44,576 nucleotides of DNA from an uncultured Bacteriovoracaceae bacterium (GTDB lineage: Bacteria > Bdellovibrionota > Bacteriovoracia > Bacteriovoracales > Bacteriovoracaceae). The stretch spans positions 1-44,576 of the forward strand of contig CALHLC010000027.1 of the NCBI GenBank assembly GCA_938034385.1, in the 5' to 3' direction. Both the position numbers and the translations under genes were made by a program. Each line of letters begins with the position of its first letter. Within the stretch, counting starts at the first letter, position 1. Below, piece after piece: positions 1 through 44,576 of the stretch. Below the pieces are notes generated by a model. The model saw nothing but the letters and a program-made list of their open reading frames with translations, was not told the DNA's origin and ran no database searches.

Positions 1-12
1 AGGAGTGCAAAT

Positions 13-621
13 ATGATATATGAAACAGCATTTGTTTTAAAGCCATCTTCTACTGATGATGTCGGAACTAAAGTCAAAGGACTAGTAACGGCAGCTATTA
101 CTGAAGCAGGCGGAGAAGTTTTAATTAATGAAGATTGGGGATTGAGAAATTTTGCTCAAGCCACAAGTAAAGGTGAAACTAAAGGTAAGTTCTATTACCT
201 AATGTATTCTTCAGACGGGAAATCAAACACTGAGATTGAAAGAAGAATGAAGCTTTCAGAGGAAACTTTGAAGTGGATTGTTGTAAAGCTTGGTGATGAT
301 AAGAACAAGGAAAACATTGTAAAGAATCACAGAAATCCAAACAATGAAGTTGTAGAAAAAGATGCAGGTAAAGCTGAAAAAGATAAAAGAAATTCAGCAA
401 AATCTAGATCTTGTTATTTCTCAGCAACCAAGACTAGACCTGATTGGAAAGATCCGATGAGTTATAAGTGGTTAGTAAATGAGTTTGGAAAAATTAATCC
501 AGGTAGAGTTACTGGTTTAAGACCAAGATATCAAAAGATGGCTACTACAGTGATTAAGCAAGCTAGAACGATGGGATTTATTTCTCACCTTTCTAACAGA
601 GTTTCTGAGCGAGTTCAGTAA
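13..621 (+). CDS. rpsF-rpsR: Ribosomal protein S6-S18 fusion
   Basis: Two small-subunit ribosomal proteins are encoded as one 202-residue chain. Residues 1-97 look like S6 (start MIYETAFVL, then TKGKFYYLMY). Residues 98-130 are a Lys/Asn/Glu-rich linker. Residues 131-200 look like S18, with the conserved core GKINPGRVTGLRPRYQ at 159-174 followed by IKQAR. In other bacteria S6 and S18 are separate neighbours that bind each other on the platform of the 30S subunit. No stop codon separates the two halves here and the frame is continuous. An AGGAG sequence at positions 1-5 gives good spacing to the ATG. The gene heads the cluster leading to L9 and DnaB. Both identities are clear; whether the chain is cleaved after synthesis cannot be seen. 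Confidence 0.93.
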   Translation: MIYETAFVLKPSSTDDVGTKVKGLVTAAITEAGGEVLINEDWGLRNFAQATSKGETKGKFYYLMYSSDGKSNTEIERRMKLSEETLKWIVVKLGDDKNKENIVKNHRNPNNEVVEKDAGKAEKDKRNSAKSRSCYFSATKTRPDWKDPMSYKWLVNEFGKINPGRVTGLRPRYQKMATTVIKQARTMGFISHLSNRVSERVQ

Positions 622-635
622 AAAGGTTATCTGGA

Positions 636-1616
636 TTGAAAGTAGAAACGCATTCACCTATTCAAAGTAATCAAAGTTACATGAAGCTTATGATGATGGG
701 GTTAATTTATTTCATATTTAATTATGGAATATTTACCGCTTTATTTGCTCCTATACCTTTGGTTGTTGCAGCTCTTAGTTTTGGAAGATCCAAAGCTTAC
801 GCGGTTGGAGCATTTTGCTTAGGTTGTATTTTTCTAGCTTCAATCTTTATCTTTCAATCTTATCAAGTTTTTTCTCTCGGAGTATTTTCTTATCTTGTTG
901 CAATAGGCGTTAGTGAGATGATGATTAGAGGAATTCATCCAATGAAATCTATTCTAATTCTAGGCTCAATAATTTGTGCGTTTTTTGCAATAACTACAAG
1001 TTTATCAATTAACCAAGGGTTTTCACCTGCAAGTTATATTGAAAACTCGTTAGTTGAGACTAAGAAACTAATCGTAGAGAATAAAGACTATCAAAAAAAT
1101 AAAGAAAACTTTAAGCCAGTGATGGAGTTTTTAAATACTCCTAAAGAGTCAGCGGCGATTGTTTTAAAAACAGTTCCACTATATGCTTATGCGGCAATAT
1201 TTTTAAGTATTTGGGGAATCTTTTATTTTATTTTGAAGTCTTATCATTTTTACTCTTTGCCCGAATATTTAAAATATTCTGAAGACGCTTTGAAGAACTT
1301 CAGAATGTCTGATTATTTTATCTTCCCAGTGGCGCTTTTTTTAGCACTTTATGTTTTTTCCGATAAACTTGGAGGAAATTGGGGGTATATCGGTCAAATA
1401 GGTCTTTTTTCTCTTGGAGTATTTTACTTCATGCAAGGGTTTGGAGTCTTAATGGCTTACCTTGATAATTTTAAGATAGTTGGATTTTTTAGAACATTTA
1501 TTGTGATTGCAATATTTGTTTTAGCACCTTTTTTTCTATGTTCACTTGGACTATTTGATACATGGTTTGATTTTAGAAAAAAAACAAAAAATAAATTAAG
1601 TAATAAGAAATTATAA
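636..1616 (+). CDS. DUF2232-like integral membrane protein
   Basis: This is a polytopic inner-membrane protein of unknown function with roughly eight hydrophobic segments spread over its 326 residues and a basic C-terminus. The start is a TTG 14 bases after the S6-S18 stop, preceded by AAGG, so translation is probably coupled. Position between rpsR and rplI is where DUF2232 (YybS-like) proteins occur in many delta-type proteobacteria and Firmicutes. The family call rests on that position, the length and the membrane topology rather than on a catalytic motif. A role in membrane or cell-envelope functions is only a guess. Confidence 0.7.
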   Translation: MKVETHSPIQSNQSYMKLMMMGLIYFIFNYGIFTALFAPIPLVVAALSFGRSKAYAVGAFCLGCIFLASIFIFQSYQVFSLGVFSYLVAIGVSEMMIRGIHPMKSILILGSIICAFFAITTSLSINQGFSPASYIENSLVETKKLIVENKDYQKNKENFKPVMEFLNTPKESAAIVLKTVPLYAYAAIFLSIWGIFYFILKSYHFYSLPEYLKYSEDALKNFRMSDYFIFPVALFLALYVFSDKLGGNWGYIGQIGLFSLGVFYFMQGFGVLMAYLDNFKIVGFFRTFIVIAIFVLAPFFLCSLGLFDTWFDFRKKTKNKLSNKKL

Positions 1617-1631
1617 AATTAGGAGTTTACG

Positions 1632-2231
1632 ATGAAAGTAATATTAACAGAAAAAGTAAAAAGTTTAGGAGGCGTTGGAGAGATTCATAACGTTAGTCCT
1701 GGATTTGCTAGAAATTTTCTTCTACCAAATAAGTTTGCAAAAATTGCAGATGAAGGTAATGAAAAAGCTCTTGCTGATCAAAAGAAAGCACTTGCTAAGA
1801 AAATCTCAGCTGAAAAAGGTGAAGCTGAAGGATTAAAAGCAAAGCTAAATGGTATCAGTGTAACTATAGAGAAAAAAGTTGGTGGAACAGGGAGATTATT
1901 TGGAACTGTAACAGGTAACGATTTATCTAAAGCATTAGAAAAAGAAGGTCTTAACGTTGAGAAGAGACAAATTCTTATTGAAAATCCAATTAAGCAATTA
2001 GGAACTTTTGAAGTTAAAGCTAAGCTTTTTTCTGAAGTTGAAGCTGTATTTAATGTTATAGTGAAAAAAGATGCTAAGCAGATTGAAGAAGATGCTAAGA
2101 AAGCTAAGCTTAAAAAAGAAGTTCAAGAGCATGAAGCACAAATGGCTAAAGCTGAAGCAGAAGCTGCTAAAGCAGAAGAAGCAAAAGCTGAAGGTAGCGA
2201 AGAAGCTAAAACTGAAGAAACTGATAAGTAA
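1632..2231 (+). CDS. rplI: 50S ribosomal protein L9 with charged C-terminal tail
   Basis: L9 binds 23S rRNA near the base of the L1 stalk and reaches across to neighbouring ribosomes. The N-terminal signature is clear (GGVGEIHNVSPGFARNFLLP, residues 13-32), followed by the long connecting helix and the C-terminal domain up to about residue 148. The protein is 199 residues, about 50 longer than usual. The extra tail (about 150-199) is Ala/Glu/Lys rich and probably forms a charged helix. AGGAG at 1621-1625 precedes the ATG. The gene lies 15 bases after the membrane protein and directly before dnaB. Confidence 0.96.
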   Translation: MKVILTEKVKSLGGVGEIHNVSPGFARNFLLPNKFAKIADEGNEKALADQKKALAKKISAEKGEAEGLKAKLNGISVTIEKKVGGTGRLFGTVTGNDLSKALEKEGLNVEKRQILIENPIKQLGTFEVKAKLFSEVEAVFNVIVKKDAKQIEEDAKKAKLKKEVQEHEAQMAKAEAEAAKAEEAKAEGSEEAKTEETDK

Positions 2232-2233
2232 TA

Positions 2234-3577
2234 ATGATTAAAGAGATGCCTCATGATTTATTGGCTGAAAAGTCACTCTTGGGGTGTCTCTTAATTGATT
2301 CTCATTGTTTTGATCTCATTAGTGAGAGCAATCTTGATGAGAAAGATTTCTACGACCCTAAATACCAACATGTTTTTAAAAGTATTCGAGAACTTCACGC
2401 AGCTTCAACTGCTATTGATTATGTCAGTGTTTGCTCTAAGCTTGATGATTTCGGAAAACTTGAATCTATTGGTGGAAAAAGCTTTATTTTAGACCTTATT
2501 GAAGATCAAGCATCAACTGCACACGTTGATCATTATGCAAAAATTGTAAAAGACAAAGCAGTGACTAGAGAAATCATTAGAACTGCTTCTCGAGTGATTG
2601 AAACTGGAACGAAGTTTAATGGAAACGTTGAAGATTTTATTTCTGATGTGGAAACAAATTTTTTCAAATTAACTTCTGAAACAAGAACAGGAAGTTTAAG
2701 ACATATTAAAACTTATTTGAAACAAAGCCTTAAGAGCTTAGAAGACGTAAGTCGTAAAAAAGGGGAGATCAGTGGTCTACCTACTGGTTATATGGCCCTT
2801 GATAAAAAACTTTTAGGACTTCAGCCTGGTCAGTTAGTTGTTATGGCAGCAAGACCTGGTGTTGGTAAGACATCTCTTGCTTTAAATATGATGGTGAATT
2901 CTGTTAAGCACACAGGATTACCAGCCGTTATTTTCTCACTGGAGATGTTAGGAGATGAATTAACAAATAGATTAATTAGCTCTGAAGCATCGGTTGATTC
3001 TGAACGAATGAGAACGAAAAACTTTTTAGATTCTGATCTTAGAAGTATTGGTAGTACGGTTCAAACTTTATCTCAATTGCCAATTCATATTAATGATAAT
3101 GCGTCAGTTAATATTTTTGATATTAAAAGTCAGTGTAGAAAAGTAAAAATGGAAGAAGGGTTAGGGATAATCGTGATCGATTACCTTCAACTTATGCAAG
3201 GTTCAAATAAATCTATTAGTCGTGAGCAACAGATTTCTGAAATCTCTAGGGGACTTAAAAACCTTGCTAAGGAACTGGGATGTCCTGTACTAGCACTGTC
3301 TCAGTTAAATAGAGCAGTTGAATCGAGACCTGACAAAAGACCTTTAATTTCAGACTTGAGAGAATCAGGTTCTATTGAGCAAGACGCCGATATTGTTATG
3401 ATGATTTATAGAGATGAGATGTATAACCCTGAATCTAAAGATAAAGGGATAGCTGAAGTTATTATTGCTAAAAACAGAGCAGGTGAGCGAGGTACGGCAA
3501 AACTGGCATGGATCGGATCTCAAACGAAATTTGCTTCTCTTTCTAGCAATTACGAAGATAATGAAACCACTCATTAA
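2234..3577 (+). CDS. dnaB: Replicative DNA helicase DnaB
   Basis: This is the hexameric ATP-driven helicase that unwinds DNA ahead of the replisome. The N-terminal domain (about 1-110) begins MPHDLLAEKSLLGCLL, typical of DnaB. The RecA-like domain has Walker A (ARPGVGKTS, residues 206-214), Walker B (IIVIDYLQLM, Asp316), and the conserved SQLNRAVESRPDKRP and LRESGSIEQDADIV stretches. Its 447 residues match the usual size and no intein is present. It starts two bases after the rplI stop and its TAA stop shares one base with the next ATG, so it belongs to the ribosomal protein operon. Confidence 0.97.
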   Translation: MIKEMPHDLLAEKSLLGCLLIDSHCFDLISESNLDEKDFYDPKYQHVFKSIRELHAASTAIDYVSVCSKLDDFGKLESIGGKSFILDLIEDQASTAHVDHYAKIVKDKAVTREIIRTASRVIETGTKFNGNVEDFISDVETNFFKLTSETRTGSLRHIKTYLKQSLKSLEDVSRKKGEISGLPTGYMALDKKLLGLQPGQLVVMAARPGVGKTSLALNMMVNSVKHTGLPAVIFSLEMLGDELTNRLISSEASVDSERMRTKNFLDSDLRSIGSTVQTLSQLPIHINDNASVNIFDIKSQCRKVKMEEGLGIIVIDYLQLMQGSNKSISREQQISEISRGLKNLAKELGCPVLALSQLNRAVESRPDKRPLISDLRESGSIEQDADIVMMIYRDEMYNPESKDKGIAEVIIAKNRAGERGTAKLAWIGSQTKFASLSSNYEDNETTH

Positions 3578-4767
3578 TGATTAATATATTAGACACATTA
3601 CATTCATCCTTTTATTTCTCAAATAAGAAAAAGCATCTTATTTGTTATGATCCGCAAATTGCTTATATCTATTATAGAGATCATAGAGTGAATTTAATCA
3701 CTGGGGCACAAGAGCAATACTCTATTACTCAATATATAAAAGAGTTAAAGACAAAAAGAATTAATAAAAAAAGAAAATTTCCTCAGGTTACTCATTTTTT
3801 CTATGAGTTTGGACATTTTTTTAATACTAAAGTTGAGGTAGATGATAAGACACCCTTAGTAGCAACAATGATTTATGGGAAACATAGATTTTATGAATAT
3901 CAACTAGGTTTAAAAAAGAAAGTTATTAATGATAAAACGATAAAAAAAATAGACTTTGATAGCTATAAAGAAAACTTTGAATATATTCAAGATAATTTAA
4001 AACAAGGTAATTGCTACCAAGTAAATTTCACCACTAAAGATTCAGCGGATATAAATGAATCGACCACTCATCAAGATATTATTGAAAAATTTTATAATAG
4101 TAATAAGAAACTAAGTGCTTATGCTCACCACTCATACATTCCATACTTGAATAAATTATTTTTAAGCAACTCACCTGAATGCTTATTTCAAGTTTATGAA
4201 AAGAAAAATCATTTCTCTGTACATGCACTCCCTATAAAAGGGACTATTAGTAAAAAAGTTGAAAACGCTAAAGAGGTTCTTTTAAGTTCTATGAAAGATC
4301 AAGGTGAACTATATATGATCATTGATCTTCTTAGGAATGATCTTGCTAAAATTCACTTGCCTGCTTCTAAAGTATTATTTAAAAAGAAAATCTTAGAAGT
4401 ACCAGGTCTCTATCATTTATATTCTAGAATCAAAGTAAACGTGACTAAAGAGATTACACTTTATGATCTTATCAATGCTCTTTTTCCGGGAGGGAGTATT
4501 ACTGGGGCCCCAAAGAAAAAGGTCATGGAAATCATTGATGATATAGAAGTAGGCAATAGAGGAATATATTGTGGATCAACATATTTTGATTTTCAGAAAA
4601 TAAAAACAGCCAGTATTAATATTCGAACGGCCGATATTGATTTCAAAAAGAATAAATGTATTTATGGAACGGGTGGAGGAATCACTCTTAAAAGTAAGGT
4701 AAAACAAGAATTCGAAGAAATAGATATGAAAAGAGAGAGCTTTTACACATTATTAAATAAAAAATAA
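3577..4767 (+). CDS. pabB: Aminodeoxychorismate synthase component I
   Basis: This chorismate-using enzyme makes 4-amino-4-deoxychorismate for p-aminobenzoate and folate synthesis. It has the chorismate-binding fold: LSNSPECLFQV (about 197-207), PIKGT (219-223), IIDLLRNDL (248-256), GGSITGAPKKKVMEII (305-320) and RGIYCGSTYF (328-337). The lysine of PIKGT is the residue that marks PabB; anthranilate synthase TrpE has Ala there. The 396-residue length fits a PabB lacking much of the N-terminal domain. No glutamine amidotransferase (pabA) or lyase (pabC) gene is next to it. The start overlaps the dnaB stop by one base (TAATG), which suggests coupled translation. Confidence 0.87.
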   Translation: MINILDTLHSSFYFSNKKKHLICYDPQIAYIYYRDHRVNLITGAQEQYSITQYIKELKTKRINKKRKFPQVTHFFYEFGHFFNTKVEVDDKTPLVATMIYGKHRFYEYQLGLKKKVINDKTIKKIDFDSYKENFEYIQDNLKQGNCYQVNFTTKDSADINESTTHQDIIEKFYNSNKKLSAYAHHSYIPYLNKLFLSNSPECLFQVYEKKNHFSVHALPIKGTISKKVENAKEVLLSSMKDQGELYMIIDLLRNDLAKIHLPASKVLFKKKILEVPGLYHLYSRIKVNVTKEITLYDLINALFPGGSITGAPKKKVMEIIDDIEVGNRGIYCGSTYFDFQKIKTASINIRTADIDFKKNKCIYGTGGGITLKSKVKQEFEEIDMKRESFYTLLNKK

Positions 4768-4849
4768 TTACGTGATTTGACAACCATCCACTAAAATTCA
4801 GACAATTATATACTAGTTAATTACTAATCTTGATACGGAGGTCAAGGCA

Positions 4850-5056
4850 GTGAAGTTAAACACGGACAGTTTTAAAAATTTATTTACCAAGAAGAGTCTA
4901 GATTCTATTAGATCTGGTATGATGTCGCTTATTGATCTCGAATATTATAAGAATTTCGTCTCAAAGTCAGACCTTTATGAGAAAAGAAAATCTATGATGA
5001 GCTATTTAGATAAGTCTCAATTCCTAAAAAAAGACGACGATCAAAATAAGAATTAA
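4850..5056 (+). CDS. Small basic hypothetical protein (68 aa)
   Basis: I do not recognise this protein. It is a soluble, Lys/Ser/Asp-rich 68-residue chain with no membrane segment and likely helical content (SLDSIRSGMMSLIDLEYYK). It is supported by a strong GGAGGT at 4837-4842 placed seven bases before a GTG start. It stands alone between pabB and the convergent small lipoprotein gene, whose stop lies at the next base. The strong ribosome-binding site is the main reason to accept it as a gene. Confidence 0.6.
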   Translation: MKLNTDSFKNLFTKKSLDSIRSGMMSLIDLEYYKNFVSKSDLYEKRKSMMSYLDKSQFLKKDDDQNKN

Positions 5057-5317
5057 TCATTCTTTACAAGTATCAAGATTTTTTTCATCGTTAATAATCT
5101 CATAATTTCCACTAAATAATTTCTCTAATGAGCAGTATTGACCATCTCTTACTGTAACTATTACATGATCACTTTCCACCTGATCAATAGGGTAATAATT
5201 AACGATTAAACTTCTTTCTTGTTTTGAATTAGCGACTATTTTGACAGTGTAAACCTTTGGATTTTGAGCACAACTTATTATAATTGAGTGTATGATAGTA
5301 ATAAGTAGTAATTTCAT
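5057..5317 (-). CDS. Small predicted lipoprotein (86 aa)
   Basis: The N-terminus MKLLLITIIHSIIISC has a lysine, a hydrophobic core and a lipobox-like IISC, so the protein is probably lipidated. The remaining ~70 residues are soluble with two further cysteines. I chose the internal ATG because it gives a standard signal peptide; the frame also starts 13 codons upstream at 5356. Neither start has a clear Shine-Dalgarno sequence. The function is unknown. The gene converges on the 68-residue gene with no gap. Confidence 0.5.
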   Translation of the reverse strand: MKLLLITIIHSIIISCAQNPKVYTVKIVANSKQERSLIVNYYPIDQVESDHVIVTVRDGQYCSLEKLFSGNYEIINDEKNLDTCKE

Positions 5318-5456
5318 GAAAATAAGGTAGCCCAAAATTAAGATTTTTAAAAGCATTAAAAATTCTATTCAAGTCCTATCTAATCAAGGACGATTTTTTG
5401 GAGTCTTTAGATTAATAAATATTTTTTTTTTCTTCTTAGGAACAAGCTATTGTTCT

Positions 5457-6983
5457 ATGTTACTTACTTATAATGGTAGAAGTCCCGTAAATATTTTCTA
5501 TGTTTTCTTTTTCTTTATATTTTTACAATTTATAGGAAGCCTTTTTTTACTCTTTACCTTTGGATTTTTCAATAAAAACCCAATATTTATATTCTTTAAG
5601 AAAATGTTTTTAAAACTCTTATCAATGTTAGGAGTAATGGAAGAACTTGTTACAGATGAGCTTATGAGAAAAGAGTTTCTCTTAAATGGGATTCTATTCT
5701 CTTTAGGTGGGATCTTAGCTATCGTTCTTAAGGTCTTCTTCTCAGATGTTGTTTTCGGATGGAGCTCTTCTGTTAATATCTCAGTTGAATCCATTAAGAG
5801 TATAATTGATTTTATATCTATACCGTGGGTATGGTTTTGGAAAAGTGCTGTTCCTAGTTTTGATCTTATTAAAGAATCAAATTATTTTAGAGTGAACTCT
5901 AAATTCTACTTAGATGAAATACGTAGTATGCAACAAATCAAAAGTCTTGGGCAATGGTGGGAGTTTTTTGTTGCAAGTATTGTTTTTTATGGGATTCTTC
6001 CTCGTCTTATAAGTTGGTTGTTTTTGATACTTAGGCCATCGAAAGTTAAAAAGAAGTTTAAGAAAAGTTTTTTTAACTTCCAATCTCAAGAGGTTTTAGA
6101 TTTATTTAAGCTTGATGAGGATGAAACAAATTTCTTTCAATCAGTAGCGTACTTATTAATCGAAAATGATGTTCGTTTTGAAAAAGATAAAGAGTTGAAA
6201 ATCAAAAAAGAAAAGTGGTTAAAGAAATTTGATATAGAATTCAAGAAAAATGAAAAACAAGTCCGTTATAACTTTGAAGAAGTTAGTAGTCTCCTGAGAT
6301 CTAGAATCCCTAGAAAGAGTATTAAAAATCTTGTTATGTTTTGTGAATTATTAACTTTTGAGTCTTATGATAGTGTCAAAGACAGGAAAGTTAAATTTAA
6401 TGACAAACAAGGGTTAAATTATCTGTCTCGATTAATAAGCTTAAATGATATTGAATCTTCCACTTTAATTGATTTTTCAGATAGACTACAAGTCAATATT
6501 CAAGAAAATACACCTTCAGGGATCTTGAAATCATGGTTTGGAGTTGCTTTATTAAGTGGTGCTGCTATCGCACTAACAGGTGGAGTAGGTTTAGCAGCAG
6601 TTAAGATTTTTAGTATAATGGGGATAGCAGCCAGGACAGCAGGGCTTGTACAAATTGGGGGAGGATTATTAAATTTCCTTGGATTTGAAGAGGAAAAAAA
6701 TCTTATAGTCATGGGAAGTGGAAATATTTTAGGAGGCCTTAAAGAGTCTTTTGATGAATTAGTCTATGAGAAATACTTAAAGACTGATTCGATAGTACTT
6801 AGAGATTTAAGTAAGCTAGAAACCTATATCGAATATAAGTTTTTTGATGAAGAACTTTTCGAGAAATTAAGACCGAGTATTGTTAATCACTTGAATAATT
6901 TAAAAAATGATATACTCGGTTTTAAGTCGACTCATTCCATTCATGTTTCTAAATATATAAATAGCTTAATCAACTCCTTATAG
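5457..6983 (+). CDS. DUF2868-like membrane protein, start uncertain
   Basis: The N-terminal half has several membrane segments and the hallmarks I associate with DUF2868: SPVNIFYV, VVFGWSSSVNI, ISIPWVWFWKSAVPSF, and WWEFFVASIVFYGILPRLISW. The second half is soluble and charged, then has a Gly/Ala-rich hydrophobic stretch (WFGVALLSGAAIALTGGVGL) and a helical C-terminus. DUF2868 proteins usually sit beside a DUF3482 GTPase; none is present here and I see no P-loop. The frame stays open upstream to 5331, and that extension reads like the missing first membrane helix, but it contains no ATG, GTG or TTG. The only in-frame upstream ATG (5316) is followed four codons later by TAG. The real start is therefore unresolved. 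Confidence 0.75.
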   Translation: MLLTYNGRSPVNIFYVFFFFIFLQFIGSLFLLFTFGFFNKNPIFIFFKKMFLKLLSMLGVMEELVTDELMRKEFLLNGILFSLGGILAIVLKVFFSDVVFGWSSSVNISVESIKSIIDFISIPWVWFWKSAVPSFDLIKESNYFRVNSKFYLDEIRSMQQIKSLGQWWEFFVASIVFYGILPRLISWLFLILRPSKVKKKFKKSFFNFQSQEVLDLFKLDEDETNFFQSVAYLLIENDVRFEKDKELKIKKEKWLKKFDIEFKKNEKQVRYNFEEVSSLLRSRIPRKSIKNLVMFCELLTFESYDSVKDRKVKFNDKQGLNYLSRLISLNDIESSTLIDFSDRLQVNIQENTPSGILKSWFGVALLSGAAIALTGGVGLAAVKIFSIMGIAARTAGLVQIGGGLLNFLGFEEEKNLIVMGSGNILGGLKESFDELVYEKYLKTDSIVLRDLSKLETYIEYKFFDEELFEKLRPSIVNHLNNLKNDILGFKSTHSIHVSKYINSLINSL

Positions 6984-6989
6984 ATCTAC

Positions 6990-7010
6990 AGGCAGGGATT
7001 GCCTTTAATA
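6990..7010 (+). terminator. Weak hairpin after the DUF2868 gene
   Basis: A five-base-pair stem, AGGCA/TGCCT, encloses the loop GGGAT and is followed by TTAATA. It lies seven bases after the stop codon. The stem is short and the T tract poor, so it may be a weak terminator or chance. Confidence 0.3.
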
Positions 7011-7043
7011 CTGGGGATTTAGGATCTAGATTATAATAGAAAT

Positions 7044-7313
7044 ATGATCATTCGAAGTTTTGAATTTCTTTTCCTGGCTGTTTCACTCTTAAATTTCGTG
7101 TATATGAATCTTTATTGGAAGTCTATGATAAGCTATGATCGCTTACGCCATGGTGTAGGAGTTATGTTTTTTCTAGCTTGCTTTTTTCAACTAAAATTAG
7201 TGACAGACTTGAATCCATTAATGTTTTCACTTGGTGTTATTTTCGTTTATATCAATGTTGTTCATTATGCTTTGTTTTTTACTTTCAGAGAAAGAGTAGA
7301 ACAAAAAGATTAA
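7044..7313 (+). CDS. Small membrane protein (89 aa)
   Basis: This 89-residue protein has about three hydrophobic segments (residues ~5-23, ~38-52 and ~58-80) and a charged C-terminus (FRERVEQKD). I do not recognise the family. It has no clear Shine-Dalgarno sequence. Its stop codon overlaps the stop of the convergent helicase gene by four bases. Confidence 0.6.
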   Translation: MIIRSFEFLFLAVSLLNFVYMNLYWKSMISYDRLRHGVGVMFFLACFFQLKLVTDLNPLMFSLGVIFVYINVVHYALFFTFRERVEQKD

Positions 7314-9313
7314 TCTAATGAGCTCATGAGCCCTTGAAAAAAATTAGACTTATATTCTTGAGCTTCTTCTTTAGTCATATGTCCAAAGGTTGTCCTATCT
7401 TGGTGAGTATAAAATTGCTCTTTACCTAATAAGAATCGTGATAGATGTCTTGGAGAGTTTTTATTATAAATCATCCGCTGTTTACAATAAGTCATATAGA
7501 CCTGCTTTCTGGCCCTCGTTATTCCAACATAGCAAAGTCGTCTTTCCTCTTCTATATCTTCCCCATTAACGATTGTTCTTTTATGAGGAAGAAGTTCTTC
7601 CTCCATTCCAATAATAAAGACATAATCAAATTCTAAACCTTTAGAGGAGTGCATAGTCATTAATGTGACTTCATTTTTCTCTTCTTCTTCTTTTTCATCT
7701 TGAGAGTCAGTTAAAAGAATTTTTTCTAAAAAATCTTTATGTAAGTTATCACCTTGATATCTAGATTCGAACCTTGATGCAGATTCTAGGAAAGTAAATA
7801 AGATGTTCTTTCTTACTTCAATTTGCTTTTGACTATCATACATTTTCGATAGGTATTTAATATAACCAGTGGAATCAATAATATTTTGAATAAATTCTCT
7901 TAGACTGGAATTACTCGCATGAACTCTAAAGGATTGAATGAGTTCAATAAACTTTGACACTTTCATGTCATTTTCTAAAAGACAGTGTTCTTTGAGCGAT
8001 CTAAAAAGATTCTTCTTTGATTGAGTTGAAATATTTAAATACTTCTCTAATGTTTTAGCTCCTATACCTCTATTAGGGACATTTAGAACTCTTCGTACTG
8101 ATATCTCATCAAAAGGATTAAAAATTACACTGAAATAAGCAATAAGATCTTTGACTTCTTTTCTTTCATAGAGTTTTTTTCCGCCAAGAATCTTATAAGG
8201 AACTTGATTTAATCTTAGTTGATCCTCAAAAGGAGGAACTTGAGTATTACTTCTATATAAAACGGCAATTTCTTTTGGAGAGATTCCCTGAGTTCTTAAT
8301 TTTTCAATTTGCTCTACAACAATTTGGGCTTCATGGTTAGTATCTAGAGTCTCCCACAATAGAGGAAGGTCATCATTAGGCTTACTAGTCCAAAGGGCCT
8401 TCTCTTTTCTATGCTTATTATCTTTAATGATATTATTTGATAGAGCTAAAATATTAGGAGTAGATCTATAATTTTCTTCAAGCTTTACAACATTAGCTCC
8501 AGGGTAGTGACTTTCAAATCTTAAGATATTTTCTATATCAGCACCTCTAAACTTATAAATCGATTGGTCATCATCTCCAACAACACAGATATTGTGGTGA
8601 ACGGAAGTTAATGCTTTTAAAATATTAAATTGAATAGGGTTTGTATCTTGGTACTCATCGACAGTGATATATTTATAAAGAGAGGAGTACCTTTTGGCTA
8701 CTTCAGGATGATTTTGAAAGATTTTATTTGTAAGTAGCAAAATATCATCAAAGTCTATTGCATTAAAATACTTCATTTTTTCTGTTATATAAGGGTAGCA
8801 ATATTCTAAAGCCAAGCAATAATCATTGCTTTCATCAAACTCAAGAGAGTTTGCATATTCATGAGGAGCAATATTTTTATTTTTTAAATCTCCCATCATA
8901 GACAGAAGAGTTTGTTTATCAAAGCTCTTACCATTTTTTAGAGTTTTTAGTGCTTGTCTTAATAAACTTTGCTGATCTGATCTATCATAGAGAGTGAAGT
9001 TCTTTCTCATTCCTAGAAGCTCTATCTCTTTTTTTAAGATAGTTAACCCAAGAGCATGGAAAGTTATAGTCTGAGGTGCTGCGGCCCTTCCAACTAATTT
9101 TCTGATTCGTTCTTTCATTTCCTTGGCTGCTTTATTAGTGAAAGTTAATGCTAACATTGATGATGAATCAATTTTATGGTTTCTAATCATGTGAGCCATT
9201 CTGTAAGTAATGGTTCTTGTTTTTCCTGATCCAGCACCAGCTAAAATCAATAGAGGACCATTGATGATGGAAGCAGCAGATTTTTGTTTTTCGTTTAAAC
9301 CATTGAGATTCAT
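7310..9313 (-). CDS. UvrD/PcrA-type superfamily 1 DNA helicase
   Basis: This is a 3'-5' ATP-dependent DNA helicase of the UvrD/Rep/PcrA group, acting in excision or mismatch repair and in clearing forks. Motifs appear in order: Q-motif NEKQKSAA, Walker A AGAGSGKT (25-32), motif II VDEYQDTNP, motif III GDDDQSIYKFRGA, motif IV LEENYRS, motif V TMHSSKGLEFDYVF and motif VI RRLCYVGITRAR. At 667 residues it is shorter than typical PcrA/UvrD (720-750), mainly because the C-terminal tail is short. It follows the LysR gene by 16 bases on the same strand, so the two may be co-transcribed. I cannot decide between uvrD, pcrA and rep. Confidence 0.95.
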   Translation of the reverse strand: MNLNGLNEKQKSAASIINGPLLILAGAGSGKTRTITYRMAHMIRNHKIDSSSMLALTFTNKAAKEMKERIRKLVGRAAAPQTITFHALGLTILKKEIELLGMRKNFTLYDRSDQQSLLRQALKTLKNGKSFDKQTLLSMMGDLKNKNIAPHEYANSLEFDESNDYCLALEYCYPYITEKMKYFNAIDFDDILLLTNKIFQNHPEVAKRYSSLYKYITVDEYQDTNPIQFNILKALTSVHHNICVVGDDDQSIYKFRGADIENILRFESHYPGANVVKLEENYRSTPNILALSNNIIKDNKHRKEKALWTSKPNDDLPLLWETLDTNHEAQIVVEQIEKLRTQGISPKEIAVLYRSNTQVPPFEDQLRLNQVPYKILGGKKLYERKEVKDLIAYFSVIFNPFDEISVRRVLNVPNRGIGAKTLEKYLNISTQSKKNLFRSLKEHCLLENDMKVSKFIELIQSFRVHASNSSLREFIQNIIDSTGYIKYLSKMYDSQKQIEVRKNILFTFLESASRFESRYQGDNLHKDFLEKILLTDSQDEKEEEEKNEVTLMTMHSSKGLEFDYVFIIGMEEELLPHKRTIVNGEDIEEERRLCYVGITRARKQVYMTYCKQRMIYNKNSPRHLSRFLLGKEQFYTHQDRTTFGHMTKEEAQEYKSNFFQGLMSSLD

Positions 9314-9329
9314 CGTTTTTTTTGCCTAA

Positions 9330-10199
9330 TTATTGTATTTGGAAAGATGCTTTAAGATGATCTGCTAAAAATTTAATTGAGGCAATAGATTTATTTTCGA
9401 CTCTGTAACTAATATAAAATTGGTCTTTAAAACTTGGAGAATCTTTAATTTTAACTAGAGTATTTCCTTTTAAGGCATTGACAATTCTACTTGGAATAAT
9501 CCCTATCCCAGCTCCACAAGAAACCATTTGAGTAATCACTTCTAAGCTTGTTGAGGATATCGTTCTATTGAAGTTTAGACCTGCTTTTTTCATTTTCCTT
9601 TTTAAGTCTTGAGTTTGGATAAGGAGCTCATCACAAATTAAAATAGGATTTTTCTTTAAGTCATTATTTTGATTTAATTTTTTTGATCTCCAAAAGCAAA
9701 CTTCATCAGTTCCAAGTTTTCGAAGAATTAAGTCTGGATGTGGAGCCGGATTTACGACTATGCCTAAATCAACTCTAAAGCTGATTATATCTTCATTAAT
9801 TTTCCTTGATAAATCATGTACGAGCTTAACATTAAGCTTAGGATATTGTTCTAAAACACTGCCTAGTGCTTGGGACAAAGAATGAATAGCAACGCTATTG
9901 TGGCTACCAATTGTTACATTTCCTTGGATCTCGTTTGTAATAGATAGGGCATTTGTTTTAATTTGATCCCATGAAAGAAGAAGATTTTTAGACTTTTGGA
10001 ATATCTCAACTCCAGCTGGGGTGAGTTCTACCCCTTTCTTTGATCGAAAAAATAATTCTGTTCCAATAACATCTTCAAGCTTTTTAATAGACCTTGATAA
10101 GGTTGGTTGGGTAATGCCAAGACGCTCTGCTGCTCTAGAGAGGTTTTTGGAATTAGCGGCTTCTATAAAGTAATTTAGGTCTGCAAAACTTTCTATCAT
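9330..10199 (-). CDS. LysR-family transcriptional regulator
   Basis: The N-terminal winged helix-turn-helix is typical (FADLNYFIEAANSKNLSRAA, then TQPTLSRSIKKLE), followed by an effector-binding domain to residue 289. It is transcribed divergently from the Tat-exported dioxygenase, with 93 bases between the two ATGs. LysR regulators usually control the divergent neighbour, so an aromatic or related compound could be the inducer; that is inference. There is no clear Shine-Dalgarno sequence before the ATG. Confidence 0.92.
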   Translation of the reverse strand: MIESFADLNYFIEAANSKNLSRAAERLGITQPTLSRSIKKLEDVIGTELFFRSKKGVELTPAGVEIFQKSKNLLLSWDQIKTNALSITNEIQGNVTIGSHNSVAIHSLSQALGSVLEQYPKLNVKLVHDLSRKINEDIISFRVDLGIVVNPAPHPDLILRKLGTDEVCFWRSKKLNQNNDLKKNPILICDELLIQTQDLKRKMKKAGLNFNRTISSTSLEVITQMVSCGAGIGIIPSRIVNALKGNTLVKIKDSPSFKDQFYISYRVENKSIASIKFLADHLKASFQIQ

Positions 10200-10206
10200 A
10201 ACAAAT

Positions 10207-10221
10207 ATCTATCATATGGAT
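10207..10221. promoter_or_regulatory. Candidate LysR operator (ATC-N9-GAT)
   Basis: An ATC-N9-GAT arrangement lies in the divergent intergenic region, 8 bases upstream of the LysR start codon. This matches one known LysR-type recognition pattern (the NodD type). The short, AT-rich motif could easily occur by chance. Position between a LysR gene and its divergent target is the main support. Confidence 0.35.
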
Positions 10222-10292
10222 TCTTATTATTCATTATTTTTATATAGCTTGAGGACTTAATATTTTCTTACAACTATTTCAAAAGGAGAAAT

Positions 10293-10934
10293 ATGAAAGA
10301 GTCTAGAAGAAAATTTTTTAAATCTAGTATCCTTGCTGGAACTAGCTTATTGGTAGCAAATTCAACCTCTGCATCTTGTATTATTACACCTGCTCAAACT
10401 GAAGGACCTTTCTATCCTATTGATGATCAACTAGATACAGATACTGATTTGGTTTTTAGAAAAGGAGCTCCTAAAAAGGCTAAAGGTAAAGTGGTGTATG
10501 TTAAAGGAAGAGTTTTAGATCAAAACTGTGAGCCAGTTAAAGGAGCTCTAGTTGAAATTTGGCAAGCATGTGAATCAGGGAAGTATAATCATCCTAATGA
10601 TCCTAACCCAGCAAAACTAGACCCTAACTTTCAGTATTGGGGGAAGGCCATTACAAACAATAAAGGGCAATACTTATTTAGAACAATCATTCCTGGCTCT
10701 TACCCTGCTACCACTTCTTGGCTCAGACCTCCACATATTCATTTTAAAGTTTCTATTAGAGGATATGAAGAATTAGTGACCCAAATGTACTTTAAAGGTG
10801 AGAGTCTGAATCAAAATGATAAGATTCTTCAATCATTAAGTGACCTTGAGAAAAAGAATGTCATTGTAAACTTTAAGAAAGTGAATAATAAACTCACTGG
10901 TAAATTCGATATAACTATAAATAAAATTTTTTAA
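10293..10934 (+). CDS. Tat-exported intradiol ring-cleavage dioxygenase-like protein
   Basis: It resembles the protocatechuate/catechol dioxygenase fold, which cleaves dihydroxylated aromatic rings using Fe(III). The N-terminus SRRKFFKSSILAGTSLLVA is a twin-arginine export signal, so the protein should be periplasmic or extracellular. Conserved stretches are TPAQTEGPFYP (32-42), PVKGALVEIWQA (81-92) and RPPHIHF (145-151). The expected iron ligands are present: Tyr98, Tyr137, His148 and His150, with near-family spacing. At 213 residues it is a single catalytic subunit. GGAG lies six bases before the ATG. No other aromatic-catabolic gene is nearby, so the substrate is unknown. Confidence 0.87.
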   Translation: MKESRRKFFKSSILAGTSLLVANSTSASCIITPAQTEGPFYPIDDQLDTDTDLVFRKGAPKKAKGKVVYVKGRVLDQNCEPVKGALVEIWQACESGKYNHPNDPNPAKLDPNFQYWGKAITNNKGQYLFRTIIPGSYPATTSWLRPPHIHFKVSIRGYEELVTQMYFKGESLNQNDKILQSLSDLEKKNVIVNFKKVNNKLTGKFDITINKIF

Positions 10935-10973
10935 GGAGGAAGAATACTGGTGATATGTTTGCTTTTAGTCTTT

Positions 10974-10993
10974 AGACATAAGAATGTCTTTTT
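10974..10993 (+). terminator. Intrinsic terminator after dioxygenase gene
   Basis: A perfect six-base-pair stem, AGACAT/ATGTCT, with loop AAGA is followed directly by TTTT. It lies 40 bases downstream of the dioxygenase stop codon, in the rightward orientation. Confidence 0.6.
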
Positions 10994-11020
10994 ACCGATT
11001 TTAAAAAAGTAAGAATTAAG

Positions 11021-11050
11021 AAAAAAGGAGCACTCACTAGTGAGGCTCCT
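11021..11050 (-). terminator. Intrinsic terminator of the 159-aa secreted protein gene
   Basis: On the minus strand a hairpin with outer stem AGGAGC/GCTCCT and inner palindrome CTCACTAGTGAG is followed by six T residues (A run at 11021-11026 on the plus strand). It starts 17 bases beyond the stop of the leftward gene. Confidence 0.75.
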
Positions 11051-11066
11051 CATTTCTAGTAAGGTT

Positions 11067-11546
11067 TTATCTAAGGGCCTTAGCACAATTAAAAACATAT
11101 TCAGATTCAATTTCAGTAGTATGTTTAGCCATTGTTCCATCCCATTGAGTTTTTATAATATACATATGTGAAAGTCTTCTATCGTCTTTAGCAACGTATA
11201 AGTAAAAGTTTATACTCCCACCACCTGGAAAAAAGATTCTCTTTTCAGATGAGCCAGTGAAATAATGGTAATCATCACTGTTTTGCATTTGTGCCATTTC
11301 TGGGCTTAGAGCTTGAACTTGAGCACTTGCTGGAAAAGTTTCGATGATTCTGAAGTAATCATCTCTTCCATTGTCCCGGTTTTTAAGGACTAATAGTGAT
11401 TGCTGACTTCTGCTTAAATAAAACTGATCATGAAGGTCTTGATCATAGCCTGTACAACTAAATACTAAATGAGATGGTCCTCCACCCCAAGACTGCGCGA
11501 AAGTTCCGAGTGATAAAAATGCCATTAAAAATAAAATTGTTTTCAT
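11067..11546 (-). CDS. Secreted hypothetical protein (159 aa)
   Basis: A signal peptide (MKTILFLMAFLSLGTFAQ) precedes a ~140-residue exported domain that I do not recognise. Two cysteines (FSCTGYD near the mature N-terminus and FNCAKALR at the C-terminus) could form a disulfide joining the ends. GGAG lies six bases before the ATG, and a strong terminator follows, so it forms its own transcription unit. Confidence 0.75.
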   Translation of the reverse strand: MKTILFLMAFLSLGTFAQSWGGGPSHLVFSCTGYDQDLHDQFYLSRSQQSLLVLKNRDNGRDDYFRIIETFPASAQVQALSPEMAQMQNSDDYHYFTGSSEKRIFFPGGGSINFYLYVAKDDRRLSHMYIIKTQWDGTMAKHTTEIESEYVFNCAKALR

Positions 11547-11810
11547 AGTTTCTCCTTTATTAAAAACGAGAAGTAGTTAACATGACTTTTTTTAGGAGTC
11601 TAGCAATAATGTAGTTTTTATATTACTTAATCTTAAAACGTTTTAGTTAGATTAGAGGCATGGAAATTAGTGTCACTTTGACCTGAAAAATCAAAAGATC
11701 TAAAGATTAGATAAATATCTATTTTTTAGTCGAATCTAAAAGTGCAAATAATGATTACGCCTTCGATAAAAGATCATTATAATAATGAAATATTTTACAG
11801 GAGAACAAAG

Positions 11811-13208
11811 ATGGAAATGAGAATAGAAAAAGATTCAATGGGTGAGGTCAAGGTTCCTAAAAATGCTTATTATCAAGCTCAAACTCAAAGAGCTGTAGAT
11901 AACTTTCCTATTAGTGGAATAGTGATGAAGGACTCTATTATTAAGTCTTTAGGCTTAGTTAAATATTGTGCTGCACTAGCAAATGAAGAACTTGGACTAA
12001 TTCCAACTGACATTTCGAAACTCATTCAAAAAGCAGCCCTTGAGGTAATTGATGGAAAATTAAATAATCAATTTCCTATTGATATTTATCAAACAGGTTC
12101 TGGAACCTCCTCAAACATGAATGCAAATGAGGTTATTTCATCTAGAGCAAATGAAATTGCTAAAGAGAGTAATATCGATCAATTCGTTCACCCAAATGAT
12201 CATGTAAACTTTGGTCAAAGTTCAAACGATGTTTTTCCTACAGCTTTACGGGTAGCTGCGATGATGATGGTTCATGAAACATTACTACCTGGGATGACAA
12301 CCCTTGGAGACGCTCTTCTAGCTAAAGGGGAAGAATTTAAAGATATAGTAAAGACAGGAAGAACGCATCTTATGGATGCTATGCCTGTGACTTTCAAGCA
12401 AACCTTTGGAGGTTACGCCAGACAAGTTGAGCTTGGAATAGAGAGGGTGAAGTCTGCATGTGAAAGATTAAAAGAATTACCTCAAGGTGGTACTGCTGTT
12501 GGAACTGGGATTAATACTCATAGTGAATTTGGTGCAAAGTTTGCCAAAGCGATGAGTTCAAAGACAGGACTGAACTTTATAGAAGCAAAAGATCATTTCG
12601 AAGCACAGGCAACAGTAGATGCTCCTGCCGAAATGAGTGCAATTCTTAAAACGTATGCAACTAGTCTTTTAAAAATAGCCAATGACTTTAGATGGATGAA
12701 CTCAGGACCAAATTCAGGAGTAGGAGATATTGTACTTGCTGCACTTCAGCCGGGATCTTCAATTATGCCTGGTAAGGTTAATCCTGTGATTGAAGAATCA
12801 GTTTGTATGGTTTGTGCTCAAGCGATAGGGAATGATGCAGCTGTAACTATTGCAGCTCAATCAGGAAACTTTGAATTAAATGTTATGTTTCCAGTAGTTG
12901 CTCATAACCTTTTAGAGTCACTTGAGTTACTTGGTAGAGTCTCTAAAAACTTTGCTGAAAAATCGATAAATTTAGTAAAAATAAATACAAGTAATGTTGC
13001 AGATAAAGTGAATAAAAATCCTATTTTAGTAACAGCTCTTAACCCTTTAATTGGTTATGATCTTGCCGCTAAAATAGCAAAGAAAGCTTATGCTGAAAAA
13101 AGAGCATTATTAGATGTTGCTAAAGATATGTGTGATCTCTCAGAGACCGAGCTAAAAGCTGCTCTTGATCCTATGAAGATGACCTTAGGTGGATTCGTAG
13201 GGAAATAA
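11811..13208 (+). CDS. fumC: Class II fumarate hydratase
   Basis: FumC converts fumarate to L-malate in the TCA cycle, using no iron-sulfur cluster. The family signature GSSIMPGKVNPV is present, as are TGSGTSSNMNANEV, NFGQSSNDVFPTA and GRTHLMDAMPV. I start at the ATG at 11811, which has AGGAG seven bases upstream and gives 465 residues, the normal FumC length with the usual MRIEKDSMGEV beginning. The frame is open to an ATG at 11742, but those 23 residues are not family-like. It is preceded by about 260 bases of leader and appears monocistronic. Confidence 0.97.
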   Translation: MEMRIEKDSMGEVKVPKNAYYQAQTQRAVDNFPISGIVMKDSIIKSLGLVKYCAALANEELGLIPTDISKLIQKAALEVIDGKLNNQFPIDIYQTGSGTSSNMNANEVISSRANEIAKESNIDQFVHPNDHVNFGQSSNDVFPTALRVAAMMMVHETLLPGMTTLGDALLAKGEEFKDIVKTGRTHLMDAMPVTFKQTFGGYARQVELGIERVKSACERLKELPQGGTAVGTGINTHSEFGAKFAKAMSSKTGLNFIEAKDHFEAQATVDAPAEMSAILKTYATSLLKIANDFRWMNSGPNSGVGDIVLAALQPGSSIMPGKVNPVIEESVCMVCAQAIGNDAAVTIAAQSGNFELNVMFPVVAHNLLESLELLGRVSKNFAEKSINLVKINTSNVADKVNKNPILVTALNPLIGYDLAAKIAKKAYAEKRALLDVAKDMCDLSETELKAALDPMKMTLGGFVGK

Positions 13209-13298
13209 GAGAGCTTAGAGGGTATTTTTTACTCACTTTGATTGAAAATTTCTTACATCCATTTACGAAGATTAAATTAATGTTCATTATCACGACAG

Positions 13299-14717
13299 AT
13301 GAAATATTTAATTCTTATTTTGCTCTCTTTGGGTTCTATAGCTCAAAGTAAACTTCAAAGGTCTAAAAAAGCACAAGTAGATTTTTTAAACCTTCACTTT
13401 TTTGAAAATGGACGAGGGATGACTATCTCACCCAATATTTCAAAGTATCTAAGTTTTTTTAGAGTCCCGCATTCTGATGGGAACAAGATCCCAGAAAATA
13501 AAAAATCACTTTATAAAAGAGTTCTTCAGGACCGCTATGGATTAAATGTCTTAGAAGACCAAGTTGCTGGATTATTTAATATTAAATATAAAGGTATGGA
13601 TGTTGGAGTTTTAGGGTGTGTTGCTTGCCATGGAGGTAAAGCTGCAGGACGATTTTATTCAGGTCTTGGAAACAAAACGATTGATGTCTACAAGGTTGGA
13701 GTTGATGCTAAAATCATTCAAGGAGCCTGGGGAGCATTAAGAAGAGATCCAGAGTTTAAAAAGATTCATAAAGTAGCAATGAACTTTTCCAAGGTAATTT
13801 CAGATAAGAGTATCTCAAATCTAACAAGGGGACTTATTCCAGATTCAGTTATTAAGACCTATTTTTTTAAAGATGCAGGATTAAGCTATAAAGGAAAGAT
13901 TTCTAGGGCTCAAGTAAAAGTACCTCACCTTTGGGGCTTGAAAGAAAAAAGAAAAACTGGAATTTTCTGGGGAGCTGAGTTTGATGGAACAAATATTGGC
14001 TGGGAGTTTGGAGCTGAATTATTTGCCAGTGATAGTGAAGAACATTTAAGAGCAGTTTTACCTAAATTAAAAAGAAGTGTTGAAAATATTGTCTATAATC
14101 TTGAATCGCCTAAGTATCCGTTTGATATTAACGAAAGTTTAGCCAAGCAAGGAAAGGTACTCTTTGATAATAAATGCTCGAAGTGCCACGGTATTCACAA
14201 TAGAGGGCTTGATGGCTACCCAATGTATCATCAACCTAAATTTATAAAGAGCAGTATAGTAAAGACTGATGATGATAGATTACAAGATTACTTTGAATAT
14301 AAGGCCCTCGTTGAATCAAGTTCTATTTCCGATATACTACCTATGAATCAAAGAAAAGAAGTTGGCTATGTAGCTCCCAATCTCTGGGGAATTTGGGCAA
14401 GGTTTCCATATTTACACAATGGATCTGTTCCAAGCTTATATGACCTTATGAAAGAGCCTAGTAAAAGACCTAAGTTTTTTAATATGTTTGACGCTGGAGA
14501 AGAGTATCGATTCGATAAAAATAAAGTTGGTCTTACATTAGAGAAAAAGAATTCTTCAAAATTTAAAAAGAATTTTAAAAAAGCTAAACAAGGAAATCGA
14601 AACATATATTTTGTTGAACGTGAGGGCCATTCTAATAAAGGTCACTTCTATAAGTTTATGAGTAGCTATACAGATCAAGATATTTTATCGATCATTGAGT
14701 ATTTAAAAACTTTATAA
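13299..14717 (+). CDS. Exported di-haem cytochrome c, RoxA-like group possible
   Basis: A signal peptide (MKYLILILLSLGSIAQS) precedes a 455-residue exported protein. Two c-type haem sites are present: CVACH at 107-111 and CSKCH at 293-297. Between them lies a VPHLWGL/FDGTNIG region, and after the second haem a VGYVAPNLWGIWARFPYLHNGSVPSL segment resembling di-haem cytochrome c families that include RoxA-like oxygenases and MauG/peroxidases. The final ~100 residues are very lysine rich. It should act in the periplasm in electron transfer or oxidation; the substrate cannot be told. The ATG lacks a good Shine-Dalgarno sequence. Confidence 0.8.
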   Translation: MKYLILILLSLGSIAQSKLQRSKKAQVDFLNLHFFENGRGMTISPNISKYLSFFRVPHSDGNKIPENKKSLYKRVLQDRYGLNVLEDQVAGLFNIKYKGMDVGVLGCVACHGGKAAGRFYSGLGNKTIDVYKVGVDAKIIQGAWGALRRDPEFKKIHKVAMNFSKVISDKSISNLTRGLIPDSVIKTYFFKDAGLSYKGKISRAQVKVPHLWGLKEKRKTGIFWGAEFDGTNIGWEFGAELFASDSEEHLRAVLPKLKRSVENIVYNLESPKYPFDINESLAKQGKVLFDNKCSKCHGIHNRGLDGYPMYHQPKFIKSSIVKTDDDRLQDYFEYKALVESSSISDILPMNQRKEVGYVAPNLWGIWARFPYLHNGSVPSLYDLMKEPSKRPKFFNMFDAGEEYRFDKNKVGLTLEKKNSSKFKKNFKKAKQGNRNIYFVEREGHSNKGHFYKFMSSYTDQDILSIIEYLKTL

Positions 14718-14797
14718 ATTAACTTTGTCGTTTGTCACTAACTACACCTTTGCATAGTATTTTATTCAGAACTAAATTTTTTAAATAAAGGAATACT

Positions 14798-15346
14798 ATG
14801 AAAAAGTTTATAGTTTTAATGTCTCTTATGGTTTCGAGTTTAAGTTTTTCACAAAATATCTTAATGGAACATAGAACAAAATTGGCAGAAGGCACTTGTG
14901 CGAGAATGCCTTATTCAAATGTTATTAATATCCCTGGTTCATTTTATACTTGTATGAACTTTGGAATGTTCATGAATCACATTAAGGAGTATTCAGGTGT
15001 TGATCATTTGATAATCAGAAAAGATAGTAGGGATTGCTTTACTAGAAATCACAGGGGTGATGATTATACGATTAAAATTGATGTGAACGAATTTCTAGCA
15101 ACTCATTCTGGACTTACTGGTTTAAGTTTAGATAGAAACTTTGGAATTATCTGGATGTATATTCCAGAATATGATGGTCCAGGTAAAGGGCGAGCATTCA
15201 TGATTAAATACAATACAGATCTTGGTCCGAAATTTTTGGCAATAAGATTTAGTTCATGGAAGAAAAAGTTTACTTACTTTGGATCCAATCAAAGCTTAGA
15301 GGCCTTAAGAGCTGATCTGAATGAATTTTATGCGGATGTAAATTAG
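14798..15346 (+). CDS. Secreted hypothetical protein (182 aa)
   Basis: The signal peptide MKKFIVLMSLMVSSLSFSQ is followed by a ~163-residue domain with three cysteines (GTCARM, YTCMNFG, RDCFTRN). I do not recognise the family. AAAGGA lies six bases before the ATG. The gene ends just before a long hairpin shared with the convergent neighbour. Confidence 0.72.
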   Translation: MKKFIVLMSLMVSSLSFSQNILMEHRTKLAEGTCARMPYSNVINIPGSFYTCMNFGMFMNHIKEYSGVDHLIIRKDSRDCFTRNHRGDDYTIKIDVNEFLATHSGLTGLSLDRNFGIIWMYIPEYDGPGKGRAFMIKYNTDLGPKFLAIRFSSWKKKFTYFGSNQSLEALRADLNEFYADVN

Positions 15347-15353
15347 GATATTA

Positions 15354-15389
15354 CAGTTTGGGTACTCTACAAGAGTACCCAAAAAACTG
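15354..15389. terminator. Long hairpin between convergent genes
   Basis: CAGTTT-GGGTACTCT pairs with AGAGTACCC-AAA-AAACTG around an ACA loop. The nine-base-pair inner stem is perfect and the six-base-pair outer stem is reached past a three-A bulge. It fills the 44-base gap between two converging genes and probably ends transcription from both sides, although neither side has a long T tract after the inner stem. Confidence 0.6.
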
Positions 15390-15390
15390 A

Positions 15391-15750
15391 TTATAAAATA
15401 ACTGGCTTAACTTTTAAGCTAAATTTCTTTGGAACACCTGGGTAATTTGATCCGTCTAAAATAACTTCTTTATTATTTTCTACAAACATTTTTGGTGCAG
15501 CGATTACTTTCTGGTTCTCAATAACTTTAATATCTAGAATAAGACCTTTTTTACCATTCATTTCTGTTTCTTTAGGGGTTACAACAAAGGCCAGATTTTC
15601 AGATCCATCAGTAGCTGTTTTATTTAACTCAGTAGTTACAACTCCAGAGTTTGAAGAACTACCAGTGTTAAAAGAATAGTTAATCTTGGCTGATTTTGCG
15701 TAAATAGATCCTGAAACAAAAAACAATGACAATAAAAGTACTTTTTTCAA
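15391..15750 (-). CDS. Small secreted protein (119 aa)
   Basis: A signal peptide (MKKVLLLSLFFVSGSIYA) precedes about 100 residues that look like an all-beta domain, with alternating polar and hydrophobic residues and no cysteine. The start codon is TTG, supported by a strong GGAGGAG about six bases upstream. The function is unknown. Confidence 0.75.
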   Translation of the reverse strand: MKKVLLLSLFFVSGSIYAKSAKINYSFNTGSSSNSGVVTTELNKTATDGSENLAFVVTPKETEMNGKKGLILDIKVIENQKVIAAPKMFVENNKEVILDGSNYPGVPKKFSLKVKPVIL

Positions 15751-15865
15751 TTTTTTCTCCTCCTAAATATTTATTGAAAGATAATATAGAGCAAGATTGC
15801 TTTTCTATGAAGTAAAAAATCGATAATATATTAGGAAAGGTTATCGTAAATAAAAAAAATTTAAA

Positions 15866-17548
15866 ATGAGTAAATATCTTGTTACTGCGGCCCTCCCTTA
15901 TGGAAACGGCCCTTTGCACTTTGGTCATCTAGCGGGAGTTTATCTTCCTGCTGATATTTTTTCTAAGCATATGAGATTAATGGGTGAGGAGATCATCTAT
16001 ATTTCTGGATCTGATGAGCATGGTGTGGCCATTATGCAAAATGCTCAAAAAGCTGGAATTGGTTATAAAGAATACGTAGATAAGTGGCATCATGAGCACA
16101 AGGCCTTATTTGATAAATATGAAATAGAGTTTGATTTTTTCGGACAAACCTCAGCTGAGTATCACAAAGAAGAAACACTTATTTGGTTTAATAAACTTTA
16201 TGAAAAAGGTGCTATTGAAAAGCATGATGAAAAACAACTTCAGTGCCAAAGTTGTAAAAATTTATTACCTGATAGATTCGTAGAGGGAACTTGTTATGAA
16301 TGTGGCCATGATAAAGCCAGAGGGGATGAGTGCCCAAAGTGTGGAATTTGGGTTGATCCGCTTAAGCTAAAAAATCCTGTTTGTAAGTTTTGTGATGCTA
16401 AAGATATTAAAGCGATTGATTCTTTTCAGTGGTATTTAATGCTCTCTAAGTATCAAGAAGGATTTGATAAATGGTTAGCAGGAAAATCTCATTGGAAGAA
16501 AACTGTTTATCCATATGTGAAATCTCTTGCTTCAGAGGGATTAGTCAATAGAGCGATTACCAGAGACCTTGATTGGGGAATCGATGTTCCTCTAAAGGAA
16601 GCTGAAGGGAAGAAGCTCTATGTTTGGTTTGATGCTCCTATTGGCTATGTAAGTAATACAAAAAAACTATTTGAAGGAACAGATACTGATTACCTTGAAG
16701 ATTGGTGGTTAAACAAAGATACAACACTTGTTCATTTCATAGGAAAAGATAATATTATTTTTCACTCTATAATTTTTCCAGTGATGAGTATGGTTAGTGA
16801 GAGAGCTAGGATGGTAGATGATCTTCCTGCCAATCAATACCTTAATTTATCTGGGGCTCAATTTTCAAAATCATCTGGAAATTCAGTTGATGCGATGAGT
16901 GCGATAGAAGACTTTGGGTCTGATGCGATGAGGTTTTACCTCGCTAGTCTTATTCCTGAAATGCAAGATTCCAATTTTACTTGGAATGGCCTAGAAGTAA
17001 AAATTAATAATGAGCTTGCCAATAATATTGGAAATTTTATAAATCGATGCTTGAAATTCTATGTGAAAAATTACCCTGAAGGATTACCAGATAATGATAT
17101 ACCTTCGTTTTTTAAATCTAGTACATGTAAAGAGTTAGAAGAACTCAGACTACTTTATCAAGATTCACTAAAAAAATATCAATTTAAAAAAGCAATAGAA
17201 GCTCAAATGAAAATGGGGTTTTTAGCAAATCAGTTCTTTTCAGATAGAGAACCTTGGGCAAAGATAAAGGTTGATATTCCTCATGCTCAAGAAACTTTGT
17301 ATCATAGCGTGGTCATTGTATATTTATTAGGTGTTCACTTTAGTTCGCTTTTACCTAACCTATCTAGAACTATTCGATCACACTTTGCTGATGAACTACA
17401 ATCTAAAGAGTTTTATGAACGTGTATATAGAGGTGATCTATCCGAGCTTCAAAGCTTTTTAAGTAATAACCCTTTAAAAATATTTAAAAAGCCTGAAGGG
17501 TTGGTTCCTAAGATAGATCCAGAGATAATAAAGAAATTAGAGAGTTAA
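15866..17548 (+). CDS. metG: Methionyl-tRNA synthetase
   Basis: MetG charges initiator and elongator tRNA with methionine. The HIGH-type motif is HFGH (residues 18-21) and the KMSKS-type motif is QFSKS (332-336). The zinc-knuckle insert carries four CxxC pairs (C127/130, C143/146, C156/159, C173/176), as in the E. coli-type two-knuckle enzymes. The anticodon-binding helices follow to residue 560. The C-terminal tRNA-binding (EMAP-like) domain of longer MetRS is absent. It heads a tightly spaced rightward run with acetoacetyl-CoA synthetase. Confidence 0.96.
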   Translation: MSKYLVTAALPYGNGPLHFGHLAGVYLPADIFSKHMRLMGEEIIYISGSDEHGVAIMQNAQKAGIGYKEYVDKWHHEHKALFDKYEIEFDFFGQTSAEYHKEETLIWFNKLYEKGAIEKHDEKQLQCQSCKNLLPDRFVEGTCYECGHDKARGDECPKCGIWVDPLKLKNPVCKFCDAKDIKAIDSFQWYLMLSKYQEGFDKWLAGKSHWKKTVYPYVKSLASEGLVNRAITRDLDWGIDVPLKEAEGKKLYVWFDAPIGYVSNTKKLFEGTDTDYLEDWWLNKDTTLVHFIGKDNIIFHSIIFPVMSMVSERARMVDDLPANQYLNLSGAQFSKSSGNSVDAMSAIEDFGSDAMRFYLASLIPEMQDSNFTWNGLEVKINNELANNIGNFINRCLKFYVKNYPEGLPDNDIPSFFKSSTCKELEELRLLYQDSLKKYQFKKAIEAQMKMGFLANQFFSDREPWAKIKVDIPHAQETLYHSVVIVYLLGVHFSSLLPNLSRTIRSHFADELQSKEFYERVYRGDLSELQSFLSNNPLKIFKKPEGLVPKIDPEIIKKLES

Positions 17549-17551
17549 GAA

Positions 17552-19480
17552 ATGTATTCACCTGATGAAGATTTTATTCAAACGACACAACTCTATAAGT
17601 TCCAAAAAAAGATTGAAGAAAAATATAATTTAAAGTTTTCAAACTATTCAGAATTTCATTCATGGAGTGTTGAGAGTAATGAGAACTTCTGGAAAGAATT
17701 TTTCATCGATTCGAAAATTATCTATGAAGGAGATCTTGAGCCGGTTTCTAATGAACAGAATTTTTTAGATTATCCATGGTTTCCTAATGTGAAGTTAAAC
17801 TTTGCTGAGAATCTATTGTCCGTGGGGAGAGAAGATAACAATGCGATTACTTCTTTTCATGAATCAGGAAAGAAAACGAGCTTAAGTTATAAAGACTTAT
17901 ATAAAAAAGTAGAGATATTACAAAATAATTTAAAAGAGATGAACTTTTTAAAAAGTGATGTGTTGGCCTGCTACATGCCAAATATTTCTGAAACAATAGT
18001 ATCTATGCTTGCATGCACATCTCTGGGTGGTATCTTTACCTCTACTAGTCCAGATTTTGGAGTGGATGGAGTTATAGATAGATTTGGTCAATCTAGACCC
18101 AAAGTTCTTGTGATGGCCGCTGGGTATGAATATGGAAGTAAGTATTTTGATATGCTCCCTAAGATTCCTGAAATACTTGAAAAGATTAATTCTATTGAAA
18201 AAGTTATTATCGTTAACTTTCTAGAAAAAGAGATTGAGTTTAAACATCCTAAATGTATGTTTTGGAATAATTTAAAGTCGCTTGAGAAGAAATTAACTTA
18301 TGAAAGAGTAAAGTTTTCAGATCCACTTTTTATTATGTATTCCTCGGGAACGACAGGAAAGCCAAAGTGCATTGTTCATAGTGTTGGCGGGACCCTATTG
18401 CAGCATTTAAAAGAACTAAAGCTTCATACTAATCTTAAAAGCAAAGAGAAGATTTTATACTTTACCACTTGTGGTTGGATGATGTGGAATTGGTTAGTAA
18501 GTTCTCTCGCTCTTGGAGCTGAGGTTGTGTTATATGAAGGCTCTCCTGCTTATCCAAGCCTAGATGCTTTTATGAAAGTCATAGATACCCATGGAGTACA
18601 AGTTTGGGGAACTAGTCCTAAGTTTTTAAGAGCTCTTGATATTTATGAATGGAAAAATAATTATGAGTTTAAAGAGCTTAAATCTATTCTCTCAACTGGT
18701 GCTCCACTGCTGGCTGAGCAATTTGATTATATAGATGAGAAGATAAAAAAAGATGTTCATATCGCAAGTATATGTGGAGGAACTGATATCATTTCATGTT
18801 TTATGTTAGGTGTTCCTACAAAGAAAGTTATCAGAGGAGAAATCCAGGGTCTTGGTTTGGGGATGGATGTGAGATGTTTTGACAGTAATGGGGATTCTGT
18901 TATTGACCAGGAAGATGAACTTGTTTGTGTGAAACCATTTGTTTCTCAACCAATTTATTTTTTAAACGATGAAAATAAAGAGAAACTTAAAAAGGCCTAT
19001 TTTAATAAGTATGATGGGATTTGGCATCATGGAGACTTTGTGACTATCACTAAAGATGGAGGAGTCAGAGTATTTGGTCGATCAGATGCTACTCTTAATC
19101 CTGGAGGAGTGAGGATAGGGACTGGAGAGATTTACAGTCAAACGGAAAAAATCTCTTTTATAGATGATTCAATATGTGTGGGAAGAAATATAGAAGGAGA
19201 TGTTGAGGTAGTACTCTTTGTGAAAACGAAAGATCAAAGGGAGCTGAGAGATCAGATGAAAAAAGAGATAAAGAAAACTATTAAATCTGAAACGACTCCA
19301 AGACATGTCCCTAAGCATATTATCCAAGTCAAAGATATTCCATACACTAGAAGTGGTAAAAAAATGGAAGTGATCGTTAATAGAGTCATCAATGGTAAAA
19401 AAATTGATAACTTAGAAGCAGTTTCTAATCCAGAGTCACTTTCAGACTATGAAAGGTTTAATGAAATACTTAAAAAGTGA
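17552..19480 (+). CDS. Acetoacetyl-CoA synthetase
   Basis: This ANL-superfamily enzyme activates acetoacetate to acetoacetyl-CoA via an adenylate. The N-terminal ACS-type region has FWKEFF and YPWFPNVKLNFAENLL, characteristic of the acetoacetate-CoA ligase subgroup. The P-loop is YSSGTTGKPK (263-272). Later motifs are STGAPL, HGDF and RSDATLNPGGVRIGTGEIY, and the lysine near the C-terminus is in YTRSGKKMEV. Its 642 residues match the family. It starts three bases after metG. It would feed ketone bodies or PHB breakdown products into central metabolism. Confidence 0.92.
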   Translation: MYSPDEDFIQTTQLYKFQKKIEEKYNLKFSNYSEFHSWSVESNENFWKEFFIDSKIIYEGDLEPVSNEQNFLDYPWFPNVKLNFAENLLSVGREDNNAITSFHESGKKTSLSYKDLYKKVEILQNNLKEMNFLKSDVLACYMPNISETIVSMLACTSLGGIFTSTSPDFGVDGVIDRFGQSRPKVLVMAAGYEYGSKYFDMLPKIPEILEKINSIEKVIIVNFLEKEIEFKHPKCMFWNNLKSLEKKLTYERVKFSDPLFIMYSSGTTGKPKCIVHSVGGTLLQHLKELKLHTNLKSKEKILYFTTCGWMMWNWLVSSLALGAEVVLYEGSPAYPSLDAFMKVIDTHGVQVWGTSPKFLRALDIYEWKNNYEFKELKSILSTGAPLLAEQFDYIDEKIKKDVHIASICGGTDIISCFMLGVPTKKVIRGEIQGLGLGMDVRCFDSNGDSVIDQEDELVCVKPFVSQPIYFLNDENKEKLKKAYFNKYDGIWHHGDFVTITKDGGVRVFGRSDATLNPGGVRIGTGEIYSQTEKISFIDDSICVGRNIEGDVEVVLFVKTKDQRELRDQMKKEIKKTIKSETTPRHVPKHIIQVKDIPYTRSGKKMEVIVNRVINGKKIDNLEAVSNPESLSDYERFNEILKK

Positions 19481-19607
19481 AACTTTTTTATTTTTAGTTG
19501 TTATAGGAGGGCTTTGTCTTTTCTTATGGATGAAAATGAATAAACATTATAATCATGTTCTTGATGGTACTAAATACCAAATTCAAAAAAAAGATCCTAG
19601 AAAATGA
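19461..19607 (+). CDS. 48-residue single-pass membrane peptide
   Basis: A short gene lies between the ligase and the MurG-like gene. It reads MKYLKSETFLFLVVIGGLCL, then FLWMKMNKHYNHV and a polar tail ending KKDPRK. Residues ~9-24 form one membrane helix, with the basic tail probably cytoplasmic. It overlaps the ligase stop by 20 bases in another frame, and its TGA overlaps the next ATG as ATGA, so the three genes are probably translationally coupled. Evidence is the full open frame, membrane character and coupling. Its function is unknown. Confidence 0.6.
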   Translation: MKYLKSETFLFLVVIGGLCLFLWMKMNKHYNHVLDGTKYQIQKKDPRK

Positions 19608-20626
19608 AAAAATCAATTGTTTTTACTGGAGGGGGAAGCGGCGGACATAGCGTGGTTGCCTTTGCTCTTATTGATTACTTTAGATCTCAAGGTGTTAGCG
19701 AAATTTCTTATATAGGAAGCTATTCTGGTATAGAAAAAGAAATGGCCGATAGAAACGAGGTTAAATACTATTGCATTTCCACAGGAAAGCTTCGAAGGTA
19801 TTTCAGTATTGAAAACTTCGTAGATATTTTTAAATTTTTATTCGGTATAATTCAGAGTTTCTATTTATTTATAACTAAACTAAGAAGTTATGACATTGTT
19901 TTCTCTACAGGTGGTTTTGTCTCTGTTCCAGCTGCTATTGCCGGGAGAGTTTTAGGTAAGAAAGTGTACCTGCATGAACAAACCTCGAGACTAGGCTTAG
20001 CTAATAAGATCATTTCTATGTTTGCCCATAAAGTATTTGTTAGTTTTGAGAGTACGAAAGCTTTAGTGAAAAAAGAATGTATCGTATCTGGACTGCCAAT
20101 TAGAAGCTCACTAACTGATATTACAGATTCAATTAATACACCCAAGCCCTTGTTATTTGTCACAGGTGGAGGAAATGGCTCTCAATTAATTAACACACTC
20201 ATTGATTCCTATAAAGAAGAGTTACTCGAAAAATTTGTTATTTATCATCAAGTTGGAAAAAAGTTTTTAAATGAATATAGCGATAGTGAAAATTATAGAG
20301 TTTTTGGTTTTATTAATGAAGAGCTTCCTGCGATCTTAAACTCAGCAAGTTTAATCATTTCAAGGGCAGGAGCAGGAACTGTTTGTGAAATGATGTATTT
20401 AGGCAAAAAAACAATTTTTATACCTTTAAAGATTGCTCAACGAAATGAACAATATCATAATGCAATGGCCGCTTACAAAAATGGACATGCTTTAGTTGTA
20501 AGTGAAGATGAATTAGGATGTATTAACTTTATGGATAAAATTGAGGAAGCTTTAAAACTAAATGAAGTCTCAAGAAAAAGTAAAAATGATGCCTGTGAGA
20601 TTATATATGACGAAATTCTCAGTTAA
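19604..20626 (+). CDS. MurG-like UDP-GlcNAc glycosyltransferase
   Basis: A GT28-type protein similar to MurG, which adds GlcNAc to lipid I on the inner face of the membrane. The N-terminal glycine loop is TGGGSGGH (8-15) with the catalytic-type His15. FSTGGFVSVPAAIAGRVLG and LHEQTSRLGLANK match the MurG lipid-binding and donor regions, and SRAGAGTVCEMMYLGKK corresponds to its UDP-binding end. At 340 residues it is a little short. It is outside any mur/fts cluster and some conserved positions differ (GGGSGGHS versus GGGTGGHV), so it may be a paralogue with another lipid-linked acceptor rather than the main MurG. Confidence 0.8.
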   Translation: MKKSIVFTGGGSGGHSVVAFALIDYFRSQGVSEISYIGSYSGIEKEMADRNEVKYYCISTGKLRRYFSIENFVDIFKFLFGIIQSFYLFITKLRSYDIVFSTGGFVSVPAAIAGRVLGKKVYLHEQTSRLGLANKIISMFAHKVFVSFESTKALVKKECIVSGLPIRSSLTDITDSINTPKPLLFVTGGGNGSQLINTLIDSYKEELLEKFVIYHQVGKKFLNEYSDSENYRVFGFINEELPAILNSASLIISRAGAGTVCEMMYLGKKTIFIPLKIAQRNEQYHNAMAAYKNGHALVVSEDELGCINFMDKIEEALKLNEVSRKSKNDACEIIYDEILS

Positions 20627-21237
20627 TCTAAGCTCATCATTAAAAAACCTGTAAAAGCTGCACTGCTAGGAGATAGCGAAGGATCTACTTCTTTTTTCAT
20701 TTTATTTATAACTAATCTATATTTCCTGTAAAATTCCCATGATGGACGTGGTTTGTATTCTAAGTCTAAATCGAAGTATTGAATAACTTTTTTAGTAATT
20801 GTTGGTTTTACAAAAATTTCCTTTTTAGGCTTATAATAAGATGGAAGAACAGAAATAAGTGTCCACTTTGCCATTTTATTATTTGCTAGAATCTCAAGGT
20901 AGTCATTAAAGCCGTCAGCTTGCTTTCCATGCAATATTTGGTAAATCGCTTGAGTAAGGTTTTCTCGGCTCTTTCCTTTTTGTGCCTTGATATAATCTCT
21001 AAACTTAGGCTTTTCAAAAAGAGAAACCATGGATGAGCTTGTAACTATCTTTGATAAGGACTCTAGTATTTTTGATGAGTCTTCAAAGGATTGTTTGGAA
21101 AAATTTTCTTTTGCTAGTTTAAGCATTTTATCCATCTTATGCTTTTTACCAATCTCAACCATTTCTGGATGAGAAAAACCACCTGGATATTGTTTTAAAA
21201 ATTTTTTCTCTAATTTTTTTAACTTTGTGAAGTCCAT
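20623..21237 (-). CDS. Conserved protein of unknown function, AlkC partner
   Basis: I know no named family. The 204 residues are soluble and basic. The C-terminal block is strikingly patterned: KPTITKKVIQYF, YKPRPSWEFYRKYR, and VDPSLSPSSAAFTGFLMMS, which looks highly conserved. AAGGA precedes the ATG. It lies nine bases downstream of the AlkC-like gene in the same direction, so co-transcription is very likely and a role beside alkylation repair is plausible. Its stop overlaps the convergent MurG-like gene by four bases. Confidence 0.75.
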   Translation of the reverse strand: MDFTKLKKLEKKFLKQYPGGFSHPEMVEIGKKHKMDKMLKLAKENFSKQSFEDSSKILESLSKIVTSSSMVSLFEKPKFRDYIKAQKGKSRENLTQAIYQILHGKQADGFNDYLEILANNKMAKWTLISVLPSYYKPKKEIFVKPTITKKVIQYFDLDLEYKPRPSWEFYRKYRLVINKMKKEVDPSLSPSSAAFTGFLMMSLD

Positions 21238-21245
21238 ATAGATCC

Positions 21246-22088
21246 TTATAGTTTTTTAGCTATTTTATCAATCTTTGCTCTGAGTTTTAAAAATACTTGG
21301 TTGTTCTTTTTAACGGGAGTTCTAATCGCATGCTTAATCACCCACAGGTTTTCAGAGGTGATTTTCTTTTTTAACCATGAGTCAAAAGTACTAAGAGCTA
21401 ATTTTTCGTCTATCTTAATTATATCTCCCATAGAGTTTGCTACAGACCTTCTTACATATAAAGACTTGTCATTTCTTAGCTTATTGTAAATTGGTAATGC
21501 AGTGGCTGGGTTTTCACTAATCCATTCAATTTGCTTCCCCCAAGGAAGTCTAGGTCTTAGGCCTTCAGAAGCAAGACGCCTAACGTGAAAGTTATCATCC
21601 TTTGCCCATTTTTTCATTCTTTTAAGAGTGAGTGCCTTGTCAGCATTAGCGATAGTTCTAATGGCCCATTCAGAAGTAAATCTTTGAGTAAGCTTTTCTA
21701 GAAAATCTAAGCTTTTTTCGAGGTCTTCAGTTGCGTGTATTTCAATAAATTGCGAGACAGGATATAGATGGAATCCATAATTAAACATTCCTTCTTCGAG
21801 TGGCCACTTTTTATATAATAACTTTTCTAATAATTTCAATTTCTTGCTAAATGAGAGATTACAATGTTTATCAAATAAATCAGCAATTAAGGTAAGTCTT
21901 TGCTTTAGCTCTAGTGGGAGATATTTTCTTTTAAACTCTTTTTGAAACTCAGTATTGGAAAATGATTTATCATGAGGGTTGATTTCATCACAAAATATCT
22001 TCAAAAATTCTTCCCTATACCAATCCTTGTGCTTTTTTGAAGGGTTTTCTAGAGATGAAAAAGGGGTTTTTAAAGTAATAGAATCCAT
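21246..22088 (-). CDS. AlkC-type DNA alkylation repair protein
   Basis: HEAT-repeat DNA glycosylases of the AlkC/AlkD group remove alkylated bases such as 3-methyladenine. The AlkC-like core is clear: SEWAIRTI (139-146), HVRRLASEGLRPRLPW (168-183), YVRRSVANSMGDI (211-223) and WVIKHAIRTPVKK. The length of 280 is somewhat below typical AlkC. There is no Shine-Dalgarno sequence. A TATAAT on the minus strand (22095-22100) ends six bases before the ATG, which would give a nearly leaderless transcript. It heads a two-gene leftward unit. Confidence 0.85.
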   Translation of the reverse strand: MDSITLKTPFSSLENPSKKHKDWYREEFLKIFCDEINPHDKSFSNTEFQKEFKRKYLPLELKQRLTLIADLFDKHCNLSFSKKLKLLEKLLYKKWPLEEGMFNYGFHLYPVSQFIEIHATEDLEKSLDFLEKLTQRFTSEWAIRTIANADKALTLKRMKKWAKDDNFHVRRLASEGLRPRLPWGKQIEWISENPATALPIYNKLRNDKSLYVRRSVANSMGDIIKIDEKLALSTFDSWLKKKITSENLWVIKHAIRTPVKKNNQVFLKLRAKIDKIAKKL

Positions 22089-22139
22089 TTGATCATTATA
22101 TCAAACTTAGCAACAAGATTCTATTAACCCATATTAAAT

Positions 22140-22475
22140 TTAAATGCTTGAGCTAACAACAAAGATAGAGAGTATAAATAATGAAAAAGACGGAATATAT
22201 TTCAGAGGAGGATTTTTCACTTTCCAATGATTATATTGAGCACAAAGCATTAAGAGGGCGATAGATAAAGCAATCAAGGAGAGATTCTTGGGATACCAAA
22301 TGGAAGTAATAAGAAGAATGGATAAGGCTACCTTGATGATCCCTACAGTATTTCGAATACTTTTTGAGAGATTAAAGTGTTTAAATTCCTTTACAATATT
22401 TTCCCATCTAAAAACCCATACAAAAATAATAGAGATTGCGATTACTATTTGTACAAAATGAACCATTGTAAACAT
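22140..22475 (-). CDS. DoxX-like small membrane protein
   Basis: This 111-residue protein has four hydrophobic segments, consistent with the DoxX-like fold. The stretch VFRWENIVKEFKHFNLSKSI and later VALSILLITSIWYP and LMLCAQYNHWKVKNPP fit the DoxX_2-type pattern, including a charged pair after the third helix. The function is unknown; relatives are often linked to redox or stress responses. It stands alone upstream of the AlkC gene on the same strand. Confidence 0.6.
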   Translation of the reverse strand: MFTMVHFVQIVIAISIIFVWVFRWENIVKEFKHFNLSKSIRNTVGIIKVALSILLITSIWYPKNLSLIALSIALLMLCAQYNHWKVKNPPLKYIPSFSLFILSIFVVSSSI

Positions 22476-22585
22476 ATTTAAACCCTTGTTGTAAGTTTGT
22501 TAACCTGAACATGAGACTAGTATAAATATTGTTGTGCTAAAAGAGTTGTATAGAATTGGTCTAGGTTCAACATAAGTTGGACATT

Positions 22586-22945
22586 TTAATGATCTCTATT
22601 ATGAGTTCTAATATTTAGCATTTTTTTCATAGTAAGACTGGATTGAATGAACTCAGGAGCTACTCTAGTGTTAGCTGGAGGTTTTTCTCGATATTTAGAT
22701 TTAATACAGCTTGGCCTTGTTACAATTCCAATTATTTTAGACTTCCCACAACTAAGATTTTTAGCTTCGATTCGAGAAAGCTTCTTTGCCCTCATGTGGG
22801 GGATTTTTTGAAAACTACATTTTGAGTTGTTTATAATATTTAACTTATTCTTACAAAATAAAAAAGTTTCTAAACTCTCTTTTTTTTGTGAGAAACCAAC
22901 TTGAGAAAAGATAAAAAATGTTATTAAGGAGAATCTGATAAACAT
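22586..22945 (-). CDS. Small secreted basic protein (119 aa)
   Basis: A signal peptide (MFIRFSLITFFIFSQVGFSQ) precedes a very basic, cysteine-containing (four Cys) mature chain rich in Lys, Arg and Ser. AGGAG lies seven bases before the ATG, within the end of the upstream lipoprotein gene, whose last 22 bases it overlaps. The overlap and good ribosome-binding site indicate a two-gene unit. The function is unknown. Confidence 0.65.
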   Translation of the reverse strand: MFIRFSLITFFIFSQVGFSQKKESLETFLFCKNKLNIINNSKCSFQKIPHMRAKKLSRIEAKNLSCGKSKIIGIVTRPSCIKSKYREKPPANTRVAPEFIQSSLTMKKMLNIRTHNRDH

Positions 22946-24699
22946 TGTGTTACTCCTATAAAGAGTTCAAGCTCTTCTTTTCTATTTTGAAGGTCTTCTG
23001 CCATAAAGCTCGAATTGTCATTAGGTTGGCCGTTACCTTCAACATGAACAAAAAGATTTGAATTTTTGATATTAGAAAAATCTATAATACCTATTCCTAG
23101 GTTTGATCCAGCAGTAGCCAAACTAGGAGAGTATTGATTAATCCCTAAGTTGTGAGAGTTAAATGTACCAGAGTGACATCCACTACATGTATTTAACGAA
23201 AAGCGGTATTTTGCAAAAGTAGATTCATTCGGATTTAGTAGTCCTATCGAGAATGGAGGAGTATTAGCTGCTTCTTTTGTTTTTAAAACTTGTCCCCAAT
23301 TCGTTCCAGCTAGAAGTGGGTTAGCGCCTTGAACTTGATATTCTAAGTGCCATGCTTTTAATTTATCACTCAAGTCATAACTAAGAGTCTGATCCTTGAT
23401 AGTATTGAAGTTATTAATGTAGAAGTTTGAAATCTCTGTTGAGCCTTGTGGAGCTAAATTAGCGAGGTCATTAGTAACGACTAAAGAGCTTGCTACATCA
23501 GAGTAATTATCTTTTGGAGTCTTTGGCATTCTATGTCGTTTTAACCTTCCATTAAATACTCCGCCTGATCTCAGTCTATATTCGAAAATAGACCATGAAA
23601 TAGGACCGTTTAAACTTTGATCAGATCTGATTTGTAAAAAATCATTGATTCTCAATTGACCCAAGGCACTCCCATTTACCCACCCTGCACTAGTAGGGTA
23701 TTTGGCTAGAGCAACTCTACTTGCAATGTTTAAAATTTGATTTGTATATTCTACTCCTTGCAGACAGTTTAATTTCGTAAACTCTTTACTCCAATCTTCT
23801 CTTGAGAAAGCTCCAATGTTTGTTACTCCTAAAGTAGCCGTTTGAATCGGTAATTTATATTCAAAAATCACATGGTTTCTCAACTTAATTCCTGATTGTG
23901 TCCCTGCAAGGGTTTCATTAACTTTAAAGATAAACCTAAATTCTCCAGCATTGGTGATGTTTCCATTTGCATCAACTCCAAAGAGGTCAGGTCTATAGAC
24001 TAGTGCAATTAACTGGTAAGGACTTCCGTTCGGGATGAAAGTTTTAGATTGGTTGGGTCCAAAAGGAGTGAAGTTATTAAATAAGAAATTCGCACTAGAG
24101 TTTCTTGATCTGAAATCATTAAGTTCTCCGGGTAGTGCTTGAGAAGGTTCGATGGCAGTCATTCTGTATCCATCAATATAATCTCTTAAAAAAGTATTAT
24201 AAGTAGTATTTCCCTTCATTGCATCAAGCAAGTTGTGGAATCCAAAAGTAGTACTTAGTGTCGCCATTAATGCTGGGTCATTAATAAATAATGATTTTGT
24301 TATATCTATAGGTTTGGCTTGAGAATTCTGATCACAAAAACATGAGCTTAGAGGTAGGGTTGTAGTCGTAGTTGATGTCGAAGTCGTTGTCGAAGTCGAA
24401 GTCGATGTCGTTGTCGATGTTGATGTCGTTGTCGAAGTCGTTGTCGAAGTCGATGTCGATGTTGATGTCGTTGTCGAAGTCGTTGTCGATGTCGAAGTCG
24501 ATGTTGATGTCGATGTTGATGTCGAAGTCGATGTTGATGTCGAAGTCGTAGTTGTAGTATAAGTCGTTGATGTAGAAATTTGTACAGGAGGTACAGTTGT
24601 TGTTACTTCTGGGTTGTATAAATGTGCGTTGTTTCCACACGCACTAAATAGGCCCAAGAATAAAGTTATTATAAAAGTCACTTTCATCAAGTAATTCAT
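22924..24699 (-). CDS. Lipoprotein with Ser/Thr repeat stalk and CxxCH motif
   Basis: A lipobox (LFSAC, Cys21) marks an outer-membrane-type lipoprotein. Residues ~42-113 form a pure Ser/Thr stretch that should act as a flexible, possibly glycosylated stalk. A large domain (about 118-500) is followed by CSGCHSGTFNSHNLG near residue 510. CSGCH fits c-type haem attachment; similar C-terminal CxxCH domains occur in lipoproteins of predatory and myxobacteria, but one site alone may not bind haem. The start could instead be the ATG four codons later, which gives a more standard signal peptide. The function is unknown. Confidence 0.8.
   Translation of the reverse strand: MNYLMKVTFIITLFLGLFSACGNNAHLYNPEVTTTVPPVQISTSTTYTTTTTSTSTSTSTSTSTSTSTSTSTTTSTTTSTSTSTSTTTSTTTSTSTTTSTSTSTTTSTSTTTTTLPLSSCFCDQNSQAKPIDITKSLFINDPALMATLSTTFGFHNLLDAMKGNTTYNTFLRDYIDGYRMTAIEPSQALPGELNDFRSRNSSANFLFNNFTPFGPNQSKTFIPNGSPYQLIALVYRPDLFGVDANGNITNAGEFRFIFKVNETLAGTQSGIKLRNHVIFEYKLPIQTATLGVTNIGAFSREDWSKEFTKLNCLQGVEYTNQILNIASRVALAKYPTSAGWVNGSALGQLRINDFLQIRSDQSLNGPISWSIFEYRLRSGGVFNGRLKRHRMPKTPKDNYSDVASSLVVTNDLANLAPQGSTEISNFYINNFNTIKDQTLSYDLSDKLKAWHLEYQVQGANPLLAGTNWGQVLKTKEAANTPPFSIGLLNPNESTFAKYRFSLNTCSGCHSGTFNSHNLGINQYSPSLATAGSNLGIGIIDFSNIKNSNLFVHVEGNGQPNDNSSFMAEDLQNRKEELELFIGVTQCLSDSP
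24361..24576 (-). repeat. In-frame hexanucleotide repeat encoding Ser/Thr
   Basis: About 36 tandem near-identical hexamers, read on the plus strand as GT(C/T)G followed by two A/T bases. Only the last two bases and an occasional C/T vary. On the coding strand they alternate Thr and Ser codons (ACn TCG or ACG ACn). The unit is a multiple of three, so gain or loss of copies changes stalk length without shifting frame. It is the only clear tandem repeat I see in the window. Confidence 0.9.
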
Positions 24700-24839
24700 C
24701 GACTTTTAAAAAATATTCTTTAATTATACGAAGGAATTATAGGGAAGAAAGTAAGGTTATAGGGTATAGAAATCTTTTGTTTTCATTTTAATCGCTTTTA
24801 GCTTAGATGAAATTGATTAAAGGCTTATCTTAAGAGCTC

Positions 24840-25727
24840 TTAATTTATTCCTTTATTAAGTTGTAATCTTGACTGCCTTAGCTCTGAGAAATCCTTGGCA
24901 TTTAACTTCGGGTATTGAATAGGAAGTTTCTTTAAGTGAGAATTTATGATCTTTGCAATAACTAATCTCATGTTAGGCTTATCATCAGCAGGGATAACAT
25001 ACCATGGACTATTAGGTGTAGCTGTATGTTTAATTGCTTCAGAGTAGGCCTTGGTATATTGAGTCCACAGTTTCCTCTCAACTAAATCTCCGGAAGAGAA
25101 TTTCCAGTTTTTTTCTTTAAGGTCAATTCTTCTGAGAAATCTTTTCTTTTGTTCTTTTTTAGAGATGTTCAAAAAGAATTTAATTGTTTTAGTCCCATTT
25201 GAATTTAAATGGGATTCAAAATCTTTGATTGATTTATATCTGTTTTTCCAAGTTGTCGTAAGGTTAGAAATATTTTCTGCAGGTAGCTTTTGATATTTAG
25301 TTAAAATATCTTTGTGAACTTTAACAACTAAAACTTCTTCGTAATAAGATCTATTGAAAACTTTTATATGACCACGCCTCGGGAGTTCTTTAGTTGTACG
25401 CCATAAGAAATCATGATCAAGTTCTAGCTCACTTGGTCTTTTAAAAGAAGAGCAACTTATTCCAATAGGATTCATTCCAGAGAGTACATGCTTTATAGTA
25501 CTATCTTTACCGGCAGCATCCATTGCCTGGAAAATTAATAAAAAAGAATATTTATCATGAGCGTAGAGAATGTCTTGAAGTTCATTGTTTTCTTTTTTTA
25601 TCTTCTTTAAAGTCTTTTTATAATCATCTTTATCTTTATAAAAATGGGGCATAGTTGTCTTGAAATTTTTAATATTAAAATTGGCACCACTTGTGATTTT
25701 GAAATCTGAGATTTTGAAATTTTTCAT
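24840..25727 (-). CDS. PPK2-family polyphosphate kinase
   Basis: PPK2 enzymes move phosphate between polyphosphate and nucleotides, making NTPs from NDPs or NMPs or the reverse. The P-loop is AMDAAGKDST (68-77), followed by FKRPSELELDHDFLWR and the lid HIKVFNRSYYEEVLVVKVH, both typical for single-domain PPK2. I start at ATG 25727; a GTG five codons earlier is also possible. The class (ADP- or AMP-preferring) cannot be settled by eye. It stands alone, divergent from the prenyl synthase gene. Confidence 0.9.
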   Translation of the reverse strand: MKNFKISDFKITSGANFNIKNFKTTMPHFYKDKDDYKKTLKKIKKENNELQDILYAHDKYSFLLIFQAMDAAGKDSTIKHVLSGMNPIGISCSSFKRPSELELDHDFLWRTTKELPRRGHIKVFNRSYYEEVLVVKVHKDILTKYQKLPAENISNLTTTWKNRYKSIKDFESHLNSNGTKTIKFFLNISKKEQKKRFLRRIDLKEKNWKFSSGDLVERKLWTQYTKAYSEAIKHTATPNSPWYVIPADDKPNMRLVIAKIINSHLKKLPIQYPKLNAKDFSELRQSRLQLNKGIN

Positions 25728-25802
25728 GATCAATAATATCACTTTTTTAGAAAATTGTGCAAAAGAGCTTTATATTTGCTCAATGTTTTGATAATTTCGC
25801 TT

Positions 25803-26567
25803 ATGAGTTTTAGAGAGAAATTTACTGATTATGTTAATAATCTATTTAGACATAACTCTGAGTTTGATGAGGCAATTAAATACGCTCTCTTACCTCCGGG
25901 GAAATTATTTAGACCTCATTTATTCCTAAATCTATGCAAAGATTTAAATGTAAATAATGTCACGACTTTTTACTTTGCTACCTTTTTAGAGTTTCATCAT
26001 GCATATACTCTTGTTCACGACGATTTACCTGCCATGGACGATTCAGCGATGAGGAGATCTAAGGCATCAGTTCACGTTGAATATAATGAAGCTATGGCCA
26101 TCTTAGTAGGAGATGCACTTTTAAATCAATCTTATGCTCAATTAAATGAATGTAATCTTACTAGGAAGAAGATGCTGACAACATTTTGTACTTGGGCCTT
26201 AGGTTTTGAAGGTTTGATTCTTGGACAAGTAGAGGATCTCTTTGGAGACGATAGAGTACTTAATAATATCTTAAATATTCATGAACTTAAAACTTCAAGA
26301 CTCATTCAATGTGCAACGATGGGAGCTTATTATTTCTCAGAACTTGATAGTGAAGAGGCCCATGAGGATTTTTATAAGCTTGGTTTAAACCTTGGACTGA
26401 ACTTTCAAATAAAAGATGATCAAGATGACTTTTCAACCAAAGAAGAAGATGAAGTAAATATCTTTAATGATTTCCCAGAACAAGCTAAAGATCTATTGGA
26501 AGCTACTACAAAAACAATTCATACTATTAGTGAAAAATATAATTTAAAAAATTTCAGAAAAATGTGA
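25803..26567 (+). CDS. Short polyprenyl diphosphate synthase (IspA-like)
   Basis: Trans-prenyltransferase that condenses IPP with allylic diphosphates. The first Asp-rich motif is DDLPAMDD (73-80), followed by RRSKASVH, and the second is DDQDD (205-209). The protein is 254 residues, about 45 shorter than typical farnesyl synthases. The usual GKxTxP-type segment after the second Asp motif is missing, and the GKRxRP motif reads GKLFRP. It may be altered in activity or be a partner subunit. I start at ATG 25803; a TTG 16 codons earlier is less family-like. The 3' end overlaps the convergent lipoprotein gene by 24 bases. Confidence 0.85.
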   Translation: MSFREKFTDYVNNLFRHNSEFDEAIKYALLPPGKLFRPHLFLNLCKDLNVNNVTTFYFATFLEFHHAYTLVHDDLPAMDDSAMRRSKASVHVEYNEAMAILVGDALLNQSYAQLNECNLTRKKMLTTFCTWALGFEGLILGQVEDLFGDDRVLNNILNIHELKTSRLIQCATMGAYYFSELDSEEAHEDFYKLGLNLGLNFQIKDDQDDFSTKEEDEVNIFNDFPEQAKDLLEATTKTIHTISEKYNLKNFRKM

Positions 26568-27338
26568 TCTTTCTATATTTGTATCAAACTCTTTGAAACG
26601 AACTTTTTTCAAATCTATATTCTTAGCAATTGGGTATTCTTTTAAATCTTTTTTATCTTTAGTAATTAGAGATTGATCAAATGCCGAATAAATCCTTTTT
26701 GGACTATCAGAATGTAACTCATAATCAGCAATTGATCCCGTTTTAACAGCTACAATATTTAATGGAACAATATCTTTGTCAAAGTCAATAATCATTTGTT
26801 TTGCATTTGCTTCAATATTTAGAGATTGGTCTTTATTGTTTTTAAGAAGAGAGTCTTTGAATTGAACAATAAATCTATCTTGATCCTTTGCTCTGAATAT
26901 TTTTAAATCACGAACTTTGTTGAATAAATTATTAAAGTAACTAATCGTAAAAATTTTGTATTCTTGAAAGTTGATTTTCTTTTTATAGACATCTTTTCTC
27001 TTAATTAGAGCACTTTTACATTTATCGTTAGTTGATTTAATTGCATGATTAACATCATAGACAATGATAATCGAATCATCTTGGCTAAAGTGCTTTTTTG
27101 TCACTTGTGATTCAATATCACATTTTACAACTGAGCCTTCTACTAAAAGAGGAGTTTGCTGAATGAGTTGGTATTGAATTTCAAAACTATCATCCGTATT
27201 TAGCTTTGTTTGCTCTATTGTCTTTAAAAAGACTGACTTGGAGACTGCTTCTAAATTCTCATCTTTAACTGATTCTTGAAGAGATGTTTGAAAGTCGCCA
27301 CAAGAAAGAAGCATCATTATAATTAGGATATTTTTCAT
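26544..27338 (-). CDS. Predicted lipoprotein (264 aa)
   Basis: The N-terminus MKNILIIMMLLSCGDF carries a lipobox (LLSC) with Asp at +3 after lipidated Cys plus Gly, so inner-membrane retention is possible by the E. coli rule. The rest is a soluble, Lys/Asp-rich domain that I do not recognise. I start at the ATG that gives a standard signal; a TTG lies six codons upstream. Neither has a clear Shine-Dalgarno sequence. Confidence 0.65.
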   Translation of the reverse strand: MKNILIIMMLLSCGDFQTSLQESVKDENLEAVSKSVFLKTIEQTKLNTDDSFEIQYQLIQQTPLLVEGSVVKCDIESQVTKKHFSQDDSIIIVYDVNHAIKSTNDKCKSALIKRKDVYKKKINFQEYKIFTISYFNNLFNKVRDLKIFRAKDQDRFIVQFKDSLLKNNKDQSLNIEANAKQMIIDFDKDIVPLNIVAVKTGSIADYELHSDSPKRIYSAFDQSLITKDKKDLKEYPIAKNIDLKKVRFKEFDTNIERSHFSEIF

Positions 27339-27467
27339 GAGTATAATTCTATCCAACTTTTAAACATATTCAAACAGCTCTAAATAATGAGAAATAATGC
27401 ATTCTATTTAGTTTTAAGTCAGTGGCACTTGACATTATGGGCCATATTTCGGATTTAAGAGATCAAC

Positions 27468-28376
27468 ATGAGCGAAGATACCAAAGATTTATTACCAATT
27501 ATTCAGACTCCAAAAGAAGTTCTGGATAAATCAAAAGACCTTGTTATAGGTGATCCTTTAAAAGCCTATTTAAAAGAAGTTTCTAAATATCGATTATTAA
27601 CCAGAGAAGAAGAAAAAGAGTTAACGGAGAAACTCTTTGAAACTGGAGAGATTGAAATTGCAAAAAAGTTAGTACTGGCAAACTTAAGATTAGTTGTAAA
27701 AATTGCAATGGAATATAAAAAGGCCCACCAAAATGTTCTTGATTTAATTCAAGAGGGGAATATGGGTTTAATGAAGGCTGTTTCTAAATTTGATCCAACT
27801 AAGGGAGCGAAGCTTTCTTATTATGCGAGTTGGTGGATAAAATCTTATATCTTGAAGTTTATTTTAGATAATTTTAGATTAGTAAAAATTGGAACAACTG
27901 CTGATCAAAAAAAGCTCTTTTATAATCTTATGAAAGAAAAAGAGCGTCTTGAGAGTCAGGGTATAGATCCAACTCCGAAAATGATTGCTGAGAACTTAGA
28001 TGTTTCTGAAAAATCAGTAATTGAAATGCAAAAGCGCCTTGGTCCTGGGTCTGGAGAGTTTAGTCTTGATAAAAAATATTTCGATGAATCTAACGCTCCG
28101 AGTCTCCATGACATTATAGCTACAGATGATCTCCCAGTAGATGAAGAGTTGGCCCATAAGCAAAACCTTGAAATCTTAAAAAGTAACTTAGGAGAGTTTC
28201 TAGATGGGCTTAAGCCTAGAGATAGAGATATTTTCCAGAAACGCCTTTTAGAAGAGGTTCCACCATCTTTACAGAAGATCGCTGATCAATACGGGGTCTC
28301 TAGAGAGCGGATACGTCAGATCGAATCTAGGCTCAAAGATAAGCTTAAGCTTTACATGAGCGAGCATCTTGGGTAG
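27468..28376 (+). CDS. rpoH: RNA polymerase sigma-32-type factor RpoH
   Basis: A heat-shock type sigma-70 family factor. Region 2 is clear (NLRLVVKIAMEY, DLIQEGNMGLMKAVSKFDP, YYASWWIKSYI), and region 4 has the helix-turn-helix GVSRERIRQIESRLKDKLK. The RpoH box is present (QKKLFYNL, residues 147-154), which separates RpoH from RpoD and RpoS. Its 302 residues match the usual size. It sits in front of rpsO with 70 bases between, and would control chaperones and proteases. Confidence 0.92.
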   Translation: MSEDTKDLLPIIQTPKEVLDKSKDLVIGDPLKAYLKEVSKYRLLTREEEKELTEKLFETGEIEIAKKLVLANLRLVVKIAMEYKKAHQNVLDLIQEGNMGLMKAVSKFDPTKGAKLSYYASWWIKSYILKFILDNFRLVKIGTTADQKKLFYNLMKEKERLESQGIDPTPKMIAENLDVSEKSVIEMQKRLGPGSGEFSLDKKYFDESNAPSLHDIIATDDLPVDEELAHKQNLEILKSNLGEFLDGLKPRDRDIFQKRLLEEVPPSLQKIADQYGVSRERIRQIESRLKDKLKLYMSEHLG

Positions 28377-28446
28377 TTTGAAGCACTATTAACCTTTTAC
28401 TCGGTTTGAAAAATTACTTTCTTTCTGGGTTTTACGGAGAAGCAAA

Positions 28447-28713
28447 ATGTTAACAAAAGAACAAACAAAAGAAATCGTAGCAAAATTTGGAAAAACTCCA
28501 ACTGATTCAGGGTCTCCTGAAGTTCAAGTTGCTATTCTTACTGAAAAAATTAAGTACTTAACATCTCACTTTGCTGACCACAAGCATGACTTTCATTCTA
28601 AAAGAGGAATGATGAAAATGATTGGTCAAAGAAGAAGAGTTTTAAGCTTTATCAAAAAACAAGATGTAGAGAGATACCAAAAAGTTATCACTGATCTTGG
28701 TTTAAGAAAGTAA
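28447..28713 (+). CDS. rpsO: 30S ribosomal protein S15
   Basis: S15 is a primary 16S rRNA binding protein. The 88-residue length and the core FGKTPTDSGSPEVQVAILTEKI, LTSHFADHKHDFHSKRGMM and RRRVLSFIKK are typical. CGGAG lies seven bases before the ATG. It is followed by a probable terminator. In most bacteria pnp comes next; here two other genes intervene. Confidence 0.97.
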   Translation: MLTKEQTKEIVAKFGKTPTDSGSPEVQVAILTEKIKYLTSHFADHKHDFHSKRGMMKMIGQRRRVLSFIKKQDVERYQKVITDLGLRK

Positions 28714-28742
28714 TCTTTCACTAAATTTAATATTTAATTAAT

Positions 28743-28769
28743 GCCAGAGCTTTTATTAGCTTTGGCTTT
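28743..28769 (+). terminator. Probable terminator after rpsO
   Basis: Stem GCCAGAGC/GCTTTGGC (eight pairs, one of them G-U) with an eight-base loop, followed by TTTC, 30 bases after the rpsO stop. The T tract is short. Confidence 0.5.
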
Positions 28770-28875
28770 CGTGCGTCTACAGACTTCATGAAGTAAGAAA
28801 ATATTAACTCAATATTATTTCTAACTAATCTTGAGCAAGGTAAAAGAATCAACCACTTTTATTATTAGGAAAAAT

Positions 28876-30066
28876 ATGAATCTAATTATTTCTTTTATCT
28901 TTACTTCTCTTCTTGCAAGCTCGTTGACTTTTGCATCTGGCTTAGTTCCAAATCAGACGTTTCAACCAGGGTCTAGAGAATTTAAAGCTTTAAATAAGTC
29001 ATATGAAAAATATGCTAAAGCAAAAGAAATAAACAAAAAACACAAGGTAGTAGTGGCTGTGATTGATTCTGGTGTAGATTATAAGCACCCTAATCTAAAA
29101 AATCACATGCACTATAATTTAAAAGAATTAAAAACAACTTTTGATAAGAAAGATAATGATAATAATACTTTTAAAGATGATTTTCTTGGTTACGATTTCA
29201 CTGGTCTCGACGGATTACCATACTATGCTATTCTTGGAGAGTCTGGACAAAGAGATCCATACTTAGAGCAAGCTGCTGGAGGAGCTCATGGTACACATGT
29301 CTCAGGAATAGTTGCTAATAATGATGAGAGAATTGGAATTATTCCGTTTAGAGTTGTTCCTATGGCAGATAATGCTGAAACAAAAATACTTCAATCTAGA
29401 AACCCATATGAGAGATTAGCTAAAATGGCTGCTCAATATATTAAAGACTCTATTTATCTTGCTAAGACTCAAGGAGCAAGGGTTGCAAATCTAAGTTTAG
29501 GGCTATCAGCCAGTGATGAGTTTTTAACTCAAGCACATGTAAAAACAATCTTTAAGAAATTAAGAAAATATATCTCTTCTGCTGCTTCGAACATGATTGT
29601 AGTAACGGCAGCCGGAAATGAGTCAACGGATGTTTCTACTGGATCAATTATTCAACCTTGCCAATTGAGAACAAGAAATGTTCTTTGTGTTGGTTCTGTA
29701 GATAAAAAGGGTGTTATTAGTAGTTTTAGTAATTATGGAATTCAACACGTAGATATTTATGCTCCAGGCGAAGATATTGTTTCAACGATCCCTGTTGCTT
29801 ATGCCAATGATCCTACAAGAGCTTTTGATAAAATGAGTGGGACATCAATGGCGTCACCTTATGTTGCACATGTTGTTGCTAGAGTATTAATCGAGGCACC
29901 TTGTTTAAGTTCTGAAGAAGTTATCAACTTATTAATGAAAACTGCTCATGTTAGAAAAGTAAAAGCTGATAGAAATATTGGTAATAGTAATTCTTCGGTT
30001 TTAAAATATAAAATAGTGAACAAGAAAAGAGCTATTGAGGTTGCAAAGAATATTAGTTGTAGATAG
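28876..30066 (+). CDS. Secreted subtilisin-like serine protease
   Basis: S8-family peptidase with a signal peptide (MNLIISFIFTSLLASSLTFA). From this start the catalytic residues are Asp64 (VAVIDSGVD), His138 (GGAHGTHVSGIVANN) and Ser324 (SGTSMASPYVAH), with the oxyanion Asn248 in AAGNES. There is little room (about 40 residues) for a propeptide, so folding may not need the usual I9 chaperone domain. I chose ATG 28876 because AGGA lies five bases upstream and the signal begins there; a TTG 15 codons earlier is unlikely. Secreted proteases of this kind are abundant in predatory bacteria. A strong terminator follows. Confidence 0.93.
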   Translation: MNLIISFIFTSLLASSLTFASGLVPNQTFQPGSREFKALNKSYEKYAKAKEINKKHKVVVAVIDSGVDYKHPNLKNHMHYNLKELKTTFDKKDNDNNTFKDDFLGYDFTGLDGLPYYAILGESGQRDPYLEQAAGGAHGTHVSGIVANNDERIGIIPFRVVPMADNAETKILQSRNPYERLAKMAAQYIKDSIYLAKTQGARVANLSLGLSASDEFLTQAHVKTIFKKLRKYISSAASNMIVVTAAGNESTDVSTGSIIQPCQLRTRNVLCVGSVDKKGVISSFSNYGIQHVDIYAPGEDIVSTIPVAYANDPTRAFDKMSGTSMASPYVAHVVARVLIEAPCLSSEEVINLLMKTAHVRKVKADRNIGNSNSSVLKYKIVNKKRAIEVAKNISCR

Positions 30067-30077
30067 GAAGAAGTTGT

Positions 30078-30113
30078 AAGGTAAGGCCTTCAACGGAAAG
30101 CCTTACCTTTTGT
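30078..30113 (+). terminator. Strong intrinsic terminator after subtilase gene
   Basis: A perfect ten-base-pair stem, AAGGTAAGGC/GCCTTACCTT, with a 12-base loop is followed by TTGTT, 11 bases after the stop codon. It lies between convergent genes; on the minus strand no T tract follows. Confidence 0.75.
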
Positions 30114-30133
30114 TATCAAGAAATTAATAATTT

Positions 30134-31066
30134 TTAAATATCATCATCTCTATCGTTTCTTCTATCAATTAATAATGGGTGCAAGATATTAATTCTTTTC
30201 GTTTCAGAACTCTTAATAACTTTATTATCTTCAATAATTACAATATCATAGTCGATACTAAAGACAACTGCACGGCCCCTTATTCCTTCTGGAGAGCTCT
30301 CATCAAAAGCAAGATCATTGAATTCTGCTAGGTAGTTTTTAAAGTCAAAGTTTAGACCTTTTGACCTAATGTTTTCTTGATCACCTCTAGCAGTTGAAAT
30401 TGCTTCGCTACTAAAGCCATTAACACTTTTTGTTCTAAGACCCCACTCTTGACCTTTTTCCAGTTTTGCTAGACTACTATTAGACTTTGCAAATAATTTT
30501 TCAACAAGATCTATAATCAAACCTTTATCAGCTATTGGTGCTTCTTCAAGTGCTTCTGGGGTTGGACCTTGCCCTGGTAGTTTAACTTCAAAGTTTTTAG
30601 CATCTAATAAGCCGTTGAGCTCACCTTCAACATAACATTCATATCTATACTTTGATTCTTCAACTGAAGAAACTCGCTGATCCCATTCTTTCATTATTTC
30701 ATCTGTGGTAATTTGTTTTGATTTTATAATGTGAGCTTTTAGAGAAAGATATTTAAATTGTTCTTTTGTATATTCTTCTACTTCTGTGCTGGCAGTTAAT
30801 ACTGATGAACCTGATGATGTAGAAAAAGGCCTTTGTAGCATTTTCTCACAACGTTCTTCTAGTTCTTCAAGAGATAGAAGGTTATCGCCAAATGGAAAAC
30901 CAGTATAAAATAAAATTTTTCTATAATTTGATCGATGGGTACTCCCTACGTCTACGACACTTCCAGGATCTTCTTGTTGAGTTTCCTCAAGTTGTATTGA
31001 TTTATTTTGCTGGCTCATACAAGACAACATTAAGATACCAGTAATAAAGTATACGATTAATTTCAT
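30134..31066 (-). CDS. Predicted lipoprotein (310 aa)
   Basis: Signal and lipobox MKLIVYFITGILMLSCMSQQ indicate lipidation at Cys16. The mature part is polar, Glu/Ser rich, with two further cysteines (ERCEKML, YECYVEG) and an acidic, Arg/Asp-rich end. GGGAGAG precedes the ATG by about five bases. I do not recognise the family. It separates the subtilase from pnp. Confidence 0.72.
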   Translation of the reverse strand: MKLIVYFITGILMLSCMSQQNKSIQLEETQQEDPGSVVDVGSTHRSNYRKILFYTGFPFGDNLLSLEELEERCEKMLQRPFSTSSGSSVLTASTEVEEYTKEQFKYLSLKAHIIKSKQITTDEIMKEWDQRVSSVEESKYRYECYVEGELNGLLDAKNFEVKLPGQGPTPEALEEAPIADKGLIIDLVEKLFAKSNSSLAKLEKGQEWGLRTKSVNGFSSEAISTARGDQENIRSKGLNFDFKNYLAEFNDLAFDESSPEGIRGRAVVFSIDYDIVIIEDNKVIKSSETKRINILHPLLIDRRNDRDDDI

Positions 31067-31426
31067 TTACACTCTCCCAGGATACGTATATATCTAGATA
31101 CACCTTTAGTTCCACACTAGAATAAGGGAAGAACATACTTTCTTGGTTGGAGATTATGATTCTTATATGATTTCAGTAACTTAGAAGAAGGTAGTTGAAA
31201 GTAATATGCCAAGAGATTTTGGCGGTGTTCTATAAGAGTAGATTGTTTCAGATTTACTATTTCTTATCTAAAGAGTATAAACAAACTGTGGATCTTTGAG
31301 ATTTTAGGGATATATAGCGATTTAAGCTACTTACTTTTCTATCTATCTTTTTAAATATCAAGCATTCACAATACATTTACAAAGTATCCTTATTTTTAAG
31401 GTGCATTTATTTTAGGAGGCACTAAA
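31067..31426. other. 360-base gap containing pnp leader
   Basis: No convincing gene is present. It should hold divergent promoters for the lipoprotein and pnp. One weak hairpin (GCCAA/TTGGC at 31208-31223) is visible. AGGAGG at 31413-31418, about eight bases before the GTG, is the pnp ribosome-binding site. I do not see a recognisable -35/-10 pair. Confidence 0.5.
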
Positions 31427-33550
31427 GTGTTAAATAACAAACAAGAGTTCACTATTGAATATGGTGGAAAGACAGTCGTTTTAGAAACAGGTCGATTAGC
31501 TAAGCAAACAGATGGTTCAGTTTTAGTGACATGTGGTGGGACGCAAGTTTTATCTACAGTATGTTCAGCAACAGAATCTAAGCCAGGGCAAGATTTTTTC
31601 CCTCTATTAGTTGATTATAAAGAAAAATATTATTCTGCTGGTAAATTCCTTGGTGGATTTAGAAAAAGAGAAGGTAGACCAAGTGATCAAGAGATTCTTT
31701 TAATGAGAATGATTGACCGGCCTTTTAGACCAATGTTCCCTAAAGGATATTTTAACGAAACAATTATTATGAATCAGGTTTTATCTTATGATGCAGACTC
31801 TGATCCACAAATTTTAGCTGGTCTTGGAGCTGCTGCTTGTTTAGCAATCTCTGATATTCCATTTGAAGCTCCTGCTGGTTTTGCAAAAATTGGTTATAAA
31901 GATGGAAACTATATCTTTAATCCAAGTAAAGCTGAGTTAGAAGAAAGTGAACTAGATATGATTGTTGCAGCAAGTGCTGATGCCATCTTAATGGTTGAAG
32001 GTGAGGCAAAAGAACTTTCAGAAGATGTTATGCTAGGAGCGATTACTTATGCTCACACAGAAATTAAAAAATTCTGTAAGGGATTAGCAGATATGAAAGC
32101 TAAAGTTGGTAGACCAACAAGAACTTTTGAATCAACTAGTTCAAACGAGACTTTATTAAAAACAGTTGCTGAAGAATTTAAAGGTCAAGCTAGAGAATTA
32201 CTTTCAATTACTGATAAAACAAAAAGATCTAAAACAATTAAAGCTTTAACTAAAACTGCAGCTGCAGCTCTTAAAGAAAATCCAAGTAAGTATGGATTGG
32301 ATGAAGATGCGAACTTTGGTAATGAAGCCTATTCTGGAATTGATGAGCTTTTATATGAAATGATGAGAGCAGATATTTTAAAAGAAGACAGAAGAATTGG
32401 TGGAAGAGGACTAGATGAAGTAAGAGCAATTGAAACTGAAGTAAGTTGCCTTAAAAAAGTTCACGGTTCAGCTTTATTTACAAGAGGTGAAACTCAGGTT
32501 TTAGGAACTGTAACAGTTGGATCTAAAGCAGGTGCTCAACTTGTTGAAGATTTAGATGGTGTTGAATTTCAAAAATTCTACCTTCATTATACTTTTGCTC
32601 CATTTTGTGTTGGAGAGGCCAGAGGTTATAGAGGAGTTGGGAGACGTGAAGTTGGTCACGGTAACCTAGCAGAGAGAGCGATTAAGGGCATGATCTCTGA
32701 TGAGAATCCATATACTATTAGAGTTGCTTGTGAGGTTTTAGAGTCTAATGGTTCAAGTTCTATGGGATCAGTTTGTTCTGGGTCTATGGCACTCATGGAT
32801 GCTGGTGTGAAAATGAAAGCACCGGTAGCTGGAATTGCAATGGGTCTTATTAAAGATAAAGAAAGTGATAATTATAAAATCCTATCAGATATCTTAGGAG
32901 ATGAAGATCACCTTGGTGATATGGACTTTAAAGTTGCTGGAACAAAAGATGGTATTACTGCTATTCAGATGGATATTAAAATTACAGGGATTAATGAAGA
33001 AATTTTAAATAAAGCTATGACTCAAGCAAAAGCTGGAAGACTTCATATCCTTGGTGAAATGGAAAAAACTATCAATACTACAAGAACAGACCTTAAAGAT
33101 TTCACTCCAAGAATTGAAGAGATGAAAGTTAAGCCAGATCAGATTGGAATGGTAATTGGACCAGGTGGTAAGAACGTTAAAGCTCTTCAAGAAAACTATA
33201 ACGTTACAGTTGAGTGTAATGATGATGGAACAGTTAAGATCTTAGGTGATAACGCTAAAAATGTTGCTGATGCAATTATCTCTTTAGATATGAATATCAA
33301 TGGTCCTAAAATTGGTGAAGACTATGACGCTGTTGTAGTGACGATCAAAGAATACGGTGCATTTGTTGATATCATGCCAGGAGTTAGTGGATTAGTTCAC
33401 GTTTCAGAAATGGCTGATGAGAGAGTTAACGATGTTAATGAGTATGTTTCTGAAGGTGATAAAGTAAGAGTAAAAGTTTTAGATAAGGATAAGTTTGGTA
33501 AAACAAAATTATCTATTAAAGCAATTGCTCCTTTAACTAAGAAAGCATAA
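31427..33550 (+). CDS. pnp: Polyribonucleotide nucleotidyltransferase (PNPase)
   Basis: PNPase degrades RNA 3' to 5' with phosphate and can add nucleotides in reverse; it is part of the degradosome. Two RNase PH domains are present, the first with GRPSDQEILLMRMIDRPFRPMFP split over about 75-95 and the second with GEARGYRGVGRREVGHGNLAERA. GDMDFKVAGT holds the catalytic aspartates. A KH domain (GMVIGPGGKNVKAL) and an S1 domain (YGAFVDIMPGVSGLVHVSEM) end the 707-residue chain, the normal length. The start is GTG with a strong AGGAGG. It leads the dut-ferredoxin-fluC operon. Confidence 0.97.
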   Translation: MLNNKQEFTIEYGGKTVVLETGRLAKQTDGSVLVTCGGTQVLSTVCSATESKPGQDFFPLLVDYKEKYYSAGKFLGGFRKREGRPSDQEILLMRMIDRPFRPMFPKGYFNETIIMNQVLSYDADSDPQILAGLGAAACLAISDIPFEAPAGFAKIGYKDGNYIFNPSKAELEESELDMIVAASADAILMVEGEAKELSEDVMLGAITYAHTEIKKFCKGLADMKAKVGRPTRTFESTSSNETLLKTVAEEFKGQARELLSITDKTKRSKTIKALTKTAAAALKENPSKYGLDEDANFGNEAYSGIDELLYEMMRADILKEDRRIGGRGLDEVRAIETEVSCLKKVHGSALFTRGETQVLGTVTVGSKAGAQLVEDLDGVEFQKFYLHYTFAPFCVGEARGYRGVGRREVGHGNLAERAIKGMISDENPYTIRVACEVLESNGSSSMGSVCSGSMALMDAGVKMKAPVAGIAMGLIKDKESDNYKILSDILGDEDHLGDMDFKVAGTKDGITAIQMDIKITGINEEILNKAMTQAKAGRLHILGEMEKTINTTRTDLKDFTPRIEEMKVKPDQIGMVIGPGGKNVKALQENYNVTVECNDDGTVKILGDNAKNVADAIISLDMNINGPKIGEDYDAVVVTIKEYGAFVDIMPGVSGLVHVSEMADERVNDVNEYVSEGDKVRVKVLDKDKFGKTKLSIKAIAPLTKKA

Positions 33551-33554
33551 ATAC

Positions 33555-34028
33555 ATGTTAGTTAAGATTAAGAAATTAGATAATTTTGACCAGTCTTTTT
33601 CACTCCCAACTTATGGGAGTGAAGAAGCTGCTGGGGCTGATGTTCGAGCATGTTTGCTAGATGGCAAGACCATTGAGTTAAAGCCATTTGAGCGAGTTTT
33701 GATTCCAACAGGGTTGAGTCTTGAGTTTCCAAAAGGTTATGAGATTCAAGTAAGGCCTAGGTCTGGTCTAAGTTTTAAAACTGGGCTTGTCATAGTGAAT
33801 TCTCCTGGAACGATTGATAGTGATTATCGTGGAGAGTTAAAAATTATTGTAGCAAATTTTTCAAATAAAGTTGAAAAGATAGAGCATGGTTTAAAAATTG
33901 CTCAACTTGTCTTTTCTCCTGTTGTTCAAATGAACTTTGAAACAGGAGAACTAAGTGAGTCAGGACGCGGGAGTGCTGGATTTGGATCAACTGGGCTTAT
34001 CGATGGAATCAAGGAGATGAATTCATGA
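33555..34028 (+). CDS. dut: dUTP diphosphatase
   Basis: The trimeric dUTPase splits dUTP to dUMP, keeping uracil out of DNA. The conserved motifs are visible: EAAGADVRA (motif 1), RPRSGLSFKTGL (2), GTIDSDYRGELKIIVANF (3), ERV/GLKIAQLV (4) and GRGSAGFGSTG (5). The length is 157. It starts four bases after pnp, and its TGA overlaps the next ATG (ATGA). Confidence 0.96.
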   Translation: MLVKIKKLDNFDQSFSLPTYGSEEAAGADVRACLLDGKTIELKPFERVLIPTGLSLEFPKGYEIQVRPRSGLSFKTGLVIVNSPGTIDSDYRGELKIIVANFSNKVEKIEHGLKIAQLVFSPVVQMNFETGELSESGRGSAGFGSTGLIDGIKEMNS

Positions 34029-34312
34029 AGGATATAGAAATTTCTTATAATAAAAGTGAATCAAAAAAAGATGCTTATAAGAGAGTAAAGAAGAAAATTA
34101 CTCCTGAAATGCTCGCAAAATATAAAATTGAAACTGAACTCATTTATGATGATAAAAATTGTAGTATTAGAGGGAAGGGAAATGGATTTGACTTTAATTT
34201 AGATTTCTTTGATACAGAAGTATGTGGAGATTTAAATTTAAGCTTTCTATTTAAACCTTTTAAAGCAAAGGTTTTAGAATCTTTAGAAAAGAAAATCAAA
34301 AAAGTCGTTTAG
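34025..34312 (+). CDS. PHA-granule-type small protein (PHA_gran_rgn family)
   Basis: A 95-residue Lys-rich soluble protein. The pattern of an N-terminal strand (DIEISYNKS), a helix (KKDAYKRVKKKIT), then beta strands (CSIRGKGNGFDFNLDFF) and a C-terminal helix (KPFKAKVLESLEKKIKKV) fits the polyhydroxyalkanoic acid system family (PF09650). Members occur in many organisms with no PHA synthesis, so the role is open. It overlaps dut by four bases and directly adjoins the ferredoxin gene. Confidence 0.65.
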   Translation: MKDIEISYNKSESKKDAYKRVKKKITPEMLAKYKIETELIYDDKNCSIRGKGNGFDFNLDFFDTEVCGDLNLSFLFKPFKAKVLESLEKKIKKVV

Positions 34313-34771
34313 ATGATAAAAATAACACTCGATAAATTAAATAAAAGTTTTGAGATTAAAGAAGGCGAGTCGCTTTTAAGTCTTCTTAAAAGAAATGATT
34401 TTGATATTAAATCAAGCTGTGGAGGATGTGCTAGCTGTGGTGATTGTGTGATCGAAATTGTCTCTGGAGAGAATAATCTTAATGAGATTAGCTTCGAAGA
34501 AAAAACTCTACTTGGAAATGTCTTTCATATCACTAAAGAGCGTTTAAGTTGCCAGACTATGGCTTACGGCCCTGTAACAATTAATATTAATAAACACTTA
34601 GATAAAGCAGATAACCGTTTTAATAAGCCTCTACTTAGAAAGAAGGCTGAAAAAATTGCTTTGGAAGAAGAAAATGAAAGTGGTGACTTTGAGCCTAAAG
34701 AAGCTCGAGACTCAGGTTTTAATAGACCTCAGCGATTTAATTATTCTGATGAGGACGAGAACAAGGAATGA
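34313..34771 (+). CDS. 2Fe-2S ferredoxin with acidic C-terminal extension
   Basis: An adrenodoxin/plant-type [2Fe-2S] ferredoxin. The cluster ligands should be Cys36, Cys42, Cys45 and Cys80 (SSCGGCASCGDC and LSCQTMAYGP); Cys39 is extra. The fold ends at about residue 93. About 58 residues of charged, probably disordered tail follow. The ATG adjoins the previous stop, and the stop overlaps fluC by four bases. The redox partner is unknown. Confidence 0.88.
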   Translation: MIKITLDKLNKSFEIKEGESLLSLLKRNDFDIKSSCGGCASCGDCVIEIVSGENNLNEISFEEKTLLGNVFHITKERLSCQTMAYGPVTININKHLDKADNRFNKPLLRKKAEKIALEEENESGDFEPKEARDSGFNRPQRFNYSDEDENKE

Positions 34772-35106
34772 ATGTTCTCCTTATAGGATTAGGTGGGTTT
34801 TTAGGGGCTATCTCCAGGCATGCTTGTTCTAGTTTTATAAAATCTCAGCCTTATAAAGTAATGTTTGTGAATTTATTAGGATGCTTTTTTTTAGGATTCT
34901 TATCAACAAAGATTTTAGATTTACGTTTAAGGATGTTGATTTTCATTGGCTTCCTGGGAAGTTTTACAACTTTTTCTACTTTTATTTCTGATAGCTATAA
35001 TCTTATGAATACTAAAGATCTTGCTCTTATGGGGTTTAATATTTTTATTCAAATATTTCTAGGATTAATTATTTTTCATTTTGGTAATCAGCTTTCTAGC
35101 CATTGA
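34768..35106 (+). CDS. crcB: Fluoride channel FluC (CrcB)
   Basis: This is a four-helix dual-topology membrane channel that exports fluoride as a dimer. Conserved pieces are GGFLGAISRHACSS, NLLGCFFLGFL and GFLGSFTTFSTF. Its 112 residues fit a single-domain FluC. No fluoride riboswitch is visible, which is expected because it is the last gene of the operon and overlaps the ferredoxin stop. Confidence 0.93.
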   Translation: MNVLLIGLGGFLGAISRHACSSFIKSQPYKVMFVNLLGCFFLGFLSTKILDLRLRMLIFIGFLGSFTTFSTFISDSYNLMNTKDLALMGFNIFIQIFLGLIIFHFGNQLSSH

Positions 35107-35112
35107 TTTTCC

Positions 35113-35147
35113 CAAAAAAAAGACCTCAGATCAACTGAGGCCTTAAG
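35113..35147 (-). terminator. Intrinsic terminator of the large lipoprotein gene
   Basis: On the minus strand a CCTCAG/CTGAGG stem with loop TTGAT is followed closely by a run of eight T residues (A run 35114-35121 on the plus strand). It lies about 28 bases beyond the stop of the leftward lipoprotein gene and sits between convergent genes. Confidence 0.75.
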
Positions 35148-35167
35148 CTATTTATTTGTTTTGTCTC

Positions 35168-37264
35168 TTATTCTTGTGTGAATCTTAATCCAGTTTTTAC
35201 TTCAAGAGCTTCAGCAAGATCAACCATGTCTCCATCCATGTTTTCATAAGATATTGAGAGTTCAAGATTAAAAGCTCCTGATTTCGTCATATCTTCTCCA
35301 AGCTCTTCTTTAAGTTTAAGAGTATTTACTTTCACTTGAAACTTATCACCATTTTTCTCAATCGTTGCATAGTCACTAATTCCTACTGATCCTGGAGTTC
35401 CCCAAGATGTAGCAAGACGAGTTAGTTTTACTTCCATCTTGTTTAATTGATTATAAAAATCAGCAAGTACCGTTGTTTTATCACTCTCTACTTTTACTAA
35501 GCTGAATAAGTCTGAAATTGCAACTGCACTATCACCTTCTTTAGCATCTTTTACATTTAATGTTTCTAGAGCACTTGAGTTTGATTCAGCAATTTTAAAT
35601 TTTGATAAGTCTTGATCCCAAGAGTTACACTTTGAGAATTTATAAATACTATCATCTTGAGAGCTTAATATTTCTCTAGAGTTCTTACAAAGTACTATTG
35701 CAGGCTGAGCCATATCATCACAGTTTGCGTAAGAGTTTTTAAAAGAGTAGAAGAATTTATCACTATCATCTACTTTCTCTCCATGCTCAATATCGCCACA
35801 ATCTTTATTCTCAACAATAACCTCAGCAACATTTTCACCAATCAATGATTCATCTGTATTGTCTGGATCTGTTTTGTCTACACCGTAAACTTTGAATTGA
35901 ACTTCTACTTTCGAATAAGTTAAGACATCATTGTTTTCTGGTCTTGTTAACGAAATATGATTCATATCAGCATCATCTACAAGTTGAGCAACAAGGTACT
36001 CGGCCTTCATTGAGTTGTCAGAATTTTTAACATCGTTGCTCATAAGGCTATCAGCTACTAATTCATATCTGAGGTTTTCCCATTTACTATTTAATTGATG
36101 ACCTTCATTTACTTTAAATTTAAGCATTTCTTTATCTTTAGCTAAAGTTAAGCCAGTAACTTTTTTGATCATATCAACATTATTATCTACTTTAGGTGCT
36201 AGCTTTACATTTATCTCAGCAACTTTTGACTCTCTATAGGCATCGTCTTCTTTATCTTCCATGTTTTCTAATTTGAAATAAAGAGTTAAGATTCTCTGCT
36301 CACTTACTCTTTCTTCTACCATAGCAATATCAATTGTAACTTCGTTACCACTTTGAGTAATTCCTGTATTATCAACTTCATCTCCTGAGTGATTCACACT
36401 TGATAGTTCAACCTGTAAATCAGCTTCAGTATGGTATGAATAAGCGTTATTATTTTTTAATAGTTCTGTTAATAGATTTAGCTTTGCTTCACCTGCTGAA
36501 AGATCAACTAGGTCATGACCATTCTCAGTGACCCCGATAACTTCTTTACATGTTGGAGCGGCAGTTGTGATTTCTTCAGCTCTATCTTCACCTAAACACT
36601 TAAATGATCCATTTGGAAAAGATTTATTATCTTCAACATTACAATCATTTACATCTGGTTTTGTTAAATCAACAACTGTTGAATTTACAAACATTGTTTT
36701 CATATCATCACTTAATTCATTTCCATTGGAATCAACAACAAGTCCTTCATCTTTCCCTGCACAAGGACCGTTTTCATCACTACATGGTTGATCAAAAGTG
36801 AATTCATCACTAGTTTCAAACTCTAATTGACCATTTAAACAACTCACAAGAAGATCCATCGATTCACATGGAGCAGCATCACTATTCCATTTCTTTTGAG
36901 TTGTTGTTTCATCATGAAGTAAAATTTCACCATTAAATGTACAATTTAATGGTGTTGAATCATTACCTAAAGAGATATCTGCTTTGTAATATGCAATATT
37001 GTCTACACTAAAAGCTTTTTCTAATTTATAAGTTTTACCTCCAAGAGTAGTTACAGCATCATTGTAATTACAAGTTCCAGAGCAACCATTGTCTAGACAT
37101 ACTAGCTTGCCATCTTCTGTTCCAATTTGGTCAAAGTTTGCACCAGCCAAACTTAAACAAGTCACAGATGACCCTCCTGAGTTGGTATTCGAACTCGTTG
37201 CCGGCGGCTCTGAGCTACAAGAGACCATTAAGGCAATACAAGCAATTTTAAATAAGTTTTTCAT
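35168..37264 (-). CDS. Large predicted lipoprotein (698 aa)
   Basis: I start at the ATG that gives the signal MKNLFKIACIALMVSCSSEPP with lipobox VSC; GGGG lies about six bases upstream. The frame extends 13 codons further back, without signal character. The mature part is Asp/Glu/Ser rich. Its first ~200 residues contain many cysteines (such as CLSLAG, CLDNGCSGTCNYN, DQPCSDENGPC) and may be disulfide-linked; the long middle looks beta rich, like an extracellular repeat or adhesion protein. I recognise no family. It is the largest unknown in the window. Confidence 0.75.
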   Translation of the reverse strand: MKNLFKIACIALMVSCSSEPPATSSNTNSGGSSVTCLSLAGANFDQIGTEDGKLVCLDNGCSGTCNYNDAVTTLGGKTYKLEKAFSVDNIAYYKADISLGNDSTPLNCTFNGEILLHDETTTQKKWNSDAAPCESMDLLVSCLNGQLEFETSDEFTFDQPCSDENGPCAGKDEGLVVDSNGNELSDDMKTMFVNSTVVDLTKPDVNDCNVEDNKSFPNGSFKCLGEDRAEEITTAAPTCKEVIGVTENGHDLVDLSAGEAKLNLLTELLKNNNAYSYHTEADLQVELSSVNHSGDEVDNTGITQSGNEVTIDIAMVEERVSEQRILTLYFKLENMEDKEDDAYRESKVAEINVKLAPKVDNNVDMIKKVTGLTLAKDKEMLKFKVNEGHQLNSKWENLRYELVADSLMSNDVKNSDNSMKAEYLVAQLVDDADMNHISLTRPENNDVLTYSKVEVQFKVYGVDKTDPDNTDESLIGENVAEVIVENKDCGDIEHGEKVDDSDKFFYSFKNSYANCDDMAQPAIVLCKNSREILSSQDDSIYKFSKCNSWDQDLSKFKIAESNSSALETLNVKDAKEGDSAVAISDLFSLVKVESDKTTVLADFYNQLNKMEVKLTRLATSWGTPGSVGISDYATIEKNGDKFQVKVNTLKLKEELGEDMTKSGAFNLELSISYENMDGDMVDLAEALEVKTGLRFTQE

Positions 37265-37654
37265 TTTTCCCCTTTTATTATCCAGAAAACATACTTCTTT
37301 CACAGTTAATCTATTTTGGACTGAAAAGTTGATTTACAGATTTAAAAGAGCCCTTTTCATATTATTTTAAATACTTACACTTATAGTTCTCTAGAAAAAG
37401 TGCCAACAATTTTTTTCGAAATGCTCTCAACTTGATTCTATGAAAATATGAATCTAGGAAAGATTTTTAAAGAAACTTAGCATGAGCTTAAGCCTTAATT
37501 GCTAGGAAAGATGTTAGAAGATTGCCTAGAATAGTATGCAACAAGAAAATTATCCGAAGTAACTTATAGGGTAAAAAGTGGTCTCTACTAGTCATCTTTT
37601 TGAGTAGAGAAAAGTACATGAAAAACTGCAAAACCGTTTTAAACTATTTAGACG
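37265..37654. other. 390-base gap with repeats and a hairpin
   Basis: I see no gene. The region holds an exact 11-base direct repeat, CTAGGAAAGAT, at 37454-37464 and 37502-37512, with starts 48 bases apart. It also holds an inverted repeat TCTCTACT/AGTAGAGA at 37582-37610 with a 13-base loop containing a T run. These may be protein sites or part of divergent promoters for the lipoprotein and the 184-residue gene. Confidence 0.5.
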
Positions 37655-38209
37655 ATGAAAAAAATAAAATTAGTTAATGACTTGAACTTATTGGAAGAGT
37701 GTATCGAAAATAAGCTTACTGTTTATGTTGAAAAACAAAATGAAGAAAAGATAATTGCTTCACCTATGGCAATTTTTTATTTTAAAGAAAGACTCCATCT
37801 TTTTTATGAAGATCCTAAAAATAATATATTAGACTTCCTTGACCTGGAGGAAGTTAAGAAATTTGATATTCATCCTCTTAAATTTAATCTTAACTTTGCT
37901 AACAAAGAGGTTTTGAACTTTATAGGAGAAGTGAAAAAAAAGGACTCTCGTGTTGAGAGAGTGATCATCAAGTTGAAAAATCTTCCTCGAAATAAAAACT
38001 TAAATCATGAATATATGTACTTCAATGATTCATCATTAATAGACTCAAAAAATGGAAAGATTTGGTCTGCTAACTCAGAGATAGGAGCCTCATTGATGTC
38101 TTGGTTGGCCATTCAACATATTAAATATGATATAGAGATTATCTCCCCAAGCAGCATTAAAGAGGACTTTGACCATTATCTAGAAGCTACTCTAATGAGA
38201 GCTGCCTAA
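37655..38209 (+). CDS. Hypothetical soluble protein (184 aa)
   Basis: I do not recognise this protein. It is soluble and Lys/Asn/Glu rich, with no signal peptide or membrane helix. The first half alternates strands and charged turns; the second half includes NKNLNHEYMYFNDSSLIDSK and a hydrophobic helix IGASLMSWLAIQHI. It stands alone upstream of miaB, from which it is separated by 75 bases. Confidence 0.65.
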   Translation: MKKIKLVNDLNLLEECIENKLTVYVEKQNEEKIIASPMAIFYFKERLHLFYEDPKNNILDFLDLEEVKKFDIHPLKFNLNFANKEVLNFIGEVKKKDSRVERVIIKLKNLPRNKNLNHEYMYFNDSSLIDSKNGKIWSANSEIGASLMSWLAIQHIKYDIEIISPSSIKEDFDHYLEATLMRAA

Positions 38210-38284
38210 TTTATTGATTTTCAACTTTAAGTTATTGAAAATAGGCCTTAGGTCTTGTAAATATTCTTGAGAGAGTATTTATAT

Positions 38285-39667
38285 ATGAGTGAGAAAAACC
38301 CCGTTATAACGCTAGGCGACTTAGAGTTTCCTGAGAGAACAGTTTGGATGAAAACCTATGGTTGTCAGATGAATTATCACGACAGCGAAAGAATTTTCAG
38401 TGAACTTGAAAAACTAAATTTTAAAAAATCTGAAGATCAAAGTAGTGCAGACCTTTTAATTTTTAATACTTGTGCAGTTAGAGATCTGGCCAACCAAAAA
38501 TTTTATTCTCATCTTGGTGAAACAAAAAGAATTAAAGAAGCTAATAAAAACAAAAAAATTGCAGTTTGTGGGTGCATTGCCCAAACAGATGGAAAAGATC
38601 TTATAAAGAAATATCCTCAGTTGGATTTTGCTTTTGGAACAGATGTTATTGATAGTATTAATGACTTTGTTTATAGAACCTATGCAGGGGACGAAAAGTT
38701 CCATGTAAATACTTGGGATAAAGGAAGTGATTACTCTATTGAAACAAAAATTACTCATGGAACACCTCAGGCCTTTGTAAATATAATTAAAGGGTGTGAT
38801 AAGTTTTGTTCTTATTGTATTGTTCCTTTCACACGTGGGAGAGAAAAATCTAGAAGGCTAAAAGAAGTTGTTGATGATGTTAGAAAACTTGTAGAATATT
38901 CTGGAATTGAAGAAATCACTCTTCTTGGTCAAAATGTAAACTCTTATGGGAAAGATAATAATGAGTCATTGGCCATGCTCATATCTGCCCTTGATGAAGT
39001 CAATGGACTTGAGTTAATCCGATATACAACTAGTCATCCATATGACGTAAGTGATGAACTTATTTCTATTCATGGCAGCTCTAAAAAACTCTCTAATCAT
39101 TTACATCTTCCAGTTCAATCTGGATCCAATACTGTATTACAAAGAATGCTTAGAGAATATACAGTAGAGCATTACCTTGGTTTATTAGAAAAGCTTAGGG
39201 CGTCTAATCCTGAAATTATTATTTCATCTGATATCATTGCAGGTTTTCCAAATGAAACTGAAAAAGAGCATAGAGCAACTTTAAGTTTGTTGGATCAAGC
39301 TCAGTTTGACTTTATTTACTCTTATGCTTTCTCTGCTCGTAATGGGACAAAAGCATCTAGAATGAATGATATTTTAGATAAAGATATTCGAGGAAGAAGA
39401 TTAAGAGAAATTCAGAAGTATCAATTAGACATTCAAAAAGAACTAAGATCAAAAATGGTTGGGAAGACTTATAGAGTCTTAATTGAGAAAAAAGGTTCCA
39501 TGAAGGGAATCGAAAAGTGGAAAGGAAGAACTAATTGTTCGAGAATTGTTCACATTGAAGATGAGAGAAACTTACAATGGGCCTGGGTTGATGTTGAAGT
39601 GACGGAAGCTACAGCACTTTCTTGTCAGGGAAAAATTATTGAAGTTATAAAATCTAAACTTCACTAA
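38285..39667 (+). CDS. miaB: tRNA-i6A37 methylthiotransferase MiaB
   Basis: This radical-SAM enzyme adds a methylthio group to i6A at position 37 of tRNAs reading codons that start with U. The N-terminal UPF0004 domain has cluster cysteines at 27 (TYGCQMN), 63 (NTCAVR) and 97 (CGCIAQ). The radical SAM triad is Cys171, Cys175 and Cys178 (KGCDKFCSYCIVPFTRGRE). A TRAM domain ends the chain. I start at ATG 38285; the frame opens six codons earlier at a TTG. Its length of 460 is usual. It is followed after three bases by the ybaN-like gene. Confidence 0.96.
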   Translation: MSEKNPVITLGDLEFPERTVWMKTYGCQMNYHDSERIFSELEKLNFKKSEDQSSADLLIFNTCAVRDLANQKFYSHLGETKRIKEANKNKKIAVCGCIAQTDGKDLIKKYPQLDFAFGTDVIDSINDFVYRTYAGDEKFHVNTWDKGSDYSIETKITHGTPQAFVNIIKGCDKFCSYCIVPFTRGREKSRRLKEVVDDVRKLVEYSGIEEITLLGQNVNSYGKDNNESLAMLISALDEVNGLELIRYTTSHPYDVSDELISIHGSSKKLSNHLHLPVQSGSNTVLQRMLREYTVEHYLGLLEKLRASNPEIIISSDIIAGFPNETEKEHRATLSLLDQAQFDFIYSYAFSARNGTKASRMNDILDKDIRGRRLREIQKYQLDIQKELRSKMVGKTYRVLIEKKGSMKGIEKWKGRTNCSRIVHIEDERNLQWAWVDVEVTEATALSCQGKIIEVIKSKLH

Positions 39668-39670
39668 TTT

Positions 39671-40033
39671 ATGAAACCAATCTTCTTAACCTTAGGATTT
39701 ATTAGCTTTGGTTTGGGAAGTATAGGGATATTTTTACCTTTACTGCCTTCGACTCCTCTTTATATCCTAGCAGCTTACTTTTTCTCAAAATCATCTCCTA
39801 AAATGCATCAGAGAGTTCTCAATCTTCCAGTAGTAGGAGAGCTTGTTAAAGAATGGAATGAGCATAAAGTTATTAGACCTAAAGCAAAGATATTAAGTGT
39901 TTTTATGATCATTTTATTGATGGGAATCAGTATTTATTTTAAAAGATCTAATTTATTCGTTACAATTTTACTTACATCAATAGGAGCGTCGGTAATTTTC
40001 TTTATAGTAACAAGAAAGTCGTATCGAAATTAA
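39671..40033 (+). CDS. YbaN/DUF454 inner-membrane protein
   Basis: A 120-residue protein with three hydrophobic segments and the DUF454 signature (LGSIGIFLPLLPSTPLYILAA, FFSKSSPKMH, WNEHKVIRPKAK). The function is unknown in all organisms. It lies between miaB and the aminopeptidase gene with only one or a few bases separating them. Confidence 0.88.
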   Translation: MKPIFLTLGFISFGLGSIGIFLPLLPSTPLYILAAYFFSKSSPKMHQRVLNLPVVGELVKEWNEHKVIRPKAKILSVFMIILLMGISIYFKRSNLFVTILLTSIGASVIFFIVTRKSYRN

Positions 40034-40034
40034 A

Positions 40035-41084
40035 ATGAAAGTAATCATCATCTTATCAGTATTTCTTCTTTCAGGTTGTGCTAAATTTGTATATTTAGTG
40101 GAACAAGGAATAGGACAGTTAAGCTTACAGTGGAAAGGTAAGAAAATATCTAAAGTTTTGAATGACCCTGAAGTTGGTGAAGAGATAAAGTCCAAGATCA
40201 AAGACATTGGTGCCTACAAAACTCATTTTTATGAGTATTTTGAGAAAAAAGAAACAGACATCTATTCGAAAGTAACTTTTCTAGATCGTGATGCCGTTAC
40301 TTATCTTGTGATTGTTTCTTACTTTGATAAAGTAGAGCCTTTGAAAACATCCTTTCCTTTTTATGGAAAATTTCCCTACTTAGGATTTTTTAAAGAAAAG
40401 TCGGCATTTAAATATGTAGAGAAAATGAAGAAGAAGGATTACCATACTTATAAGAGACCAGTGCAAGCTTACTCTACACTTGGTAACTTTGAAGATAGAA
40501 TTTTATCGACTTTTTTTGAATTTAATAAATACGATTTAGCAGAATTAATATTTCATGAATTATTCCACACAGTTTTTTTCGTTAAAAGCAATGTTGACTT
40601 AAATGAAAACCTTGCAAATTATTTTGGAAAAGAAATGATGAAAGAGTACTTCTCCAATGATCAAGAGACATTAAATGAGAGAACAAAAAGATCAGAGCGT
40701 TCAAAGAAGATAAGAATGGCTTTGGTTAAGCTTATTAATGACTATAAAGATGACCTTGGTAAGAATAGACCTAAGGATATGAAGGAGAGCTTTAAACATC
40801 TAGAGAATTATCTAGCAACAGTATTTCGGCCATCTATAGAGAATACGTGTAATGATTTAGGAATAGAGAAAAAAAAGTGTTATCCACTCAAGAGAAATTG
40901 GAATCATGCGAGTTTTTCGGCCTTTATGACTTATGAAAACAAAGGTGCTTTTATAAAAGACTTAAGGGAGAAAAAAAACTTCACTTTAAAGCAATACTTA
41001 GCTTTCTTAGAGCAAGAGTATGAAAAGTTTAAAGATTTAGATTCAAAGAAATCTTTTACTAAGTATTTGGAGGGATTAAATTGA
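40035..41084 (+). CDS. Lipoprotein zinc aminopeptidase (PF10023-like)
   Basis: A lipobox (LLSGC, Cys15) is followed by a domain that matches the Aminopep (DUF2265) family: FPFYGKFPYLGFF (107-119), AYSTLGNFEDRILST (145-159), the zinc motif HELFH (174-178) and a downstream NENLANYFG with Glu191 as the likely third ligand. It should be a membrane-anchored peptidase facing the periplasm. The stop overlaps the next gene's TTG start (TTGA). Substrates are unknown. Confidence 0.88.
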   Translation: MKVIIILSVFLLSGCAKFVYLVEQGIGQLSLQWKGKKISKVLNDPEVGEEIKSKIKDIGAYKTHFYEYFEKKETDIYSKVTFLDRDAVTYLVIVSYFDKVEPLKTSFPFYGKFPYLGFFKEKSAFKYVEKMKKKDYHTYKRPVQAYSTLGNFEDRILSTFFEFNKYDLAELIFHELFHTVFFVKSNVDLNENLANYFGKEMMKEYFSNDQETLNERTKRSERSKKIRMALVKLINDYKDDLGKNRPKDMKESFKHLENYLATVFRPSIENTCNDLGIEKKKCYPLKRNWNHASFSAFMTYENKGAFIKDLREKKNFTLKQYLAFLEQEYEKFKDLDSKKSFTKYLEGLN

Positions 41085-42016
41085 ATCATGTTTTTTTAAT
41101 TGATCCTATTGAGAAACTAAAGTTATATAAAGATTCATCTTTATTTCTAGCGACTTCTCTAAAACAAGCAGGCCATTCAGTTTATTTTTTAATTACAACA
41201 GATTTCGCCATTTCTTCCATTGAATCTCGAACTTTAAAGGTCTATGAATTTGATTGTACTATTAAGAATGACTTTTATATGGAAGGCTTTGAACTGACTA
41301 ATCATCTAGAATTGGTTTTGTCTAAAGGAGATATTCTACACTTTAGACCAGATCCTCCAGTTGATGGAACTTATTTAAATTTATGCTGGATGAGTCAGTT
41401 TTTAAAAGAGCAATATGGCATCAAGGTCATCAATGACTCTATGGGGGCAGTCTCTTATAATGAGAAGCTTTTAAGCTTCAAAGAGAAAAATTCACTTCCA
41501 TCTCTTGTCTCTAATAACTTCTCTCACTTTCAAGAGTTTATTATAAAATCAAAAGACCATTCAGATTTTATTGTAAAGCCTCTAAATCTATTTTCTGGCA
41601 TTGGTGTAGAAAAATATAATCACTCTAATCTAGATGATCTTAAGGAGCGCTTAAGGATATCTGAAGATTATTTGATGATTCAACCTTTTGATCCAGCAGT
41701 AGTGAATGGAGAGGTTAGGTCTATCTATTGGGAGGGGAATTACTTAGGTTCAGTACTCAAAGTTCCTAAGCTTGGGTCGTACCTTTCTAATACTTCTCAA
41801 GGTTCATCAATAGAGCATTATGAACTTGAAAAGAATTTAAGAGATCAATGTCATAAAATTTGTACTGATCTATTGGACTTTGGAGTTAAATTAGTTGCTT
41901 TTGATATTTTAAATAAGAATATCTCTGAAGTGAATATTACTTGTCCTAGTTTGTTAGTAGAACTTTCTCATATTCATGAAAAAAATGTAACAAGAGAGAT
42001 TATTACTAGTTTCTAG
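41081..42016 (+). CDS. ATP-grasp ligase, glutathione synthetase-like
   Basis: A 311-residue protein of the GshB type. HFRPDPPVDGTYLNL matches the N-terminal GshB motif (RxDPPxD), followed by VINDSMGAVSYNEKL, a lysine-containing ATP-grasp strand (DFIVKPLNLFSGIGV) and a metal-binding end (LVAFDILNKNISEVNITCPS). No gamma-glutamylcysteine ligase gene is nearby. It may make glutathione or another peptide or amide. The start is TTG and overlaps the aminopeptidase stop, so translation is probably coupled. Confidence 0.85.
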   Translation: MNHVFLIDPIEKLKLYKDSSLFLATSLKQAGHSVYFLITTDFAISSIESRTLKVYEFDCTIKNDFYMEGFELTNHLELVLSKGDILHFRPDPPVDGTYLNLCWMSQFLKEQYGIKVINDSMGAVSYNEKLLSFKEKNSLPSLVSNNFSHFQEFIIKSKDHSDFIVKPLNLFSGIGVEKYNHSNLDDLKERLRISEDYLMIQPFDPAVVNGEVRSIYWEGNYLGSVLKVPKLGSYLSNTSQGSSIEHYELEKNLRDQCHKICTDLLDFGVKLVAFDILNKNISEVNITCPSLLVELSHIHEKNVTREIITSF

Positions 42017-42887
42017 TATGACCTCTGAAAAACTTTGTTGAGTTTGTTGCAACTTGAACAACTATTCTCCAACAACTTCTTCGGCCTACTTTTCTACCTG
42101 CCGGACACCATAATCCATTGTCGGCACCTTGTTGGCACCAATAGTCAGATCTAACGTCTGATATTTCAAAAAATGTAAATTGATTTTCAATTGGAACATT
42201 TGGATCAGAACTTGGTAATTGATTGATTTTTATAATCTTACTACATTGTCCAACATTTATTGGTTCGGTCATTTCAACTAATTGACCTGGAGAGTTCGGA
42301 ACTCTTTCTACTCTTTGTGTTTGTTGATTAAAGAATCCTCTATGTCTTTTGACTGTGAACTTTAATTTCTTATAACCACTTGTATTATCTCGTCCAGCAT
42401 TTAATTGTCTTGGATAACACTCATAGGAGTTTGCTGTAGGGAAGTGTTGAGGTAAAACTTTTATTCTCAAATATATAGGGCCATCATTTTGTAATAGATT
42501 AAATGCATCACTTAGAGACCAATTATAACTTGATATATCCATCCATTCATCTTCAGAAGAGTCACCGCTAACAGAAGGAAAGTGATATTTACCAGCAGAA
42601 TTATGAAGACTTGGATCAGTTTGTGGATGAGCTCCAGGCATGAACCGACCAACTTCTCCAGCAAACATAGCATTTCCAATAACGATTAAATCTTCAGCAG
42701 GTCTTCCAAGGTTTCCAATATCGTCATATCCATCATCAATAGTTCCTGTACAAGTTTCAATTGGTGGAGGAGGGTTCGTTGTATTAGGGTTTGGATTATT
42801 TTTGGGAGCAGGAGTTCCTACACTTGAGCCAGGTTGATTGGTACAACTAAAAAATGCGGCTAAAATCAATACTGAAATTATTTTCAT
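42006..42887 (-). CDS. Predicted lipoprotein (293 aa)
   Basis: MKIISVLILAAFFSCTNQPGSS has a lipobox-like FFSC. A proline/asparagine-rich linker (about residues 27-43) leads to a domain with several cysteines (ETCTG, YECYPRQ, GQCSKI, DYWCQQG, GLWCPAG, RSCWRIV). I do not recognise it. The gene overlaps the convergent ATP-grasp gene by 11 bases. Confidence 0.7.
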   Translation of the reverse strand: MKIISVLILAAFFSCTNQPGSSVGTPAPKNNPNPNTTNPPPPIETCTGTIDDGYDDIGNLGRPAEDLIVIGNAMFAGEVGRFMPGAHPQTDPSLHNSAGKYHFPSVSGDSSEDEWMDISSYNWSLSDAFNLLQNDGPIYLRIKVLPQHFPTANSYECYPRQLNAGRDNTSGYKKLKFTVKRHRGFFNQQTQRVERVPNSPGQLVEMTEPINVGQCSKIIKINQLPSSDPNVPIENQFTFFEISDVRSDYWCQQGADNGLWCPAGRKVGRRSCWRIVVQVATNSTKFFRGHTRN

Positions 42888-42996
42888 TAAGAATTCCTTT
42901 TCTTCTATACATATATAATTTTATGAAAAAAAAAGGTTTTACTCAAGAGATAGGCAAAGAGTGGCACTGTAGGAGATTTAGCCCAGAGTTGCTACA

Positions 42997-43647
42997 ATGT
43001 TAAAGGTGAGAACGGATACAAATATAAATTTAGTCATGGGTTATAGGCCACCAGTAATGGTGACTAATTTAGTCCAACTTGGAATGTGCTTAAGTTTTGA
43101 CCAAGATGTTACTTATGACTTGGTTAAGAAGAGCTTGAATGCATTACAGATTCGAAACGTATCTTTACAAAACATAGATGGTTACAAAGTTACTAATAAA
43201 AAAACAGATATCGTTTCATTTGATGAGAGTGGTTACCTTTTCAAGAGAATCATTTATTTTTTTAAAAGAGATTATGTCTCAAACTTAAAAACTAGTCCTG
43301 CAAATATTTTTGAAAACCTATCCTGGCAAGAAAGAACGATGTGTACTCTCAAGTATGTATTGGACCTTACTTCAGACGAAATCATGGATATTCTCGATTG
43401 TTCATTTAAAGAGTTTTCTCGAATATGTAGTCTTTTGGAAAATAGGTTTATTACTCCTGATCAAATAGACCTCGATGCTAGAGATCTATACCAAAAAAGC
43501 TTAGAGAAATATCAAAGACAAAAATATGATTATCAAGATGATGTTTATAAAAGCATAAAAGCTATGGTGCCAATTTATTCTTTTGTCTCTAAGGATTATA
43601 TCCAGCTCACTAAGACATTATCTCGAATTTTAAGTGCTAACGATTAA
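42997..43647 (+). CDS. Sigma region 4-like protein of unknown role
   Basis: A 216-residue soluble protein. Residues ~105-150 (LSWQERTMCTLKYVLDLTSDEIMDI and following) resemble the helix-turn-helix of sigma region 4.2 or ECF sigma factors: an LxxxER start, hydrophobic helix, then a DEI turn. No region 2 is obvious. The start is uncertain: AGGAG lies 21 bases upstream and other ATGs occur at codons 14 and 21. It overlaps the convergent TonB-like gene by 11 bases. Confidence 0.55.
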   Translation: MLKVRTDTNINLVMGYRPPVMVTNLVQLGMCLSFDQDVTYDLVKKSLNALQIRNVSLQNIDGYKVTNKKTDIVSFDESGYLFKRIIYFFKRDYVSNLKTSPANIFENLSWQERTMCTLKYVLDLTSDEIMDILDCSFKEFSRICSLLENRFITPDQIDLDARDLYQKSLEKYQRQKYDYQDDVYKSIKAMVPIYSFVSKDYIQLTKTLSRILSAND

Positions 43648-44401
43648 TCTGCAGAGAATAAATTACAGAAAACTCATTATTTAAATCTAATAAAATTTTA
43701 GGAGGATTTGGGATACTCGTAATAGATGTAATTGCTTTTTGCCAAAAAGAATTATGAATATTGTACTTCCCAGATTCTATTGTCTGTACTCTTGAAACAT
43801 TTCCATACTCATCATACGTTACTCTTAGAGCGACTGCATCTGTACTTCTATTAACCGGAATAGGCCTTGTTGGGTAGAATCTTTCATGCTCCAAGTAGGT
43901 ATCAAAAACACTATTGTAAAACCTTCTTGATATTCTTCTATAGAATGCTCCAAGGTTTTGTTTCAATTTACTCTTCAATTGCTCGGGAATATTTTCAGGG
44001 AGTTCTATATCCATATTAAGTTTAGATTTTGAGTAAAAGTTCTTTTGAATAGACGGAGGTAAGAGAGCTTGTGTAATACGAGCTCTTTCCGAATAAGTAG
44101 CCCTAGTAGGTGAGGATTTTATGGGAGTTAACTTGTTTTTCTTATTTCGTGCTTTACGCTTTTTAATTCTTTTTTTAGGTTTTGAAGCAACTTTAGGTGA
44201 TAAAAGTTCAGGTGTAAGAGATTGTTTAGTTTCTCTTCTCAGGTTTAGAATTGGGAGGTTTTTCTTGTTGCCACGCGACAATTCTGCACTTTTATGTCCT
44301 TGAGAGCTATAAAATAAAAATAAATAGTGGATTAGCATACTAAAAAGGAAGGATACTACTAATAAGTATGACAAATTTTGGAATTTTCTAGAAATATTCA
44401 C
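43637..44401 (-). CDS. TonB-like energy transducer
   Basis: One N-terminal membrane helix (about residues 12-32) is followed by a basic, Lys/Pro-containing spacer (KKRIKKRKARNKKNK) and a C-terminal domain (about 185-254) reading VALRVTYDEYGNVSRVQTIES, the pattern of TonB/TolA C-terminal beta-alpha-beta folds. It probably spans the periplasm and energises an outer-membrane receptor or assembly system. No exbB/exbD is in the window. The start is GTG with AGGA very close to it, so the start is uncertain. Confidence 0.75.
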   Translation of the reverse strand: MNISRKFQNLSYLLVVSFLFSMLIHYLFLFYSSQGHKSAELSRGNKKNLPILNLRRETKQSLTPELLSPKVASKPKKRIKKRKARNKKNKLTPIKSSPTRATYSERARITQALLPPSIQKNFYSKSKLNMDIELPENIPEQLKSKLKQNLGAFYRRISRRFYNSVFDTYLEHERFYPTRPIPVNRSTDAVALRVTYDEYGNVSRVQTIESGKYNIHNSFWQKAITSITSIPNPPKILLDLNNEFSVIYSLQINR

Positions 44402-44531
44402 GTCCTATATCTCTACTATATGGAGGAAAATATTTCCACTTTGGTGACAAAGAATCTCTAAAAGATGACAATATTAGTGAAGTATGAATTTCATATTTCA
44501 ATAACATGGATGTTATCGGGAGTAAATTTCA

Positions 44532-44576
44532 TTGAAAAAAAATTCTACGAACTTATTTTTTTGTGCTTCAGTTTTT
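44532..44576 (+). CDS. Start of a further exported protein (partial)
   Basis: Fifteen codons reading MKKNSTNLFFCASVF begin at TTG, with GGGAG nine bases upstream, and run off the window edge. The sequence looks like the beginning of a signal peptide. It would be divergent from the TonB-like gene. Confidence 0.5.
   Translation, partial: MKKNSTNLFFCASVF

Follow-up and report, generated by a model that had tools for sequence, protein, structure and literature searches.

Most members of the bacterial class Bacteriovoracia encode the ribosomal proteins bS6 and bS18 as a single continuous polypeptide, the product of a fused gene referred to here as rpsFR. Few separate genes in bacteria are as well conserved as those for ribosomal proteins. 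No description of an S6–S18 fusion was found in the open-access literature, where most subscription journals are absent, and, as far as we found, a stable fusion of two ribosomal proteins across most of a class is undescribed so far in the literature searched: the parts are known and their arrangement is new. We favour, at a probability of about 0.6, the reading that an obligate heterodimer has been replaced class-wide by a zinc-free single chain, which would serve both as the assembly unit of the ribosomal platform and as the repressor of its own mRNA, with the dimerisation step removed from both.

A single frame encodes both ribosomal proteins

The window, that is, the whole stretch of 44,576 nucleotides analysed here, makes up all of contig C27 in a genome of 2.67 Mb that is 99.3% complete and comes from an uncultured member of the Bacteriovoracaceae, a family that NCBI places in Bacteriovoracia, Bdellovibrionota. 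Its first gene is a single open reading frame whose product has a computed mass of 22.95 kDa and a pI of 9.7 (Table 1). The Pfam profile Ribosomal_S6 (PF01250) matches residues 3–92 over model positions 2–90 of 90 (E = 1.3e-15; 57.7 bits against a cut-off of 27), and Ribosomal_S18 (PF01084) matches residues 141–190 (E = 2e-12; 47.4 bits against a gathering cut-off of 21). Among the NCBIfam models, TIGR00165 (S18) scores above its cut-off (45.4 against 38.75 bits) and TIGR00166 (S6) just under its own (39.1 against 42.9 bits). Identity to the Escherichia coli proteins is 27% over 95 columns for the bS6 domain and 37% for the bS18 domain. The best Foldseek matches of the predicted structure are bS6 chains, with TMt up to 0.94; the search reveals only the bS6 fold because chains are compared singly, and no chain spanning both halves is among the PDB chains listed. 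An earlier note on this DNA had proposed a natural S6–S18 fusion, which is borne out by the single frame with both Pfam domains and by its intact state across the class (below). The limits given there for S6 (residues 1–97) and for a 33-residue linker (98–130) stand, and the end of S18 moves from residue 200 to 202.

Table 1. Features at the start of the window.
Feature	Position	Strand	Basis
Putative leader operator, 3′ end	1..12	+	SD AGGAG at 1–5; GAG at 3–5 can pair with upstream CUC
rpsFR, fused bS6–bS18	13..621	+	Single ORF, ATG to TAA, 202 aa
bS6 domain, residues 1–97	13..303	+	PF01250, E. coli S6 alignment, Foldseek
Linker, residues 98–130, NKENIVKNHRNPNNEVVEKDAGKAEKDKRNSAK	304..402	+	33 residues, 15 charged
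bS18 domain, residues 131–202	403..618	+	PF01084, TIGR00165, E. coli S18 alignment
DUF2232 membrane protein (PF09991)	636..1616	+	Profile match; operon context
rplI (bL9)	1632..2231	+	Pfam and NCBIfam matches
dnaB replicative helicase	2234..3577	+	Profile match

The downstream order DUF2232–rplI–dnaB corresponds to the usual rpsF–rpsR–rplI region. The bL9 encoded here carries a C-terminal tail of about 50 residues past the usual domain, rich in K, E and A.

No second rpsF or rpsR was found above the cut-offs in the rest of this 99.3%-complete genome, including the independent rpsR that the earlier note had named as one of the observations that would refute the fusion. An apparent extra S6 copy at the end of contig C8 proved to be an exact 136-bp overlap of C8 with the window contig, and the same applies to contig C57 of G003, a genome of the same genus. 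In both genomes the contigs (window 1–136 and the end of G000:C8 at locus L063; C57 and C78 of G003) break at the identical place inside rpsF, with the 136-bp overlap. The two fused proteins are 98% identical. The identical breaks suggest either a shared branch of the assembly graph or a common data source.

The fusion is found in most of Bacteriovoracia

Searches covered first 98 relatives and then the whole class as delimited by GTDB (129 genomes, all assigned to one family, 119 of them with a match). An intact, full-length fused frame is present in 110 of the 119 matched genomes, and in three further genomes (G011, G107 and G160) the frame is fused up to where the contig breaks off. By genus, the fusion occurs in 41–42 of the 46 matched in the class. 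Chance is excluded, because the continuous frame has been kept across more than 40 genera.

In 294 pairs of close relatives, many of which lie within one genus and are hence non-independent, third codon positions account for a share of the differences that is 0.68 for S6, 0.64 for the linker and 0.82 for S18, compared with 0.33 expected without coding selection. For the linker, the differences at codon positions 1, 2 and 3 number 1545, 1073 and 4689. This pattern indicates that S6, linker and S18 are all under protein-level selection. It also bears on the idea that a stop codon was simply missed in a metagenome bin, for which one could cite the draft contig that starts 12 bases before the gene. 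Such an assembly or sequencing artefact is refuted by the codon-position bias of the linker and by the same frame in 110 genomes, including complete or near-complete assemblies of one (G159), two (G005) and five (G051) contigs, and we give it practically no weight.

In five genomes of four genera of the class (G004, G022, G028, G132 and G031), rpsF and rpsR are separate and have individual start codons. Those of the five that were read base by base have a gap of about 11 to 60 bases between rpsF and the rpsR that follows it. Elsewhere in the phylum, about 230 genomes were covered and showed no fusion, their genes being separate; the only non-class matches that cover both halves (G071 and G302) have a stop codon between them. 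Adjacency of rpsF and rpsR extends to several outgroups. One single-protein search of genome contigs beyond the phylum returned only relatives of Bacteriovoracia. The fusion had been put forward as a possible lineage marker: it can serve as one for Bacteriovoracia, given the 110 of 119 genomes, and not for Bdellovibrionota overall, in view of the roughly 230 genomes with separate genes.

Two loci depart from the common pattern. G029 (L024, G029:C61) has an in-frame TAA in the linker, followed by a fused-type, zinc-free S18 that has no start codon after the TAA; this may reflect an assembly error, recoding or a recent re-split. G050 has, in addition to the fused gene, a second, distant S6 gene (L166, G050:C102) that resembles those of other Bdellovibrionota more, and is possibly a contaminant of the bin.

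A probable single origin and loss of the zinc motif

The unfused genera were placed on a tree of RpoB from 50 genomes (rpoB is missing from G004, which is therefore absent), in which the base of the class is a near-polytomy. Unfused genera occupy the basal positions in the class, and the fused genomes form two groups of 15 and 23. When the tree was constrained to unite all fused genomes, its log-likelihood was 2.46 better than that of the free tree (p-AU 0.565), so a single fusion event is compatible with the RpoB tree. One genome, G038, has a second rpoB-like frame (G038:C12:14-3943) that is only about 53% identical to the normal rpoB beside it; it is either contamination or a divergent copy.

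The fusion probably arose once, near the base of Bacteriovoracia, when neighbouring rpsF and rpsR genes lost the stop codon that had separated them. In the unfused relatives read base by base, the N-terminal extension of S18 (FDKDKRM..KRRSCWFC) is similar to the end of the linker in fused proteins. The linker therefore seems to be the sum of a bS6 tail and the charged extension at the N-terminus of bS18, and we infer that it derives from these older parts.

All five unfused relatives (G004, G022, G028, G031 and G132) have CWFC plus a C-x-x-H pair in S18. A CxxC zinc motif is found at none of the 79 loci with a fused-type S18; C134 is the only invariant cysteine of the fused proteins, and the S18 half encoded in the window has no other zinc ligands. 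The motif was probably lost on the same stem as the fusion or soon after it. Because there is a single evolutionary contrast, the pattern shows that loss and fusion are associated, not that either caused the other.

The residues expected to contact RNA and the partner protein have been retained. K182 and R185 align with K60 and R63 of E. coli S18, and W145 and K146 align with its interface pair Y23/K24, Y23 being W here; all four positions are invariant in the 46 aligned fused proteins. In E. coli, K60 and R63 of S18, which were tested by mutation, contact conserved cytosines in both the rRNA and the rpsF leader (PMC4647458).

These observations also frame a neutral account, in which the fusion is real and uncleaved, and the loss of the stop codon became fixed through drift, after which it could not easily be reversed. 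The genes are adjacent in unfused relatives and in several outgroups, so one mutation could join them, and the tree agrees with a single origin, which leaves no repeated fusion from which to argue a benefit. Set against this are the near-universal retention of the fusion in the class, with in-frame linkers of many lengths, and the coincident loss of the zinc motif, which suggests some functional adjustment. We consider neutral fixation a serious possibility, if one that we would not back at even odds.

The product is probably one uncleaved chain

Linker length ranges from 32 to 47 residues across relatives; the frame is always kept and the middle is poorly conserved. The conserved parts are a K-x-x-x-P segment after bS6 and a basic stretch before C134, and no short invariant motif was found in the middle of the linker among the 46 aligned fused proteins. 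An AlphaFold2 model built with 46 fused sequences has a mean pLDDT of 84.5 and a pTM of 0.79, and residues 114–117 are its sole stretch below 50. This confident two-domain model is suggestive of paired bS6 and bS18 domains.

A low-confidence, charged and length-variable middle would suit a cleavage site, and the product could be a polyprotein whose linker is cut by a protease, leaving two ordinary proteins on the ribosome. The eukaryotic fusions of ubiquitin to S27a and L40 are a precedent for such processing and share with rpsFR a natural fusion that includes a ribosomal protein. They differ in that ubiquitin is joined to one ribosomal protein and the chain is cleaved, whereas rpsFR links two ribosomal proteins that share a ribosomal site. 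The linker has no short invariant motif in its middle, and its conserved parts read as extensions of the domains. A housekeeping cut for every ribosome would require a conserved protease. Cleavage is thus unlikely in our judgement.

Separate synthesis of S18 by internal initiation in the linker, with a dosage other than 1:1, appears more improbable still. Many relatives do have an in-frame methionine in the linker, mostly 7 residues before the conserved cysteine, but a Shine–Dalgarno (SD) sequence is almost always absent there, and 29 of 78 fused loci have no start codon in the stretch tested. The window gene itself has no in-frame ATG, GTG or TTG from the end of S6 up to M149, which lies inside the S18 fold. 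Since the genome has no other rpsR and this gene no internal start codon, synthesis is one-to-one. The suggestion in the earlier note that the fusion fixes a 1:1 dosage accordingly holds for synthesis, this being the sole rpsF and rpsR.

A compact leader precedes the fused gene

According to published work, bS6 and bS18 dimerise before binding to 16S rRNA prepared by S15, and the dimer is the effector in the repression of rpsF (PMC4647458). A putative operator is also found upstream of rpsFR. In the window it is represented by its 3′ end, with the SD sequence AGGAG seven bases 5′ of the ATG; the remaining leader of this genome lies on contig C8 (L063:1366-1419) and matches a covariance model at 44.1 bits (E about 1e-13). 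Further upstream on C8, L063:1-1266 contains an open reading frame for a repetitive protein of the GGLVGY/GGFIGR type, which looks like a surface protein.

The leader consists of a CUC, a variable hairpin closed by G–C pairs, a short unpaired stretch with CC(A/G) at its end, and the GAG of the SD sequence. At all 53 loci searched with the covariance model, including the window genome and the unfused G031, it ends at the start codon; the model has no match in the unfused G022 and G028. Aligned with MAFFT and without fitting to any model, 44 leaders contain 62 two-sided pair changes compared with 21 in shuffles. The realigned set has 109 double-change cells compared with 36.5 in shuffles, and is 90% paired compared with at most 60% when slid; covariation is seen in eight of nine hairpin pairs, in an alignment biased in favour of the structure. 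The SD-pairing stem hardly varies, and covariation therefore lends it no support.

RpsF_leader (RF02893) of Rfam, to which the bS6:bS18 complex binds (PMC4647458), shares with this element a hairpin and an SD-pairing stem, a CC bulge before the SD sequence (CCG in E. coli) and an end at the rpsF start. It differs in that the SD-pairing stem has only three pairs (CUC:GAG) here and that the expected ligand is a single chain. No Rfam family, RF02893 included, matched the leaders of 20 loci at E ≤ 1, although RF02893 was found in the E. coli control (110 bits); reciprocally, our covariance model R1, built from relatives, has no match to the E. coli leader. As neither model detects the other leader, homology rests on layout, position and the CC beside the SD sequence, and the Bacteriovoracia leader may be either a diverged relative or an analogue of RpsF_leader. 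Weaker matches in two outgroup families (L066:780-833, E = 0.007; L071:2975-2920, E = 0.046) lie just before rpsF, so a leader of this compact form may be older than the fusion.

Discussion

Judged from the conserved sequences, it is likely that a pre-tethered 1:1 bS6–bS18 unit both builds the platform of the 30S subunit and acts as repressor of its mRNA. This 23-kDa polypeptide with a flexible charged linker, encoded by the only rpsF and rpsR of the genome, would stay uncleaved. Its two domains would fold back on each other as a normal bS6:bS18 heterodimer, a view helped by the AlphaFold2 model and by the invariant interface and RNA-binding residues. In a single step, the tethered unit could then bind the h22/h23a platform of 16S rRNA as remodelled by S15. 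Excess unit would bind the leader, at the CC bulge beside the SD-pairing stem, and prevent translation of its mRNA, in the way that the two-chain heterodimer acts in E. coli.

The fused system has both domains, the order rpsF–rpsR–rplI and the interface and RNA-contact residues in common with the separate bS6 and bS18 of E. coli and Bacillus subtilis, and differs from them in its single polypeptide, its linker of 32–47 residues and, here, a DUF2232 gene before rplI. A ribosomal protein also forms one domain of a larger bacterial chain in NF011110, an NCBIfam fusion of a signalling protein with bL9; its partner is non-ribosomal and the fusion is unrelated to rpsFR, and the model matched the neighbouring L9 far below its cut-off.

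Unlike the E. coli proteins, the fused chain has no free S6 C-terminus and no free S18 N-terminus. In E. coli, the S6 C-terminus is the site of glutamylation by RimK and the S18 N-terminus that of acetylation by RimI. The fusion thus predicts that both modifications are lost in these ribosomes. GNAT and ATP-grasp matches occur in all genomes tested, and no genome of the class reaches the RimI cut-off. Several fused genomes, not including that of the window, have matches above the RimK-family cut-off, and these probably act on other substrates.

NCBIfam models S6 and S18 separately, and the S18 cut-off is the only one of the two that the window protein exceeds, so fused proteins may well be filed in databases simply as ‘S18’ or ‘S6’. 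The fusion also affects ribosomal-protein marker sets and naming pipelines. For the lineage itself, the fusion is a candidate synapomorphy of most of Bacteriovoracia. It also offers a natural experiment on whether bS6–bS18 dimerisation limits platform assembly or autogenous control.
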